NCBI GenBank assembly: GCA_009379825.1
Contig: WHTA01000001.1
Span: 124,001 to 188,000, forward strand
Direction: 5' to 3'
DNA from: Streptosporangiales bacterium
GTDB taxonomy: Bacteria; Actinomycetota; Actinomycetes; Streptosporangiales; WHST01
DNA: 64,000 nt
Shown here one piece after another: positions 1 through 64,000 of the stretch. The number at the start of each line of letters is the position of its first letter. Position 1 is the stretch's first letter. Made by a program: the position numbers and the translations under genes. The notes under the pieces are model-generated. The model was given only the letters and a program-made list of their open reading frames with translations, ran no database searches and was not told where the DNA came from.

Positions 1-78
1 GACATGTCGAAGCACGCGTACCTCGGCACCGACCCCACGCTGAAGGCGGGCAACCAGCAGTACGCCAGCTTGCTCTGA
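1..78 (+). CDS. C-terminal end of an unidentified protein (partial)
   Basis: An open frame enters from the left edge and runs 25 codons to a TGA at 76-78. The visible tail ends with the residues NQQYASLL. It is too short to assign to a family. The downstream DinB-like gene begins about 25 bases later on the same strand, so the two may be co-transcribed. Confidence 0.5.
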   Translation, partial: DMSKHAYLGTDPTLKAGNQQYASLL

Positions 79-103
79 GCCGGTGGTGCGGCATGATGCC
101 GGC

Positions 104-616
104 ATGGGATTCACGTCGCCACTCACCCACGAGGAGCTACCGACCGTCGCCGGCGAGCGCGAGGCGCTCGCGTCCTGGCTGCGGTTCCACCGCGTCGAGC
201 TGCTCGACAAGCTGACCGGTCTCGACGAACGCCAGGCCGCGCAGCGGGTGGTGGGCTCGCTCACCACGCTGCACGGCCTGGTGCGGCACCTGACCTGGGT
301 GGAGCACTACTGGTTCGTCACGGTGCTCGCCGGCAGCGAAGAGCCGAACCACTATGACTGCAGCGTCGACAACGATGCGGACTACCGGCTCGAGCACAGC
401 GAGGGGCTGGCCGCCGACGTCGAGCGGTTCCTAGCCGCGGTCACGCGCAGCCAGAAGGTCTTCGCCGAGCTGGCGCTGGACGACACGGTGCCGCACCCGA
501 AACACGGCAGCCTCGACGTGCGCTGGGTGATGGTCCACATGATCGAGGAGTACGCCCAGCACAACGGGCACGCCGACATCATCCGTGAGCTGATCGACGG
601 CACGACACAGAGCTGA
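104..616 (+). CDS. DinB-like (DUF664/mycothiol-dependent type) protein
   Basis: This 170-residue protein has the helical layout of the DinB/DUF664 superfamily, whose actinobacterial members are often metal-dependent thiol (mycothiol) transferases. The three metal-binding histidines can be placed: one or two in LVRHLTWVEHYWF near residues 60-75, and others in EYAQHNGHADI near the C terminus. I start at the ATG at 104. A GTG at 83 would add seven untypical residues and lies almost on the previous stop. The substrate cannot be read from sequence. The next gene, an acetamidase-like enzyme, follows about 50 bases later on the same strand. Confidence 0.75.
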   Translation: MGFTSPLTHEELPTVAGEREALASWLRFHRVELLDKLTGLDERQAAQRVVGSLTTLHGLVRHLTWVEHYWFVTVLAGSEEPNHYDCSVDNDADYRLEHSEGLAADVERFLAAVTRSQKVFAELALDDTVPHPKHGSLDVRWVMVHMIEEYAQHNGHADIIRELIDGTTQS

Positions 617-667
617 CCGCCGGTCGTGTGGTGGACCCGCGCCATGATGCGTGCCAGCATCAGGCGC

Positions 668-1669
668 ATGGATGTCATCGAGTACACCCCCGAGCCGGAT
701 CAGTACGCCTGGACGTTCGGCGGGGTCGCACCGTCCCACCGGGTACGCCCAGGCTCGCTGCTGCGGCTGTGGACCGAGGACGCGTTCTGCGGCCGGCTGC
801 GCAAGGTGACGGACATGCCGAGCACGTCGCTCAACATGCCGTTCGTCAACCCGCAGACCGGCCCGTTCTACGTGGAGGGCGCGGAGCCCGGCGACACGCT
901 CGCCCTGCACTTCGTCGACCTGACGCCGGCCCGCGACTGGGGTGCTTCGTCGACCATCCCGTTCTTCGGTGGGCTGACGAGCACCGACCGCACCGCGACG
1001 CTGCAGCCGCCGCTGGCCGAGCGCACCTGGATCTACCAGGTGAACACCGACCGGGGCACGGTCGAGTTCGTCGCCCAGGCCAGCGACCTGCGGCTGGAGC
1101 TGCCGATGGCGCCGATGCTCGGCACGGTCGGCGTCGCGCCGGCCGCGGGCGAGGTGCGTTCTTCGCTTGTGCCTGACACCTTCGGCGGCAACATGGACAC
1201 GCCCGAGATGCGCGCCGGTGTCACCTGCTACCTCGGCGTCAACGTGGAGGGCGCACTGTTCTCCGTCGGCGACGGCCATTACCGCCAGGGCGAGGGCGAG
1301 GCCTGCGGCACCGCGGTGGAGGGCGCCATGCACGTCAGCGTCCTGGTCGACCTGATCAAGGGCGGCGCGCCCGCGTGGCCGCGGTTGGAGACCGACGAGC
1401 ACCTGACGGTGATCGGCTCGAGCCGGCCGCTGGAGGACGCCTGGCGCGCGAGCCAGGTCGCCATGATCCGCTGGTTCGGCGAGCTCTACGGGCTGGACGG
1501 GCTGGACGGCTACCAGCTGCTGACGCAGATCAGCGAGGCGCCGCTGGCGAACGTGGTGGACGCCAACTACAGCGCCGCGACGAAGGTGCGCAAGGCGCTG
1601 CTCCCCCGCGCCGACGTGTACGGCGGGATGCACCAGCGGCTGCGTGAGCTCGCCACAACCATCTCCTGA
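668..1669 (+). CDS. Acetamidase/formamidase family protein
   Basis: The 333-residue protein matches the FmdA/AmdA family of zinc-dependent amidohydrolases that release ammonia from short amides. The family landmark GDGHYRQGEGEACGTAVEG lies at about residues 200-218, and an FGGNMD segment before it is also typical. The ATG at 668 gives the natural N terminus (MDVIEYTPEP); an in-frame ATG at 626 adds a basic leader with no family match. The physiological substrate is unknown. It is followed after 18 bases by an SDR gene, so the two probably form one transcript. Confidence 0.8.
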   Translation: MDVIEYTPEPDQYAWTFGGVAPSHRVRPGSLLRLWTEDAFCGRLRKVTDMPSTSLNMPFVNPQTGPFYVEGAEPGDTLALHFVDLTPARDWGASSTIPFFGGLTSTDRTATLQPPLAERTWIYQVNTDRGTVEFVAQASDLRLELPMAPMLGTVGVAPAAGEVRSSLVPDTFGGNMDTPEMRAGVTCYLGVNVEGALFSVGDGHYRQGEGEACGTAVEGAMHVSVLVDLIKGGAPAWPRLETDEHLTVIGSSRPLEDAWRASQVAMIRWFGELYGLDGLDGYQLLTQISEAPLANVVDANYSAATKVRKALLPRADVYGGMHQRLRELATTIS

Positions 1670-1687
1670 CCCGACTGGAGGAACGGC

Positions 1688-2449
1688 ATGGATCTACAGC
1701 TGACCGGCCTGCGCGCCCTGGTGACCGGTGGCACCAAGGGCATCGGCCGCGCGACCGTGGCGACACTCGCCGGCGAGGGTGCCGCCGTGGCCTTCTGCGC
1801 GCGCACCAAGGCGGACGTCGACGACTACGCCGGCGAGCTGACCGCGGCCGGGCACACCGTCGCCGGCCGGGCGGTCGACGTCGGTGACGGCGATGGCATC
1901 CGCCATTGGGTCGACGACAGTGCCGCCGCACTCGGCGGCGTGGACATCCTCGTCGCGAATGTGAGCGCGCTCGCCATCGGCGACGAGGAGCAGAACTGGC
2001 AGGCGAGCTTCGACGTCGACATGATGCACACCGTACGGCTGGTGAACGCGGCCATGCCGCACCTGGAGCGCAGCTTCGCCGGCTCGATCGTCACCATCGC
2101 CAGCGTCTCCGGGCGGGAGATCGACTTCGCCGCCGGCCCGTACGGCACGTTCAAGGCGGCGCTTATCCACTACACCCAGGGGCTCGCCTACCAGCTGGCC
2201 GCCAAGGGCATCCGCGCGAACAGCGTGTCGCCGGGCAACACGTACTTCCCCGGCGGGGTCTGGGCCGGCATGGAGGCGAACAACCCGGAGTTCTTCGCCG
2301 AGGCGCTCGCGCTGAACCCGACCGGCCGGATGGCCAGGCCGGAGGAGATCGCGCGCTGCGTGGCGTTCGTTGCCAGCCCGGCGGCGAGCTTCGTCACCGG
2401 CTCGAACCTGCTCGCCGACGGCGCCCTCACCCGAGGCGTCCAGTTCTGA
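1688..2449 (+). CDS. SDR family oxidoreductase
   Basis: A 253-residue classical short-chain dehydrogenase/reductase. The Rossmann cofactor motif TGGTKGIG is at about residues 13-20. The catalytic YxxxK is in YGTFKAAL near residues 155-159, with the partner serine in ASVSG about 15 residues earlier. The usual NAG of the fourth strand reads NVSA here. The C-terminal pattern PEEIARCVAFVASPAASFVTGSNLLADG is typical of FabG-like members. A GGAGG ribosome site stands before the ATG. The substrate cannot be inferred. The gene ends nine bases from the convergent metal ATPase gene. Confidence 0.88.
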   Translation: MDLQLTGLRALVTGGTKGIGRATVATLAGEGAAVAFCARTKADVDDYAGELTAAGHTVAGRAVDVGDGDGIRHWVDDSAAALGGVDILVANVSALAIGDEEQNWQASFDVDMMHTVRLVNAAMPHLERSFAGSIVTIASVSGREIDFAAGPYGTFKAALIHYTQGLAYQLAAKGIRANSVSPGNTYFPGGVWAGMEANNPEFFAEALALNPTGRMARPEEIARCVAFVASPAASFVTGSNLLADGALTRGVQF

Positions 2450-2458
2450 CCGCGTCGG

Positions 2459-4405
2459 CTAGCCACGGCGCCACGCGCCGTTGCGGAGCAGCCGGAGGCC
2501 GTTGAGGCCGACGATGACGGTGGAGCCTTCGTGGCCGGCGACGCCGAGGGCGAGCGGGAGGTGTCCGAGCAGGTCCCACAGCACCAGGCCGGTGATGAAC
2601 ACCGCGGCGATGACCAGGTTCGCGACGACGACCCGGCGGGCGCGCCTGGACAGCGCGATGACGGCGGGGACGGTGGTCAGCTCGTCGCGCACCACGACGG
2701 CGTCGGCCGTGTCGAGGGTGAGGTCCGAGCCGGCCCGCCCCATCGCCACGCCGGTGTGTGCGGCGGCCAGCGCGGGTGCGTCGTTCACCCCGTCGCCGAC
2801 GGCGAGCACGTGCTGGCCGTCGTCCTCGAGCGCGCGGACGGCGGCGACCTTGTCCTGCGGCAGCAGGCCGGCCCGGACGTCGTTGACGCCGACCTGCGCG
2901 GCGAGCCGGTCGGCGGCGCGCCGGTTGTCGCCGGTGAGCAGCACCGGGGGCCGTCCGGTCAGCGCGGTGAGGTCGCCGACGGCTGCCGCGGCGTCCGGCC
3001 GGGGCCGGTCGGCGAACCCGAGGACCCCGGCAACCCGTCCGTCCACGCGCACCACGACGGCGGTCTGTCCCGCGGCCTCCAGCTCCGCGACCGCCGGCGG
3101 TTGCGCGCCGTCGAGCAGGTGGTCAGGGCGCCCTACCTCCACCAGCTGCCCGTCCACCCGGGCGGACACGCCCCGGCCGGGCCGCGACGTGAACCGCTCC
3201 GCGGGGCGCGACGGCAGCCCGGCCTGCTGCGCGGCCCGCACCACCGCGCGCGCCAGCGGGTGCTCCGAGGGGTGCTCCGCCGCGGCGGCCAGCGTGAGCA
3301 GATCGGCCGTCGCACCGGCGAGCACCCGGGTCTCGACGAGCTGGGGCGTGCCCTCGGTGAGGGTGCCGGTCTTGTCGAACGCGACCCGCGTGGTGGCGCC
3401 GAGGCGCTCCATCACCACCGCGGACTTCACCAGCACACCGTGCCGCCCGGCGTTCGTGATCGCCGCAAGCAGCGGCGGCATGGTGGCGAGCACCACCGCG
3501 CACGGGGACGCGACGATCATGAACGTCATCGCCCGCAGCAGGGTCGGCTCGAACGCGGCGCCGAACAGCAGCGGGAGTACGAGCAGGGCGACGGTCGCGG
3601 CCACCATGCCGACCGAGTACCGCTGCTCGACCTTCTCGATGAACAGCTGGGTGCGTGCCTTGGTGGCGCTGGCCTCCCGCACCATCGCCACGATCCGGGC
3701 GACGACCGTGTCCGTCGCGGCCCGGTCTACGCGCACCCGCAGCGCGCCGGTGCCGTTCGTGGTGCCGGCGAACACCCCGTCGCCGGCGGCCTTGGTCGCC
3801 GGCAGCGGCTCGCCGGTGATGGTGGCCTGGTCGACGTCGCTGGCACCCTCGACGACCCGGCCGTCCGCACCGACCCGTTCGCCCGGCCGGACGAGGATGG
3901 TGTTGCCGGCCCGCAGCTCTGCGGCGGGCACGGTCTCCGTGGACCCGTCCGGCCGGACGCGGCTGGCGACCTCGGGAGCGAGGTCGAGCAGGCTGCGTAC
4001 GGAGTCCTCCGTGCACCGGGTCGCGTACGCCTCCAGCGCGCCCGAGGTGGCGAAGATGACGATCAACAGCGCGCCGTCGAGCACCTGGCCGATCGCGGCC
4101 GCGCCGATCGCCGCGGCGACCATCAACAGGTCCACGTCGAGCCGCTTCTCCCGCAGCGCCTGCAGGCCGGCGAGACCCGGCTGCCAGCCGCCGCACGCGT
4201 AGCAGGCGAGGTAGAGCGCCCACCACGACCACGCCGGTGCGCCGGCGAGCTGGCTCACCAGGCCCGCAGCGAACAACACGGTCGCGGCGGTCGCCCACCG
4301 CACCTCGGACAGCTGCCAGAACCCCGTGAACCGAGACGGTCCCGGCAGCGGGGCCTCCCCGGCCCGGTCGGCACGGGTCGCGGTTTCCGTCGTCACGACG
4401 ACCAT
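2459..4405 (-). CDS. P1B-4-type heavy-metal-transporting ATPase (Co/Fe class)
   Basis: A 648-residue P-type ATPase. Visible motifs are TGE of the actuator domain (residues 197-199), the intramembrane SPC motif (300-302) instead of CPC, the phosphorylation site DKTGTLTEG (Asp344), HPLA of the nucleotide domain, GDGVNDAP of the hinge, and HEGST in the last membrane helix. SPC plus HEGxT with no N-terminal metal-binding domain is the signature of the P1B-4 subgroup (CoaT, CtpD), which exports cobalt or iron(II). The cargo is inferred from class only. A divergent ArsR repressor gene lies 59 bases away with a dyad operator between them. Confidence 0.88.
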   Translation of the reverse strand: MVVVTTETATRADRAGEAPLPGPSRFTGFWQLSEVRWATAATVLFAAGLVSQLAGAPAWSWWALYLACYACGGWQPGLAGLQALREKRLDVDLLMVAAAIGAAAIGQVLDGALLIVIFATSGALEAYATRCTEDSVRSLLDLAPEVASRVRPDGSTETVPAAELRAGNTILVRPGERVGADGRVVEGASDVDQATITGEPLPATKAAGDGVFAGTTNGTGALRVRVDRAATDTVVARIVAMVREASATKARTQLFIEKVEQRYSVGMVAATVALLVLPLLFGAAFEPTLLRAMTFMIVASPCAVVLATMPPLLAAITNAGRHGVLVKSAVVMERLGATTRVAFDKTGTLTEGTPQLVETRVLAGATADLLTLAAAAEHPSEHPLARAVVRAAQQAGLPSRPAERFTSRPGRGVSARVDGQLVEVGRPDHLLDGAQPPAVAELEAAGQTAVVVRVDGRVAGVLGFADRPRPDAAAAVGDLTALTGRPPVLLTGDNRRAADRLAAQVGVNDVRAGLLPQDKVAAVRALEDDGQHVLAVGDGVNDAPALAAAHTGVAMGRAGSDLTLDTADAVVVRDELTTVPAVIALSRRARRVVVANLVIAAVFITGLVLWDLLGHLPLALGVAGHEGSTVIVGLNGLRLLRNGAWRRG

Positions 4406-4407
4406 CC

Positions 4408-4429
4408 TATATGCGCATTCACGCAGATA
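4408..4429. promoter_or_regulatory. Probable ArsR-family operator between the ATPase and arsR genes
   Basis: A 22-bp dyad reads TATATGCG, six bases, CGCAGATA. The half sites match at seven of eight positions when one is reverse-complemented. It begins three bases upstream of the ATPase start codon and lies about 36 bases upstream of the ArsR start, which is the usual place for an SmtB/ArsR operator controlling both directions. Binding is inferred, not shown. Confidence 0.65.
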
Positions 4430-4464
4430 CGCAAGTAATGGCGGATAGGCGTAGGGTGGGACGC

Positions 4465-4848
4465 ATGCACTCGACGATCTCCGGCTTCCGGATGCCGAAC
4501 GAGGAGCAGGTGGACCTCGCGGCCGAGTCGTTCCGACTGCTCGCCGACCCGACCAGGATGAAGATCCTGTGGGCGCTGCTGCAGGGCGAGTCCTCGGTCG
4601 CCTGCCTGGCTGACCTGGTCGGCGCTGCCCCTACCGCAGTCAGCCAGCACCTGGCGAAGCTACGGCTCGCCGGGCTGGTCCGCGGCCGGCGGGAGGGCAC
4701 GTTCGTCTACTACTCCGCCGCCGACGTGCACGTGCAGCAGCTGCTCGAGCAGGCACTGTTCCACGCCGACCACGCCGACCGCGAGAGCACCACGGGGACC
4801 GACGTCGAGCGCCAGGCGGTGGCCTGCGCCGAGGCACCCGCGAGCTGA
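4465..4848 (+). CDS. ArsR/SmtB-family metal-sensing repressor
   Basis: A 127-residue winged-helix regulator. The core LLADPTRMKILWALL is at about residues 25-40, the recognition helix PTAVSQHLAKLRLAGLV at about 55-72, and the wing RREGTFVYY follows. The C-terminal helix carries LFHADHADRE, a His/Asp-rich alpha-5 sensing site of the NmtR/KmtR kind, which suits nickel or cobalt rather than a cysteine-based arsenic site. I chose the ATG at 4465; an in-frame ATG at 4411 lies inside the operator. It is divergent from a P1B-4 exporter, which it most likely represses. Confidence 0.85.
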   Translation: MHSTISGFRMPNEEQVDLAAESFRLLADPTRMKILWALLQGESSVACLADLVGAAPTAVSQHLAKLRLAGLVRGRREGTFVYYSAADVHVQQLLEQALFHADHADRESTTGTDVERQAVACAEAPAS

Positions 4849-4865
4849 CCGGTCAGGACCGCGGG

Positions 4866-6245
4866 CTAGCGTCGCAGGCGGGCCGCGGCGGCCAGCACGC
4901 TACCGGTGCCCACGAGGGCGCCGCTCAGGGCGAGCAGGAGACCCAGCGGAGCGCCGGTGTACGGCACGTCGCCGGGTGCGGTAGTGGCGTCGTCGTCCGG
5001 TGGCGTGGCGTGGTGCCGGTGACGGTGAGGGTGACCGGGCCGGACGCGGGACACGCGTCCGAGCCACCGTAATGTGCCGTTCTCGCCGAGCTCGGCGGAG
5101 CCGATCCTCGACTGGCCGGTCCCGCTCGGGTCGACCGTCAGCGACGTGTCGCTGCTCGGCTCAGACTCCGGTGTGACGGTGACCGGGGCGGTCGTCGAGG
5201 CAGTGCATCTCGACGAGCCCGGGTAACGCGCAACGATGCGGTGCTCACCCCCGCTCAGCCTCGTCGTCGTCAGCGTCGCGGCGCCGTTCTCGCCGAGCTC
5301 GGGTGTACCGATCTCCGCATCGCCTTCGAGGAACGTCACCGTGCCCGTGGGTGTGTCCCCGGACGGGCAGGTCACCTTCGCAGTCAGCTCGACCTCCCCC
5401 CCCGGCGCCGCACCCGTGATGTCGGCGTTGGTCTCGTCGCCGGCCGGGCCGAGCAGCTCGCCGGTCCCGGTGATCGTGACCTCGGTGACGTCAGGCGTGT
5501 CGGTGAGCTCCAACGGCACGCCGTCCAGGTGCACGGTGCCGGCGAGGGTCAGCTCGCCGAACGCGGCTGTTGGCCGGTCCGGTGATGGTCACACCGCACC
5601 CGCGTCGATGTCGACGGTCGCCCCGTCTCCGACGCCGGCGGTCAGGGCGTAGCCGGCGCCGATCCCGGAGCCGAACGCGCCCGTGGTGATGTTGACCGTG
5701 GCAGCCCTGATGCTGACCGTGGCGGCGGTGCCGTCGGCGCCGCCACCTCCGATGCCAGAATCCGCGTATCCGCCGACGACGTCCACCGTGCTTTCTGTGA
5801 TGCTGATCGTGTCGCCGTCGCCGCGCGCCCCACCACCGATGCCGGACGCCCAGTTACCTGCGGTGGCGGTGACCTTCGCCGAGTCGATCGTGATCTTGCC
5901 GCCTTCGCGGCTGAAATTGCCGCCGCCGATGCCCGCGGCGTAGGCGCCGCCGGTTGCTTCGACCGTGGCGCCGGTGATGGTGATGTCGCCGATCTTGGCA
6001 TTCTGGGCGCCGCCGATGCTGGCGCTGTCGTCGATCGTCAGCCGTGGGCCGGATTCGATGACGATGTTCTGGACGGTCAGCGTGCCGCCGGGCGCGTCGA
6101 TGTCACCGGTAAGTGTCGCCTCGAACGGACTGCTGCAGGTCGCCAGTGCGTCGTACAGGGCGTCGAAGTCCGTGAACTCGTCAGCCCGGGCCTGAGGTGC
6201 CAGCAGCGTCATGCCGGCGACGCCCACCATCAGCGCCACGAGCAC
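4866..6245 (-). pseudogene. Decayed sortase-type surface protein with Ig-like repeats
   Basis: Two minus-strand frames (6245-5589 and 5534-4866) are parts of one gene split by an in-frame TGA at 5589-5591. The 5' part has a signal-peptide core ending in AQARAD-like residues and glycine-rich beta-helix-like repeats (AAGIGGG, ASGIGGG, DSGIGGG, GSGIGAG). The 3' part has an Ig-like repeat (GTVTFLEGDAEIGTPELGENG), then a damaged second repeat where the expected YGGSDACPASGPVTLTVTG is found one frame over at about 5020-5090. The C terminus has VPYTGA, a hydrophobic helix and RLRR, a sortase-like anchor. The 5' end also meets a stop just upstream of the GTG start. Several independent lesions argue for a pseudogene. 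Confidence 0.7.
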
Positions 6246-6277
6246 AGGCCCGAGACCGCGTTGCTATCGGGCGACCG

Positions 6278-6667
6278 TCAGGACGTCGGGCGCCCCTGGC
6301 CCTCCTGCGCGTCGAGCTCGGCGACGAGCTTCTTCGGCGCCACTTTGCGGTACGCGTCGCGGACGATCGCGTCGATCTCGTCCCAGTCGAGCGGCACGTC
6401 GAGGTAGACGCCGAGCCAGCCGGACGACCCCACGTACGGCGGCCGGAAGAACCGGTCGGGTTCGGTGTCGACCATCTCCTCCTGCACGCCGGGCGGCGCG
6501 GGACACCAGAAACCCACCCGGTCGTCGTGGTGGTGTTCCGCGTACATCACGAACACCTTCTTGCCGCGGACGAACCAGGTCGGCTCGCCGTGGCTGAGCC
6601 GCTCGGTCGCCTCCGGCAGCGCCAGGCACAGCTCGCGGAGCCTCGGCAGCGCGTCGTCGCCGGTCAT
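6278..6667 (-). CDS. MmcQ/YjbR family DNA-binding-like protein
   Basis: A 129-residue protein with the MmcQ/YjbR fold (CyaY-like). The family pattern is clear: LPEATERLSHGEPTWFVRGK near residues 17-36, a central VGFWCPAPPG segment, and the closing DWDEIDAIVRDAYRKVAPKKL. The ATG at 6667 is the only start that gives the family N terminus, since the open frame continues far upstream as antisense to the next gene. The molecular role of the family is poorly known. It lies 29 bases downstream of the oligopeptidase B gene on the same strand. Confidence 0.85.
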   Translation of the reverse strand: MTGDDALPRLRELCLALPEATERLSHGEPTWFVRGKKVFVMYAEHHHDDRVGFWCPAPPGVQEEMVDTEPDRFFRPPYVGSSGWLGVYLDVPLDWDEIDAIVRDAYRKVAPKKLVAELDAQEGQGRPTS

Positions 6668-6696
6668 GGGCCAACCGTACGCGGCGCCGCCGACAG

Positions 6697-8769
6697 CTAG
6701 CCGTTCGCGCCGACGAGGTCGATGGCCCAGGCCAGGTAGAGGCCCTCGTCGCGCCAGCTGTCGTACCGACCGGACTTGCCGCCGTGGCCGGCCCCCATCT
6801 CGGTCTTCAGCAGCAGCTCGTTGTCGTCGGTCTTCGTGGTCCGCAGCCGCGCCACCCACTTCGCCGGCTCGTGGTAGCCGACACGCGGGTCGTTCAGCCC
6901 CGCGGTGGCGAAGATGGCCGGGTACGCCTGCGCGGTCACGTTCTCGTACGGGCTGTACGACTTCATGTACTCGTACATCTCCGCGCTCTCCACCGGGTTC
7001 CCCCACTCCTCCCACTCGATGACCGTAAGGGGCAGCGACGGGTCGAGGATGGTGTTCAGCGCGTCCACGAACGGCACGTGCGCGAGGATGCCGCGGAACT
7101 TCTCGGGTGCCAGGTTCGCGGCAGCGCCGACGAGCAGCCCGCCGGCGCTGCCGCCGCGTGCCACGATGCGGTCGTACGCGGTCCAGTGCTGCGCGACCAG
7201 GTGGTCGGCGCAGGCGACGAAGTCGGTGAACGTGTTCCGCTTCTGCGCCAGCTTGCCCTGCTCGTACCACTGCCGGCCCATCTCGCCGCCGCCGCGGATG
7301 TGCGCGATGGCGAAGACGAAACCGCGGTCGAGCAGCGACAGCCGCGGGATGGAGAAGTACGGGTCGGTGCTGTGCTCGTACGAGCCGTAGCCGTAGAGCA
7401 GGCAGGGCGCGGTGCCGTCGCGCGGCGTGCCCTGCCGCCAGACCAGCGAGATCGGCACCAGGGTGCCGTCGGCCGCGGTCGCCCACTCCCGCGCGCTCTC
7501 GTACGCGTCCGGGTCGAAGTCGCCGAGCACGGGGGTGCGCTTCTTCAGCTCGTGCTCGCGGCTGGCGACGTGGTAGTCGTACACGCTCGCCGGGGTGACC
7601 ATCGAGGCGTAGACGTACCTGAAGGTGCTGGTGTCGAACTCCGGGTTGCCGCCGCCGTGCACCGTGTACACCGGCTCCTCGAACGCGACGTCGTGCGGCT
7701 CCCCCAGCTTGCCGCCCTCGATCGGGAACACCCGCAGCCCGGTGAGGCCGTCCTTGCGCAGCCCGACGACCAGGTGGCTGCGGAACGCGGCGACGTCCTC
7801 CAGCCTGGTGTCGGCGCGGTGCCGGACGACCGGCTCCCAGTGCGCGCGGCCGGTGGCGCCGGCCGGCGTGCGGGCGAGGGTGAAGTTCTCCGCGCCGCCG
7901 TTGTGCATCACGTAGAACCAGTCACCGGCGTGCTGGACGTCGTACTCGACGCCCTGCCGGCGCTCCTCGAACACCTGGAACTCCCCCATCGGGTCGTCCG
8001 CGGCGAGGTAGCGCACCTCCGTGGTGACCTTGCTGCCGGCGTAGAGCAGCAGGTACGCCTTGCTGCGGGTCAGCGTGACGCCGACGAAGAACCGCTCGTC
8101 GTCCTCCTGGTGCACCAGCTGGTCGTCGTCCTGGCCGGTGCCGAGCCGGTGCCGCCACACCCGGTAAGGGCGCATCGCGTCGTCGAGGGTGGTGTAGAAG
8201 AACGTCGAGCCGTCCGCAGACCAGGCGCCGCCGTAGTAGACGCCCTCGATCACGTCCGGCAGCGTCTCCCCCGTGCTCAGGTCGCGGAACCGCAGGGTGT
8301 ACTTCTCGCTGCCGTCGTAGTCGGTGGCGTACGCGAGAAGCCGGCCGTCAGGCGTGACGGAGAAGACGCCGACGGCGAAGTAGTCGGAGTCGCCGGCGAG
8401 CTCGTTCCCGTCCAGCAGGACGTGCTCCGTGCCGCCGGTCTCCGCCTCGCTGCGGCAGTGGATGCCGTACTGCTTGCCCTCCTCCGTGCGGGAGTAGTAC
8501 CACCAGTCGCCGCGCCGCACGGGCACCGACAGGTCGGTCTCCTTGGTGCGGCTCTTGATCTCGCCGAAGATGGTCTCCTGCAGGCCCGCCAGGTGGGCGG
8601 TGCGTGCGTCGCAGTACTCGTTCTCCGCGCTGAGGTACGCCTCGGTGTCCGGGTCGTCGCGGTCGAGCAGCCAGGCGTACTCGTCGACGACCTCGTCGCC
8701 GTGCTTGACCCGGGTGGTGGGCACGCGCTTCGCAACGGGGGCGTCGGTACGGTTCGTCGTCTCGGTCAC
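6697..8769 (-). CDS. ptrB: Oligopeptidase B (prolyl oligopeptidase family, S9A)
   Basis: A 690-residue serine peptidase with an N-terminal seven-bladed propeller (about residues 1-400) and a C-terminal alpha/beta hydrolase. The nucleophile is in GGSAGG near residue 540. The acid is in GLNDPRVGYHEP and the histidine in GAGHGGKSGRYD near the end. The string VDALNTILDPSLPLT and the opening TRVKHGDEVVDEYAWL mark the oligopeptidase B group, which cleaves short peptides after basic residues in the cytosol. No signal peptide is present. Length is normal for the family. Confidence 0.93.
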   Translation of the reverse strand: MTETTNRTDAPVAKRVPTTRVKHGDEVVDEYAWLLDRDDPDTEAYLSAENEYCDARTAHLAGLQETIFGEIKSRTKETDLSVPVRRGDWWYYSRTEEGKQYGIHCRSEAETGGTEHVLLDGNELAGDSDYFAVGVFSVTPDGRLLAYATDYDGSEKYTLRFRDLSTGETLPDVIEGVYYGGAWSADGSTFFYTTLDDAMRPYRVWRHRLGTGQDDDQLVHQEDDERFFVGVTLTRSKAYLLLYAGSKVTTEVRYLAADDPMGEFQVFEERRQGVEYDVQHAGDWFYVMHNGGAENFTLARTPAGATGRAHWEPVVRHRADTRLEDVAAFRSHLVVGLRKDGLTGLRVFPIEGGKLGEPHDVAFEEPVYTVHGGGNPEFDTSTFRYVYASMVTPASVYDYHVASREHELKKRTPVLGDFDPDAYESAREWATAADGTLVPISLVWRQGTPRDGTAPCLLYGYGSYEHSTDPYFSIPRLSLLDRGFVFAIAHIRGGGEMGRQWYEQGKLAQKRNTFTDFVACADHLVAQHWTAYDRIVARGGSAGGLLVGAAANLAPEKFRGILAHVPFVDALNTILDPSLPLTVIEWEEWGNPVESAEMYEYMKSYSPYENVTAQAYPAIFATAGLNDPRVGYHEPAKWVARLRTTKTDDNELLLKTEMGAGHGGKSGRYDSWRDEGLYLAWAIDLVGANG

Positions 8770-8817
8770 CCGGACAAGCTACAAGGCGGCGGCAGGCAGC
8801 TGCGGCGGGAGGCGGCG

Positions 8818-10053
8818 TCAGCCGCCGGTGAGCTCGGCGAGCGGTACGTCCTCGTCGGCGAGCCGGTCGAGGTCGACCGGCTGGTCCAGCTTGAGCAGCG
8901 CCTCGATCAGCTTGATGCCGTCCTTCCAGCGGTTCACGTGCATCCCCGCGACCACCTTGCCGCCGGCGACCCAGAACGCCTGGAAGCCGTCCGTGCTCGG
9001 CTCGCCGCGGAACACCACGCGGTCGTAGCTGCCGAGGGCGAACCAGCCGGCGAACTCCAGGCCGGCGTCGTACTGGTCGGAGAAGAAGTACGGCGGCCGG
9101 TCGTAACTGACCTGTTCATCGATCATCGAGCGACCCGCCGACGTGCCGCCGCGCAGCGCGTTCGCCCAGTGCTCGACCCGGATCTCCGTGCCGTATCTCG
9201 GTACGTAGCTGCGGGCGACGTCGCCGGCCGCATAGATGTCCGGGTTCGAGGTGCGCAGCGTCTCGTCCACCACGATCCCGTTGTCGACGGTGAGCCCGGC
9301 GGCCTCGGCGAGCTCGGTGTTCGGCCGGATGCCGACGCCCACGATCACCACGTCCGCGGGCACCTCGGTGCCGGCGTCGGTGACGACCGCGGTGACCGCG
9401 CCGTCGCCGCGGAACTCCTGCACCTGCTGGCCGAAGAGGAACTCCACGCCGTGCGCGCTGTGCAGCTCGGTGAAGAACCCGCCGACCTCAGGGCCGAGCG
9501 CGCCGAGCAGTGGCGCCGGCTGCGGCTCGACGACCGTGACCTGGCAGTCACGGGCCCGCGCGGCCACCGCGGTCTCCAGGCCGATCCACCCGGCGCCGAC
9601 GACCACCACCCGGCCGCCGGCGTCGAGAGCCGCAGCCAGCCGGTCGGAGTCCGCGCGGCTGCGCAGGTACAGCACGTTGTCGAGCTCGGCGCCCGGGATG
9701 TCCAGCCGGCGCGGTGAGGCGCCGGTGGCGAGCAGCAGCTTCTGGTAGCCCAGCCGGGTGCCGTCGGCGAGCTCGACCTCGTGCGCGCCGGCGTCCAGGG
9801 CGGTTGCCCGCTGCCCGAGGAGCAGCTCCACGGAGTTCTCCTCGTACCAGCTCGCCGCGTGTACGAAGCCCTCGTCCCTGGCCTCGTTGCCGAGCAGGTA
9901 GCCCTTGGACAGCGGTGGTCGCTCGTACGGCCGCTCATCCTCCTCGCCGACGAGCACCAGCCGGCCGTCGAAGCCGCCCTTCCGCATCCGTTCCGCCGCC
10001 TTGGCCCCGGCCAGGCTCGCCCCGACCACGAGAAACGTCGGTTCGGCTGCCAT
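8818..10053 (-). CDS. FAD-dependent oxidoreductase, ferredoxin-reductase type
   Basis: A 411-residue pyridine-nucleotide disulfide oxidoreductase fold without a redox disulfide. The FAD-binding motif VVGASLAGAKAAE is at residues 8-20 and the NAD(P) motif VVVVGAGWIGLETA at about 147-160. The second FAD motif, IYAAGDVARSY, lies near 270. The C terminus resembles the reductase components of Rieske and cytochrome P450 systems. No ferredoxin, P450 or oxygenase gene is next to it, so its partner is unknown. A GGAGGACAG sequence precedes the ATG. It is separated by about 65 bases from the marR gene upstream. Confidence 0.88.
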   Translation of the reverse strand: MAAEPTFLVVGASLAGAKAAERMRKGGFDGRLVLVGEEDERPYERPPLSKGYLLGNEARDEGFVHAASWYEENSVELLLGQRATALDAGAHEVELADGTRLGYQKLLLATGASPRRLDIPGAELDNVLYLRSRADSDRLAAALDAGGRVVVVGAGWIGLETAVAARARDCQVTVVEPQPAPLLGALGPEVGGFFTELHSAHGVEFLFGQQVQEFRGDGAVTAVVTDAGTEVPADVVIVGVGIRPNTELAEAAGLTVDNGIVVDETLRTSNPDIYAAGDVARSYVPRYGTEIRVEHWANALRGGTSAGRSMIDEQVSYDRPPYFFSDQYDAGLEFAGWFALGSYDRVVFRGEPSTDGFQAFWVAGGKVVAGMHVNRWKDGIKLIEALLKLDQPVDLDRLADEDVPLAELTGG

Positions 10054-10118
10054 TTCTGTCCTCCGTCCGGTCGGCCCGCGACCAGTTCAGGGCATCGGGG
10101 CCGGTACGTCAACAACCG

Positions 10119-10625
10119 TCACGGGCCGTCCGGCGTGGCGAGGTCGGGGCGGAACCTGTCGATGATCGCCTCGAACGCCCGGCCGAGGGCGGCGTAGTCG
10201 GCCGGGCCGACGGCGTCCACCAGGTACTCGCGGACGCCGGCGACGTGCGTACGGGCGGCCTTCTCCAGCCGCCGCATGCCCTCGTCGGTGAGGTTGGCCC
10301 AGACGCCGCGCTTGTCGTCGGCGCAGGTGTCGCGCTCGACCAGGCCGTCGCGCTGCAGCCGGTCGACGGTGTGCGACAGCCGGCTGCGGGACTGGTTGGC
10401 CAGCTCGGCCAGCTCGGCCATCCGCAGCGTCCGGTCGTCGGCCTCGGAGAGATGGACCAGTACCTCGTACTCGGCGTGCGACAGGTGGTGGTCGGCGCGG
10501 AGGTCCTTGTCCAGCTGCTCGGTCAGCAACATGCTGCCGAGCAGGTAGCGGCGCCAGACGCGTTGCTCCTGCTCGTCCAGCCACTTCGGCTCCGGCGGGT
10601 CGGCCGGACAGTCGCGTGTCGCCAC
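10119..10625 (-). CDS. MarR-family transcriptional regulator
   Basis: A 168-residue winged-helix protein. LSHAEYEVLVHLSEADDRTLRMAELAELANQSRSRLSHTVDRL (residues about 52-93, read as separate short motifs) spans the DNA-binding core, and the wing contains RDTCADDKRGVWANLT, the usual DRR-type wing. It starts with GTG at 10625 behind a strong GGGGGAGGAAG ribosome site. It is divergent from a YceI-family gene 116 bases away, and an inverted repeat lies between them, which suggests control of itself and of yceI. The ligand is unknown. Confidence 0.88.
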   Translation of the reverse strand: MATRDCPADPPEPKWLDEQEQRVWRRYLLGSMLLTEQLDKDLRADHHLSHAEYEVLVHLSEADDRTLRMAELAELANQSRSRLSHTVDRLQRDGLVERDTCADDKRGVWANLTDEGMRRLEKAARTHVAGVREYLVDAVGPADYAALGRAFEAIIDRFRPDLATPDGP

Positions 10626-10650
10626 GAAACTTCCTCCCCCGAGGGAATAA

Positions 10651-10662
10651 TTGAATCGTCAA
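10651..10662. promoter_or_regulatory. Candidate MarR operator upstream of marR and yceI
   Basis: The sequence TTGAATCGTCAA is an inverted repeat (TTGA, four bases, TCAA). It sits 26 bases upstream of the MarR start and about 80 bases before the YceI start. MarR proteins bind short AT-richer dyads of this size. The link is positional inference. Confidence 0.45.
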
Positions 10663-10741
10663 CTACTGTTGGCCAGGATAGTTCGACCAACTGTGCAGTG
10701 GCCGACCCGGTCACCACAACGTAACGTCAAGGAGGTTCTTC

Positions 10742-11308
10742 GTGAGTGAGAACGCTGTGGCCACCGCAACCGGCCTGGCCGCTGGGACCTGGACGATCGA
10801 CCCGGTCCACTCCGAGGTCACGTTCAGTATTCGGCACCTGATGGCCAAGGTGCGCGGCAACTTCACCGAGTTCAGCGGTTCCGTCGTGATCGGTGACACG
10901 GTCGGCGAGTCCAAGGTGACCGCCGAGATCCAGGCCGCGTCCGTCGATACCAGGAACGAGCAGCGCGACGGTCACGTGCGGTCCGCCGAGATCCTCGACG
11001 TCGAGCAGTACCCGACGCTGAAGTTCGTCTCGACCGGTCTGCGTACCGACGGTGACGACTACCTGCTCGACGGCGAGCTGACCCTCAAGGACGTCACCCG
11101 CGCGGTGACCCTGCAGGTGGAGTTCAACGGCACCGGCACCGACCCGTGGGGCGGCACCCGCGCCGGCTTCTCCGCGACGACCGCGGTCAGCCGCGACGAC
11201 TACGGCGTGGACTTCAACGTCCCGCTGCCCGGTGGTGACAAGGCGCTGCTCGGCGACAAGGTCGAGATCGCCATCGAGGTCGAGGCCGTCCTCGACGCGG
11301 GCAACTGA
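10742..11308 (+). CDS. YceI family lipocalin-like protein
   Basis: A 188-residue YceI-type beta-barrel that in known members binds isoprenoid or other amphipathic ligands. The signature opening GTWTIDPVHSEVTFSIRHLM (residues about 14-33) and the repeated elements FSGSVVIGD, SVDTRNEQRDGHVRSAEILD, YPTLKFVST and LTLKDVTRAVTL follow in order. There is no signal peptide, which is normal for actinobacterial cytosolic members. GTG start with AAGGAGG eight bases upstream. It is divergent from marR and is followed by a strong hairpin terminator. Confidence 0.92.
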   Translation: MSENAVATATGLAAGTWTIDPVHSEVTFSIRHLMAKVRGNFTEFSGSVVIGDTVGESKVTAEIQAASVDTRNEQRDGHVRSAEILDVEQYPTLKFVSTGLRTDGDDYLLDGELTLKDVTRAVTLQVEFNGTGTDPWGGTRAGFSATTAVSRDDYGVDFNVPLPGGDKALLGDKVEIAIEVEAVLDAGN

Positions 11309-11333
11309 CCCGTACCGGTCCTGCACGAGGCAC

Positions 11334-11370
11334 CCGAGTTGGCCGGCGTCGTACGTGCCGGCCAACTCGG
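11334..11370 (+). terminator. Hairpin terminator after yceI
   Basis: Perfect 14-bp arms (CCGAGTTGGCCGGC and its complement) flank a nine-base loop. The hairpin lies 26 bases after the yceI stop and 30 bases before the next start. No T-tract follows, as is common in GC-rich actinobacteria. Confidence 0.75.
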
Positions 11371-11399
11371 GACCACATAGCGAGAAAGGACGTTCGATC

Positions 11400-11867
11400 G
11401 TGATTCCGGTCCGTCGTCTGAACCATGCGGTGCTCTTCGTCAGCGACCTGGAGCGAGCGGTCGCGTTCTACACCGAGGCGTTCGACATGCAGGTCGCCGC
11501 GCAGGAGCCCGCCGCGAACGCCGCGTTCCTACGCGCAAGGCGCGGTGACAACCACCACGACCTGGGGCTGTTCGGCCGCGGTGCCGGCGCACCGCACCCA
11601 CCGCGGGGCAGCACCGGCCTGTACCACCTCGCCTGGCAGGTCGACGACATCCGCGACCTGGCCGAGGCACGCGAGACGCTCCGGGCGTACGGCGCCCTCA
11701 CCGGGGAGAGCGACCACGGCGCGACGAAGAGCATCTACGGCGTCGACCCCGACGGCAACGAGTTCGAGATCATGTGGATGCTCCCGCGCGACCAGTGGGG
11801 CGCCTACGAGGGCGAAGCACCAGTCCGCCCACTCGACCTCGACGCCGAGATCGCCAAGCACAGCTGA
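11400..11867 (+). CDS. VOC (glyoxalase/dioxygenase superfamily) protein
   Basis: A 155-residue vicinal-oxygen-chelate protein with two beta-alpha-beta-beta-beta modules. Candidate metal ligands are His in RLNHAVLFVSDLERAV (residue 8), His in GLYHLAWQVDD (about 76), and Glu in DPDGNEFEIMW (about 123), matching the glyoxalase metal pattern. The GTG at 11400 is preceded by GAGAAAGGACG. The long open frame upstream runs back through yceI in another frame and is not real. The substrate cannot be inferred. It is flanked on both sides by strong hairpins, so it is probably monocistronic. Confidence 0.87.
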   Translation: MIPVRRLNHAVLFVSDLERAVAFYTEAFDMQVAAQEPAANAAFLRARRGDNHHDLGLFGRGAGAPHPPRGSTGLYHLAWQVDDIRDLAEARETLRAYGALTGESDHGATKSIYGVDPDGNEFEIMWMLPRDQWGAYEGEAPVRPLDLDAEIAKHS

Positions 11868-11899
11868 CCTGCCTGACTTGCCCCCGGTGCCGACCCCAC

Positions 11900-11935
11900 C
11901 CGCCACGTTGCGGTAGCAGTGCCGCAACGTGGCGG
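11900..11935. terminator. Bidirectional hairpin terminator
   Basis: Perfect 14-bp arms (CCGCCACGTTGCGG and its complement) around an eight-base loop. It sits in the gap between the VOC gene and the convergent ligase-like gene, so it can end both transcripts. Confidence 0.75.
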
Positions 11936-11943
11936 CCGGCGGT

Positions 11944-13425
11944 CTACTCGCCGACCGGCCAGGTGTGCACCGGCTCGTTGGTGTGCATGTGTGCCGAGTA
12001 CAGCCGCAGCGTCTCCGCCAGCGCCTCCGGCCGGTCCAGGTTGCGATCCCTTTCGACCTGCCGCAGCGTGTCGCGCTGCCAGGTCGCGCCGTTGCGGCCG
12101 GTCAGGCAGCGCTGCTCGATGATGCCGAGCAGCCGGTCCCTGATCTGCGGCTGCACACCCCACGCGTCCAGGCCCTCCGCCGCCCACGGCAGCAGCCGGC
12201 GCACCACCAGCTCGGTGGCGTGCACCTCGCCCACACCGGGCCAGTAGACGCGAGCGTCGATGCCGTTCCTCGCTGCGGAGTGGAAGTTCTCCTCCGCCGC
12301 GCTGAACGACATCTGCGACCAGACCGGCCGGTCCGCCTGCGCGAGATGGTTGACCAGCCCGAAGTAGAACGCGGCGTTGGCGATGATGTCGACGACGGTC
12401 GGCCCCGCCGGCAGCACCCGGTTCTCCACGCGCAGGTGCGGGCGCCCGAGCACCACGTCGTACACCGGCCGGTTCCACCGGTAGATGGTGCCGTTGTGCA
12501 GCCGCAGCTCGGACAGCTCGGGCGTGTCCCCGTGCTCAAGCACCTCGACCGGGTCCTCGTCGTCGCAGATCGGCAGCAGCGCAGGGAAGTAGCGCACGTT
12601 CTCCTCGAACAGGTCGAAGATCGACGTCACCCAGCGCTCGCCGAACCACACCCGCGGCCGTACGCCCTGTGCCTTCAGCTCCTCCGGCCTGGTGTCCGTC
12701 GCCTGCTCGAAGAGCGCGATCCTCGTCTCCTGCCACAGCTGCCGACCGAACAGGAACGGCGAGTTCGCGCCGAGCGCGAGCTGGATCGACGCGATCGCCT
12801 GGGACGCGTTCCAGTAGTCGGCGAACGTCTCCGGTGACACCTGCAGGTGCAGCTGCACGCTGGTGCATGCGGCCTCGGGCAGGATCGTGTCGGAGTACAT
12901 CTGCAGGCGCTCCGCGCCGCTGATGTCGATGTGCACGTCCTCCCCGCGTGCGGCGAGGATCTGCTCGTTGAGCAGTCGGTAGCGCGGGTTACCTGAGAAC
13001 GTGTCCGGCCCCATGTGCTCGGTCATCAGCGTCGGCAGGATGCCGACCATGACGATGTGGGTGTCGTCCTTCGTCGCCCGGTCCTGCGCGGCGTTCAGGC
13101 TGGCGCGCACGTCCTCCTCGTACGAGGTGAACCCGGCACCGGCGATCTGCCGCGGCTCGACGTTGGTCTCGATGTTGAACTGACCGAGCTCGGTCTGGAA
13201 CGACGGGTTCTCGATCAGCTCGAGCACACGCTCGTTGCGCATCGCCGGCTGGTACGCGGCGTCGACCAGGTTGAACTCGATCTCCAGCCCGGTCATCGGC
13301 CGTTCGTGCTCGAACCGGAAGTCCGACAGCATCCGGGCGAGGACGTCCAGGCAGCGGCGTACCTTCTGCCGATACTGCTGCCGGTCCTCTCGGGAAAAGG
13401 TTGCGCCGTCGACATCTCGCCCCAC
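11944..13425 (-). CDS. Glutamate-cysteine-ligase-like (carboxylate-amine ligase) enzyme
   Basis: A 493-residue protein of the glutamate-cysteine ligase superfamily. TGLEIEFNLVD near residue 45-55 is the conserved nucleotide/metal-binding opening. QFNIETNVEPRQ and LHLQVSPETFADYWN are also family features. Actinobacteria that use mycothiol often keep such homologues, whose true product is not established. I start at the GTG at 13425, which has GGAGG eight bases upstream and gives VGRDVDGATFSREDR, the usual N terminus. The open frame continues upstream with implausible arginine-rich codons. It converges on the VOC gene across a shared terminator. Confidence 0.8.
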   Translation of the reverse strand: MGRDVDGATFSREDRQQYRQKVRRCLDVLARMLSDFRFEHERPMTGLEIEFNLVDAAYQPAMRNERVLELIENPSFQTELGQFNIETNVEPRQIAGAGFTSYEEDVRASLNAAQDRATKDDTHIVMVGILPTLMTEHMGPDTFSGNPRYRLLNEQILAARGEDVHIDISGAERLQMYSDTILPEAACTSVQLHLQVSPETFADYWNASQAIASIQLALGANSPFLFGRQLWQETRIALFEQATDTRPEELKAQGVRPRVWFGERWVTSIFDLFEENVRYFPALLPICDDEDPVEVLEHGDTPELSELRLHNGTIYRWNRPVYDVVLGRPHLRVENRVLPAGPTVVDIIANAAFYFGLVNHLAQADRPVWSQMSFSAAEENFHSAARNGIDARVYWPGVGEVHATELVVRRLLPWAAEGLDAWGVQPQIRDRLLGIIEQRCLTGRNGATWQRDTLRQVERDRNLDRPEALAETLRLYSAHMHTNEPVHTWPVGE

Positions 13426-13587
13426 GAGGTCCACCTCCAGGCCGGCAGCGGTCTCGGAGCCAAATCTAGTCGCTCGTGGACGCCGGACAGGCCGAGTTGG
13501 CCGGACCCGCCCGCCGTGCACTACCCTCGGCCTACCCTGGGTACAGCACGTAACACTTCGATCGATCGGCGACGAAACCGGCACCGA

Positions 13588-14076
13588 TCAGCGGTCGACG
13601 GCCTGCTTCAGGTTCACGCCGGCGCGCAGCGTGCCAGGCAGCGCCTCCAGGCCGAAGACGTGCGGGCCGTAGGCCTCGGTCGACTGCACCTGCACGGCGC
13701 GGGGGACCAAGGTGCCCGGGGTGGACTGGTTGCGCAGCTTGAGCGCCTCCCGCCGGGTCCGCAGGTCGAGCAGCCGTCGGCCCCAGGCATCCACCTCGGG
13801 CTTGGCCCTGGCCTTGCGGAACGCGATCCGGTCGCCGTACGTGTGCAGGCCAGCCGTCGCGCGCTCCGCGGCCTCGGCGGACCTGATCGCGTCGAGCAGG
13901 CCACGCTCGGCGGCGAGCCTGGCGTCGCGGCTGGTGGCGGTCGCCCGGCGCAGCCGGTCGAGCGCGTCGTCGGCGGCATCGAGCAGCTCGTCGAACTGGT
14001 CGGCGAGCTGCTGGTCGGCGGCGTACTGTTCGCGCGCCTGCGCGGCGGCACGGCGCGACGGCTTGGCAATCGGCAC
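13588..14076 (-). CDS. Conserved hypothetical, helical and charged
   Basis: A 162-residue protein I do not recognise. The first 100 residues are Ala/Arg/Asp/Glu-rich and should form long helices (ADQFDELLDAADDALDRLRRA). The C-terminal part has a compact PGTLVPRAVQVQSTEAYGPHVFGLEAL segment, which is more conserved-looking. No signal peptide or membrane helix is visible. The GC-rich third codon positions support coding in this frame. It begins 12 bases after the stop of the small membrane protein gene upstream, so the two are likely one transcript. The GTG start has no clear ribosome site. Confidence 0.6.
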   Translation of the reverse strand: MPIAKPSRRAAAQAREQYAADQQLADQFDELLDAADDALDRLRRATATSRDARLAAERGLLDAIRSAEAAERATAGLHTYGDRIAFRKARAKPEVDAWGRRLLDLRTRREALKLRNQSTPGTLVPRAVQVQSTEAYGPHVFGLEALPGTLRAGVNLKQAVDR

Positions 14077-14088
14077 GGTCTGTTTATA

Positions 14089-14511
14089 TCAGCGCCGACG
14101 GCTCACCGCGGCGGCGAGGTTCACCACGAGGATGCCCAGCCAGACGATGATGAGGCCCACCACGCCGGTGTTCCCCGCGACGACGGCGATTCCGGTCAGC
14201 GGGACGCCCAGGGCCGTGGTGACGATGCCGAGCGCGAGCTGGCCACCGTCCATGCCCTGCCGTGCCGGGCGGCTCGGCTGCTGCGCGAGCCGACTGTCGA
14301 TGCGCGCGTCGATGGTCTGCTCGAGCCGTTCGAGGAAGCCCTCGACCAGCGCGCCCTCGTACTCGGGGCCGAGCTCGCGGCGGGCGTCCAGGGCCGCGTG
14401 CAGGTCCGCGCTCATCGCCGCGTCGGGGCGCCGCGCCGGCGGCCGGTGGTGTGCCGGGTACCGGGGCGCCGGCGGCGTACCCGGTCGGGCTCGACCTGGG
14501 GTGTTGTCCAC
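14089..14511 (-). CDS. Small membrane protein with coiled amphipathic stem
   Basis: A 140-residue protein. The N-terminal 30 residues are Pro/Arg-rich. A charged helix follows (LGPEYEGALVEGFLERLEQTIDARIDSRLAQ, about residues 45-75). Two membrane helices are near the end (LALGIVTTALGVPLTGIAVVAG and VGLIIVWLGILVVNLAAAV), and the protein ends RRR. I recall similar actinobacterial membrane proteins of unknown role. The GTG at 14511 is one choice; an internal ATG before SADLHAAL is another. It is divergent from the DUF5999 gene, with a perfect palindrome between them. Confidence 0.65.
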   Translation of the reverse strand: MDNTPGRARPGTPPAPRYPAHHRPPARRPDAAMSADLHAALDARRELGPEYEGALVEGFLERLEQTIDARIDSRLAQQPSRPARQGMDGGQLALGIVTTALGVPLTGIAVVAGNTGVVGLIIVWLGILVVNLAAAVSRRR

Positions 14512-14650
14512 ACCACCCTTTATACCCGAGACGCGATATGTCGCAAGGCAATTGCCGCTTCCAGATGCCGGATCGGACGGATACGGAGGATCACCCCCTG
14601 AACACGCCGGAGGATAACCGCCGGCGTAGGGTGAAGTGCGCCACAATGGA

Positions 14651-14673
14651 CCTGTTGTGAAGGTCACAACAGG
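14651..14673. promoter_or_regulatory. Perfect 23-bp palindrome upstream of the DUF5999 gene
   Basis: Ten-base arms CCTGTTGTGA and TCACAACAGG flank the triplet AGG. It ends 29 bases before the DUF5999 start codon in the gap shared with the divergent membrane-protein gene. A dyad of this quality so close to a start suggests an operator, or a leader hairpin. No regulator gene of matching type is adjacent. Confidence 0.6.
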
Positions 14674-14702
14674 CACCGAAACAGTTGCGGAGGAACACGA
14701 CG

Positions 14703-14906
14703 ATGTGCGCCCACCAGCCACGGTGCCCGGAGGCTGACACCTCCGAGCGCGAAGCGGCACGCACCGTGGCCAGCCACCCCGAGCAGGGATGGAGCCTGCT
14801 CTGTAACGGGGTCGTCCTCTTCGAGGACACGGGCGAACTACTGCCCAGCGGTCAGGTCGTCGCCCCACACCGACCGACCGGCGGGCCGAAAGCCCCCGCC
14901 GCGTAG
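14703..14906 (+). CDS. DUF5999 family small protein
   Basis: A 67-residue protein matching the DUF5999 family known from Streptomyces and relatives: MCAHQPRCPEADTSEREAA, then HPEQGWSLLCNGVVLFEDTGELLP, then VVAPHRP. Two cysteines and several histidines near the N terminus may bind metal, but that is inference. The function is unknown. The ATG at 14703 is preceded by GCGGAGGAAC. An in-frame ATG 18 bases upstream adds MRRNTT and overlaps the ribosome site, so it is rejected. A perfect palindrome lies just upstream. Confidence 0.82.
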   Translation: MCAHQPRCPEADTSEREAARTVASHPEQGWSLLCNGVVLFEDTGELLPSGQVVAPHRPTGGPKAPAA

Positions 14907-15200
14907 CTGCGCGGGGAACAGCCCCGAGAACCACACACTGCCCCGACCTCAGTGTCGTACGCGTCCCCAGGAGCGCCGTTCTCGTGCGCCCGAGAACGGA
15001 TGTCGACCAGTTCGCCGGTCAACATCCGTGTGCGTAACCGCTGAGTGGCCCGGCCGGTCGGCGACCGAACTCCGCCTTCTTCGGTTCGATACCGGCGTCG
15101 CCCGGGCCGAACCACCCCGCTGGTCGCCGCCGACCAGCGGGCACGACGAGCTCCGGGTTGCCGTCGCCGTCGAGGTCCCGGGGTTGGCCGGGCATAGCTG
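14907..15200. other. Intergenic region with a remnant FG-GAP motif
   Basis: No intact gene is visible in this 294-base gap. On the minus strand, 15177-15142 encodes DLDGDGNPELVV, the calcium-loop consensus of FG-GAP/VCBS repeats, in a frame that has no start codon and overlaps the end of the sigma-factor gene. It ends at a stop near 15019. It looks like debris of a secreted propeller protein. Confidence 0.35.
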
Positions 15201-16436
15201 CTACAGCTGGCCGAGTCGGTCCGCCTGTGCCTGTAGGTACCGCTGTTCCGGGATGCTCGTCGTCAGCCGGGCCGCCTCCCGGTACCCGGCGAGTGCGCCT
15301 TCGGCGTCGCCGGCCCGCTCCAGCAGGTGGGCCCGTACCGCGGTGAGCCTGTGGTGGTCGCCGAGCGTGTCGTCGAGCGACTCCAGCATGGCCAGGCCGG
15401 CGCGGGGGCCGTCCACCATGCCGACGGCCACCGCGTGGTTGAGCGTGACCATCGGGCCGGGTGCGAGCCGTTCGAGCAGCCGGTACAGGCCGACGACCTG
15501 CGGCCAGTCGGTGTCCTCGGCACGGGCGGCCTCCGCGTGCACGGCCGCGATGGCGGCCTGCACCTGGTACGGGCCGACGGGCGCGCGCGTCAGGGTGTCG
15601 CCCACCAGCGCGAGACCCTCGGCGATGGCCGCGGTGTCCCAGCGGCTACGGTCCTGCTCGGCCAGCGGTACCAGGCTGCCGTCGGCACGGGTACGGGCCG
15701 CACGGCGCGCGTCCACCAGCAGCATCAGCGCGAGCAACCCGGCGACCTCGCCGTCGTCGGGCAGCAGTGCGCGTAACGTCCTGGTGAGCCGGATCGCCTC
15801 CGCCGTCAGGTCGCTGCGGTAGAGCGCGGCGCCGGACGTGGCCGTGTGCCCCTCGGTGAAGACCAGGTACAGGACGTGCAACACCGCGGCGAGCCGGGCC
15901 GGACGCTCCCCTACAGGCGGCGGCTGGAAGTGAGCGCCGGCAGCCTTGATCCGCGCCTTGGCACGGCTGATGCGCTGCGCCATGGTCGTCTCCGGCACGA
16001 GGAACGCCTTGGCGATCTCGGCGGTGGTGAGGCCGCCGACCGCGCGCAACGTCAGCGCGATCTGCGACGCCGGGGTGAGCGACGGGTGGCAGCACAGGAA
16101 CAGCAGCGTCAGCGTGTCGTCCGCGTCCGCCAGGTCGCCGTCGGCGGGGTCCTCGCCCTGCCGGTCCGGTTCCTGCGCCGCGAGCCGCGGCTCGCGGCGC
16201 CGGTTCGGCTGCTCGCTGCGCAGCTGGTCGGTCAGCCGGCGGTTGGCGACGGTGATCAGCCAGCCGCGCGGGCTGTCCGGCACGCCCTCGGCCGGCCACT
16301 GCGTCACGGCGGCGAGCAGCGCCTCCTGCACGGTGTCCTCGGCGGCGGTGAACTCGTGCCGGTGCCGAAGCGGCGCGGCGAGGACCTGCGGCGCCAGGTC
16401 GCGCAGCAGGTCCTCGAGTGCGGCCGGGGTGGTCAC
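15201..16436 (-). CDS. ECF sigma factor with C-terminal TPR-like domain (ECF42 type)
   Basis: A 411-residue sigma factor, about twice the size of a minimal ECF protein. Region 2 includes EDTVQEALLAAVTQWP (near residue 30-45) and PRGWLITVANRRLTDQLRSE. Region 4 includes GGLTTAEIAKAFLVPETTMAQRISRAKARI near 130-160. The C-terminal half (about 190-411) is the helical DUF6596/TPR-like extension with LYRLLERLAPGPMVTLNHAVAVGMV. This arrangement, beside a DGPF/YCII gene, defines the ECF42 group, where the extension rather than an anti-sigma factor controls activity. It starts with GTG overlapping the TGA of the DGPF gene. Confidence 0.9.
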   Translation of the reverse strand: MTTPAALEDLLRDLAPQVLAAPLRHRHEFTAAEDTVQEALLAAVTQWPAEGVPDSPRGWLITVANRRLTDQLRSEQPNRRREPRLAAQEPDRQGEDPADGDLADADDTLTLLFLCCHPSLTPASQIALTLRAVGGLTTAEIAKAFLVPETTMAQRISRAKARIKAAGAHFQPPPVGERPARLAAVLHVLYLVFTEGHTATSGAALYRSDLTAEAIRLTRTLRALLPDDGEVAGLLALMLLVDARRAARTRADGSLVPLAEQDRSRWDTAAIAEGLALVGDTLTRAPVGPYQVQAAIAAVHAEAARAEDTDWPQVVGLYRLLERLAPGPMVTLNHAVAVGMVDGPRAGLAMLESLDDTLGDHHRLTAVRAHLLERAGDAEGALAGYREAARLTTSIPEQRYLQAQADRLGQL

Positions 16437-16828
16437 ATCTCCTGGCCGGAGTCGCCCATGATCGGTCGCACCTCGACGCCGGCGAACCTGGCGTCAGGGA
16501 ACCGGGTCGCGATCTCCACCGCCCGCTGCTGGCTTTCGCAGTCGACGACGAAGTAGCCCGCGAGCTCTTCCTACGCCTCGAGGAACGGGCCGTCGGTGGT
16601 TGCCGGCACCCCACTGCGCACGCGTGCCGTCTTCGTCGTGCTCGGGTCGGCGAGCGGCACGCCCGCCACCAGCTCACCGGACTCCGTGATCTCCGTCAGC
16701 AGCGCCTCGAACTGCGCGCTCAGCTCCGCCCGCTCGCCGTCGGACATCGCCAGCGCCTGCGGCGTGCCGAGGAAGGACGGGTGCCCCCAGTTCTCCTGGT
16801 TGGTGTAGATCATCAGCAGGTACTTCAT
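16433..16828 (-). pseudogene. DGPF/YCII family protein interrupted by an amber stop
   Basis: The reading frame from the ATG at 16828 (GGAGAGGAG site) encodes MKYLLMIYTNQENW, then the family motif DGPFLEA, then TAG at 16571-16573. Beyond the stop the same frame continues with EELAGYFVVDCESQQRAVEI, RFPDARFAG, VEVRPIMG and ends at TGA 16433-16435, exactly the C-terminal half of a DGPF protein. The family has lysine at the stop position (DGPFxEAKE), so a single AAG-to-TAG change explains it. The final TGA overlaps the sigma factor start as ATGTGA. The product would be truncated at about 85 residues. A sequencing error is possible. Confidence 0.8.
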
Positions 16829-16912
16829 CTCGCTCCTCTCCGGCACGGTACCCACACTGGGTCCGTCACCACAGAGGTCGAGACGGCCGGCCGGATCTCG
16901 ACACCGCCGGCC

Positions 16913-19774
16913 TCAGGCCTCGGCGAGCTCCTCGATCGGCGGGCAGGAGCACATCAGGTTCCGGTCGCCGTACGCCTGGTCGATCCGGCGTACGGGTGAC
17001 CAGTACTTCGTCGCGGTCGCCTCGGCGGACGCGCCCGCGCCGGCGGCCGGGTAGGCGGCCTCCGCCCGTGTGTACGGGTGCTGCCACTCCCCCGTCAGGC
17101 AGACGGCGGTGTGCGGCGCGTTGCACAGCGGGTTGTCGTCGGCCGGCCAGTCGCCGGCGGCGACCCTGTCGATCTCCTGCCGGATCGCGATCATCGCGTC
17201 GCAGAACCGGTCCAGCTCGCTGAGGTCCTCGCTCTCCGTCGGCTCGATCATCAGCGTGCCGGCCACCGGGAACGACATGGTCGGCGCGTGGAAGCCGTAG
17301 TCGATCAGCCGCTTGGCGACGTCGTCGACGGTGACGCCGCTCGTCTTCGTGAGCTCCCGCAGGTCGACGATGCACTCGTGCGCGACCAGCCCGTCGCGGC
17401 CGGTGTAGAGCACCGGGTAGTGCGGCTGCAGCCGCCTGGCCACGTAGTTCGCGGTGAGCACTGCGGCCTTCGTCGCCCTGGTCAGGCCCGCGCCGCTCAT
17501 CATCCTTATGTACGCCCAGGTGATCGGCAGAATGCCGGCCGACCCCAGCGGGGCGGCGGCGACCGGGGTGTCCTCGCCGGGCAGGTAGGGCGCGAGGTGG
17601 TTGCGCGCGGCGACCGGTCCGACCCCGGGACCTCCACCACCGTGCGGGATGCAGAACGTCTTGTGCAGGTTCAGGTGGCTCACGTCGCCGCCGAACTTGC
17701 CCGGCTTCGCCAGTCCCAGAAGCGCGTTCAGGTTGGCGCCGTCGACGTACACCTGGCCGCCGGCCTCGTGCACGAGTGCGCACAGCTCGGCGACGGTGCT
17801 CTCGTAGACGCCGTGCGTGGACGGGTAGGTGATCATGATGGCGGCGACCCGGCCGGCGTGCGCGTCGAGCAACGCCTGCAGGTCGGTGAGGTCGACGTTG
17901 CCGCCGTCGTCGCAGCCGACCACGACCACCCGCATGCCGGCCATGATGGCGCTGGCGGCGTTCGTGCCGTGCGCGGACGACGGGATCAGGCAGACGTCGC
18001 GCTGGTCGTCGCCGGCCGCCCGGTGGTAGCCGCGGATGGCGAGCAGCCCGGCGAGCTCGCCCTGGCTGCCGGCGTTCGGCTGCAGCGACACGGTGTCGTA
18101 GCCGGTGATCTCCGCCAGCCAGGTGGTCAGCTGCTCGACCAGCTCGGCGTAGCCGGCCTGCTGGTCGGCGGGCGCGAACGGGTGCATCTCGGCCCACTCC
18201 GGCCAGGTGATGGGTTCCATCTCCGCGGTCGCGTTGAGCTTCATGGTGCACGACCCGAGCGGGATCATCCCGCGGTCGAGCGCGTAGTCCTTCGTCGCAA
18301 GGTGGTGCAGGTAGCGCAGCATCGCGGTCTCCGAGTGGTACCTGTTGAAGACCGGGTGGGTGAGGTACGCGGACGTCCGCGCGAGGGCGGCGGACACGGC
18401 GTCCTCGGTGGACGGGTCGAGCGCCTCGACCGAAAGCCCGGTGCCGCCGAACGCCTGCCACGCCGCGTCCAGGTGCGCGGCGACGGTGGCCTCGTCGCAG
18501 GCGACGCCGACGTGGTCGTCGTCCACCAGCCGGAGGTTGACGCCGAGCGCCGCGGCGCGCTCGACGACGGCCGCCGCCCGTCCAGGCACCCTGGCCAGCA
18601 CGGTGTCGAAGAAGTGCTCGTGCACCACCTCGACACCGATGTCGGCGAGCCCGGCCGCGAACACCGCCGCGTACCTGTGCACGCGCTGCGCGATCCGGCG
18701 CAGCCCTTCGGGGCCGTGGTAGACCGCGTACATGCTGGCCAGCACGGCGGGCAGCACCTGGGCCGTGCAGATGTTGCTGGTGGCCTTCTCCCTGCGAATG
18801 TGCTGCTCCCTGGTCTGCAGGGCGAGCCGGTACGCCGGGTTGCCGTCCGCGTCCACGGAGACGCCGACCAGCCGGCCGGGCAGCGACCGCTGCAGTCCGT
18901 CGCGGACGGCGATGTAGCCCGCGTGCGGGCCGCCGCCGGCCATCGGCACGCCGAACCGCTGGGTGCTGCCGACGGCGATGTCCGCGCCGAAGTCGCCGGG
19001 TGCGCGCACCAGCGTCAGCGCGAGCAGGTCGGCAGCGACGATCGCGAGCATGCCGCGGTCGTGGGCGGCGGCAATCGTGGCGGCGTAGTCGCGTACCCCG
19101 CCGGTGGCGCCCGGGTACTGCAGCAGCACGGCGAAGAAGTCGCCTTCGGGCAGCTCACCGCCGGCGAGGTCGGCCACCGTCACGTCGATGCCGACCGCCT
19201 CGGCGCGGGTGCGCACGACCGCGAGGGTCTGCGGCAGGCAGTCCGCGTCCACGAGCAGGGCGTCGCCGCGGCGTACGCTGCGCTTCGCCAGCGACATCGC
19301 CTCCGCGGCCGCGGTCGCCTCGTCCAGCAGCGACGCGTTCGCGACCGGCAGCGCCGTCAGGTCGGCGACCATGGTCTGGAAGTTGAGCAGTGCCTCCAGC
19401 CGGCCCTGCGAGATCTCCGGCTGGTACGGCGTGTACGCGGTGTACCAGGACGGGTTCTCCAGCACGTTCCTGCGGATCACCGGCGGCGTGATGGTGGCGT
19501 AGTAGCCGAGCCCGAGCATGGCGGTACGGACCTGGTTGCGTGCGGCCAGCGCCCGCAGCTCGGCCAGCGCCTCCGCCTCGGAGACCGCCGGCGGCAGGTC
19601 AAGGCCGGTCGTGTCGCGGATGTCCTCGGGGATGGTCGCCGTCACGACGGCGTCGGCACTGGGATAGCCGAGGGCCTTCAGGATCCGGGTCTCCGCGTCC
19701 ACGTCGATGCCGACGTGCCGGTCCACGAACGGCCAACCGGTGTGCAGGTCGGCGAGTGAGGGACGGTCGGTCAC
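16913..19774 (-). CDS. gcvP: Glycine dehydrogenase (decarboxylating), P protein
   Basis: A 953-residue full-length fused P protein of the glycine cleavage system. It decarboxylates glycine with PLP and passes the aminomethyl group to lipoyl-GcvH, encoded 3 kb upstream. The PLP lysine is in [17 protein letters not shown] near residue 700. The glycine-rich [19 protein letters not shown] in the first half and [13 protein letters not shown] in the middle are typical. GTG start at 19774 with GGGAGGAG upstream. A glycine-riboswitch-like leader lies 110-230 bases before the start. gcvT is not in the window. Confidence 0.96.
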
Positions 19775-19884
19775 GAGGAACTCCTCCCGCTCGGTCGCGC
19801 CCAGTGACTCTCGGGGTCACCAGCGCGAATCTCCTGGCGTCCCCGATCTGTCACCGCGTGCGCCCACCGCCGTGGTGAGCTAGT

Positions 19885-20005
19885 ACGGCTCCAGAGCGGT
19901 CCCTCGCACGTGGTCGTGGGTGCCTGAGAGTTTCCGGGGATGGTTGCCCCTTCGGCGCCGCCCGCCCACCTGGCTTGGTGCCGGCCAGTCTCTCCCACGT
20001 GGAGT
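19885..20005 (-). ncRNA. Glycine riboswitch (singlet form) controlling gcvP
   Basis: Read on the minus strand, the leader has the conserved blocks in order: GGGAGAG (19996-19990), GCGCCGAAGGGGCAA (19958-19944) and AACTCTCAGGCA (19932-19921). These are the P1 strand and the J and P3 elements of a gcvT-class glycine aptamer. Only one aptamer is seen. It is followed by GGACCGCTCTGGAG, the short ghost-aptamer segment known next to singlet riboswitches. It lies upstream of gcvP, which fits glycine-induced expression. The exact ends are estimates. Confidence 0.88.
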
Positions 20006-20112
20006 CGTTGACCGGGTCCCACGATACCCAACCTGACCGGTCGGGTCGGCCACTGCCGCGGCGTGGCGTAATCAGCCCGGGTCAGCCCGCGTGTCGCGGG
20101 CGCCGCGGGTCA

Positions 20113-20712
20113 TCAGCTGGCGTGCCTGGTGGCCCGCCGGCGGGCGAGCTCGTCGTGCGGGTGTGCCCCGTCGTCGTCCTCCTCGACGGGCAGCTCACCT
20201 GGCAGCTCCGCCAGGGTGCCTTCGACCTCGCTGCGTACCCGGCCGAGCGCGATGCCGAACACGCCCTGCCCGCCCTGCAACAGGTCCACGACCTCGTCGG
20301 GCGAGGTGCACTCGTACACGGTCGCGCCGTCGCTCATCAACGTCACCTGGGAGAGGTGGTCGATGCCCTGCTCGCGCAGGTGCTCGACGGCGGAACGGAT
20401 CTGCTGCAGTGACACGCCCGCGTCGAGCAGCCGCTTGATCACCTTCAGCACGACGATGTCGCGGAAGCCGTAGAGCCGCTGGCTGCCGGAGCCGGTGGCC
20501 GTGCGGACGGTCGGCTGAACCAGGCCGGTACGCGCCCAGTAGTCCAGCTGTCGGTAGCTGATCCCGGCGGCGCTGCAGGCGGCCGGGCCACGGAAGCCCA
20601 TCTCCTCGGGGATGCTCGTGTCGAGCTCCTCGAACAGCAGTCCCTGCTCGGCGGCGCGACGGCGCGCCTCGGGGCTGACGACACCATCCACCTTGTCGCC
20701 GCTTGCTGACAC
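20113..20712 (-). CDS. MerR-family regulator (Rv1830-like)
   Basis: A 199-residue MerR-type protein. The DNA-binding part is CSAAGISYRQLDYWARTGLV and GSGSQRLYGFRDIVVLKVIKRLLDAGVSLQQI, about residues 45-95. The C-terminal half lacks cysteines suited to metal or redox sensing and has GATVYECTSPDEVVDLLQGGQGVFGIAL, a segment shared with mycobacterial Rv1830. I start at the GTG at 20712 with GGAGG five bases away; the longer open frame is unlikely. In the mycobacterial cluster the same gene sits between the DUF151 nuclease gene and gcvP, as here. Confidence 0.82.
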   Translation of the reverse strand: MSASGDKVDGVVSPEARRRAAEQGLLFEELDTSIPEEMGFRGPAACSAAGISYRQLDYWARTGLVQPTVRTATGSGSQRLYGFRDIVVLKVIKRLLDAGVSLQQIRSAVEHLREQGIDHLSQVTLMSDGATVYECTSPDEVVDLLQGGQGVFGIALGRVRSEVEGTLAELPGELPVEEDDDGAHPHDELARRRATRHAS

Positions 20713-20879
20713 TCCGACCTCCGGACCTAGGGCGAAACCGAGCAGACCCACCGATGTAACTACAGGCGTGTAGTAGCCACTTCTGTGAAGGTATGCCGTT
20801 CGTGTGGGCCGGTCAACCAACGGGACGGCGCGTCGCTCGGAAATCTCACCCTGAAGTTGAGGTCGAGGGTCTAGACGGT

Positions 20880-21380
20880 CTATCCGGACCCGGACCCCGG
20901 CGGCGTGTCACCCAGGTGGCGGCCAAAATCCTCCGGCGAGATGGTGTCGAGGAACTCGCGGAACTTCTCCACCTCGTCCTCCTGCTCCCCCGGCATGCCC
21001 ACTCCCTCGGCGGCGAGCACGTCCTCACTGCACACGATGGTGGCGCCGGTGCGCAGCGCGAGCGCGACCGAGTCGGACGGCCGGGCGCTGAGCTCGACCC
21101 CGTTGGAGAAGACCAGGTCGGCGTAGAAAGTGCCGTCGCGCACCTCGACGATCCGTACCTCCGCGAGGCTGACCTGGAACGCCTCGAGCAGGTTGCGGAG
21201 CAGGTCGTGGGTGAGCGGCCGCGGCGGCGTCATGCCGTTCTGCGCGTACGCGATCGCACTCGCCTCGACGGGGCCGATCCAGATCGGCAGATAGCGCTCG
21301 CCCTCCTCCTCTTTGAGCAGGAGTACGGGCTGCTGCGAGGGCATCTCGACACGGACCCCTACGACGGCCATGCGGTTCAT
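20880..21380 (-). CDS. Bifunctional nuclease family protein (DUF151)
   Basis: A 166-residue DUF151 protein. The family core VVGVRVEMPSQQPVLLLKEE, YLPIWIGPVEASAIA and LTHDLLRNLLEAF (residues about 6-68) is followed by FYADLVFSNG, ELSARPSDSVALALRTG and a short acidic tail. Plant and bacterial members show DNase/RNase activity in vitro; the cellular role in actinobacteria is not settled. Its neighbours on both sides are the two MerR-type genes, as at mycobacterial Rv1828-Rv1830. The start may be the ATG at 21380 or the one nine bases downstream. Confidence 0.9.
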   Translation of the reverse strand: MNRMAVVGVRVEMPSQQPVLLLKEEEGERYLPIWIGPVEASAIAYAQNGMTPPRPLTHDLLRNLLEAFQVSLAEVRIVEVRDGTFYADLVFSNGVELSARPSDSVALALRTGATIVCSEDVLAAEGVGMPGEQEDEVEKFREFLDTISPEDFGRHLGDTPPGSGSG

Positions 21381-21560
21381 CGTGCGCTCACCGCCTGCGA
21401 TTCTCGAGGAGAGGGCATCACTTCCTTACCCAAACCTACACGCCTCGACGGACGCGGTCAGGATGCCTCGGGGGACCGATTTGGGTGGCGAAAGCCCTGC
21501 TACGCCTGTGCGTGACCTTGTGAATGCCGGCCGTTGGCCGGGCGCGGCGCGGATAACGAA

Positions 21561-22280
21561 TCAGAGTCGATCCAGGCGGGACTTGACCAGCGTCGCGTGC
21601 AGCCGCACGAAGAGCGCCGCGATCGCCCGGCCGGTCTCGTCCGCGGTGTCGCCGCCGTCGGCCTCGCGCTGGCCGCGCAACGGGGTGAGGACCTGCCCGA
21701 CCAACCCGACCTCGCGGTCCACCGCGGCGCGGAACCCGCGGAGGTGCCGCGGCTCGATGCCGTACGAGCTGAGCTCGGTCACCGTCCGTGCGATCAGCAG
21801 CGCGTCCGCGTCGTACCGCACGGTGCCGGGCATCGGCAGCACGAGGCCGTGCTGCTCGAGCACGTCCAGGTGCTCCTCGGTGAGGCCGCTCGCGGTGAGC
21901 AGCTCGTCCCGGCTCAGCCGGGTCTGCGCGCCGGCCTCGTCACCGAACTGCTTCGCCCCCGGCAGGCCGGCGGTGACCGGCGGCTGCGGTCCCTGCGGCG
22001 CGGACGTGACCGGCTGGCCGTTGTCGAGGGCGTCGAGCTGGTCCTTGATGACCCGCAGCGGCAGGTAGTGGTCCCGCTGCGCGGCCAGGATGTACTGCAG
22101 GCGCTCCAGGTCGGTGTGGGTGAACTTCCGGTAGCCGGACGGCGTGCGGTCCGGCTCCACCAGCCCCTCGGACTCCAGGAAACGGATCTTGGAGATCGTG
22201 ATGTCGGAGAACTCAGGACGGAGCTTGGCCAAAACCTCGCCGATCGTCATGTACGACCGGTTCGGGAGCGCGGAGCTCAC
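21561..22280 (-). CDS. ftsR: MerR-type regulator FtsR (Rv1828-like)
   Basis: A 239-residue regulator. The winged helix SYMTIGEVLAKLRPEF, ISKIRFLESEGLVEPDRTPSGYRKFT occupies residues 9-55, followed by a coiled dimer helix (LERLQYILAAQRDHYLPLRVIKDQL). The C-terminal domain has ELLTASGLTEEHLDVLEQHG, like Rv1828 and Corynebacterium FtsR, an activator of ftsZ. The start overlaps the garA stop by four bases, so translation is coupled to the FHA protein. Regulation of ftsZ here is inferred from the homologue. Confidence 0.85.
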   Translation of the reverse strand: MSSALPNRSYMTIGEVLAKLRPEFSDITISKIRFLESEGLVEPDRTPSGYRKFTHTDLERLQYILAAQRDHYLPLRVIKDQLDALDNGQPVTSAPQGPQPPVTAGLPGAKQFGDEAGAQTRLSRDELLTASGLTEEHLDVLEQHGLVLPMPGTVRYDADALLIARTVTELSSYGIEPRHLRGFRAAVDREVGLVGQVLTPLRGQREADGGDTADETGRAIAALFVRLHATLVKSRLDRL

Positions 22281-22798
22281 TCCTGACCAACCTCCGGTGC
22301 CTCGAAGAAGACCATCCGGAACTTTCCGATCATGACCTCGTCTCCACCGGTCAGCGATGCGGTGTCGATGCGGTCCTTGTTCACGTAGGTGCCGTTGAGG
22401 CTGCCCACGTCGGCGACGGAGAAGTCGGTACCGGTGCGGCGGAACTCCGCGTGCCGGCGCGACACGGTGATGTCGTCGAGGAAGATGTCGCTCTCGGCGT
22501 GCCGGCCGACGGTGGTGACGTCGCGGTCGAGGAGGAACCGGCTGCCGGCGTTCGGCCCCCGGCGGACGACCAGCATGGCCGTGCCCGGCCGCAGTGCCTC
22601 GACCGTCGCCACGTCCTCGGTGGGCGCCTCGTCCTCACCTTCGCCGAGGTCGGCGACCCGCCAGGTCAACGTGGACGTCGTCGCGCCCGGCTCCCCCACG
22701 GGGTCACCGGCATGCGTCAACGCGGTGCCGCAGTTCGCGCAGAAGCGCGACTCCTGCGGGTTCGCGTGCCCGCACTGGGTGCAGTACACGGTGGCCAT
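22277..22798 (-). CDS. garA: FHA-domain protein GarA with N-terminal zinc ribbon
   Basis: A 173-residue protein. Residues 5-25 form a zinc ribbon (CTQCGHANPQESRFCANC). The FHA domain spans about 75-160, with VGRHAESDIFLDD, VSRRHAEFRR and VGSLNGTYVNKDRI giving the phosphothreonine-binding Arg, Ser and Asn residues. In mycobacteria GarA binds 2-oxoglutarate dehydrogenase and glutamate dehydrogenase and is switched by PknB/PknG phosphorylation near the N terminus. Here threonines in PTEDVATVEAL lie just before the domain. The zinc ribbon is absent from mycobacterial GarA. It sits between gcvH and ftsR, as expected. Confidence 0.9.
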   Translation of the reverse strand: MATVYCTQCGHANPQESRFCANCGTALTHAGDPVGEPGATTSTLTWRVADLGEGEDEAPTEDVATVEALRPGTAMLVVRRGPNAGSRFLLDRDVTTVGRHAESDIFLDDITVSRRHAEFRRTGTDFSVADVGSLNGTYVNKDRIDTASLTGGDEVMIGKFRMVFFEAPEVGQE

Positions 22799-22849
22799 CG
22801 ACGTTGCCCTCCTCAGCTAGCGCGGCCGCCACCTGGCAGCTTGCTCGCG

Positions 22850-23230
22850 CTATGACTCCAGTGTCTTCGCGTATGCGTCGGCGTCCATCAGAGCGTCGAC
22901 TGCGCTGCGGTCGCGCACCCGAATCTCTACCATCCAGCCTTCACCGTAGGGATCCGAGTTGACCAGATCCGGCTGGCCGTCGAGCGCCTCGTTACGGGCG
23001 GCAATCGTGCCGGCCAGCGGAGCGAAGATGTCCGAGACGCTCTTCGTCGACTCGACCTCGCCGATCGCCTGGCCGGGCTCGACCTCCTCGCCGACCTCGG
23101 GCAACGAGACGAACACGATGTCTCCCAGCGCATCCTGCGCGTACTGCGTGATGCCGGCGCGTACGACGTCGCCGTCCGGCGTGCTGACCCACTCGTGGTC
23201 GGACGTGTACTTGAGGTCGTCCGGGTACAC
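22850..23230 (-). CDS. gcvH: Glycine cleavage system H protein
   Basis: A 126-residue lipoyl carrier. The lipoylated lysine is in GEVESTKSVSDIFAPL near residue 63. The opening LKYTSDHEWV, the GITQYAQDALGDIVFVSLPEVGEEV segment and the end region are complete. It carries the methylamine group from GcvP to GcvT. GTG start at 23230. The ribosome site AGGAGG is part of a small inverted repeat (23231-23244) that ends next to the start codon. It stands first in the garA-ftsR part of the cluster. Confidence 0.95.
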   Translation of the reverse strand: MYPDDLKYTSDHEWVSTPDGDVVRAGITQYAQDALGDIVFVSLPEVGEEVEPGQAIGEVESTKSVSDIFAPLAGTIAARNEALDGQPDLVNSDPYGEGWMVEIRVRDRSAVDALMDADAYAKTLES

Positions 23231-23325
23231 AGGAGGTTCCTCCTCGCGTTGGCTCTGCGCTGTGTAGACGGAGGGTATCCGGCCGCCCGAAGACGCCTTC
23301 GCCCGGTCTGTGGTGTCGGGCGCGG

Positions 23326-24576
23326 TCAGGATTTTCGTACCGCGGTGACCGCCACCGATTGGCTCTTCGTCACCGTGCCATCGGCGCCGGCCCGGTGCAA
23401 CGTCTCCAGCACGCCACCTGGGATGTCCATCGCCGTGGCGAGCGTGTGCGGGTCGCCGATGGCCTTGATCCGGTACGGCGCCTCCAGCTGTTTGCCGTCC
23501 AAGAGCACCCCGTCCTTGCCGTCGGTGAAGTAGCTGTCCACGGCCAGCCGCACGTTGCCGATCTGCAGCACCTCCGCGCCTGCGTCGCGCAGCTCCTGCA
23601 CGGCGTTGAGCAGGTCGCTTGCGGTGACCCCGCGGTCCGGGTCGCTGACCACGAGCTCGATGCCGGGGCCGGTCGCCGGCTCGGTGCCCGCGAGGATCGC
23701 CAGCGTGTGCTGGCGCTCCTGGGCCGCCTTCCGCGCGGTCTGGCTGTCGTCGCTCTCCAGTGCGGCCTTCTCCTGCTCCAGCCGGGTCACCTCCTTGCGG
23801 AGGTCCTCCTGCCGCTTGTTCAGCCGGTCGAGCAGCCCCACCAGCTCGGACTGCCGCAGGCTGGAGAAGGAGGATTCCTGCGAGGTGGACTTGGCCTGCA
23901 CGGACAGCGCGAAGCCGAGGATCAGGCAGGCCACGGCGATGAGCGCCTGGGTGCGGTTCGCCTGCGGTGCGATCAGCTCCCGCAGCCGCTCCCGCGGGGT
24001 CACCTTCCTGGCGTGGGCCCCGCGCCGCTGCCCGCGCGAGGGACGTTCCGCGCTCTCGGACGCCGCCGCGACCTGGTCGGCCGGCTCGTCGTCCTCGTCC
24101 TCGGCGGGCTCGTCGCCGTCGGCGGGTTCCTCCTCCTCGGTGAGCTCCTCGTCGCTGGCCGCCGCGTCGTCTTCGGCTGGCTCGTCGTCGTCGCTCGCCG
24201 CGTCGTCTTCGGCTGGCTCGTCGTCGCGGGCCGCCGCATCCTGGTCGGCCGGCTCGTCGTCCTCGTCCTCGGCGGGCTCGTCGCCGTCGGCGGGTTCCTT
24301 CTCCTCGGTGAGCTCCTCGTCGCTGGCCGCCGCGTCGTCTTCGGCTGGCTCGTCGTCGCGGGCCGCCGCATCCTGGTCGGCCGGCTCGTCGTCCTCGTCC
24401 TCGGCGGGCTCGTCGCCGTCGGCGGGCTCGTCGCCGTTGGCCGCGTCCTCCGCGGTGGGCTCGTCGTCGGTCGCCGCGTCGGCTTCGTCCGCCGCTGTCG
24501 GCTCGGTGGGCTCGTCGAGGTCGTCAGCGGGCTCGTCGTCGCGGTCGTCGGCCGGACGGTCGGGTCGGTTGCTCAT
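23326..24576 (-). CDS. DUF881 protein with long acidic repeat N terminus
   Basis: A 416-residue protein. Residues 1 to about 180 are an acidic repeat tract (DEPAEDEDDEPADQ and DEELTEE units). A basic patch (RGQRRGAHARKVTPRERL) precedes one membrane helix (TQALIAVACLILGFALSVQA), then a coiled coil (LNKRQEDLRKEVTRLEQEKAAL) and the DUF881 domain (GIELVVSDP, LLNAVQELRDAGAEVLQIGNVRLAVDS, PYRIKAIGDPHTLATAMDIPGGVLETL). DUF881 proteins flank sbp in a conserved actinobacterial cluster and are likely envelope proteins near the division or growth site. I chose the ATG at 24576 behind GAGGGGGAG. The tail size is unusual. Confidence 0.85.
   Translation of the reverse strand: MSNRPDRPADDRDDEPADDLDEPTEPTAADEADAATDDEPTAEDAANGDEPADGDEPAEDEDDEPADQDAAARDDEPAEDDAAASDEELTEEKEPADGDEPAEDEDDEPADQDAAARDDEPAEDDAASDDDEPAEDDAAASDEELTEEEEPADGDEPAEDEDDEPADQVAAASESAERPSRGQRRGAHARKVTPRERLRELIAPQANRTQALIAVACLILGFALSVQAKSTSQESSFSSLRQSELVGLLDRLNKRQEDLRKEVTRLEQEKAALESDDSQTARKAAQERQHTLAILAGTEPATGPGIELVVSDPDRGVTASDLLNAVQELRDAGAEVLQIGNVRLAVDSYFTDGKDGVLLDGKQLEAPYRIKAIGDPHTLATAMDIPGGVLETLHRAGADGTVTKSQSVAVTAVRKS
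24076..24430 (-). repeat. Coding tandem repeat in the DUF881 gene
   Basis: About two and a half copies of a unit near 132 bases encode EPADGDEPAEDEDDEPADQ, AAARDDEPAEDD and AAASDEELTEE. The second copy carries an extra SDDDEPAEDDAA-like insertion. Copies are almost identical in DNA, so the tract is recent and may vary in length between strains or be misassembled. Confidence 0.8.
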
Positions 24577-24619
24577 CACTCCCCCTCGGTGAGCTCGACG
24601 ACATGGGACGGGACCATCG

Positions 24620-24952
24620 TCACGCCTTCAACAGGCCGCGCCGGATCGCGGCGACGTTGGTGAAGATCCGGATGCCGAGCACGACGATCACACCGGTGGA
24701 CAGCTGCGCGCCGACCCCCAGCTGGTCGCCGAGGAAGACGATCAACGCGGCGACGAGCACGTTGGAGACGAACGACACCACGAACACCTTGTCGTCGAAC
24801 AGCCCCTCCAGGATCGACCGGAACGCGCCGAACACCGCGTCGAGCGCCGCGACGATCGCGATCGGGAGGTACGGCTGCAGCCAGCCGGGCACCGTCGGGT
24901 GCAGGACGAGCCCGAGCACGATCCCGATGGCCAGCGCGACGACAGCGATCAT
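24620..24952 (-). CDS. sbp: Small basic protein (DUF1290), membrane
   Basis: A 110-residue protein of the small-basic-protein family. Three hydrophobic helices are seen (AVVALAIGIVLGLVL, IAIVAALDAVFGAFRSIL, VVSFVSNVLVAALIVFLGDQLG), and the end is IRIFTNVAAIRRGLLKA. Sbp genes lie between two DUF881 genes in mycobacteria and many actinobacteria, exactly as here; in Bacillus sbp is next to ftsAZ. The start overlaps the stop of the upstream DUF881 gene by four bases. The role is unknown, probably in the envelope. Confidence 0.92.
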   Translation of the reverse strand: MIAVVALAIGIVLGLVLHPTVPGWLQPYLPIAIVAALDAVFGAFRSILEGLFDDKVFVVSFVSNVLVAALIVFLGDQLGVGAQLSTGVIVVLGIRIFTNVAAIRRGLLKA

Positions 24953-25842
24953 GGATTGTCCTTACCGCGTGCGTACTGCAGGGTCACGGAAGACGCGGCC
25001 GGCAGCCGCATGTCGCGCCGGTCGCTCATCTCGAACCGCATGTCGAAGCTGGTCTGCAGGGTCTTGAAGTAGCTGCCCGCAGGACCTTCGGCGAACGACG
25101 CCTGCAAGGAGTTCGGGTCACCGATCGCCCGCACCCGGTACGGGCGGGCGAGCGGGCGGTAGTCCACCAGCACTGCGTCGCCGGCCTCCCTGATGGCCGT
25201 CAGCGCGGTCAGCCGTACCCCGTTGATGGCGATCGCCTGGGCGCCCGCCGCCCACAAGCCGTTGACGAGGAGCTGGAGATCGCGGTCCAGCACCCTGCCG
25301 CCGACGTCCTGGTCGTCGAGGTCGTCGCCCCTAGCGTCGTCCACGACGACCAGCACACCGTCGCCGTGCACCGCGTTGAACCCGGTGATGTCCTGCAGTC
25401 CCTTCAGCTGCTGCACCTGCTGCGCGCCGCGGGTGTCCTTGGCCAGGGCCTGCCGCTGCGCGCGGCCGTACTGCTGCCGGGTCTTGGCGAGCTTCCGCTC
25501 GAGGGCGGCCACGTTCGCCGACCGGTCCCGCGCCTCCTGAACCAGGGCGTCGTGGTCGACGGCGGACTTGGGCGCGTCGACGGCGAGCTGGCGCACCCCG
25601 GAGGTGGCCAGCAGTGCGCACACCACGAGCAGCGCGAAGAACGCCGTGCGCCTGACGACGCGCACTGACAGCCGCGGGCGCGCGGCGTGCGGCGACCCCA
25701 CCCGCAGCTTCCTGGCCGCGCGGTAGTCGTCCTCGATCCGCTCCTGGAGCAGGTCGTTGATCATGGACATGGACGCGTCCAGGCGCTTGGCACGCTCGGG
25801 CTGCTTGCCCTGGGGTGCCGCCTTGAGACGATCCGATGCCAT
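24949..25842 (-). CDS. DUF881 family membrane protein
   Basis: A 297-residue protein. A cytoplasmic N terminus (about 70 residues) is followed by one membrane helix (TAFFALLVVCALLATSG), a coiled coil (VQEARDRSANVAALERKLAKTRQQY) and the DUF881 domain: GDGVLVVVDDARGDD, LLVNGLWAAGAQAIAINGVRLT, PYRVRAIGDPNSLQASFAEGPAGSYFKTLQ. It is the first of two DUF881 genes around sbp and lacks the acidic repeats of the second. The ATG start follows the GMPP gene by 46 bases on the same strand. Confidence 0.9.
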   Translation of the reverse strand: MASDRLKAAPQGKQPERAKRLDASMSMINDLLQERIEDDYRAARKLRVGSPHAARPRLSVRVVRRTAFFALLVVCALLATSGVRQLAVDAPKSAVDHDALVQEARDRSANVAALERKLAKTRQQYGRAQRQALAKDTRGAQQVQQLKGLQDITGFNAVHGDGVLVVVDDARGDDLDDQDVGGRVLDRDLQLLVNGLWAAGAQAIAINGVRLTALTAIREAGDAVLVDYRPLARPYRVRAIGDPNSLQASFAEGPAGSYFKTLQTSFDMRFEMSDRRDMRLPAASSVTLQYARGKDNP

Positions 25843-25888
25843 CGGTCACCCCCGCGACGTCGTCCACTCTGGTCGGCTCTGCATTGTG

Positions 25889-28396
25889 TCAGTCGCCGGT
25901 CACCGGCGCAGCAGCCTCCACGACCTCGGCCCACTCGTCGAGCAGATCCTGTACGGCGTCGTCGTCTGGCGCCTCGGCCAGGATATGGGTGACCGGCTCG
26001 GCCGGGTCCGGCAGGATCAGCGCCCACCGGTCGTCACCCTCGATGATGCGCAGGCCGTCGGTGGTGTCCACCGGCCGGTCGCCCGCGGCCTCGAGCACCG
26101 TGCGCATGACCTGGCCCTTGCCGGCCCACGGCGTCGGCACCGCGCGGCGGAGCAGGTGCATCTCGGGGATGCGCGCCTCGATCTCGCTGACGGTGATGTC
26201 GTCGCGCGCGACCAGGCCGAGCAACCGCACGAACGCCGCGACGCCGTCGATGGACGGGCTCACCGCCGGGATCACGAAGCCGCCCCTGCCGTCCGCACCG
26301 AGGATGACGCCGTCCCTGGACGCGGCGGTGAGCGCGGGCGCGCCGGTTGCCGTCCACTCGATGCCGACGCCGTGCGTCTGGCCGATCCGCTCGGCGAGCC
26401 TCGTGGTGGTGATCGGCAGCGCGACCTTGCCCTGCCGCACCTCGGCGGCGACCAGGTCGAGGAAGACCAGTAGCGCCCGGTCGTCCGGCACCAGCGAGCC
26501 GCGCTCGTCCACCAGGCTGATCCGCTCCCCGACCGGGTCGAAGCGCACCCCGAAGGCCGCACGCGACGACGACACGAGCGTCGCCAGCCGTTCCAGGTCG
26601 CGCATCCGGTCCGCGAGCGTCTCCGTCGGCGAGGCCTCGTCGAGACCGCTGCCGACGGTCAGGGCGTCGACGCCGCAGGCGCCGAGCAGCTGCGGCAGCA
26701 CGATCGACGAGGAGCCGCCCGCGCAGTCGACGACGACCTTCAGCCCGGCCTCCCTGATGCCGGAGGTGTCCACGCACGACAGCAGCTCCTGCACGTAGAG
26801 CTCGACCGTGCGGGGCGGGTAGGTGAGGTCGGCGATCTCGCCGGGGAACGCGCGGCGGAACTCCTGCCGGGAGAACAGCCGCTCCAGCTTGCGCTGTGCG
26901 GCGGCGGTGAGGTCGGCGCCGTTCTCGTCCAGGAAGATGATGTCGACGCTCTGCGCGTCGCCGGGTGACGTGCGGATGAGGATGCCACCCGACACGTCCC
27001 CCCGGGACGTCTCGAACCTGGCCACAGGCACCGGGCTGAGCTCGATGTCGCGCACCTCGATGCCGCCTGCGTTGAGCGCGCTCACCACGGCGCGCTTCAG
27101 CGTGCGCGCGGCGCGGGAGTGGTCGCGCGCGACGATGACCGCGTCGCCCTTGCGCAACGTGCTGGCATACGCGCTCGCCAGCCGCACCGCGAGCTCCGGC
27201 GTCATCTCCACGTTGATCAGCCCACTGACGCCGCGGGTGCCGAACAGCCCCCGGTGGCCGCGCGACTCCCAGACCACGCTGGTGTTCACCACGGCGCCGG
27301 CCTCGATGGTCTTGAACGGGAAGACCTTCACCCCGGACGAGACGTACGCCTCCTCCTCGATGACGCACTCGTCCCCGACGATCGAGCCTTCCTCGATCCG
27401 TGCGCTGCGCATCACGTCGGTGTTCTTGCCGATCACGCAACCGCGCAGGTTCGTCTGGCCGCCGATGAACGCGTTGTCCTGCACGATCGCGCGATGCAAG
27501 AACGCGCCGTCCTTGACGATCACGTTGCTGCCGAGCACGGTGCCGTCGCGCAGCTCGACGCCGTTCTCCACCTTCGCGTAGTCGCCGATGTAGAGCGGGC
27601 CGCGGAGTACGGCGTCCGGGTCCAGCTCGGCGTCCTCACCGACCCACACGCCTGGCGCCATCTCGAAGCCGTCGATCTCGATGCCGGTGCGGCCGGAGAG
27701 CACGTCGGCGTGCGCCTTCAGGTAGCTGTCGTGGGTGCCGACGTCCTCCCAGTAGCCGTCCGCGACGTAGCCGAACAGCGGGGCGCCGGCCTCGAGCAGC
27801 TTCGGGAAGACGTCGCCGGACCAGTCCACGACCTCGCCGGCGGGCACGTGGTCGAGGATCTCGGGCTCGAGTACGTAGATGCCGGTGTTCACGGTGTCGG
27901 AGAACACCTGGCCCCAGCTCGGCTTCTCCAGGAACCGCTGGATCCTGCCCTCGTCGTCGACGATGGTGATGCCGAACTCCAGCGGGTTCGGCACCCGCAC
28001 CAGGCAGACGGTCGCGAGCGCGCCGTTCTCCTGGTGGAACGCGACCAGCTTCTCCAGGTCGATGTCGGTGAGCGCGTCGCCGGAGACGACGACGAACGTG
28101 TCGTCGGTGAGCGCTTCCGCGGCGTTCTTCACGCTGCCCGCGGTGCCGAGCGGCGCCTCCTCGGTCGCGTACTGCAGGGACATGCCGAAGTCCTCGCCGT
28201 CGCCGAAGTAGTTCCGGATCAGCGACGCCAGGAACTGCACGGTCACCACCGTCTCGGTGAAGCCGTGCCTGCGGAGCAGCCGCAGGACGTGTTCCATGAT
28301 CGGCCGGTTGACGACGGGGAGCAGTGGCTTCGGGGTGTTCGCGGTGAGTGGTCGCAGTCGCGTCCCCTCGCCGCCTGCCATCACTACTGCACGCAT
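25889..28396 (-). CDS. Mannose-1-phosphate guanylyltransferase / PMM-like fusion
   Basis: An 835-residue three-part protein. Residues 1 to about 235 are a nucleotidyltransferase ([42 protein letters not shown]). About 250-370 is a left-handed beta-helix of hexapeptide repeats (VEDG-, IGDY-, VIGKNTDV-like). From about 380 to the end is a phosphohexomutase-like domain with [15 protein letters not shown] and [10 protein letters not shown]. The usual catalytic loop TASHNP is replaced by RTSPGDAQ, so the mutase part is probably not active. The N-terminal part should make GDP-mannose or another sugar nucleotide. It is co-directional with pgsA. Confidence 0.85.
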
Positions 28397-28435
28397 GTCA
28401 CCTCCTGTGCTTGGCGACGGTCGAGGCCGATCAGG

Positions 28436-29068
28436 TCAGGCACCTGCCTCGCTCCGATCCAGTTCCGGCCTACCGGGCCCGCGGCCCTGCCGTTGGTCCC
28501 GGATGAGACGCCGGGCCTGCTCGACGTACAGCACCCCGGCCACCCAGTAGAGAGCAATACCCCAAAGAGCGAACGCCCAACCGATGACGTTGGCGTAGAT
28601 TTCCACGACAGGTACGGCGACGCCGAGGTAAAGGACCGGGAAGGCGTAGAGCACGCAGAGCGTGCCGGCCTTGCCGAGGATGTGTACCTGCAGTGGGCCG
28701 TAACCGTGCCTGTAGAGCGCGGGCATCCAGACGGCGACCACGACCTCGCGGAGCGCCAGGACGGCCACCAGCCACCAGGGCACCACGTCACGCAGCATCA
28801 GGCCGATGCCGATCGCGAAGATGTACAGCCGGTCGGCCACCGGGTCCAGCATCTGACCGAGCCTGCTGGTCTGGTTCAGGACCCTGGCGAGCCAGCCGTC
28901 CAGGTAGTCGGTGACGGACGAGACGGCGAGCACGACGACCGCCCAGCCGTCGCTCTCCGGGCCGAGCACGAGCCAGAGGAACAGCGGCACTCCGAGCAGC
29001 CGGAGTCCGGATAGCAGGTTAGGCCAGGTGAGTACCCTCAGCGGTGGCTCACCGTCCACTGCGACCAA
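28436..29068 (-). CDS. CDP-alcohol phosphatidyltransferase (PgsA2-like)
   Basis: A 210-residue membrane enzyme. The CDP-alcohol transferase signature DG-x2-AR-x8-G-x3-D-x3-D is complete in [23 protein letters not shown] (read as family spacing; residues about 52-75). Further hydrophobic helices follow ([53 protein letters not shown]). It transfers a phosphatidyl group to an alcohol; the acceptor is not clear. The TTG at 29068 has GGGGAGG seven bases upstream; a GTG nine bases inside is an alternative. The same gene opens the mycobacterial sbp/DUF881 cluster (Rv1822). Confidence 0.87.
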
Positions 29069-29242
29069 TGCGCCCCTCCCCTGAACATCTCCTGGCCGGG
29101 AACGCTGGCCGGCTTAGCGGCGAGTCCCCAGGCCGGGACGGGCGAGGCCACTCGTCCACCGGTCCCTCGCCGCCCCCTACTGACTCTAACGAGTGACGGG
29201 GTGATTGCGCCCGTCCTACCCAGTGGTGTCCCGCCTCCGCCG

Positions 29243-29887
29243 TCACGAGCTGTCCGCGACCAGTCGCGCCGCGAGAGCACCGAACACCGCTGCCGACACG
29301 CGGTCCAGCCAGCAGCGCACCCGGCGGTGCTTGCGGATCAGCTCGGCGGCGGTACCGGCGAGCAACCCGACGGTGCTGTCCACGGTCAGCCCGACCACGA
29401 TCAGCAGGCCGCCGAGGGCGAGGAACTGGGTCGCGACCGGCCAGCTGCTCGCCCCGGTGGTGACGAACTGCGGCACGAAGGCCAGGTAGAAGATGATCAC
29501 CTTCGGGTTGGCGACGTTCGTCAGCACCGCCATCGCGTACGTGCGCGCGGCGGACCGCGGCGGCGGCACCGGCTGGTCGTCGGTGACCGCCGCGAGGTGC
29601 CGGCGACTGGCCAGCCAGGTGCTCACCGCGAAGTACACGAGCACTGCGGCGCCCGCCCACCTGATGACGTCGAGCGCGGCAGGTGCCGCGGCGATCAGCG
29701 CGCTCAGGCCGAACGCGGCCGCGACGGTGTGGACGGCAATGCCCGTCGACACTCCCACCGCACACAGGACGGCCGTACGGCGGCCGCCGACCACCGCGTT
29801 GGAGATGATGAAGAGCATGTCCTGGCCGGGCACGATGCTGAGCAGTGCGGCGGCGAGTACGAAACCGATGACCAGATGTGCGTCCAC
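29243..29887 (-). CDS. LysE/RhtB family amino-acid exporter
   Basis: A 214-residue membrane protein. The family opening [32 protein letters not shown] and the second signature [25 protein letters not shown] (about residues 120-144) are both present, in a six-helix layout. It likely exports amino acids or related metabolites. The GTG at 29887 gives the natural N terminus; the open frame upstream overlaps the soxR gene and is not real. It is divergent from soxR by 90 bases. Confidence 0.85.
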
Positions 29888-29977
29888 CAGGTCATTGTCT
29901 CTCGGCTCGGCCGTCCCCGCACCGGAGTTAGGATGCGGGCGCCGTCCCGTACCTGTCCTGTGATCGGTGAACCACAC

Positions 29978-30445
29978 ATGGCCAAGCAGTCCGATACCGT
30001 CCGATGGGAGCACAAGGAGCTCACCGTCGGTGAGCTGGCGCACCGCAGTGGCGTCGCGGTCTCTGCGCTGCACTTCTACGAACGCAAGGGCCTGATCAGC
30101 AGCCGGCGGACGTCCGGCAACCAGCGTAGGTACCGCAGACACATGCTGCGCAGGATCGCGATGATCCGGGTCGCACAGCGCGTCGGTATCCCGCTGGACG
30201 AGATCAAGGTGGCGCTGGCCGAGCTGCCGGACGGGCGCACCCCGAACCGGCAGGACTGGCAGCGGTTGTCGCGGCAGTGGCGGGACCGGCTGGACGAGCG
30301 CATCCACCGCCTGGAGCAGCTGCGCGACGAGTTCAGCGGCTGCATCGGCTGCGGCTGCCTGTCCATCGACGCGTGCGGGCTGGCCAACCCACAGGACCAG
30401 CTCGCCGAGCACGGTCCGGGCCCGCGGCGGCTGTTGGAGTCGTAG
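29978..30445 (+). CDS. soxR: SoxR, redox-sensing MerR-family regulator
   Basis: A 155-residue MerR-type protein. The winged helix [27 protein letters not shown] occupies residues about 14-40. The iron-sulfur motif [12 protein letters not shown] (C-x2-C-x-C-x5-C) is at about 122-133, so it should carry [2Fe-2S] and respond to redox-active compounds. The ATG at 29978 is chosen; a long upstream extension is antisense to lysE. I see no classic SoxR dyad in the short upstream gap, so targets are elsewhere or unclear. It is followed 52 bases later by a PLP enzyme gene. Confidence 0.93.
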
Positions 30446-30497
30446 CCGTGCGAGGCTGCTTCCCGCACGCCAGCTCGCCACAGAAAGGCAGGATCCC

Positions 30498-31448
30498 GTG
30501 TCCGCTCAGCTGCGCACCGTCCGTACCCCCAGCGCCGAGGACGTGCGGGCCGCCGCCGACCTGATCGGCGGGCTGCTGCCGCCCACGCCGGTCGTGGGAG
30601 CCGACGGCGAGCTGCTGCTGAAGCTGGAGACGTGCCAGCCGACCGGCGCGTTCAAGGTTCGGGGCGCGCTCAACGCGCTGTCCAACCTGCCCGCGGACAC
30701 CCCGGTCGTCACGGCGTCCGCCGGTAACGCGGGCCTCGGCGTCGCCTACGCCGCCGGCCGGCTGGGCCGCACCGCCACCATCGTGGTGCCGGGGACGGCG
30801 GCCGCGCCGAAGGTCGCCGCACTGCGGCGGCTCGGCGCGGAGCTGGTGCAGGTGGGCACGTCGTACGACGAGGCGGAGGCGCGTGCCCTTGAGCTGGTCG
30901 ACGAGACGGGTGCGTACTACCTGTCGTCGTACAACGATCCGCTGGTGATCGCCGGCCAGGGCACCATCGGACACGAGCTGGACGCGCAGCTGAGCGGGCC
31001 GCTTACGGTGGTCTGCGGCCTCGGCGGCGGCGGGCTCGCGAGCGGCCTGGGGCTGTGGGCCTCGACCCGCGCCGACGTGCGCGTGGTGGGTGTGGAGGCG
31101 GCCGCGTCGACGGCGATGTCCGCGACCGTCGCGGCCGGGCACGACGTGCAGGTGACCGTCGGTGAGACGCTCGCCGACGGCCTCGAGGGCAACCTGGAGC
31201 GGGGCTCGGTGACGGTCGGCCTGGTCGCCGAGCACGTGCACAGCATGGTCACGGTGACCGAGGAGGAGCTGCGGTCGGCGCTGCGCCACCTGGCCACGGA
31301 ACGCGGCGTGGTCGCCGAGGGGGCGGCCGCCGCACCGGTCGCCGCCGTGCTCGCCGGCAAGGTGCCCGGGCACGGCACCACGGTCGCCGTGGTGTCCGGG
31401 CGCAACATCGCGATGCCCGTGTACGCGTCGATCCTCGCCGAGGGCTGA
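30498..31448 (+). CDS. PLP-dependent threonine/serine dehydratase-like enzyme
   Basis: A 316-residue fold-type II PLP enzyme. The lysine that binds PLP is in TGAFKVRGALNAL (about residue 53). The glycine-rich phosphate loop is CGLGGGGLASGLGLW near 172-186. NAGLGVAYAAGRLGRTATIVVPGTAAAPKVAALRRLGAELV is the usual small-domain region. It lacks a regulatory ACT domain, so it is the catabolic or racemase-like form. Serine, threonine or a hydroxy-amino acid are possible substrates. GTG start with GAAAGGCAGG upstream. Confidence 0.85.
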   Translation: MSAQLRTVRTPSAEDVRAAADLIGGLLPPTPVVGADGELLLKLETCQPTGAFKVRGALNALSNLPADTPVVTASAGNAGLGVAYAAGRLGRTATIVVPGTAAAPKVAALRRLGAELVQVGTSYDEAEARALELVDETGAYYLSSYNDPLVIAGQGTIGHELDAQLSGPLTVVCGLGGGGLASGLGLWASTRADVRVVGVEAAASTAMSATVAAGHDVQVTVGETLADGLEGNLERGSVTVGLVAEHVHSMVTVTEEELRSALRHLATERGVVAEGAAAAPVAAVLAGKVPGHGTTVAVVSGRNIAMPVYASILAEG

Positions 31449-31580
31449 GGCCGCCCGCCGCCGTACGGGCGCGGGCGCGGCTACGTCCTGCGGCGTACCG
31501 GTAGTGCCGTCGTCGTACGGACGTGGTCCGGCGGTAGCCGGAGGAGCATCGGTGGTCTCGGACCGGCAGAGGAGACACCG

Positions 31581-32894
31581 ATGGGCATCCAGACCCTCCC
31601 GACACCGACGACCACCGCCGTCCTGCGAGACCTGCGGGCCGCGGTGGCCGCGCCCGTGCTCGCCGTCGGCGACGCCGGCTACGACGAGCAGCGGGCCACC
31701 TGGGCCGGCGCGATCGACCCGCGCCCGGCGGCCGTCGTGCTCGCGGCGACGGCTGCGGACATCCGGACTGCGGTGCTGGTGGCGCGGACCCACGACCTGC
31801 CGTTCGCCGTGCAGTCCACCGGCCACGGCACCTACCTGCCGTGCGACGGCGGCGTGCTGGTGAAGACGGCCGGCATGGACGCGGTGCGGATCGACCCCGC
31901 CGCGCGTACCGCTACCGTCGGCCCCGGCGTCCGGTGGAGCGCGGTGATCGCGGCCGCGGAACCGTACGGGCTGGCGCCGGTGTCCGGTACCTCCTCTTCG
32001 GTCGGCGTGGCCGGCTACACCCTCGGCGGCGGGATGGGCTGGCTGTCGCGCCGCTTCGGCTTCGCGGGAGACAACGTCGTGCGGGTCGAGCTGGTCACGG
32101 CCGACGGCCGGCTGGTGACCGCGAGCGCCGACGAGTACCCCGACCTGTTCTGGGCGGTGCGCGGCGCGGGCGCGAACTTCGGCGTGGTCACCTCGCTGGA
32201 GTTCCGGCTGCACCCGGTCTCCCGGGTCTACGCCGGCGCCGCGTACTACCCGCTCGAGCGCGCCGCCGACGTGCTCGACCACTACCGCGGCTGGGCGGCG
32301 ACGCAGCCTGCGGAGCTGTCCACGTCACTGGTGGTGATGCGGCAGCCGCCCGTCGACGTGCCCGGCCCGGTGCTGGCGATCCGCGGCGCGTACGTCGGCA
32401 GCGAGGCGGCCGGCCGGGGCGCGCTTGCGCCGCTGCGGCGGGTCGCCGGCCGCGCGCTGGCGGACACCTTCGTCGAGGGGCCGTACGCGGACGTGGCGAA
32501 GATCGGTGGCACGCCGTCGCGCCAGTTCGAGCTGTTCACCTCGCCGCCGGATGTACTCGCCGAGCTGCCGCAGCACTCCGCGGTGGAGGCGGTCGAGGTC
32601 AGGTACTGGGGCGGTGCGATGGCGCAGCCGGCAGCGGGCGCGGGCCCCGTCGGGCACCGAGAGGTGCCGTTCTCCGCGACCGTGCACGGCCCGGTGTCCG
32701 CGCTAGCGCCGGTGGCGGGCGCGGCGACCGGCGGCTCGTTCCTGAACTTCCTGCACGAAATGTCGCGGACGGCCGACGCGTACACACCCGCCGACTACCG
32801 GCGGCTGCGTGCGCTGAAGGCGGTGCACGACCCGGACAACGTGTTCGGGCGTATCCACAACATCCCGCCCGCGGGTCAGGCGACGCGGCTGTAG
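31581..32894 (+). CDS. FAD-binding oxidoreductase with berberine-bridge-like C terminus
   Basis: A 437-residue flavin oxidase of the PCMH/BBE family. The FAD-binding half has TGHGTYLP (about residues 80-87), whose histidine is the expected covalent flavin site. GTSSSVGVAGYTLGGGMGWL stands where bicovalent members carry a cysteine; here the position is serine, so single attachment is likely. DLFWAVRGAGANFGVVTSLEF is typical. The C terminus RLRALKAVHDPDNVFGRIHNIPP matches the BBE domain. ATG at 31581 with AGGAGAC before it. Substrate unknown. There is no signal peptide. Confidence 0.87.
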   Translation: MGIQTLPTPTTTAVLRDLRAAVAAPVLAVGDAGYDEQRATWAGAIDPRPAAVVLAATAADIRTAVLVARTHDLPFAVQSTGHGTYLPCDGGVLVKTAGMDAVRIDPAARTATVGPGVRWSAVIAAAEPYGLAPVSGTSSSVGVAGYTLGGGMGWLSRRFGFAGDNVVRVELVTADGRLVTASADEYPDLFWAVRGAGANFGVVTSLEFRLHPVSRVYAGAAYYPLERAADVLDHYRGWAATQPAELSTSLVVMRQPPVDVPGPVLAIRGAYVGSEAAGRGALAPLRRVAGRALADTFVEGPYADVAKIGGTPSRQFELFTSPPDVLAELPQHSAVEAVEVRYWGGAMAQPAAGAGPVGHREVPFSATVHGPVSALAPVAGAATGGSFLNFLHEMSRTADAYTPADYRRLRALKAVHDPDNVFGRIHNIPPAGQATRL

Positions 32895-33092
32895 ACGTAG
32901 AAGTCGCGCCGTTCGTCGCCGACTGCGCAGCAGCCGCGCGACGTGCAGCTCGTGCGCCGCCCAGTCGCTGGCGGCGGTGAGGGCGGCGCCGGCGACGCCT
33001 TGCCCCCGGCTGTACGGCACCGTCCAGTAGCCGAGCTCGGCACGGCCGGCTGCCAGCTCGGCCAGCGGCCTGGTCGTGTCGAGCGTTCTTGC
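32876..33092 (-). pseudogene. GNAT acetyltransferase remnant
   Basis: The minus strand encodes LAELAAGRAELGYWTVPYSRGQGVAGAALTAASDWAAHEL (read as short motifs GYWTVPYSRGQGVA and AASDWAAHELHVARLL), the acetyl-CoA loop region of a GNAT protein. After that, the matching C-terminal tail DERRDFYVYSRVA is found in another frame and the middle is missing. A stop lies just upstream of the first part, so the N terminus is gone too. It overlaps the end of the flavin oxidase gene on the other strand. This is debris, not a working gene. Confidence 0.6.
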
Positions 33093-33299
33093 TCAGCGGT
33101 CGATCGCGTAGAGCTCACGGTCGGCCCGGTCGTCGGACGGGTACGGCGGCAGCGGCGGGTTCTCCCGGCGCAGGCCACCGCCGGGGTGGTCCCTTCGTGC
33201 CTGCCGGGCGGCGAACCACCTCGCGCCGACGACCGCGGCGATGACGCCGAGGACCACCTGGGCGAGCAGGACGAGCAAGACAATGGCGAGGCCGGACAT
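33093..33299 (-). CDS. Small single-pass membrane protein, hypothetical
   Basis: A 68-residue protein with one N-terminal membrane helix (GLAIVLLVLLAQVVLGVIAAVVGA, residues 3-26), a basic stretch (RWFAARQARR) and a short hydrophilic tail. I do not recognise a family. The ATG is preceded by GAGGAAC seven bases away, and codon use fits the genome, which supports coding. It is divergent from the LysR gene by about 100 bases. Confidence 0.55.
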   Translation of the reverse strand: MSGLAIVLLVLLAQVVLGVIAAVVGARWFAARQARRDHPGGGLRRENPPLPPYPSDDRADRELYAIDR

Positions 33300-33401
33300 G
33301 AGTGCTGTTCCTCTCGGTTGGATCTGTCACGTACAGCCTCGGCTCTGCTATCGTTCACGTCTAGGTTGGCTTTCCGAACGTTCTTGTGAAGCGTGAGCTT
33401 A

Positions 33402-34346
33402 ATGATCGATCTGCGTCGCCTCCGCGTGTTGCGGGCCGTCGCGCACTACGGCACGGTCACCGGCGCCGCCAAGGCACTGCACTTCACGCCGTCCGCGGCG
33501 TCCCAACAGCTCCGGCAGCTCGGCCGCGAGCTCGGCGTCACGCTGCTCGAGCCGCAGGGCCGGCGGGTGCAGCTGACCGCGGCCGCGCGGAGCCTGCTCG
33601 CCCACGCGGACGCGATCGAGGCGCAGTGGGAGCAGGCGGAGATCGACCTGCGCTCCGCCGGTGACGAGCCGGCCGGCCAGCTGCGGGTCGGCGCGTTCCC
33701 CACCGCGGTCTCCATGCTGCTCGCGCCCGCGGTGGCCGCCGCGCAGGCCACGCACCCGCGGTTGACGGTGGAGGTCCGCGAGGTGGAGCCCGACGTCGGC
33801 TTCGACCAGCTCTTCGAGGGCACCCTCGACCTCGCGATCATCGAGGTGACGACGTCGAACCCGTCCATGGGCGACACCCGCTTCGACCAGCAGCCGCTGC
33901 TCGACGACCCGTTCGACCTGGTCGTGAACGCCGAGCACCGCCTCGCCGGGCGCGACGGCATCGCGCTGACCGAAGCGGCCGACGAGCCGTGGATCATGTC
34001 GCTGCCGGCGAGCGCCTGCCACGGACAGATCGTCTCCGCATGCACGGCCGCCGGCTTCACCCCGACGATCGCGCACCACGCACTGGAATGGCATGCGATC
34101 GCACACCTCGTGGCGTACGGCCTCGGCATAGCGCTGGTGCCCCGCCTGGCGTACCTCGCCCCGCACCTGCCCCTGGTGCGGGTCCCGCTGTGCGGCGACC
34201 CCGGCCCGCGCCGCAAGCTCCTCACCTGCACCCGCAGCGGTGCCCGCTCCTCCCCCGCCGTAGCCGCAGTAGCCACCGAGCTGGAACGCGTGGCAAAACT
34301 CGCCGGCGACCGCGTCGCCAACACCGCCGCGCCACTGCTCCACTGA
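33402..34346 (+). CDS. LysR-family transcriptional regulator
   Basis: A 314-residue LysR protein. The helix-turn-helix LRVLRAVAHYGTVTGAAKALHFTPSAASQQLRQL spans residues about 6-40. The effector domain begins near 90 with GQLRVGAFPTAVSMLLAPAV and includes LDLAIIEV and GLGIALVPRLA. The ATG at 33402 gives the standard start MIDLRRLRVL; a GTG at 33393 is three codons upstream. No target gene is obvious: the divergent neighbour is a small membrane protein and the downstream gene is on the other strand. Confidence 0.87.
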   Translation: MIDLRRLRVLRAVAHYGTVTGAAKALHFTPSAASQQLRQLGRELGVTLLEPQGRRVQLTAAARSLLAHADAIEAQWEQAEIDLRSAGDEPAGQLRVGAFPTAVSMLLAPAVAAAQATHPRLTVEVREVEPDVGFDQLFEGTLDLAIIEVTTSNPSMGDTRFDQQPLLDDPFDLVVNAEHRLAGRDGIALTEAADEPWIMSLPASACHGQIVSACTAAGFTPTIAHHALEWHAIAHLVAYGLGIALVPRLAYLAPHLPLVRVPLCGDPGPRRKLLTCTRSGARSSPAVAAVATELERVAKLAGDRVANTAAPLLH

Positions 34347-34607
34347 CCCCAGCCCAACGGCAGGCCGCGTAGGTTGTGGTCGTGAGCGTTGCAGTGGAGC
34401 CGTTGCGGCAAGTGACCGACGACGCGGTCGCGGGTCTCGCGCCCTTGTCGAGCCAGCTGTCTTCGACGGTGCACGGGCTCGATCGCGGCAGACTCGTTGG
34501 GGCGGCTCTGACGCGCGAAGCGATTGAGCAATGGGTGCTGCGGTTACGGCAGCGCGCTCGGCCTCGTCCTCGCGGCGAAGCTGTGGCCGGACCCTACGCG
34601 GTGAGTA
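34347..34607. other. Gap with a possible GNAT N-terminal fragment
   Basis: On the plus strand from the GTG at 34382 the frame reads VEPLRQVTDDAVAGLAPL, SSQLSSTVHGLDRGRL, TREAIEQWV, which resembles the first 50 residues of small GNAT proteins. It then degenerates into arginine-rich codons and runs into the antisense strand of the PhoX-like gene. A second fragment (GLVLAAKLWPDP) is in another frame. I see no complete gene here. Confidence 0.3.
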
Positions 34608-36008
34608 TCAGAGTGGCCCGCGTTGCCACGGACCGGTGATCGCGAACGTGATGCCGGGGCTCTGCGCGTTGGCGAACAGCCAGTTCCCGTTACGTGGCTC
34701 GAACGTCGAGCCACACCACTCCGAGCCGCTGTAGTCGCCGGGCTGCACGGACTTGCCTGGCACGCCGCCGTCGGGGATCACCACCTGATTGAGGGCGAAC
34801 GGGAAGATCTCGCCGTCGGTGGTCAGTCCGTGCAGGTACTCGCCTTCGTTGCCGTCCTCGCACAGCACGATGCCGCCGCGCGGGCTGACACAGATGTTGT
34901 CGGGGTTGTTCAGCACGGCCGCGTCCGGAGACGCGAACAGCACGCGCATCCGCTCGGTCGCCGGGTCGTAGTCGAAGACCTGGCCCTGACCGGTCGGGCC
35001 GCCGCTTGTGGACACCACGTACACGCGGTCGTTGCCCCACCACGCGCCCTCAAGCCGCCGGAACACGGCCGCCCCGAGCGACTGTCCCTGCTCGGCCGGC
35101 CGTTGCTCGCCGGGAGCGTAGTCCGGGTTGGGGATCGTGACCCACGACGTGGAGTACTCAGTACCCGTCGGGTCTTCGTACGTCGAGTAGGACGATCCGT
35201 CCTCGGTCTCGATGACCAGCATCTGCAGCGTCCCGCCCGCGCTCAGGTCGTTGCGCGACTTGGGCAGGTAGCGGTAAAGGCCGGCCGGAGTGTCGTCCTC
35301 GGTCAGGTAGACGATGCCGGTGCCGGGGTCGACCGCCACGGCCTCGTGGCTGTACCTGCCCATGCCCTTGATCGGACGCGGGTCACCCGGCTTGTCATAC
35401 GGCACCTCGAAGACGTACCCGTGCCGGGTGCCGTCGTCCCCGACGACGGTTGTCTCCTCGCAGGTGAGCCAGCTTCCTGACGGTGTGGGCCCGCCGGCGC
35501 AGTTACGAATCGTGCCGGAGAGGCTCGCCCAGGACTCGACGAACTTCCCTGCCCTCGGGTCGAAGACCACGTTCGTGGTGCCGCCGCCGGCCATCGGGTT
35601 GTACGCCGGCTCGGTGAAGGCGCCGTCGAACGTGCCGCGCTCGTGGTTACGGACGAGGGCGACCTTGCCGTCGCGCCGGTGGAACGCCGCCATCCCGTCG
35701 TGGGCGCTCGGCGTCGGCTTGCCGTCGGACATCTCGTCACCGGTCCAGCCGTACGAGATGTACTCGAACCCCTGCGGGAGCATGAGCAGCTCCAGCCCGG
35801 TCGTCTGGTCCTTCACCGGACGCAGCGGCCCGTAGCCGGCGCTGTTCGGGCGCTTGGTCATCGGTGCGGCGCCGGCCGTACGGGCACCGAGTGCCTCCAA
35901 CGGCCCCAGCGCCACCAACGAGGCGGCGGTCATCAGGCTGCCACGGAGGAACTGGCGACGCCCGGCGACGCAACGCGTCTCGCCAGTTGCGTTGTCCGTG
36001 TCCGTCAT
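34608..36008 (-). CDS. PhoX-like (DUF839) secreted phosphatase, Tat substrate
   Basis: A 466-residue protein with a Tat signal peptide: GRRQFLRGSLMTAASLVALGP near residues 19-40, cut probably after AGAA. The mature part is the DUF839/PhoX propeller, with LVRNHERG, LTCEETTVV, SHEAVAVDPGTGIVYLTEDDTPAGLYRYLP and NICVSPRGGIVLCEDGNEG, including acidic residues that in PhoX bind calcium and iron. The precise substrate is inferred from the family. The start is the ATG at 36008 with AGGGAG nine bases upstream; the longer frame runs into the tRNA gene. The window's Tat genes could export it. Confidence 0.87.
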   Translation of the reverse strand: MTDTDNATGETRCVAGRRQFLRGSLMTAASLVALGPLEALGARTAGAAPMTKRPNSAGYGPLRPVKDQTTGLELLMLPQGFEYISYGWTGDEMSDGKPTPSAHDGMAAFHRRDGKVALVRNHERGTFDGAFTEPAYNPMAGGGTTNVVFDPRAGKFVESWASLSGTIRNCAGGPTPSGSWLTCEETTVVGDDGTRHGYVFEVPYDKPGDPRPIKGMGRYSHEAVAVDPGTGIVYLTEDDTPAGLYRYLPKSRNDLSAGGTLQMLVIETEDGSSYSTYEDPTGTEYSTSWVTIPNPDYAPGEQRPAEQGQSLGAAVFRRLEGAWWGNDRVYVVSTSGGPTGQGQVFDYDPATERMRVLFASPDAAVLNNPDNICVSPRGGIVLCEDGNEGEYLHGLTTDGEIFPFALNQVVIPDGGVPGKSVQPGDYSGSEWCGSTFEPRNGNWLFANAQSPGITFAITGPWQRGPL

Positions 36009-36155
36009 GTCGACTCCCTGCTGTGGTGGTGACCCCCCGGGGTCGTCACTCACGCTAGGAAGCGGATGTGGCCACACCAACAAACGCCTGCCGAAGCCCG
36101 GCAGAACAGTTGCAGCAGCACGTGCGCGGCTCGCCGATCGTGATCCAGTAATGTT

Positions 36156-36232
36156 TGGTCGGGCTGGCGGGATTTGAACCCACGACCCCCACACCCCCAG
36201 TGTGGTGCGCTACCAAACTGCGCCACAGCCCG
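36156..36232 (-). tRNA. tRNA-Pro (anticodon GGG), CCA encoded
   Basis: On the minus strand the acceptor CGGGCTG pairs with CAGCCCG, the D loop contains AGTTTGGTAGCGC, the anticodon stem CCACA/TGTGG holds the loop CTGGGGG with anticodon GGG, and the T loop is TTCAAAT. The discriminator base is A and the 3' CCA is encoded (TGG at 36156-36158 on the plus strand). Every stem pairs. It lies between the PhoX-like gene and der. Confidence 0.95.
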
Positions 36233-36299
36233 TGATGGAACGTCCGCAGCTTACCGTAGCGAGGTGCGCCGGCGCGCACCGGTTACCGCCCGTCGGTGG

Positions 36300-37646
36300 T
36301 CAGCGTTTCGTGCGGCGCTCGCGTACGCGGACGGAGATCTGCACCGGTGAACCGACGAAGCCGAACTCCTCGCGCAGCCGGCGTTCCAGGAACCTCAGGT
36401 AGCCGGGTTCGAGGGTGCCGGTGGTGAACAGCACGATCTGCGGCGGCGCGGTGGCGGCCTGGGTGGCGAACAGCACCTTCGTCTGGCGGCCGCCGCGGAT
36501 GGGCGGCGGGGTCGCGGCGATGACCTCGTTCAGCCAGCCGTTCAGCCGTCCGGTGCCGACGCGGGTCTGCCAGCCCTCGAGCGCGGTGTCGATGGCCCTG
36601 GTGAGCCGGTTCACGTGCCAGCCGGTGAGCGCGGAGACGTTCACCCTGGGCGCCCAAGGAACCCGTACGAGCTGCCGGTCGATCTCCTTGTCCAGCCGCT
36701 CCCTGCGCTCCTCGTCGAGCAGGTCCCACTTGTTGAACAGCAGTACGAGCGCGCGCCCGGCGTCCGCGACCATGCTGACGATGCGCAGGTCCTGCTCGCT
36801 CAGCGGCTCGCCGGCGTCGAGGAGTACGACGGCGACCTCGGCCGCCTCGATGGCCCGCTCGGTGCGCAGGTACGAGTAGTACTCGCTGCCGGACGACTCC
36901 TTCACCCTCCGCCTGATGCCCGCCGTGTCGACGAACTGCCAGGTGCGGCCGTCGAGCTCGATCAGCTCGTCGACGGGGTCCCGCGTGGTGCCCGCAACGG
37001 CGTCGACGAGCACCCGGGTGGTGCCAGCGAGCTGGTTGAGCAGGCTCGACTTGCCGGCGTTCGGCTTACCCACGAGGGCGACCCGCCGCGGACCGCCCTC
37101 CTCCTCCGCCTCCTCGGGCGGCGGCGCGGGCAGCGCGTCGAAGAGCAGGTCGAGCAGGTCGCCGCTGCCGCGGCCGTGCAGCGCGCTGACCGGGACCGGC
37201 TCGCCGAGGCCGACGTTCCACAGCGCCGCGGCGTCCGCCTCCAGCCGGTGGTCGTCGACCTTGTTCGCGGCCAGCACGACCGGCTTCTTCGAGCGCTGCA
37301 GCAGCCGCGCGACGGCCTCGTCCTCGTCGGTCGCGCCGACGGTGGTGTCCACGACGAACAGCACCGCGTCGGCCGTCTCGACGGCCAGCTGCGCCTGTTC
37401 GGTGATCTGTGCGGCCAGCCCGCGGCCCTCCGGCTGCCAGCCGCCGGTGTCGACGAGCACGAACCGGCGGCCGCGCCACTCCGCGTCGTACGCGACGCGG
37501 TCCCTGGTGACCCCAGGGACGTCCTCGACGACCGCCTCCCGCCGGCCGAGGAGGCGGTTGACCAACGTGGACTTGCCGACGTTCGGCCGGCCGACGACGG
37601 CCACGACCGGTGTCCACGGTGGTGCCTGGGTCGCCGACTCGGTCAT
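36300..37646 (-). CDS. der: Ribosome-assembly GTPase Der (EngA)
   Basis: A 448-residue protein with two G domains. G1 motifs are [16 protein letters not shown] (about residues 19-34) and [16 protein letters not shown] (about 190-205). DTGG, NKVD, DTAG and NKWD motifs follow in each. The KH-like end has [16 protein letters not shown]. It helps 50S subunit assembly. The ATG at 37646 overlaps the plsC stop as ATGA, which indicates coupled translation; a GTG three codons upstream is less likely. The order cmk-plsC-der is typical of actinobacteria. Confidence 0.96.
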
Positions 37647-38326
37647 GATGCCCACCCTGCGGTACGTGCGGCGTCCCTGTGGTGCGCGACGAGCAGCTCC
37701 CTCACCCGCTCACCGGCCTCGGCGAGCACCCGGCGCGACGCGCGGTCGCCGAACGCGCCCACGTCGAACGGCTCGCCGAACACGACGTCCACGTTCGCAC
37801 GCAGCTTCGGCAGCTTCCGGCCGGCGCTCGACTCGACGATGCCGAAGCACGCCACCGGCACGACGGGCGCGCGCCCGCGCAGGGCGAGCCAGGTGAGCCC
37901 GTGCCGTACCTCGCCGAAGTCGCCGGCTCCCCTGGTGCCCTCGGGGAAGACGCCGAGCACCTCGCCCTTCTGCAGCCAGCGCAGGCACATGGCGAGCGCG
38001 CCGCGGTCCGGGGTGCCGCGGCGGATGGGGATCTGGCCGACCTGCCGCAGCAGCGTGCCGAACGGGCCGCGGAACATCTCCGCCTTCACCAGGAACCGTG
38101 CCGGTCGCGGGCAGACGCCGTACACGACCGGGCCGTCGAGGAACGCGCGGTGGTTGATCGCGAGCAGCACCGGGCCGGTACGGGGGACGTTCTCCTTGCC
38201 GTGCACACGCAGCTTGAACAGGCCGGCGGACAGTGCGCCGGCGAACAACCGGCCTGGACGCAACGCCAGCGGGTGCGCGGTCTGCTTCGGCGGCGTCGGA
38301 GCGGCGGCGCCTGCGCTGCTAGCCAT
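37643..38326 (-). CDS. 1-acyl-sn-glycerol-3-phosphate acyltransferase (PlsC type)
   Basis: A 227-residue acyltransferase. The catalytic H-x4-D is in [10 protein letters not shown] (about residues 57-66). The substrate motif [10 protein letters not shown] is at about 126-135, and the VPVACFG motif follows. It is expected to make phosphatidate at the membrane, though close homologues may acylate other lipids. The start overlaps the cmk end by eight bases. The stop overlaps the der start. Confidence 0.9.
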
Positions 38327-39008
38327 GCCGCTCGGTCGCCTCGCGTACGAGGTCGAGCACCCGGTCGACGACCTCGGCGAAGCCCAGCTCGGTCGAGTCG
38401 ACCTCGACGGCGTCGTCGGCCTTCGCCAGCGGCGACGACTTCCTGGCGGCGTCGGCCGCGTCCCTGCGCGCCTGCTCGGTGCGGGTCACCGTCACGTCGG
38501 TGCCGAGCCTGGCGTTGCTGTCGCCGACCCGGCGCGCGGCCCGCACCTCCTCGTCGGCCACCAGGTAGACCTTGACCGTCGCGTCGGGTGCGACGACGGT
38601 GCCGATGTCGCGGCCCTCCACCACGATGCCGCCGGCCCCGATGATCGCGCGCTGCTCGGCGACCAGCCGCTCGCGGGTGGCCGGCACGGCGGACACCGCG
38701 CTCACCGCGTTGGTGACCTCGCGGGTACGGATCGCCTCGTCGACGTCGACGCCGTCCACGGTGAACCTCGGCTCCGCCGGGTCCGCCGTCACCTCGAGCA
38801 CCGGGCGGCCGATGGCCGCGGTCACCGCGCCGGCGTCGTCGACGGGCACGTCGTGCTCGAGCATCCACCAGGTGACGGCCCGGTACATGGCGCCGGTGTC
38901 GAGATACCGCAGGCCAAGCTTCGCCGCCACAGCACGCGCGACGCTGGACTTACCACTGCCGGACGGGCCGTCGACCGCGACGACTGCGCTGCCCTGTTCC
39001 GCGGACAA
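38319..39008 (-). CDS. cmk: Cytidylate kinase
   Basis: A 229-residue kinase that phosphorylates CMP and dCMP. The P-loop GPSGSGKSSVARAVA is at residues about 14-28, the substrate pocket YLDTGAMYRAVTW at about 36-48, and EGRDIGTVV near 127. The last 60 residues include RVGDSNARLGTDVTVTRTEQARRDAADAAR. I start at the TTG at 39008, preceded by GGAGCAGGAG; the open frame further upstream has no family match and would need an unusual extension. It overlaps plsC by eight bases. Confidence 0.92.
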   Translation of the reverse strand: MSAEQGSAVVAVDGPSGSGKSSVARAVAAKLGLRYLDTGAMYRAVTWWMLEHDVPVDDAGAVTAAIGRPVLEVTADPAEPRFTVDGVDVDEAIRTREVTNAVSAVSAVPATRERLVAEQRAIIGAGGIVVEGRDIGTVVAPDATVKVYLVADEEVRAARRVGDSNARLGTDVTVTRTEQARRDAADAARKSSPLAKADDAVEVDSTELGFAEVVDRVLDLVREATERHG

Positions 39009-39099
39009 CTCCTGCTCCTCTTCGCTGGATGGGCGATTTGCCCGGGATGTACCGAACGTCCGTACGCGCCACGGCGGGTCGCCACGTTCTGCAGGCAGC

Positions 39100-40197
39100 C
39101 TATCCGGAGACGTCCCAACCGGTCGCACGTAGGCCCGCCACGAGGGCGTCCCTGCTCTCCGGACGGACGCTCAGCTCGACCACGCCGACCAGTGCGCCGG
39201 GAGCGTGCTCCAGCGAGATGTCCTCCACGTTCACGCCGGCCGCGTCGGCGTCGTGGAACAGCTGCGCCAGCTGACCGGGCTCGTCCGGCAGCACGACGGT
39301 GACGACCGCGTAGATGCGGGTCGGGCCGCCGTGCTTGCCTGGCAGCGCGAGCCGGCCGGCCACGCCGCGGGTGAGCAGCGCGTGCACCTCGGTGGTCGCG
39401 GCCTCGTCGCCGGCGGCCACGGCGCGCAGTGCCGCCGCCACCTGCCTGGCGTCGTGTGCGGCGCCGTCGAGCACGTCCGCGACGGCGGCCGCGTTGCCGG
39501 TGAGGATGGACGTCCACAGCTGCGGGTCGCCGTCGGCCACCCTGGTCACGTCGCGGACGCCCTGCCCGGCCAGCCGGGTGTCCGCGTCGGCGAGCTGCGC
39601 GGCCATCACGGACGCGAGCAGGTGCGGGGCATGCGACACGATCGCGACGGCGGCGTCGTGCTCGTCCTCGCTCATCAGCAGCGGCGTCGCCCCGACGGCC
39701 GTGGCGAAGGCGCGCACGGTGGCGAGCACCGCCGGGCTCGCCGTGCCCGGGCAGATCGCCCACGGCCGGCCGAGGAACAGGTCACCGGCGGCGGCGCGCG
39801 GGCCGGACAGCTCCCGACCGGCGAGCGGGTGCCCACCGGCGTAGCTGGACAGGTCGCACCCGAGCCGGGCGGCGTCGGCGCGCGGCCGGGCCTTCACGCT
39901 CGCGACGTCCGTGTACGCGATGCCGACCTTGCGTTCCTGCCAGCGCGCCAGCTCGGCGCCGACCAGGTGCGGCGGTACGGCGAGCAGCACCAGGTCGACG
40001 GTGACGCCGTCGGCGTAGACCTCGCCGGCGCCGAGCCGGCTTGCCCACGCGAGGTTCTCCTCGTCGGTGTCGTGCAGGAACACCTCGGCGCCCGCGGCGC
40101 GTGCGGCGAGCGCGGCGGAGGTGCCCATCAGGCCGGTGCCGACGACCAGCAGCCGCGACGGCATCGCGGCCTGGCCGTCCCCTGGTGTGCTGGTCAC
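39100..40197 (-). CDS. tyrA: Prephenate dehydrogenase with C-terminal ACT domain
   Basis: A 365-residue enzyme of tyrosine synthesis. The NAD motif VVGTGLMGTSAALAAR is at about residues 18-33. The conserved GGHPLAGRELSGP holds the catalytic histidine near 120. DEHDAAVAIVSHAPHLLAS is the family segment. Residues from about 295 form an ACT domain (YAVVTVVLPDEPGQLAQLFHDADAAGVNVEDI), which suggests feedback control by an aromatic amino acid. The GTG start overlaps the stop of the pseudouridine synthase gene as GTGA. In Streptomyces tyrA also lies beside cmk; mycobacteria keep it elsewhere. Confidence 0.93.
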   Translation of the reverse strand: MTSTPGDGQAAMPSRLLVVGTGLMGTSAALAARAAGAEVFLHDTDEENLAWASRLGAGEVYADGVTVDLVLLAVPPHLVGAELARWQERKVGIAYTDVASVKARPRADAARLGCDLSSYAGGHPLAGRELSGPRAAAGDLFLGRPWAICPGTASPAVLATVRAFATAVGATPLLMSEDEHDAAVAIVSHAPHLLASVMAAQLADADTRLAGQGVRDVTRVADGDPQLWTSILTGNAAAVADVLDGAAHDARQVAAALRAVAAGDEAATTEVHALLTRGVAGRLALPGKHGGPTRIYAVVTVVLPDEPGQLAQLFHDADAAGVNVEDISLEHAPGALVGVVELSVRPESRDALVAGLRATGWDVSG

Positions 40198-40931
40198 AGG
40201 CCAACCTCCTGGTAGAGGGAACCCACTTCCGCGGTCGTGAGGTCGCGGGTGCGTCCCGGCGGCAGGTTGCCGAGCTCGACCGGGCCGAACTTCGTCCGCA
40301 CCAGCCGCTGCACCGGATGGCCGACCTCCGCGAGCAGCCGCCGGACGATCCGGTTGCGTCCTTCGTGCAGTACCAGTTCGACGAGCGTACGCCCGGGGTT
40401 GCGCTCGACCACCGTGAACTCGTCCACGCGCGCCATGCCGTCCTCCAGCTCGACGCCTTCGCGCAGCCGCTCCCCCAGCCGGTTGGGCACGTTGCCGCGC
40501 ACCTCGGCGACGTACGTCTTCTGCACCCCGTGCGACGGGTGCGCCAACCGGTGCGCGAGGTCGCCGTCGTTGGTGAGCAGCAGCAGGCCTTCCGTCGGGG
40601 TGTCCAGCCGGCCGACGTGGAACAGCCGCGCGGGCACCTCGTGGACGAAGCCGGCCAGGCAGCGGCGGCCCTCCGGGTCGTCCATCGTGCTGACCACCCC
40701 TGGCGGCTTGTTCAGCGCGAGGTAGACCTGGTCGGGCGCGGACGGGATGCGCAGGCCGTCCACCCGCACGATGACCGCGCCGGGGTCGACCTTCGCGCCG
40801 AGCACCGCGACGACGCCGTCGACGGTGACGCGGCCGTCGGCGATCAGGTCCTCGCAGGCCCGGCGGCTGCCGAAGCCGGCCTGGGCCAGCACGCGCTGCA
40901 GCCGGACCGCAGCGCCGGTGTCGTCGGTCAA
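40194..40931 (-). CDS. rluB: rRNA pseudouridine synthase (RsuA/RluB family)
   Basis: A 245-residue enzyme. An S4 RNA-binding domain (LQRVLAQAGFGSRRACEDLIADGRVTVDG) occupies residues 10-40. The catalytic aspartate is in HVGRLDTPTEGLLLLTNDG near 108-126, followed by LNKPPG earlier and GRNRIVRRLLAEVGHPVQRLVR near 200. It should modify large or small subunit rRNA; RluB is the usual assignment beside scpB. The TTG at 40931 overlaps the scpB stop, so initiation appears coupled. Confidence 0.88.
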   Translation of the reverse strand: MTDDTGAAVRLQRVLAQAGFGSRRACEDLIADGRVTVDGVVAVLGAKVDPGAVIVRVDGLRIPSAPDQVYLALNKPPGVVSTMDDPEGRRCLAGFVHEVPARLFHVGRLDTPTEGLLLLTNDGDLAHRLAHPSHGVQKTYVAEVRGNVPNRLGERLREGVELEDGMARVDEFTVVERNPGRTLVELVLHEGRNRIVRRLLAEVGHPVQRLVRTKFGPVELGNLPPGRTRDLTTAEVGSLYQEVGL

Positions 40932-42028
40932 CCCGCGACTTCCTCGGCGTCGTCGAGCTCGTCCACCTCGGGGAGGTACGGAGCGATGTCCGGCAGGTCG
41001 TCCAGGTTCTGCAGGCCGAGCCGCTCCAGGAAGTACGTGGTCGTGCGGTAGAGGAGGGCGTTGCTCTCCTGCTCGGTGCCGGCCTCCGCGATCAGCCCGC
41101 GGTTGACGAGGGTGCGCACGACGCCGTCGCAGTTCACGCCGCGGATCGCGGAGACCCGCGCGCGGCTCACCGGCTGGCGGTACGCGATGACGGCGAGCGT
41201 CTCGAGCGCGGCCTGGGTCAGCCGGGCCTGCTGCCCGTCGAGGATGAACCGCTCGACCACGGGGGCGCACTCCGGCCGGCTGTAGAAGCGCCACCCGCCC
41301 GCGACGGCGCGCAGGTCGAAGCCGCGCCCGGCCTCGGTGTACTCCGCGGCGAGCCGGTGTAGCGTCTCCTCGACCTCGACCCGCGGGGTCTCGAGCACCT
41401 GCGCCAGCTGCACCGCAGGAATCGGCTCGTCGACGACCATCAGCACCGCCTCCAGGGCGCTGGCCAGATCGGGCACCCCGGACGGCCCACCGTCCGCATG
41501 CTCCTCACCGGCATCGACGGGCGCGTTCCCGTTGACGTGCGGCTCCCCACCGGCGGGAATGTCGGCGTGCTCGCCCGCCTCGACGGCCGGCTCGGTGTCG
41601 GCGGCGGCTTGCGCGTCGTCGGAGTCGCCCCCGGCCAGGTCGGTGGGCCCGTGCCCGGCGGTCTCGGCGAGGTCGGGCTCCTCGGCCGCCGCTTGCACCG
41701 CGACATCGCCGGACTCCGCCTCGGCCGCGGCTCCGTCGGTCGGCTGCGCCTCGTCGGCGGCCGGTTGGTCGGCGGCGGTCAGGTCGGCCTGCTCGCCGGG
41801 CTCCTGGTCGGCCACTGCCGGTTCGGCAGCGGTCGGCTCCGCCTGCTCGGCGGCGGGGTCCCCGGTGGCCTGCTCGGCGGGGTCCGGGTCGGCGGCCGGT
41901 TGGTCGGCGGCGGTCAGGTCGGCCTGCTCGCCGGGCTGGGCCTCGTCGGCTGTGGGGTCGTCGGGGTGGTTGGCCGGGTCGGCGGGCGCCTCGGTCACCG
42001 GGTCGTGGTCCGGTGTCATGCCGGTCAC
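40928..42028 (-). CDS. scpB: Segregation and condensation protein B with acidic N-terminal extension
   Basis: A 366-residue protein. Normal ScpB is about 190-220 residues and is found here from about residue 185 (ASALEAVLMVVDEPIP) to 350: LEVEETLHRLAAEY-like helices, VERFILDGQQARLTQAALETLAVIAYRQPVSRARVSAIRG and TTTYFLERLGLQNLDDLP. The preceding 180 residues are an Ala/Asp/Glu/Pro-rich tract with the repeat GEQADLTAADQPAAD present twice. ScpB pairs with ScpA and Smc in condensin. Start and stop overlap scpA and rluB by four bases. Confidence 0.92.
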   Translation of the reverse strand: MTGMTPDHDPVTEAPADPANHPDDPTADEAQPGEQADLTAADQPAADPDPAEQATGDPAAEQAEPTAAEPAVADQEPGEQADLTAADQPAADEAQPTDGAAAEAESGDVAVQAAAEEPDLAETAGHGPTDLAGGDSDDAQAAADTEPAVEAGEHADIPAGGEPHVNGNAPVDAGEEHADGGPSGVPDLASALEAVLMVVDEPIPAVQLAQVLETPRVEVEETLHRLAAEYTEAGRGFDLRAVAGGWRFYSRPECAPVVERFILDGQQARLTQAALETLAVIAYRQPVSRARVSAIRGVNCDGVVRTLVNRGLIAEAGTEQESNALLYRTTTYFLERLGLQNLDDLPDIAPYLPEVDELDDAEEVAG

Positions 42029-42993
42029 TGCTGTCCTCCACCGCTGGGTTGGTCACTGGGGTCTGGCCCGCCGGCCTCCGCGTCCGGAGCGGTGCCGCCG
42101 GCCGGGGCTGTGGGGCCGAGCCGGTCGTACTCGTCGCTGACCTGGACGTCCTGGTCGTCGCTGCCGGTCCAGCGGACGTTCAGCTCGCCGAGCGGGGTGA
42201 CCTGCTCGAACGACACCACGGACTCCCGGAAAAGCTCGAGCAGCGCCAGGAACCTGGCGATCACCTCGATCGAGTTGGCGCAGTCGGCGGTCAAGGTACG
42301 GAAGTTCGACTGCCGGCACTTGCGCAACCGCTCGACCAGCAGCACCGCCTGCTCGCGGACGCTCACCGCCGGGTGGTGGATGTGCTCCACCCCGACGCGT
42401 TCCGGCTCCTTCGGGACCAGCGCGACCGCCGCCATCCTGGCGAGGTCCTCCGCCCCGACCGCGAGCACCACCTCGGGCAGCACGTCCGCGTACCGTGGCT
42501 CCAGCGTGACGCTGCGCGGGTAGATACGGTTCGCCTCCGCCATCCGGCCGGCGAACTCCGCGGCCACCTGCTTGTACGCCTTGTACTGCATCAGCCGGGC
42601 GAACAGCAGGTCGCGTGCCTCGAGCAGGGCGAGGTCGTCCTCGTCATCGATGTCGGCCTGCGGCAGCAGCCTGGCGGCCTTCAGGTCGAGCAGCGTCGCC
42701 GCGACGACCAGGAAGTGCGTGGTCTGCTCCAGGTCCCACTCGGAGCCGTACGCGTTGATGTACGCGAGGAAGTCGTCGGTGACCTTGGCCAGCGCCACCT
42801 CGGTGACGTCCAGCTTGTGCTTCGCGATCAGGCCGAGCAGCAGGTCGAACGGGCCGTCGAAGACGTCCAGGTGCACCTCGAACTGCGGCCTGGCCATCGG
42901 CACGACGGGGTCGTCGGACGGCGTGCCAGGCACCACCTCGGCGTCGCCTGGGATCTCGCCCGAGGTGGCTGGCTCGTCAGTCACGGCTGACAC
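42025..42993 (-). CDS. scpA: Segregation and condensation protein A (kleisin)
   Basis: A 322-residue kleisin. The N-terminal Smc-binding region is FEVHLDVFDGPFDLLLGLIAKHKLDVTEVALAKVTDDFLAYI (about residues 37-78). A second block is LVVAATLLDLKAARLLPQ, and the C-terminal winged helix is VVSFEQVTPLGELNVRWTGS... with an acidic tail. It bridges Smc heads with ScpB. The end overlaps the scpB start by four bases. It lies downstream of a parA-like gene and a 127-residue partner. Confidence 0.94.
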   Translation of the reverse strand: MSAVTDEPATSGEIPGDAEVVPGTPSDDPVVPMARPQFEVHLDVFDGPFDLLLGLIAKHKLDVTEVALAKVTDDFLAYINAYGSEWDLEQTTHFLVVAATLLDLKAARLLPQADIDDEDDLALLEARDLLFARLMQYKAYKQVAAEFAGRMAEANRIYPRSVTLEPRYADVLPEVVLAVGAEDLARMAAVALVPKEPERVGVEHIHHPAVSVREQAVLLVERLRKCRQSNFRTLTADCANSIEVIARFLALLELFRESVVSFEQVTPLGELNVRWTGSDDQDVQVSDEYDRLGPTAPAGGTAPDAEAGGPDPSDQPSGGGQQ

Positions 42994-43082
42994 TTGACCT
43001 CGATCTCTGCTCTGCCGCGCCGGTGGCAGCTCCCCCGGCGCCGGACGGTCGTCCAGCTAGCAAGGGTACGGGCACCGCCGAC

Positions 43083-43114
43083 GGGCCCCGTGGCGTGGCT
43101 ACCGCCAGGGGCCC
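43083..43114 (-). terminator. GC-rich hairpin between the parA and scpA segments
   Basis: GGGCCCCGTGGCG and CGCCAGGGGCCC pair with a one-base bulge around a short loop. It lies 20 bases downstream of the 127-residue gene and about 90 bases before scpA. It may attenuate or end the upstream transcript. No T-tract follows. Confidence 0.5.
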
Positions 43115-43134
43115 GCCCGCCGGGAGGCACGGCC

Positions 43135-43518
43135 CTAGAGGCCGTCGCGGAGACGTTGGACGAGCACGCTGTTGCCGCCGTGCTCCTCGAGATCCTCGAG
43201 CAGCGCGGCCACCGCCTCGCGGACGATGCGGCCGCGGTCCGCGGTGAGCCCGTGGTGCCGTCGCAGCACGAGCCGGGCGTGCTCGAGGTCGAACAGCTCG
43301 TCCGACGACACGTAGACGGTGATCTTCTCGTCGTGCTTCTCCCGGCCGCTCCCGCGCCGGTTGGTCGCCGGCTGGGCCGGCTGCAGGTCGGGCGCGCGCT
43401 CGGTGCCGGGCACCAGCCGCACCGGGGCGGTGCCCTCGGCGCCTGCGGCCTCGGCCTGGCCGACGCCGTTGCAGCCGAAGAACTCGTCTGCGCCTGGCAG
43501 GCTCACTCGGCGTGCCAC
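43135..43518 (-). CDS. Conserved hypothetical partner of the ParA-like ATPase
   Basis: A 127-residue protein. The first 60 residues are Ala/Pro/Arg-rich and probably disordered. Residues 63-127 look folded: KITVYVSSDELFDLEHARLVLRRHHGLTADRGRIVREAVAALLEDLEEHG, which resembles a ribbon-helix-helix-like DNA-binding region. The gene overlaps the parA-like gene by 16 bases. I recall similar genes between parA-like and scpA in other actinobacteria. A role as DNA-binding partner is inference. Confidence 0.7.
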   Translation of the reverse strand: MARRVSLPGADEFFGCNGVGQAEAAGAEGTAPVRLVPGTERAPDLQPAQPATNRRGSGREKHDEKITVYVSSDELFDLEHARLVLRRHHGLTADRGRIVREAVAALLEDLEEHGGNSVLVQRLRDGL

Positions 43519-44567
43519 CGGGCCAGCACCTCCTTCGCCAGGTTGCGGTACGACTTCGCGCCGTTCGAGTTGGGCGCGTTGACGCTGATCGGCTCGCCCG
43601 CGACGCTGGCGTCAGGGAACCGGACGGTGCGGTTGACCACCGTGTGGAAGACGGTGTCGCCGAACGCCTCTACCAACCGGGTGAGCACCTCCCTGGTGTG
43701 CAGCGTGCGCGAGTCGTACATGGTGCCGAGCACGCCCTCGATGGCCAGGTCGGGGTTGAGCCGCTCCTGCACCCGCTGGATGGTCTCCATCAGCAGGGCC
43801 ACACCGCGCAGCGCGAAGAACTCGCACTCCAGCGGCACGATCACGCTGTGGCTGGCGGTGAGCGCGTTGATCGTCAGCAGGCCGAGGGACGGCTGGCAGT
43901 CGATCAGGATCACGTCGTAGTGCGGCACCGCGTCGGCCAGTACGCGGGACAGCGCCTGCTCCCGCGCGACCTCGCCGACCAGCTGCACCTCGGCCGCGGA
44001 CAGGTCGATGTTGCTCGGCAGCAGGTCGAGCCCGGCGATGTTCGTCGGCCGCACGATGTCGCCGATCGCGACGTGCCGCTCCATCACCAGGTTGTAGACG
44101 GTGCTGGTCAGCTCCATCGGGTTCGCGCCGAGGCCGACGGACAGCGCGCCCTGCGGGTCGAAGTCGACCAGCAGCACCTTGCGCCCGTACTCGGCGATCG
44201 TCGCGCCGAGGCTGATCGCCGTCGTCGTCTTCCCGACGCCGCCCTTCTGGTTGCACAGCGAGACGATTCGCGCCGGCCCGTGCTGGGTCAGCGGCGGCGG
44301 GTCTGGGAACTTCGGCATCGGCCGGCCGGTCGGGCCCGTCCGGGTGGACTTGTGCGGCTTGTCGTCCTCGGCGGGCGTCATCAACGCCTCGTCCTCCGGC
44401 TCGACCGGAAGCGTAGGCGCCTTGATCGCCGGTGCGTCGAGCACCGGGTCGGCTGGCCGGTGCGGGCTTGGCGGCAGTACCTGGCTCGGATCGGGCAGGC
44501 CGGCACGACGGATGTCGTCGGCGACGTTGCTCGGCGAGCTAGGGAGTGCGCGGCTCGAATCGGTCAA
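43503..44567 (-). CDS. ParA/Soj-family ATPase
   Basis: A 354-residue protein. The deviant Walker A CNQKGGVGKTTTAISLGA is near residues 108-125. The A' motif LLVDFDPQGALSVGLG and the Walker B VILIDCQPSLGLLTINALT follow. The first 95 residues are a Pro-rich extension. No ParB is adjacent. It matches mycobacterial Rv1708 and Streptomyces homologues upstream of scpA. TTG at 44567 behind GGGTGAAG is the chosen start, which is uncertain. It overlaps the 127-residue gene downstream. Confidence 0.85.
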   Translation of the reverse strand: MTDSSRALPSSPSNVADDIRRAGLPDPSQVLPPSPHRPADPVLDAPAIKAPTLPVEPEDEALMTPAEDDKPHKSTRTGPTGRPMPKFPDPPPLTQHGPARIVSLCNQKGGVGKTTTAISLGATIAEYGRKVLLVDFDPQGALSVGLGANPMELTSTVYNLVMERHVAIGDIVRPTNIAGLDLLPSNIDLSAAEVQLVGEVAREQALSRVLADAVPHYDVILIDCQPSLGLLTINALTASHSVIVPLECEFFALRGVALLMETIQRVQERLNPDLAIEGVLGTMYDSRTLHTREVLTRLVEAFGDTVFHTVVNRTVRFPDASVAGEPISVNAPNSNGAKSYRNLAKEVLARWHAE

Positions 44568-44755
44568 GATGCTTCACCCTCCAGATGCGCGTGCTTCGGG
44601 GGCGATCCCTGCGTGGCCCCACCGTCGTCGTCGACGGGGCCTAGGTGTTCAACCTGCAAGCAGGCTAGAGAGCCGGCACGCCTCGAGCGGGAAGGTTGCG
44701 CGGCGTGTCGCGAAGTTTCCCTGTCGACAAATTGCCACCGCCAGACCGGACGCGC

Positions 44756-45754
44756 TCAGTCGGTCGCGCGGGGATGCGCGAGTGCGTACACCTCGCGCAG
44801 CTTGTCGACGGTGACCAGGGTGTACACCTGCGTCGTCGCCACCGACGCGTGTCCGAGCAGCTCCTGTACGACGCGGATGTCCGCGCCGCCGTCGAGCAGG
44901 TGGGTCGCGAACGAGTGGCGCAGCGTGTGCGGCGAGATACCGCTGAGCGCCGCGCGCTCGGCCGCACGCTGCAGCACCGTCCACGCGCTCTGCCGGCTCA
45001 GCCGGCCGCCGCGGGCGTTGAGGAACAGTGCGCCCGTGCCGCGCCCCCGCACCGCGAGCACCTGGCGTGCGCGCACCAGGTACGCCTCGATGGCGGCGGC
45101 CGCGTAGGTGCCGATCGGCACCATCCGTTCCTTGCCGCCCTTGCCGCGCAGCAGTACCGAGCCGCCGGCCACGTCGATGTCATCGACGTCCAACCCGACG
45201 GCCTCGGAGATCCGGGCGCCGGTGCCGTACAGCAGCTCGAGCAGCGCGCGGTCGCGCAGCCGCAGCGGGTCGTCGGCCTGCGAGGTGTCGGCGCCGAGCC
45301 CGCCGGCGGCGGCGAGCAGCTTCTCCACGTCGGCCACGGAGATCGCCTTCGGCAACCGCTTCGGCAGCGTCGGCGGGCGTACCTCGCGGGCGGGGTCGAT
45401 GTCGGCGAGGCCGTCGGCGATCGCGAACTTGTGCAGCCCCCGTACGGCCACCACGGCACGCGCGGCGGAGCTGGCGCCGAGCGCCGGGTGCACGTCGTCG
45501 CCCTCGCGCAGCGCCATGAGGAACGCGGCGACGTCCTCCCGGTCGACGGAACGGAGGTCGCGCACTCCCCTGGCCGCGAGCACCTCCAGGTACCTGTTGA
45601 GGTCGCGCCGGTACGACTGCAGGGTGTTCCGCGCGAGCCCGCGCTCGACGCTTAGGTGGTCGAGGTACGCGCGGACGCCGTCGGCCAGCGCCCGCGGGAT
45701 CTCGCCGGCGGGTTCCGCGCTAGCCGCGTCCATCGGCTCCAGTCGAGTGCCCAC
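44756..45754 (-). CDS. xerD: Tyrosine recombinase XerD
   Basis: A 332-residue site-specific recombinase that resolves chromosome dimers. An N-terminal SAM-like domain ([37 protein letters not shown]) is at residues 25-60. The catalytic residues are Arg in [11 protein letters not shown], His and Arg in [10 protein letters not shown], His in [10 protein letters not shown] and Tyr in TQVYTLV near 315. Core XerD rather than a phage integrase is indicated by length and by the parA/scpA neighbours. The start at the GTG 45754 or at an ATG seven codons inside is open. Confidence 0.92.
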
Positions 45755-45962
45755 GCCTCAAGCCAGCGCATCCGCGGGGGTCGTTGCCGGGTGTGCGACG
45801 GCCCGCCGCCCGCACGGCGCGTGCCGCTTCGCGCTCCCCACGTGCACCTGCCACCTCCGCGCTCCCCGCAGCGATGAATACCGCCGGAGTATGCCAGCTG
45901 ACTGCGACCTTGTGTCTCCCAGTTCTACCCTCTCCGCCCATGCTCCCGCCGTACCCGTCAAG

Positions 45963-46703
45963 ATGGACCCCATGGGCGGACGGCACCAAGCACCGAAACG
46001 CAGCCGGCGGCCACGTGCCGATGGCCGGTCGGGTGCTGCCTCCCGCCGCTCGGCGGGCGACGAGCAGCAGGTCAGCGCGCCGGGACCGGCACCGCAACGG
46101 CCGCAGGTGGCGGCTCGACCGCAGCCGCCGCCCGGGCCACCGGCCGCCGCCGGGTCGCGCGAGCCGGACGCTGGGCCGCCGCGCGCGTCGTGGTGGGTGC
46201 TGGCCGAAGTCGGCGGCCCGGCACTACTCATCGTGATCATCGCTGTCGTTCTACTACTGCTTGACACCATCGTCGACTGGCGTGAGCCGGTCGGCGGTGC
46301 AGCGCTGCTGCTGGCGCCGATCCTCGTCCGCCACGTGGTGCTCGGGGTCCGTGCCCGGTGGCGGGCGCTCGGCGCGGCGTACGGCGGCATGCTCGTCGTC
46401 GGTGTCGGCGGCCTGTTCGCCATCGATCCGGCCGTGCCGCACACCGTCGCCGGGTTCGGGGTCGCGGCGGTCGGCGTGCTCGTCGCCGGTGCCGCGTTCG
46501 TGCTCACCTCGCGCCTGGTCGGCCGCGAGCGCCGCGCCGCCGCGGCCCCGCAACGGGCACCGGCCATGCCGCCGACGGCGCACGCTCCGGTCGAGGCGCC
46601 GCCGTTCGAGTATCCGCCCGGCGCCAACGCCACCGACACACTGCCGCAGGTGCTGCCTGGCAACCGCCGTCAGGTCCGCGACGACGACTCGCTGGCCGGC
46701 TAG
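45963..46703 (+). CDS. Proline-rich protein with four membrane helices, hypothetical
   Basis: A 246-residue protein. The first 80 residues are Arg/Pro/Gln-rich and cytosolic. Four membrane helices follow: PALLIVIIAVVLLLLDTIV, GGAALLLAPILVRHVVLGV, AAYGGMLVVGVGGLFAI and AGFGVAAVGVLVAGAAFVLT. The tail is Pro-rich and hydrophilic. I do not recognise a family. The start is the ATG at 45963 or the one nine bases later; no strong ribosome site is seen. It is divergent from xerD and its stop overlaps the helicase stop. Confidence 0.65.
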   Translation: MDPMGGRHQAPKRSRRPRADGRSGAASRRSAGDEQQVSAPGPAPQRPQVAARPQPPPGPPAAAGSREPDAGPPRASWWVLAEVGGPALLIVIIAVVLLLLDTIVDWREPVGGAALLLAPILVRHVVLGVRARWRALGAAYGGMLVVGVGGLFAIDPAVPHTVAGFGVAAVGVLVAGAAFVLTSRLVGRERRAAAAPQRAPAMPPTAHAPVEAPPFEYPPGANATDTLPQVLPGNRRQVRDDDSLAG

Positions 46704-49450
46704 CCCACGGACGAGTACGCGACGACGCCGCGCCGTACGGCGTCGATGGCCGCCTTGGCGGTGCGGTGCAGGTCGGGGTGCTCGTCGCGGGTCACGTCGG
46801 CGATCTGGCCGAGCAGGTCGATCACCTGCTTGGTCCAGCGCACGAAGTCACCCGGTGCCATGTCGCCCTCGTCGAGGACGGTGTCCAGCCGCGCCCCGTT
46901 CGCCCACCGGTAGGTGGCCCAGCAGAAGCCCAGGTTCGGCTCGCGCTGGAACGAGACGCCGTTCTCGCCCTCCAGCTCCTCCAGCTCACCCCACAGCTTC
47001 ACCATGGCGGCGAGCACGTCCTTGACCTGTCCGCCGGGCAGCCGTGGGCGGCTCGCGTCGTCGGACTGCCTGGACTCGAACACCAGCGTGGACACGCAGC
47101 TGGCGAGCTCGGCCGGCCGCAGCGAGTCCCACTGGCCGTGCCGCAGGCACTCGGCGGTGAGCAGGTCCATCTCCGTGTAGAGCTTCGCCAGCCGCTGGCC
47201 GTCGTCGGTCACCTGGTCGCCGTCGAGGTAGCCGAGCTGGTCGAGCACCGTGCAGATGCGGTCGAACGTGCGGGCGATCAGGTTGGTGCGGCCCTCGACC
47301 CGGCGGCGCACGCCCTCGGTCTCCTTGCGCAGCCGGAAGTAGCGCTCGGCCCAGCGGGCGTGGTGCTCGCGGTCCGGGCACTCGTGGCACGGGTGGTGCC
47401 GCAGCTCGCGGCGCAGCCGCTCGATCTCCGGTGCCTCGTCGTCGGCGCCGGACTGCCTGCTGGCGTCCCTGCGCGCCTGGTTGCCGTCGAAGCCCTTGGC
47501 CCGCAGCGTCGCCACCAGGTCGCGGCGCTCCTGTGGCGACCGGCCGTTGAAGTTCTTCGGTATACGGACCTGGCCGAGCGGCTCCACCGGGACGGGGAAG
47601 TCGGCGAGCGCGAGCCGCTTCACCTGCCGCTGCTCGGTCAGCACCAGGGGTTTCGGGTCGTCCGGGCCGGCCGACGTGCCCGCGTCGAGGACGACCGCTA
47701 GCCCGGCCCGCCGGCCGCTCGGTACGACGATGACGTCGCCACGCCGGAGCTTCTCCACCGACTTCGCCGCCTCGGCGCGCTTGCGCGCCGCGTTGTGCTT
47801 CGCCTGCCGCGCCTCCACGTCCGAGAGGCTCCGCCGCAGCTGCGCGTACTCGGTGAAGTCGCCGAGCTCGCACCGCATCGCGTCGTGGTAGCCGCGCAGC
47901 GCTTCCTCGTTCTTGGCGACCTTCTTCGCCAGCCCGACGACGGCGCGGTCGGCCTGGAACTGCGCGAAGCTCTCCTCGAGCATGCCGCGGGTGCGGTCGC
48001 GACCGACCTGCCCGACCAGGTTCACCGCCATGTTGTACGACGGGCGGAAGCTCGACCGCAGCGGGTACGTACGGGTGCTCGCCAGGCCGCCGAGGGCCTC
48101 CGGGTCGACCTGCGGCGCGTAGAGCACGACGCCGTGCCCCTCGACGTCGATGCCGCGGCGGCCGGCGCGGCCGGTCAGCTGGGTGTACTCGCCGGGCGTG
48201 ATGTCCGCGTGCGTCTCGCCGTTCCACTTGGTCAGCTGCTCGAGGACTACGGACCTCGCCGGCATGTTCACGCCGAGCGCGAGCGTCTCGGTCGCGAACA
48301 CCGCCTTGATCAGGCCGCGGGCGAACAGCTCCTCCGTGACCTCCTTGAAGGTCGGCAGCATGCCCGCGTGGTGGGCAGCCACTCCCCTGGTCAGTCCCTC
48401 CAGCCACTCGCCGAAGCCGAGCACCGTGAGGTCTTCCTCGGGGATGTCCGCGCACCGCTCCTCCGCGAGCGCGCGTACCTCGGCCGCCTCCTCCTGGGTG
48501 TTCAGCCGCAGCCCGCCGTAGAGACACGACACGACTGCGGCGTCGCAGCCGGCGCGGCTGAAGATGAAGTAGATCGCGGGCAGCAGCCCGTCGCGGTCGA
48601 GTCGTTCGACGACATGCATCCGGCTCGGCGGCCGGAACCTGCGCGGGCCGCGGGGCGGTCCGCCCCGACCGTGGCCACCGCGCCCGCGGCGGTTGCCGCC
48701 GCGCTCCCAGCCGCGGCCGCGTTCCTCCCTGGCCAGCTTCACCAGGTCGGGGTTCACCTTGCGCTGTGCGGCGTCGACGAACAGGTCGTGCAGCCGGTTG
48801 CCGACGAGCACGTGCTGCCACAGCGGCACCGGCCGCTGCTCCTCGACGACCACGTCGGTTTCGCCGCGTACCTCCTGCAGCCAGTCGCCGAACTCCTCGG
48901 CGTTGCTCACGGTGGCGGACAGCGCTGTGAGTTGCACCGACTCGGGCAGGTGGATGATGCACTCTTCCCAGACGGCGCCGCGGAAGCGGTCGGAGAGGTA
49001 GTGCACCTCGTCCATCACGACGTGCCCGAGACCGCGCAGGGTGGACGAACCGGCGTACAGCATGTTGCGCAGCACCTCGGTCGTCATCACCACGACCGGG
49101 GCCTCGCCGTTGATGCTGTTGTCGCCGGTGAGCAGACCGATCGCGTCCGCGCCGTGCCGGCGCACGAGGTCGGTGTACTTCTGGTTCGACAGCGCCTTGA
49201 TCGGCGTCGTGTAGAAGCACTTGCCGCCGGTCGCGAGCGCGAGGTGTACGGCGAACTCGCCGACCACTGTCTTGCCGGCACCGGTGGGCGCGGCGACCAA
49301 CACGCTGCGGCCCGCCTCCAGCGCGGCGCAGGCCTGCAGCTGGAACGGGTCGAGATCGAAGTCGTAGCGGCGGCGGAAGGCGCCGAGCTCGGTCTTCGCC
49401 TCGGCCGCCCGGTGCCGGGCAGCCGAATACCGCTCTGCCGGGGAGCTCAC
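46700..49450 (-). CDS. helY: Ski2/Mtr4-like DEAD/DEAH helicase HelY
   Basis: A 916-residue helicase. Motif I APTGAGKTVVGEFA lies near residue 48, motif II is VVMDEVHYLSDRFRG near 140, and SATVSNAEEFGDW follows. The second RecA domain has FATETLALGVNMPARSV and QLTGRAGRRGID near 410-445. A DSHCT-like C-terminal domain (LWGELEELEGENGV, WAYRWANG-like) ends the protein. Such proteins unwind RNA or DNA; mycobacterial helY is next to tatC as here. I start at the GTG 49450; the frame upstream is less likely. Confidence 0.92.
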   Translation of the reverse strand: MSSPAERYSAARHRAAEAKTELGAFRRRYDFDLDPFQLQACAALEAGRSVLVAAPTGAGKTVVGEFAVHLALATGGKCFYTTPIKALSNQKYTDLVRRHGADAIGLLTGDNSINGEAPVVVMTTEVLRNMLYAGSSTLRGLGHVVMDEVHYLSDRFRGAVWEECIIHLPESVQLTALSATVSNAEEFGDWLQEVRGETDVVVEEQRPVPLWQHVLVGNRLHDLFVDAAQRKVNPDLVKLAREERGRGWERGGNRRGRGGHGRGGPPRGPRRFRPPSRMHVVERLDRDGLLPAIYFIFSRAGCDAAVVSCLYGGLRLNTQEEAAEVRALAEERCADIPEEDLTVLGFGEWLEGLTRGVAAHHAGMLPTFKEVTEELFARGLIKAVFATETLALGVNMPARSVVLEQLTKWNGETHADITPGEYTQLTGRAGRRGIDVEGHGVVLYAPQVDPEALGGLASTRTYPLRSSFRPSYNMAVNLVGQVGRDRTRGMLEESFAQFQADRAVVGLAKKVAKNEEALRGYHDAMRCELGDFTEYAQLRRSLSDVEARQAKHNAARKRAEAAKSVEKLRRGDVIVVPSGRRAGLAVVLDAGTSAGPDDPKPLVLTEQRQVKRLALADFPVPVEPLGQVRIPKNFNGRSPQERRDLVATLRAKGFDGNQARRDASRQSGADDEAPEIERLRRELRHHPCHECPDREHHARWAERYFRLRKETEGVRRRVEGRTNLIARTFDRICTVLDQLGYLDGDQVTDDGQRLAKLYTEMDLLTAECLRHGQWDSLRPAELASCVSTLVFESRQSDDASRPRLPGGQVKDVLAAMVKLWGELEELEGENGVSFQREPNLGFCWATYRWANGARLDTVLDEGDMAPGDFVRWTKQVIDLLGQIADVTRDEHPDLHRTAKAAIDAVRRGVVAYSSVG

Positions 49451-49557
49451 CCGCCCCACCCTAGCTTCGATCTTTCCGTACCGGCGCGGTGACACAATCA
49501 CCGAGGGAAGGTGGCGGAGCTGGTCGGCCGCCGACGAGGAGAACGACTGCTCGCCGG

Positions 49558-50448
49558 TTAGGCGGGTCGGTCCCCGGGCGGGGTGATCACCTGCAGCGCG
49601 GCGGGCACGATCTCCGCGCGTTGCGGCAGCGGACCGACCCGCTCGCCGTCGGCGTAGGCGGTCACCCCGGTGGCGGCCAGCGCCACCGACTTGGCCCGGT
49701 AGGTGCGCACGGCCGGGTGCGTGGTGTGGGTGCCCTGGTAGAGCCGCGGCATGAGCAACGGCACCCTGCGGCGGGGCACGGGGCCGATGACCGTCACGTC
49801 GAACAGCCCGTCGTCGGGTTCGGCGGCGGGACAGATCTGCAGGCCGCCGCCGTACGACGCGGTGTTGCCGATCGATACGAACATCGCGTCGACCTGCCGC
49901 TCCTCGCCGTCCATCTCGACGAGGAACCGCCGCGGCTCGAACACCCGCAGCTCGAGCAGGATGGCCAGGTCGTAGCGCAGCCGGCCGGACGGCCAGCTCA
50001 TCCGGTTCACCCGCTCGTTGACCGCCGAGTCGAAGCCGGCGTACATCACGCCGACGAACAGCTCGTCGCCGACCCGGCCGAGGTCGATGGTCCGCGGCGT
50101 GCCGGCGAGCAGCGTGGCGGTGGCCGCGGCGGTGTCCAGTGGGATGCCGAGCGCGCGCGCCAGGTCGTTGCCGGTGCCTGCGGGCACCAGCCCGACGGGT
50201 ACGTCGGTGTGCGCGGCCGCCTGCGCGGCGATGTGCGTCAGCCCGTCGCCGCCGACGGCGACGAGCGCGTCAGGTGCCGCCGCGACGGCCTCCTTGGCCA
50301 CCTCAGCGGTCTCGTCCGCGTCGTGGCCGTGCACCACCCGCACCGACACCCCGGCCCCGCGTAGCCGGTCTGCGGCGTCGCGTGCGACCCGCATGCCGCG
50401 GCCGTGCCCGGACGTCGGGTTGACCAGGAGGGTGAGCTCAGCGCGCAT
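49558..50448 (-). CDS. Diacylglycerol-kinase family lipid kinase
   Basis: A 296-residue lipid kinase. The nucleotide site is VNPTSGHGRG (residues 9-18) and VAVGGDGLTHIAAQ near 62-75, with GLVPAGTGNDLARALG at 86-101. It could phosphorylate diacylglycerol or a related lipid such as sphingosine; the true substrate is not shown. It lies between helY and tatC on the same strand. In mycobacteria a kinase gene is also nearby. Confidence 0.9.
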   Translation of the reverse strand: MRAELTLLVNPTSGHGRGMRVARDAADRLRGAGVSVRVVHGHDADETAEVAKEAVAAAPDALVAVGGDGLTHIAAQAAAHTDVPVGLVPAGTGNDLARALGIPLDTAAATATLLAGTPRTIDLGRVGDELFVGVMYAGFDSAVNERVNRMSWPSGRLRYDLAILLELRVFEPRRFLVEMDGEERQVDAMFVSIGNTASYGGGLQICPAAEPDDGLFDVTVIGPVPRRRVPLLMPRLYQGTHTTHPAVRTYRAKSVALAATGVTAYADGERVGPLPQRAEIVPAALQVITPPGDRPA

Positions 50449-50471
50449 GGCCGGACTCTACCGGGTGGCCG

Positions 50472-51374
50472 TCAGGCCTCCGTGCGGTCCATCTCCAGCG
50501 GTGACGTCTCGTCGTCGTCGAGGTCGTCGTACGCGGCCTCGACCTGGTTCCTGCCGCGTCTCTTGTCGTTGACGTACGCCAGCACCACCGACAGCTCGAA
50601 CAGCAGCACCATGGGGATGGCCAGCATGATCATGCTGAACGGGTCCTGCGGCGTGACGATCATCGCGAAGACGAAGATCAGCATGACCGCCTTGCGCTGC
50701 CACAGTTTCAGCCGTTCGTAGGTCAGCACCCCGGCCAGGTTCAGCATGGTGATGAGCAGCGGCAGCTCGAAGCCGACCCCGAACACCAACATCAGCGCGG
50801 TGGCGTACTTGAAGTAGTGGTCGATGGTGATGAGCGCGCCGAACTCGGTGGGGATGAACTTCAGCAGTAGCGTGAGGCCCTTGTCGAGCACGAAGTACGC
50901 GAGCACGGCGCCGCCGACGAACAACGGCACGGCGATGGCGAGGAACGCCGCGCCCCACTTGCGTTCGCTCCGTCGCAGGCCGGGAGTGACGAACGCCCAG
51001 AGCTGGTGGAACCAGACCGGCGAGGCCACCACCAACGCGATGATCGCCGAGACCTTCAACCGCAGCAGGAACGGCTGGAAGATGCTGTTGAAGTACAGCG
51101 GACAGCCGGGAGTGCCGCCGACCTCACGGGGTTGCCCCACGGGCGCGACGCCGTTGAGCCGCTGCACCTCGCAGAACGGCTTGGTGAGGATCTGCAGCAG
51201 CGGCGGGTCGTAGAAGAACCACGCCACCACCGTGACCGCAACGATCGCCAGCAGTGCCCAGACCAGCCGGTTGCGGAGCTCCCTGATGTGCTCCCCGAGC
51301 GTCATGCGTCCCTCGGGGTCCTTCGGGCGCTGCGTACGCAACGCCCGGGCGACGCGGGTGATCGGGGACGCCAA
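50472..51374 (-). CDS. tatC: Twin-arginine translocase subunit TatC
   Basis: A 300-residue membrane protein with six helices. The signature EHIRELRNRLVWALLAI starts the first helix (about residues 27-44). FVTPGLRRSERKW, FELPLLITML and AMIVTPQDPFSMIMLAIPMVLLFELSVVLA follow. It recognises Tat signal peptides. The C-terminal tail (YDDLDDDETSPLEMDRTEA) is acidic. It lies 17 bases downstream of the proximal tatA, so the two are one transcript. The Tat signal of the PhoX-like protein fits this machinery. Confidence 0.95.
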   Translation of the reverse strand: MASPITRVARALRTQRPKDPEGRMTLGEHIRELRNRLVWALLAIVAVTVVAWFFYDPPLLQILTKPFCEVQRLNGVAPVGQPREVGGTPGCPLYFNSIFQPFLLRLKVSAIIALVVASPVWFHQLWAFVTPGLRRSERKWGAAFLAIAVPLFVGGAVLAYFVLDKGLTLLLKFIPTEFGALITIDHYFKYATALMLVFGVGFELPLLITMLNLAGVLTYERLKLWQRKAVMLIFVFAMIVTPQDPFSMIMLAIPMVLLFELSVVLAYVNDKRRGRNQVEAAYDDLDDDETSPLEMDRTEA

Positions 51375-51391
51375 CGCGAACCGCCGCGTCG

Positions 51392-51664
51392 TCAGCGCTG
51401 CTCGGCGGTGCGCTGCTCCGCCGACGCGTCGTGCTTGGTGGTGGGCTCAGCGAGCTGCCTGGGCTGTTGCGCGGCCGGCTGCGTGTCGGCGTCGGTCTTC
51501 TCGTCGCCGTCGCCGTCGTCGTCCTGCAGGCCCTTGGCCTCCGACTTGAAGATCCGCAACGACCGGCCCACGGAGCGGGCGAAGGTCGGCAGCTTGGTCG
51601 CGCCGAACAGCACGACGATTACCACGGCGATGATGATCAGCTCGGTTGCGCCAATGTTCGGCAT
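51392..51664 (-). CDS. tatA: Sec-independent translocase TatA (copy 1, next to tatC)
   Basis: A 90-residue protein. The N-terminal membrane helix is [30 protein letters not shown], containing the FG hinge, followed by an amphipathic helix ([14 protein letters not shown]) and a Gln/Thr-rich tail. It forms the Tat pore. Its first 48 residues are nearly the same as those of the second tatA 117 bases upstream, while the tails differ. It lies next to tatC. Confidence 0.93.
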
Positions 51665-51780
51665 CGCACCCTCCGAAGTCGCGGCCCCGCGGTCCTCGTC
51701 CGCCGTACCAGGCTTCCACCATGCTACTCCGCGGGTACCTGCGCGTCCCCGCCGATGTCAGGTGAACGTTCGTCGTACCG

Positions 51781-52053
51781 TCAGCTACCTGCCTGCCGGC
51801 GTTCGGTGACGTCCTCGGCCGCCGCCGCGCGGGGCTTCTCGGTCAGCTCTTCCTTGGCGGCAGTGGTGGCGTCGTCGGTGGTGCGGTCCTTGTCGTCGGC
51901 CTCGTCGTCGTCCTGCAGGCCCTTCGCCTCCGACTTGAAGATCCGCATCGACCGGCCGACCGAGCGGGCGAAGGTCGGCAGCTTGGTGGCGCCGAACAGC
52001 ACGACGATTACCACGGCGATGATGATCAGCTCGGTTGCGCCGATATTCGGCAT
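51781..52053 (-). CDS. tatA: Sec-independent translocase TatA (copy 2)
   Basis: A second 90-residue TatA. Its first 50 residues differ from copy 1 at one position by eye (Met for Leu in GRSMRIF). The tail is Thr/Ala/Glu/Lys-rich. The 5' halves also match in DNA at about 95% of positions, including silent sites, which suggests a recent duplication or gene conversion. Neither copy looks like TatB. Actinobacterial tat loci usually have one tatA beside tatC here. Confidence 0.9.
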
Positions 52054-52133
52054 CTGCGGTCCTCCCGACCAGCGGCTATCTGCCCATCGTCCACTCTAAC
52101 CGCACCTCTGGCAAAGGGTGGGGAACGTGCCGG

Positions 52134-53096
52134 TCAGTAGCCGGCCAGCGCGGCGCGGGCGTCCGTGCGCACCTGGTCGACGAGTTCCGGCGGGTCCACG
52201 ACGCGTCCGGTGCCGCCGAGCCGCAGCGCCAGCCGGCGGACCCAGCGGGTGTCCGGCGTACGGAGAGTCACCGAGATGCCACCATCCGCTCTCTCGGTCA
52301 CCGACTCGCAGGGGTAGTAGTCGGCCACCCAGCGGCCCGCCCTGGTCAGCTCCAGGGTGACGAGCTGGTCGGCCGTCGACGGCCGGAACATGCTCTCCCC
52401 CAGCTCCCGCAGGTGCGCCTGCGGCGGCACGTCCGCGGGGTCGCCGGTCTCGGCGATCTCCACCACCCGGTCGAGCCGGAACAGCCGGACGTCCTCCACC
52501 CGACGGCACCACGCCTCCAGGTACGAGCGACCGTCGGCGACGACCAGCCGGATCGGGTCCACGTCGCGCTCGGTCACCTCGTCGCGGGCCGGCACGAAGT
52601 ACGACAGGTGCAGCCGGCGGCCGCCCTCCAGCGCGCCGCGTACCACCGGCACGACGTCGCGCTCCGCCTCGACCTGCACGGCCACCTGGTCGCTGGCGTA
52701 CGCCGCGTCACCCGCGGCCCGCTCGAGCTTCGCGATCGTGCGGTCGAGCGCGTCGCGGTCGGCGAGCCCGGGGATCCCGGCGAGCGTGCGCAGCGCGACC
52801 AGCAGTGCCACCGCCTCGCTGAGGTCCAGGCGCAGTGGCCGGGTGATGGTGTCGGCGTTGCTGATGGTGACCGTGCCGCCGGAGTAGTCGACCTCGATCA
52901 GGTCCGCGGGCGTGTAGCCGGGCAGCCCGGAGACGAAGATCAGGTCGAGGTCGTCGATCAGCTGCTCCTCGGTGACCCCGAACGTGGCCGCGGCCTCCGC
53001 CAGCGGTACGCCCTGGTGCTGCTGCAGGTACGGCACCAGGGCGAGCAGCCGTCCGAGGCGCCTGCTGCTGGTGGCGTTCGCGCTGCGAGAGCTCAC
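52134..53096 (-). CDS. pafC: WYL-domain regulator PafC
   Basis: A 320-residue HTH-WYL protein. The N-terminal winged helix (RLGRLLALVPYLQQHQGVPLAEAAATFGVTEEQLIDDL) is at residues 13-50. The WYL domain spans about 145-235, including RSYLEAWCRRVEDVRLFRLDRV. PafC with PafB activates DNA-damage genes (recA-type promoters) in mycobacteria and allied groups; ssDNA is the proposed signal. In many actinobacteria pafB and pafC are fused or overlapping; here they are separated by 106 bases. Confidence 0.9.
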   Translation of the reverse strand: MSSRSANATSSRRLGRLLALVPYLQQHQGVPLAEAAATFGVTEEQLIDDLDLIFVSGLPGYTPADLIEVDYSGGTVTISNADTITRPLRLDLSEAVALLVALRTLAGIPGLADRDALDRTIAKLERAAGDAAYASDQVAVQVEAERDVVPVVRGALEGGRRLHLSYFVPARDEVTERDVDPIRLVVADGRSYLEAWCRRVEDVRLFRLDRVVEIAETGDPADVPPQAHLRELGESMFRPSTADQLVTLELTRAGRWVADYYPCESVTERADGGISVTLRTPDTRWVRRLALRLGGTGRVVDPPELVDQVRTDARAALAGY

Positions 53097-53202
53097 GAGG
53101 CGGCCTCCAAAGCGAGCATCGTAGCGCGCATGCCCGCCGTGCGAGGCCGGCTCACCGCGGGTGAGCGAGGAGCGCAGCGGCGGAGGCCGCCGGGCAGCAC
53201 GG
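53097..53202. other. pafB-pafC gap with a hairpin and repeat-like sequence
   Basis: The 106-base gap has a hairpin (CTCACC, three bases, GGTGAG near 53152-53166), then GTGAGCGAGGAGCGCAGC, a string that recurs between genes in many actinobacterial genomes. I can see no ORF here. It may be a REP-like element inserted between the two genes. Confidence 0.35.
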
Positions 53203-54156
53203 TCATCCGCCGGCCTCCCCTGCGGCGACCGCTTCCAGCCGGCTCAGCACCGCCTTGCGCAGGTCGTCTGGCTCCACGACGACGACGTCCGCGCCGTGCG
53301 CCGCGACCATGTCGGCGAGCTGCTCCGCGCTCGTGAAGTCCAGCTCGAGCTCGTCCCAGCCGTCGCCCTGCTTCACGTCGCACGCCTGCCGGCGCAGCCC
53401 GAAACCGGCACCCGCACGTACGCGCAGCCGACAGCGCCGCCACGGCGCCACGTCGCCGAAGTACGTCACGGTGCGGCGCACGTCGGTGTCCGGCGGCACC
53501 GTGACGCTGCCAGGCTCGCCCACCTGCATCACGTCGCCGACGACCCGGTCGAGCCGGAAGACCCGCTCGGCGTCGCGGTCGCGGTCGTGCCCGGCCACGT
53601 ACCAGCGGCCGTGCCACGACACGACGCCCCACGGCTCGAGCACCCGCGTCGCCTCCTCGCCCCCGCGCCGGTAACCGAACCGCACCGGGTACCGGCCGAG
53701 CACGGCCTGCCAGAACGGCAGGAACGCCGGTTCGCGCGCGCCCACCCTGGGCTCGATCCCCGGCAGCGACGAGTCCACGTCGATGCCTGCGGCGCGCAGC
53801 TTCAGCATCGCGCTGGACGCCGCCTCGGCCACCTGGGCGTGCTGCCAGGTGCGCGCGGCGAGGCCGAGGACGGCCGCCTCGTCCGGGGTGAAGGTGAGCT
53901 CGGGCAGCTCGTACACGTCGCGCCTGATCCGGTAGCCGGGCGTGCCGTCCCAGTCCTCCACCGTCTCCAGCGGGATGCCGAGCTCGCGCAGCTCGTCCTT
54001 GTCGCGCTCGAACATCCGCTTGAACGCTTCCAGGCCGCTGTCCGCGTACCCCTGCACGGACTCCCTGATGTGCTCCGCGCTGATCGGCTGACGGGTCGCC
54101 AGGAGGCAGAGCACGAGGTTGAAGAGCCGTTCGGTCTTCTTCCGTGATGCGACCAT
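53203..54156 (-). CDS. pafB: WYL-domain regulator PafB
   Basis: A 317-residue HTH-WYL protein, paralogous to PafC. The N-terminal HTH (TERLFNLVLCLLATRQPISAEHIRESV) is at residues 8-34, followed by the linker (RDKDELRELGIPLETVED). The WYL region has GVVSWHGRWYVAGHDRDRDAERVFRLDRV near 175-203. It acts with PafC as a heterodimer in the Pup-linked DNA-damage response. It lies downstream of pafA and a small lipoprotein gene on the same strand. Confidence 0.92.
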   Translation of the reverse strand: MVASRKKTERLFNLVLCLLATRQPISAEHIRESVQGYADSGLEAFKRMFERDKDELRELGIPLETVEDWDGTPGYRIRRDVYELPELTFTPDEAAVLGLAARTWQHAQVAEAASSAMLKLRAAGIDVDSSLPGIEPRVGAREPAFLPFWQAVLGRYPVRFGYRRGGEEATRVLEPWGVVSWHGRWYVAGHDRDRDAERVFRLDRVVGDVMQVGEPGSVTVPPDTDVRRTVTYFGDVAPWRRCRLRVRAGAGFGLRRQACDVKQGDGWDELELDFTSAEQLADMVAAHGADVVVVEPDDLRKAVLSRLEAVAAGEAGG

Positions 54157-54225
54157 CGCCCGTCCTCCCCGTCGTCTCGGGTCGAAACTAACAAAAGCCG
54201 ATGGCCAATGCCGGCAGGCAGGCGG

Positions 54226-54645
54226 TCAGAGCTTGGTCAGCTTCACGACCACGAAGATGCGGCCCATCATGCAGGTGCTCGCGGCGCCCTTCGGGGCGAA
54301 GTGTCCGGCGACCCGGACCCGGCCGAGCTGCTGGTCGTTGCCGGCGCGCTTGGACAGCGCGCGCGCCTCGTCGCCGGACAGCTGGTACGTCTCGCCGGCG
54401 GCCTTCAGGCCCACGCAGCCGGGCTCGACGCCGCGTACGGCCATCCCGGTGAGCGTCTCGTCGATGTGCGTGGCGGTGGGGGTGCCCGTCGGTCCGACGG
54501 ACGTGGTCGGGCCCGGGGTGTGCGCGCTCGACGACCGGCTCGGCGAGGTGTTGCCCTGGTCCGGCTCCCCGCCGCCACCGCACCCGGCGACGGCGAGCGT
54601 GACCGCCACGGCCGCGCCGGCGAGCACCGCTGATCTGCGTCCCAT
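54226..54645 (-). CDS. Small lipoprotein with possible OB-fold, inside the Pup locus
   Basis: A 139-residue protein. The signal peptide ends in a lipobox LAVAGC (residues 17-22). A Ser/Thr/Pro-rich linker follows to about 65. The folded part (MAVRGVEPGCVGLKAAGETYQL, LGRVRVAGHFAPK, STCMMGRIFVVVKL) has the strand pattern and two cysteines of small OB-fold-like actinobacterial proteins. I do not recognise a function. In Streptomyces I recall FKBP isomerase genes in this place, between pafA and pafB. No clear ribosome site is seen. Confidence 0.7.
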   Translation of the reverse strand: MGRRSAVLAGAAVAVTLAVAGCGGGGEPDQGNTSPSRSSSAHTPGPTTSVGPTGTPTATHIDETLTGMAVRGVEPGCVGLKAAGETYQLSGDEARALSKRAGNDQQLGRVRVAGHFAPKGAASTCMMGRIFVVVKLTKL

Positions 54646-54679
54646 ACCCTGAATACGCCTGAGCCGCTCGCGAGGTTGG

Positions 54680-56038
54680 CTACATACCCGCGATCAGCTT
54701 CTCCACCCGCTCGTCGACGGCGCGGAACGGGTCCTTGCACAGCACCGTGCGCTGCGCCTGGTCGTTCAGCTTCAGGTGCACCCAGTCGACGGTGAAGTCG
54801 CGGCGACGTTCCTGTGCCCGCTTGATGAACTCACCGCGCAGCCGCGCCCTCGTGGTCTGCGGCGGCACCGACTTCGCCTCGAAGACGTCGAGGTCGCTGC
54901 ACGCGCGGTCGACTGCACCGCGGCTCTGCAGCAGGTAGTAGAGGCCGCGGTTGCGGTTCACGTCGTGGTACGCGAGGTCGAGCTGTGCGACCCGCGGCGA
55001 CATCAGGGCCAGCCCGTGCTTCGCCCGGTAGCGCTCGATCAGCTTGTACTTGGTGACCCAGTCGATCTCCCGCTCCACCAGGCCGAGGTCGCCGCCGGAC
55101 ACCGCCTTCAGGGTGCGGCCCCACAGGTCGAGCACGCGCTCGTCGGTGCGGCTGGCGCCGTACCTGTCGACGTAGTCGGTGGCGCGCTCGTAGTACTCGC
55201 TCTGGATGTCCAGCGCGCTCGCCTCGCGGCCGCTGGCCAGCCGGATCAGCCGGCGCCCGGTCATGTCGTGGCTGACCTCGCGGATCGCCCGGATCGGGTT
55301 CTCCAGGGCGAGGTCGCGGATCGGCATGCCGGACTCGACCATGCGCAGCACCAGGTCGGTGGCACCGATCTTCAGCAGCGCCGTGGTCTCGCTCATGTTC
55401 GAGTCGCCGACGATGACGTGCAGCCGGCGGAACCGTTCGGCGTCGGCGTGCGGCTCGTCCCTGGTGTTGATGATCGGGCGCGACCTGGTGGTCGCCGACG
55501 AGACGCCCTCCCAGATGTGCTCCGCGCGCTGGCTGACGCAGTACAGCGCACCGCGCGACGTCATCAGCACCTTGCCGGCCCCGCACATGATCTGCCTGGT
55601 GACCAGGAACGGGATCAGCACGTCGGCCAGCCGGCCGAACTCGCCGTGCCGGCCCACCAGGTAGTTCTCGTGGCAGCCGTACGAGTTGCCGGCCGAGTCC
55701 GTGTTGTTCTTGAACAAGTAGATGTCGCCGGCGATGCCCTCCTCGCGGAGCCGGCGCTCGGCGTCCACGAGCAGGCCCTCGAGCACCCGCTCACCGGCCT
55801 TGTCGTGCACCACCAGCTGGACGACGTCGTCGCACTCCGGCGTCGCGTACTCCGGGTGGCTGCCGACGTCCAGGTACAGGCGCGCCCCGTTGCGCAGGAA
55901 GACGTTGCTGCTGCGTCCCCACGACACCACGCGGCGGAACAGGTAGCGCGCCACCTCGTCGGGTGACAGCCGCCGTTGCCCACGGAACGTGCACGTGACG
56001 CCGTACTCGTTCTCCAACCCGAAGATTCGCCGGTCCAT
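54680..56038 (-). CDS. pafA: Pup-protein ligase PafA
   Basis: A 452-residue glutamine-synthetase-fold ligase that attaches Pup to lysines. The start [15 protein letters not shown] is typical. [32 protein letters not shown] and [22 protein letters not shown] form the active-site region, and [29 protein letters not shown] the ATP region. The C terminus [17 protein letters not shown] fits. It is a paralogue of dop. I use the ATG at 56038; a GTG two codons upstream is possible. About 70 bases separate it from prcA. Confidence 0.96.
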
Positions 56039-56109
56039 GCGCACAGGCTATGACCTCGGGCGGCCGATTGACGGCAACGTGAAGAAGTGAATCGGGAAAT
56101 GCCGCGGGA

Positions 56110-56898
56110 TCAGCTGTCGTCGCGGTTCTCCGCCGAGCCGTCCGTGTCCTCGGTGGTCTCCTCCGCGGTGGTCTCCTCCGGGGTCGCCGGCTCCGGGGTC
56201 GGGGCGGTCTCGGCAAGCAGCCGCTCGAGCGCCGCGCCCTGCAGCCGGCGGAAGGTGCGCCCCTTGCGGGTGCGGTCGAGTACGCCGACCTCCAGCTGCC
56301 CGGCGGCGAGCTCGCGGTTCCCGTTCTCCTGGTTCTCGAGCGCGGTCACCGCGTCGCGCACCACGGTGGCCAGCGGCTGGCCCGGCTGGTAGCGGTCCGC
56401 GAGCGTGCTCGCGACCCGCTCGGTGACACCGCCCATCACCAGGTAGCCCTGCTCGTCCTGCACGGAGCCGTCGAACGTCAGCCGGTAGATCTGGTCCTCC
56501 GCGGACGTCTCCCCCACCTCGGCCACGACCAGCTCGACCTCGTACGGCTTGTGCGCGTCGGTGAAGATCGAGCCGAGCGTCTGCGCGTACGCGTTCGCCA
56601 GGCCGCGCGCCGTGACGTCGCTGCGGGCGTTGGTGTAGCCGCGGATGTCCGCGAGCCTGATGCCGGCCTGCCGCAGGTTCTCGAACTCGTAGTAGAGCCC
56701 CACGGCGGCGAACGCGATGCGGTCGTAGATCTCGCTGATCTTGTGCAGCGTGCGCGAGCGGTTCTCGGCGACGAACAGGATCCCGTTGTCGTACTGGAGG
56801 ACGACGGCGCTTCGCCCGCGGGCGATGCCCTTGCGGGCATACTCCGCCTTGTCCTTCATCAGCTGCTCGGGCGAGATGTAGCCCAGCGGCATCGTCAC
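56110..56898 (-). CDS. prcA: 20S proteasome alpha subunit
   Basis: A 262-residue alpha-type subunit. The start [30 protein letters not shown] is the gate-forming N terminus of actinobacterial Prc[37 protein letters not shown] and [24 protein letters not shown] follow. The last 40 residues are Glu/Thr-rich and acidic and end in NRDDS, not in the exposed-lysine pattern. It builds the outer rings that dock Mpa. It is 36 bases downstream of prcB. Confidence 0.95.
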
Positions 56899-56934
56899 GG
56901 CTGTCTGCTCCTCGGGTCGGCTCGGGGGTTGTCG

Positions 56935-57792
56935 TTACTCGTCACGCACTGGCGCCACCGGACCATCCGGGTTGCGCGTACGGCCGGCGATGATGCCCTC
57001 GACGAGCGCGCCGACCTCGTCGTCGTCGTACTGCCTGAACCGGTCGGAAGTCACCGACACGACCGTCGGGAAGATGCGCCTGGCCAGGTCCGGCTGGCCG
57101 GACGCGGAGTCGTCGTCGGCGGCGTCGTAGAGCGCGTGCAGCAGGGCGAGGACGGTGTCCTCCTCCGCGGCGTCCGGGCGGTACAGCTTCTTCATCGCGC
57201 CGCGCGCGAACACCGACCCCGAGCCGACGGCGTGGAAGCCCTGCTCCTCCGACCTGCTCCCCGTGATGTCGTAGCTGAAGATCCGTCCGTCGCCGGTGTC
57301 GAGGTCGTAGCCGGCGAATAGCGGCACCACGGCCAGGCCCTGCATGGCCATGCTGAGGTTGCTGCGGATCATGGTGGACAGCCGGTTCGTCTTGCCGTCC
57401 AGCGACAGCGTGACGCCCTCGATCTTCTCGTAGTGCTCCATCTCCAGCTGGAACAGCCGGATCAGCTCGGTGCCCACGCCTGCGGTGCCCGCCATGCCGA
57501 CGCAGGAGTAGTCGTCGGCGCGGAACACCTTCACGATGTTGCGCTGGGCGATGACGTTGCCCATCGTGGCCCGCCGGTCGCCGGCCATCACTACGCCGCC
57601 GGCGTGCGTGGCCGCCACGATGGTGGTGCCGTGCTTGACGTCCGTCGCGCCTACGGGACCCGGTAGCTCCTGCGAGCCGGGCAGCAGCTCCGGGTGGAAC
57701 CGCCCGAGGAAGTCGCTGATCGACGCGATCCCGGGCGTCATGTACTCGCTCGGCAACCTACCCAAGCCGTCGAGAGGGGACGACAACGCCAC
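56935..57792 (-). CDS. prcB: 20S proteasome beta subunit
   Basis: A 285-residue precursor. The propeptide of 55 residues ([31 protein letters not shown]) ends before the catalytic Thr56 of [42 protein letters not shown] and [16 protein letters not shown] follow. After self-cleavage the threonine is the nucleophile of the core. I use the GTG at 57792, which gives a propeptide of normal size; an ATG at 57834 adds 14 residues. It precedes prcA and follows pup. Confidence 0.94.
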
Positions 57793-57861
57793 TCCTTCCT
57801 GGCCGTGCCCGGATGTGCGGGCACGGAAGCTCATGGTCCTTGGGAGGACCCTATTACGCCG

Positions 57862-58074
57862 CTACTGGCCGCCCTTCTGGACGTACTGCCGTACGAACTC
57901 CTCGGCGTTCTCCTCGAGCACCTCGTCGATGTCCTCGAGGATCGCGTCGACGTCCTCGGAGAGCTTCTCCTGGCGCTCTTGGACGTCGGACTCGGTCTCG
58001 GAGTCGACCTCCTCGGTCTCCTCTTTCTGCTTGTTCGTCCGGCGCTGACCGCCTGCGGTTTCCTTGCCAGCCAT
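57862..58074 (-). CDS. pup: Prokaryotic ubiquitin-like protein Pup
   Basis: A 70-residue, mostly disordered and acidic protein. The central helix region (SEDVDAILEDIDEVLEENAEEFVRQYVQ) binds Mpa. The C terminus is QKGGQ, so Dop must first deamidate the final glutamine to glutamate before PafA can use it. The ATG at 58074 has TTGGAGG six bases before it. Longer upstream reading frames are unlikely. It lies between dop and prcB. Confidence 0.96.
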   Translation of the reverse strand: MAGKETAGGQRRTNKQKEETEEVDSETESDVQERQEKLSEDVDAILEDIDEVLEENAEEFVRQYVQKGGQ

Positions 58075-58184
58075 GACACCTCCAACGGGAGTCGTGCACA
58101 CCACAGACACTATCCATATCGGCGGCAAACCGCGCTCAGACTCGACGGATATGTCGCGGCGCCGGAGTACGCTGGCGGCGGCGG

Positions 58185-59702
58185 TCAGGCACCCTCGGTG
58201 AGCACGGCCACCAGCTCACCTGCGGTGGCGCACCGGTCGAGCAAATCGCCGACGTGGCCCTTGGTGCCGCGCAGCGGCTCCATCATGGGTACGCGCTGCA
58301 ACGACTCGTGCTCGGGCACGTCGAAGATGACCGAGTCCCAGGACGCCGCCGCCACCTGGTCCGCGTACTTGGCCAGGCAGCGGCCGCGGAAGTACGCGCG
58401 GGTGTCGTGCGGTGGCTCCGCCACCGCGTCCGCGATCTCGTCGTCGGTGAACAGCCGGCTGGCCGCACCGCGGGCCGCCAGCCGGGCGTACAGGCCCTTC
58501 TCCGGGCGGATGTCCGTGTACTGCAGGTCCACCAGCTGCAGGCGCGGGTGGTCCCAGTCGAGGCCGTCGCGCGAGCGGTAGCCCTCGAGCAGCGACAGCT
58601 TCGTGACCCAGTCGAGCTCGTTGCGCAACAGCATCGGGTCGCGGGCGAGCTTGTCGAGCACGTCCTCCCACCGGTCGAGGACGTCGCTCGTGACGTCGTC
58701 GACGTCCGACCCGTAGCGGTCCTCGACGTACTTGCGGGCCTGCTCGAGGTACTCCAGCTGCAGCTGCAGCCCCGTCATCCGCCGGCCGTCCTGCAGGGTC
58801 AGCTGGTGCCGCAGCGACGGGTCGTGCGACACCGTGTGCAGGGCGGCCACCGGCTGCAGCACGCTCAGGTCCGCGGACAGCCACTCGTCCTCGATCATCG
58901 CCAGCACCAGCGACGTGGTGCCCAGCTTCAGGTACGTGGCCAGCTCGCTCATGTTCGCGTCACCGATGATGACGTGCAGGCGCCGGTACTTCTCGGCGTC
59001 CGCGTGCGGCTCGTCCCTGGTGTTGATGATCGGGCGCTTGAGCGTGGTCTCCAGACCGACCTCGACCTCGAAGAAGTCGGCGCGCTGGCTGAGCTGGAAG
59101 CCGGGCTTGCCGCCCTCCTGGCCCAGCCCCACCCGGCCGGCCCCGGCGAACACCTGCCGGCTGACGAAGAACGGGGTGAGGTGCCGGACGATGTCGGCGA
59201 ACGGCGTGCCGCGCCGCATCAGGTAGTTCTCGTGGCAGCCGTACGAGGCGCCCTTGTTGTCGGTGTTGTTCTTGTACAGGACGATCGGTGGCGCGCCGGG
59301 CACCTGGGCCGCCCGCCGGAGCGCCTCCAGCATGACCTGTTCGCCGGCTTTGTCCCATAGCGCCGCGTCTCGCGGGTTCGTGCACTCAGGGGCCGAGTAC
59401 TCCGGGTGCGCGTGGTCGACGTAGAGCCGCGCCCCGTTCGGCAGGATCACGTTCGCCAGGCCGAGGTCCTCGTCGGTCAGCTGGCTGGCGTCGGCGGTGT
59501 CCCTGGACACGTCGAAGCCGCGGGCGTCCCGCAGCGGGGTCTCCTCCTCGAAGTCCCACCTGGCCCGCTTCGCGCGGGCGGCGGCGGCCGTCGGATACGA
59601 GTTCACGATCTGCGAGGAGGTCAGCATCGCGTTGGCGCCGGGTTGCCCGGGCACAGAGATGCCGTATTCCGTCTCGATGCCCATCACCCGGCGAACCGAC
59701 AC
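58185..59702 (-). CDS. dop: Pup deamidase/depupylase Dop
   Basis: A 505-residue glutamine-synthetase-fold enzyme. [20 protein letters not shown] opens it (the Dop-loop region follows), and [45 protein letters not shown] and [29 protein letters not shown] mark the active site. It deamidates the Pup C-terminal glutamine and removes Pup from targets. It is a paralogue of pafA. The GTG at 59702 gives SVRRVMGIE; the internal start MGIETEY is possible. It follows mpa by 121 bases. Confidence 0.96.
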
Positions 59703-59823
59703 GGTCGCCTCCTCCCGTTACCGCACGGCTGCGGCCTGCGTGGTCCGGCAACAGCATGTCCAACCACGCCAAGTATGCCCACACTGGGAGCGGACCACAC
59801 TGACCGCGTCACGTGCTGACGAC

Positions 59824-61587
59824 TCAGAGGTACTGGCCGGTGTTCGCGACGGTGTCGATCGACCGGCCTTCGGCCACGCCTTCCTTGCCCGAGACCAGCG
59901 TCCGGATGTAGACGATGCGCTCGCCCTTCTTGCCGGAGATCCGCGCCCAGTCGTCCGGGTTGGTCGTGTTGGGCAGGTCCTCGTTCTCCTTGAACTCGTC
60001 CACGATCGCCTGGAGCAGGTGCTGGACGCGTAGTCCTTTCTGCTCATTCGAGATGTAGTCCTTGATGGCCATCTTCTTGCCGCGACCCACGATGTTCTCG
60101 ATCATCGCGCCGGAGTTGAAGTCCTTGAAGAACAACGTCTCCTTGTCGCCGTTGGCGTAGGTGACCTCGAGGAAGCGGTTGTCCTCGGTCTCCGCGTACA
60201 TCCGCTCGACCACGCGGTCGATCATCGCCTGCACGCACGCGTTCGCGTCCTGACCGAATTCCTGCAGGTCATCGCCGTGGAGCGGCAGCTTGGAGGTGAT
60301 GTACTTGGAGAAGATGTCGCGCGCGGACTCGGCGTCCGGGCGCTCGATCTTTATCTTGACGTCGAGACGACCGGGCCGCAGGATCGCCGGGTCGATCATG
60401 TCCTCGCGGTTCGAGGCGCCGATGACCACGACGTTCTCCAGACCCTCGACGCCGTCGATCTCGCTGAGCAGCTGCGGCACGATGGTGTTCTCCACGTCGG
60501 AGCTCACACCGGAGCCCCGGGTGCGGAAGATCGAGTCCATCTCGTCGAAGAACACGATCACCGGCATGCCCTCGGTGGCCTTCTCGCGAGCCCGCTGGAA
60601 GACCAGCCTGATGTGCCGCTCGGTCTCGCCGACGTACTTGTTGAGCAGCTCAGGACCCTTGATGTTCAGGAAGTACGACTTCCCGTTGCCGCGCCCGGTG
60701 CGCCCGACCATCTGCTTCGCGAGGCTGTTCGCCACGGCCTTCGCGATCAGGGTCTTGCCGCAGCCGGGAGGCCCGTAGAGCAGCACGCCCTTGGGCGGGC
60801 GCAGCTCGTGCTCGACGAACAGGTCACGGTGCAGGTACGGCAGCTCGACCGCGTCGCGGATCAGCTCGATCTGGTTGTCCAGGCCACCGATCGACTTGTA
60901 GTCGATGTCGGGGACCTCCTCCAGGATGAGCTCCTCGACCTCCGACTTCGGGATGCGCTCGTAGACGAACCCCGACCTGGAGTCGAGCAGCAGCGCGTCA
61001 CCGGCACGTATCCGCTGGTCGCGGAGGGTGTCGGCGAGCCGCACGATGCGCTCCTCGTCGGTGTGCCCGATCACGAGCGCACGTTCGCCGTCAGCGAGCA
61101 GCTCCTTGAGCATCACCACGTCGCCGACCTGCTCGTACGACATGCTCTCGACGACGTTCATCGCCTCGTTGAGCATGACCTCCTGGCCGGGACGCAGCTC
61201 GTCCGAGTCCACGTTCGGGCTCACCGTGACCCGCAGCTTGCGGCCGCCGGTGAAGACGTCGATGGTGCCGTCCTCGTAGTGCCCGAGGAACGCACCGAAG
61301 GTCGCTGGCGGCTGGGCCAGCCGGTCGATCTCCTCCTTGAGCGAGACGATCTGCTCGCGCGCCTCGCGCAACGTCGCCGCGAGTCGCTCGTTCTGCGCCT
61401 GCTCTTTCGCCAGGGAGCTCTCGGTCGCGGCGAGACGGTGCTCCAGGGCGCGTACTGTACGCGCGGATTCCGGGTTACGACTCCGCAACGCGGCGAGTTC
61501 GTCTTCGAGGTAGGAGACCTGAGCCGTCAGGTCCCTGATCTCCTGCTCTTGGCGCGCCGCGCGCGCTTCTGCGTCCTCAGTTGACAC
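59824..61587 (-). CDS. mpa: Proteasome ATPase Mpa/ARC
   Basis: A 587-residue AAA ATPase. Residues 5-95 are a coiled coil that binds Pup ([43 protein letters not shown]). Two OB domains follow ([19 protein letters not shown]-like). The AAA domain has Walker [16 protein letters not shown], Walker [13 protein letters not shown] and the arginine-finger region. The C terminus ends in GQYL, the HbYX-like tail that opens the 20S gate. It unfolds pupylated proteins. It is the first gene of the Pup cluster as read on the minus strand. Confidence 0.97.
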
Positions 61588-61719
61588 GCGCGTTCACCTC
61601 CTCGGTCACAGCCACCACATCTGACCCTACAGGCGTCAAGGCCGTCCCGCCGAGCTCATTGCTGCTCCGAATGCCGCGCGGCGCGAATGCCACGGGCGTC
61701 CGCATTTCTGCACACACGC

Positions 61720-62652
61720 TCAGCCGCCCCCTTCCACCGAGTCTGTCGGGGGCGTTCCTCGCCCCTGACGTGCGCCTTTTGCCGGGCGTCGTTTCCGCGG
61801 CGGTGCGGAGACCCCAGGCGCGAGCCTACGTGCTCCGACGAGGAAACCGGTGTGCCCGACCATCCTGTGGTCCGGACGCACGGCGAGCCCGTCGACGTGC
61901 CAGCCTCGCACCATCGTCTCGCTCGCCGCAGGCTCGTCGAACTGACCGGACTCCCGCAGCGCCTCGACCACCGTGGACAGCTGCGTGGTGGTCGCCACGT
62001 ACGCGCACAGCACCCCGCCGGGGACGAGCGCGGTCGCCGCCGCGGCCAGGCAGTCCCACGGCGCGAGCATGTCGAGCACGACGCGGTCCACGCTACCCGG
62101 CGCGTGCGTGGGTAGATGTTCGGTCAACTCGCCGACGGTCAGCTCCCACGCCGGCGGCGCGCCGCCGAGGTAGCGGTGCACGTTCTTGCGTGCGATGTCG
62201 GCGAAGTCCGCGCGCTGCTCGTACGAGTACAGCCGTCCGGCCTCGCCGACCGCGCGCAGCAGCCAGCACGACAGCGCGCCCGAGCCCGCACCGGCCTCGA
62301 CCACGGTGGCGCCCGGGAACACGTCCGCGACGGCCAGCAGCTGCGCCGCGTCCTTCGGGTAGACGACGGCGGCGCCGCGGCTCATCCGCACCGTGTAGTC
62401 GGCGAGCAGCGGCCGGAACACCAGGTACTCCTCGCCGGCGGTGCTCTTCACCACCACGCCCTCGGGGCCGCCGAGCAGCTCGTCGTGCGAGATCGAGCCG
62501 CGGTGCGTGTGGAAGCTCCGGCCCGCCTCGAGCACGAGCATGTTGCGCCGGCCCTTGGTGTCGGTCAGCTGCACGACGTCACCGACGCGCAGCACACCGC
62601 GCCGGTGGTCGGCACCCGCGTAGCCATCGTCTCGTCCCTCGCCGTCGGTCAC
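61720..62652 (-). CDS. trmI: tRNA (adenine-N1)-methyltransferase TrmI
   Basis: A 310-residue enzyme that methylates A58 in the tRNA T loop. The small N-terminal domain has RRGVLRVGDVVQLTDTKGRRNMLVL. The SAM-binding motif VVEAGAGSGALSCWLLRAVG is near residues 115-134, and DRVVLDMLAPWDCLAAAATALVPGGVLCAYV follows. Mycobacterial Rv2118c is the close homologue and is next to the Pup cluster too. The C terminus is Pro/Arg-rich and longer than usual. It lies 132 bases upstream of mpa. Confidence 0.93.
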   Translation of the reverse strand: MTDGEGRDDGYAGADHRRGVLRVGDVVQLTDTKGRRNMLVLEAGRSFHTHRGSISHDELLGGPEGVVVKSTAGEEYLVFRPLLADYTVRMSRGAAVVYPKDAAQLLAVADVFPGATVVEAGAGSGALSCWLLRAVGEAGRLYSYEQRADFADIARKNVHRYLGGAPPAWELTVGELTEHLPTHAPGSVDRVVLDMLAPWDCLAAAATALVPGGVLCAYVATTTQLSTVVEALRESGQFDEPAASETMVRGWHVDGLAVRPDHRMVGHTGFLVGARRLAPGVSAPPRKRRPAKGARQGRGTPPTDSVEGGG

Positions 62653-62714
62653 CGAGCTCCCTCCGCGGTTGGCTGGACCAGAGCTGGAGCGTAGCGGCCC
62701 GTACGGTGGTCATC

Positions 62715-63372
62715 ATGCAGCCGGTCCCGCTCGCTTCCGGTCGAGACGCCGACGTTCACGCACTCGATGCGCATCGCGTCTGCGCCGGTATCGCGACGGG
62801 GGTGACGCGACGGCGGAGGCGGCCTTGATGACGTATCTCGCCGGCCGTGGATTCCCCGTGCCCGAGGTGTACGGCGCCGACGGTCCCGACCTGATGCTGC
62901 AGCGGCTCACCGGGCCGACCCTCCTCGACGCTCTTCGGAACGGAGCGGTCAGCGTGTCCGGCGGCGCCGCTGTGCTCGTGGACCTGCACGACCGGCTGCA
63001 TGCGGAGCCGGCCCGCGCGGCCACGGCCCCCGCGGCACGCATCGTGCACCTGGACATCCATCCCGCCAACGTGTTGCTCCACCACGACCAGGCGATGCTC
63101 ATCGACTGGCGCAACGCAACCGAGGCCGTACCCAGCTCGATACCGCGGTCACCGGTCTGATCCTCGCGCTCGTCGCGCGCACTGCCGGCGACTCCGTCGC
63201 CAGCCTGGCCGAGGAGTTGCTCACCGAGTTTACCGCCGCGGTGGCCGAGTCACCGGAGCTCTCGCTGCCGGACGCGGCACTGCGGCGCGCAGATCCGGCC
63301 CTCACCCGCGCCGAGGTGGCGCTGCTCGCCGCCGCCGCAGCCGGCGTGCAGGCGCACTGCCGGCGGCGCTAG
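62715..63372 (+). pseudogene. Aminoglycoside-phosphotransferase-like gene with two frameshifts
   Basis: The gene can be followed in three frames. It opens with MQPVPLASGRDADVHALDAHRV, then shifts near 62785 to LRRYRDGGDATAEAALMTYLAGRGFPVPEVYGADGPDLMLQRL, IVHLDIHPANVLLHHDQAMLIDWRNA (Brenner-type HxDxxxxN and DW). It shifts again near 63125 to QLDTAVTGLILALVARTAGD and ends ...AAAAGVQAHCRRR at TAG 63370-63372. The catalytic loop itself is intact. Total length 658 is not a multiple of three. Unless the frameshifts are errors, no functional kinase is made. Its end overlaps the convergent site-2 protease gene by four bases. Confidence 0.8.
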
Positions 63373-64000
63373 CGGGTCGCGACGGCACGCTCGACGTCGG
63401 CGGTGGCGATGACACCGATGATGTCCTGCGAGCCCGGCTCGACGACCAGGTACTCGGAGGACGGCTCGCGCTGCATGGCGCGTACGAGGTCCTCGCCGGC
63501 CAGGTCGGCGGTGAGGATCATCGCGTCGTCGATCGACTTGGTCACCGCGGACACGCTCATCCACGGCCACCGCTGCTCCGGCGTGGCGACGACGGCCTGC
63601 TCGTTCACGATGCCGGTCGGCTTGCCGCGGGAGTCGGTGACGACGAGCGCACGCAGCCCGGCCTCCCGCGCCCGCCGGATCGCCTCACCGAGCGGCAGGT
63701 CACCGGGCACGCTCAGCGCCGGCCGTACCAGGGTGCGCGCCTGCGCACGGGGCAGCCGCGACCGCACCTGCTGCACCTTCAGCACCTGCGACGCGCCCGT
63801 CCAGAGGAACATGGCGATCAGGCCGCCCCAGACCAGGTCGATCAGGCTGGGCTCGCCGTTGCCGAACACCGCACTGCGGCTGAGCGCGGCGAGCAGCACC
63901 AGGCAGGCGAGCACCCGGCCGGCCCAGCCGGCGGCGACCGTGCCGGCGCTGCGCCTGCCGGCCACCTTCCACACGGCGGAGCGCAGGATCGCCCCGCCGT
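63369..64000 (-). CDS. Site-2 protease (M50) family with CBS domains, partial
   Basis: The frame enters from the right edge as GGAILRSAVWKVAGRRSAG, the segment after the DG motif of S2P proteases such as Rip3-type, and continues with membrane helices (WAGRVLACLVLLAAL, LIDLVWGGLIAMFLW). Two CBS modules then follow (LPLGEAIRRAREAGLRALVVTDSRGKPTGIVNE and DLVRAMQREPSSEYLVVEPGSQDIIGVI). The catalytic HExxH part lies outside the window. The conserved Arg after GG reads Ala here. The stop is at 63369. It may cleave membrane regulators; the substrate is unknown. Confidence 0.82.
   Translation of the reverse strand, partial: GGAILRSAVWKVAGRRSAGTVAAGWAGRVLACLVLLAALSRSAVFGNGEPSLIDLVWGGLIAMFLWTGASQVLKVQQVRSRLPRAQARTLVRPALSVPGDLPLGEAIRRAREAGLRALVVTDSRGKPTGIVNEQAVVATPEQRWPWMSVSAVTKSIDDAMILTADLAGEDLVRAMQREPSSEYLVVEPGSQDIIGVIATADVERAVATR

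Follow-up and report, generated by a model that had tools for sequence, protein, structure and literature searches.

Within the window, by which we mean the whole 64-kb stretch of DNA analysed here, a perfect inverted repeat lies in the gap between two divergently oriented small genes, a short distance upstream of the one that encodes a DUF5999 protein. The genes and elements of this gap and of its immediate surroundings are the following.

14089..14511, minus strand: divergent small gene, with a GTG start just after TATAAA and a weak DUF3040 resemblance (Pfam E 0.031, below the cut-off)
14519..14544, minus strand: promoter block of the divergent gene, TTTATACC....GACGCGATATGTCGC as written on the plus strand, TTGCGA/TATAAA-like on the minus strand (alignment A1)
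14629..14649, plus strand: promoter block GGGTGAAGTGCGCCACAATGG of the DUF5999 gene, identical at 19 of its 21 positions across three genomes of the genus, each of which contains it once
14642..14647, plus strand: putative -10 hexamer CACAAT
14651..14673, no strand assigned: perfect 10-3-10 palindrome CCTGTTGTGA-AGG-TCACAACAGG, an operator-like dyad across the putative start site
14689..14693, plus strand: GGAGG, which probably serves the DUF5999 gene as ribosome-binding site, read directly from the sequence and lying outside the palindrome
14703..14906, plus strand: DUF5999 gene, 67 aa, MCAHQPRCPEAD..., Pfam PF19462 (E 1.7e-34, residues 2-58)
15201-16436, minus strand: ECF sigma gene (Sigma70_r2/r4 with DUF6596), the next gene past DUF5999 and convergent with it, starting 1.8 kb away from the dyad

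The sequence-only reading that singled out this palindrome had described it as perfect over 23 bp with AGG at its centre, and inspection of the sequence confirmed this exactly, the arms occupying 14651-14660 and 14664-14673 with 0 mismatches. An eleventh arm pair is absent (A14650 and C14674 are unpaired), which makes the palindrome a 10-3-10 one. The surroundings had also been described correctly: 29 bases (14674-14702) separate the palindrome from the ATG at 14703, the protein that begins there does belong to DUF5999, and the gap is indeed divergent, the gene on its other side starting with the GTG at 14511, ~140 bp from the palindrome. The product of that gene is probably membrane-bound, as judged from its sequence; its DUF3040 resemblance was obtained on a longer frame (14089-14532).

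DUF5999 relatives were found in 193 of the 200 genomes covered by an order-level search, and residues C2, H4, C8, and C34 are invariant in all 38 aligned sequences (alignment A2), which suggests that DUF5999 is a small metal-binding protein. Its predicted model (mean pLDDT 79.4) consists of four short strands and has no helix-turn-helix; no structure in the PDB matched it at E <= 0.001, the PDB contained no sequence relative of the protein (best E 0.54), and a single search of one literature collection found no paper on DUF5999. In the MCQH-type (Streptomyces-like) loci, which fall among L035-L111, 33 of the 39 distinct upstream regions carry an in-frame, stop-free ATG that follows a GG-rich stretch and precedes the MCQH methionine by 10-31 codons, mostly by 22-25, so that the true start of these genes may lie at the upstream ATG.

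Perfect dyads in the window and in the source genome

Six perfect inverted repeats with arms of at least 10 bp and loops of 0-10 bp are present in the window, and ten Markov copies of it gave 0 to 7. In 856 kb of the source genome (the window plus 40 further stretches), 112 such repeats were counted vs 32.6 expected under the Markov model, 72 of them within called coding sequence. When only arms with a G+C content of at most 0.55 are considered, as in the palindrome at 14651-14673, the same 856 kb contain 10 perfect repeats vs 0.4 expected, an observed rate of 0.0007 per 60 bp. The palindrome exceeds what is expected from base composition, a comparison made on a feature selected post hoc from a reading of the whole window.

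Two other repeats of the window deserve mention in their own right. The one with the longest arms of the six is a perfect 15-9-15 repeat (CCCGAGTTGGCCGGC..GCCGGCCAACTCGGG) at 11333-11371, in the short stretch that separates a TGA at 11306-11308 from the GTG at 11400, which, judged by eye, opens a glyoxalase/VOC-type gene. In the convergent gap between the DUF5999 and ECF sigma genes, a G+C-rich perfect 11-4-11 repeat (CCCGCTGGTCGCCGCCGACCAGCGGG) at 15116-15141 is perhaps a terminator lacking a T run.

The nine other perfect dyads with arm G+C of at most 0.55 were placed against called genes and Pfam matches and served as a comparison set. They are listed here by locus and position.

L160:8870-8903: CGNR zinc-finger gene, between 8858 and 8913 on reading the frames
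L162:2709-2730: TetR gene, overlapping its called start
L162:11362: start of an ECF sigma gene
L163:6161-6185: MarR gene, perfect and AT-rich, 6 bp from the called start
L163:7161-7189: WYL gene, between 7143 and 7207 on reading the frames
L172:9475-9497: IclR gene, perfect and AT-rich, 8 bp from the called start
L162:18821-18846: AraC gene, uncertain, before or inside the gene start, with a short gene and an ArsR gene opposite
L174:9703: no regulator, just after a GNAT gene
L195:7709: no regulator, inside a phage antirepressor-like gene

The gene caller was a crude GC-frame script that assigned some gap classes wrongly, and four of these dyads (those of L160 and L163:7161, and the two at L162:2709 and L162:18821) lay inside called frames and were reassessed by reading the frames. 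Six of the nine stand where a regulator gene begins, and two of them (L163:6161-6185 and L172:9475-9497) are candidate autoregulatory operators by their sequence and position. Of 47 divergent gaps, 15 were picked at random, and 6 of these 15 also contained a regulator, a control made of divergent gaps only, whereas the comparison dyads were taken regardless of gap type. At the resulting rate of 0.4, the probability of seven or more cases out of nine is 0.025 and that of six or more, calculated by hand, ~0.10; the enrichment in regulators over random gaps is thus weak when the uncertain seventh case is dropped. For three of these regulators we looked at the conservation of the dyads and found no clear orthologs in the two other genomes of the genus, the best full-length match having 48% identity. 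Since six and perhaps seven of the nine dyads adjoin regulator genes, operators are the class to which a dyad like that at 14651-14673 most plausibly belongs.

Conservation upstream of DUF5999 genes

The genus-level family search covered three genomes, namely that of the window (G000), G001, and G002, and the gap was aligned (alignment A1) using the window, L005 for G001, and L033 standing for G002. Both other genomes have kept the DUF5999 gene, the divergent layout, and the 21-bp promoter block. The consensus of this block is GGGTGA.G.GCGCCACAATGG, its last letters are CACAATGG, and GGTGANNNGCGCCACAATGG occurs exactly, once each, in the three genomes. On the side of the divergent gene, GACGCGATATGTCGC is found exactly once in G000 and in G001, and with one mismatch in G002. 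The palindrome, in turn, is absent upstream of DUF5999 in both other genomes. It occupies a region, between the promoter block and the Shine-Dalgarno sequence, that aligns poorly across the three genomes, and the leader measured from TGG to ATG is 53 nt long in G000, 57 nt in G002, and 47 nt in G001.

A wider set comprised 110 loci (L003-L112), from which 109 upstream regions were taken (L075 was left out), 92 of them distinct; some loci of its two collections come from the same genome, and the start of L011 was placed a few codons too far in. In 55 of the 92 distinct regions, a motif related to the end of the promoter block, [AC]ACA[AC]TGG, lies no more than 140 bp upstream of the gene, compared with a mean of 0.78 in shuffled sequences. 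It is present in several actinobacterial groups; 37 of the 39 MCQH-type regions have it, as do 18 of the 53 others. A scan for sigma-70 promoters found none. The conserved element upstream of DUF5999 is this putative promoter motif and not the palindrome, and it is the promoter block that offers the better starting point for understanding how DUF5999 is regulated.

None of the 91 other distinct upstream regions contains a perfect palindrome with 10-bp arms, that of the window standing alone. The best palindrome per region reached 6, 7, 8, 9, and 10 arm matches out of 10 in 7, 54, 26, 4, and 1 regions, respectively, the shuffled counterparts being 7.8, 54.5, 27.2, 2.3, and 0.1; the 92 regions as a set therefore show no excess of palindromes over shuffles. 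An imperfect palindrome with 8 of 10 matches and a loop of 3 (GTGTGGTGTGCGTCATACCCCAC) was found in 10 of the 109 regions (Microbispora-type). We reject conserved imperfect palindromes in front of DUF5999, because the distribution of best palindromes across the 92 distinct regions equals that of the shuffles. Conservation before orthologous DUF5999 genes, which the sequence-only reading had put forward as a check on an operator, thus failed both within the genus and in the wider set.

The search for the same dyad in the genome and its relatives, proposed along with it, yielded no further copy. The full dyad occurs once in the 6.15-Mb genome. With up to three mismatches, TGTTGTGANNNTCACAACA has two places in the source genome, the second carrying three mismatches, and the reversed control gives one; with at most one mismatch, it was found in a single genome among the 200 sampled from the order and, as an exact match, in a single one among the 396 sampled from the phylum, in both cases the own genome, once. 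The looser pattern TTGTGAN{0,16}TCACAA has two places in G000, the second of which has a spacing of 11 and precedes an ECF sigma gene, and none in G001 or in G002. We therefore see no regulon of a global regulator, the dyad being single in the genome and a set of spaced TTGTGA/TCACAA sites being absent.

When up to two mismatches are allowed, the shorter core TTGTGANNNTCACAA has 22 places in G000, 20 in G001, 11 in G002, and 33 in G003, vs 10, 13, 8, and 14 for the reversed control. In G000, the site of the window has no mismatch and the other 21 have two, many of them of the TGGTGA or TCGTGA kind, and we tentatively read this surplus as an effect of composition and not as a regulon. As a raw count, the exact dyad was also present in 31 viral-contig stretches.

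What the palindrome may be

Among the readings weighed here, the most likely ranking places an operator first, with no function close behind and an RNA hairpin third. We tentatively favour, at somewhat less than even likelihood, a young, species-specific operator-like dyad that lies over the DUF5999 start site and acts on DUF5999 alone. Transcription would start ~7 nt after CACAAT, at ~14653-14656, and the dyad would then span about -3 to +20 of the DUF5999 transcript. It would be bound by a dimeric repressor whose gene lies elsewhere, and the bound dimer would keep transcription of DUF5999 from starting, leaving the divergent gene unaffected; the core promoter would have been retained and the operator added recently in one species. 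Immediately downstream of the conserved CACAATGG block, where the dyad is found, is a usual place for a repressor site. An operator is also plausible because perfect AT-moderate dyads are so far in excess of expectation (10 vs 0.4) in a genome of 70% G+C. Several facts speak against it: the genes on either side of the gap are not recognisable as regulators, unlike at most of the comparison dyads; the palindrome is unconserved even within the genus and has no perfect counterpart of its size in the 91 other distinct upstream regions; and it is a single site in the genome, which would make for an odd one-site regulon. Of the earlier proposal of an operator, what stands is its plausibility as a class, from the regulator genes beside six of nine similar dyads and the overlap with the putative start site; conservation speaks against it, and the dyad does not recur. 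At most, the dyad would be a young control site of an ordinary kind, confined to one species, and no new regulatory system. If the operator reading is true, it would imply a fast turnover of control at the promoter of a gene widespread in the order and might offer a handle on DUF5999.

A possibility to be taken seriously, although we rank it below the operator, is that the palindrome has no function and is a neutral repeat within a leader that is under no constraint. It would have arisen either by chance or when a near-palindrome underwent template-switch repair, a process that yields perfect arms. Such an origin would fit the bad alignment, within the genus, of the stretch from CACAATGG to the Shine-Dalgarno sequence and its varying leader length, the uniqueness of the dyad in the genome and the lack of a flanking regulator, the ordinary number of palindromes upstream of orthologs, and the large share of perfect repeats in called coding sequence. 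It accords less well with AT-moderate perfect dyads being ~25 times commoner than the Markov expectation, and with most of those sampled lying at regulator genes.

An unlikely reading is a hairpin at the 5' end of the mRNA: the transcript would begin inside the left arm or immediately ahead of it, and the stem would shield the 5' end or tune DUF5999 translation. The 23-mer on its own folds at -13.5 kcal/mol (z -4.3 vs shuffles) and leaves the GGAGG free, as in a stabiliser, but the fold in its leader context is unexceptional (-33.7 kcal/mol, z -1.43) and a start ~7 nt after CACAAT would cost 2-4 of the outer-stem pairs. Moreover, perfect stems within the initial 40 nt of 56 other distinct leaders reach 5 bp at most, and Rfam gave no match near its cut-off, the one match elsewhere scoring 14.1 bits vs 50.

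That the dyad is one operator serving both divergent genes, as had been suggested initially, is very improbable. The genes are divergent and share a single gap, but the divergent gene has its own genus-conserved block (TTTATACC..GACGCGATATGTCGC), ~105 bp from the dyad and directly before a GTG that looks leaderless, and the dyad is unconserved; control of both directions is unsupported because of this separate promoter. Still less probable is that DUF5999 itself, as a metal-binding regulator of the dyad, would repress its own gene. This would supply the regulator missing beside the dyad, as at six or seven of the nine comparison dyads, and the four-strand model without helix-turn-helix speaks neither for nor against it, but the DUF5999 genes of relatives have no dyad. 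The least probable of all is that the palindrome is an intrinsic terminator or belongs to a repetitive element. Only the stem-loop form speaks for this, against the lack of a T run, the 0 terminator-like sites in 14400-14750, the position at a gene start, and the single copy in the genome.

Comparison with known binding sites

No regulator family matching the dyad emerged among the known sites compared, namely those of CRP/GlxR, Rex, and RsrR class 1, and the literature search, run with six spellings, found no paper with an N3-spaced consensus; in a query that included TGTTGTGA, all of the matches listed had matched TGTTGTGA alone. The CRP/GlxR consensus is TGTGA-N6-TCACA and that of Rex TTGTGAA-N4-TTCACAA, which leaves 6 bp between TTGTGA and TCACAA. 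The palindrome has TTGTGA and TCACAA half-sites in common with both, but a CRP/GlxR site is ruled out by its spacing of 3 bp instead of 6, and a Rex operator likewise by 3 bp instead of 6 between TTGTGA and TCACAA. Nor does the genome contain a set of such sites, the pattern with spacings of 0-16 occurring at only the two places given above.

In Streptomyces venezuelae, the class 1 sites of RsrR, a member of the Rrf2 family, are 11-3-11 inverted repeats and are accompanied by many half sites (PMC5015018). Class 1 sites resemble the palindrome in having two long arms and a 3-bp spacer near a start site. This likeness is one of layout, and the arms are 11 bp long in one and 10 bp in the other, the eleventh pair (A/C) being unpaired in the palindrome, which also stands alone, in contrast with the many half sites of RsrR.

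As a perfect dyad at a gene start, AT-moderate and with arms split by a short spacer, the palindrome also has the form of autoregulated operators of the MarR, IclR, and TetR types. The putative examples in the same genome (L163:6161-6185, L172:9475-9497, and L162:2709-2730, respectively) adjoin a regulator gene, whereas the palindrome adjoins DUF5999.
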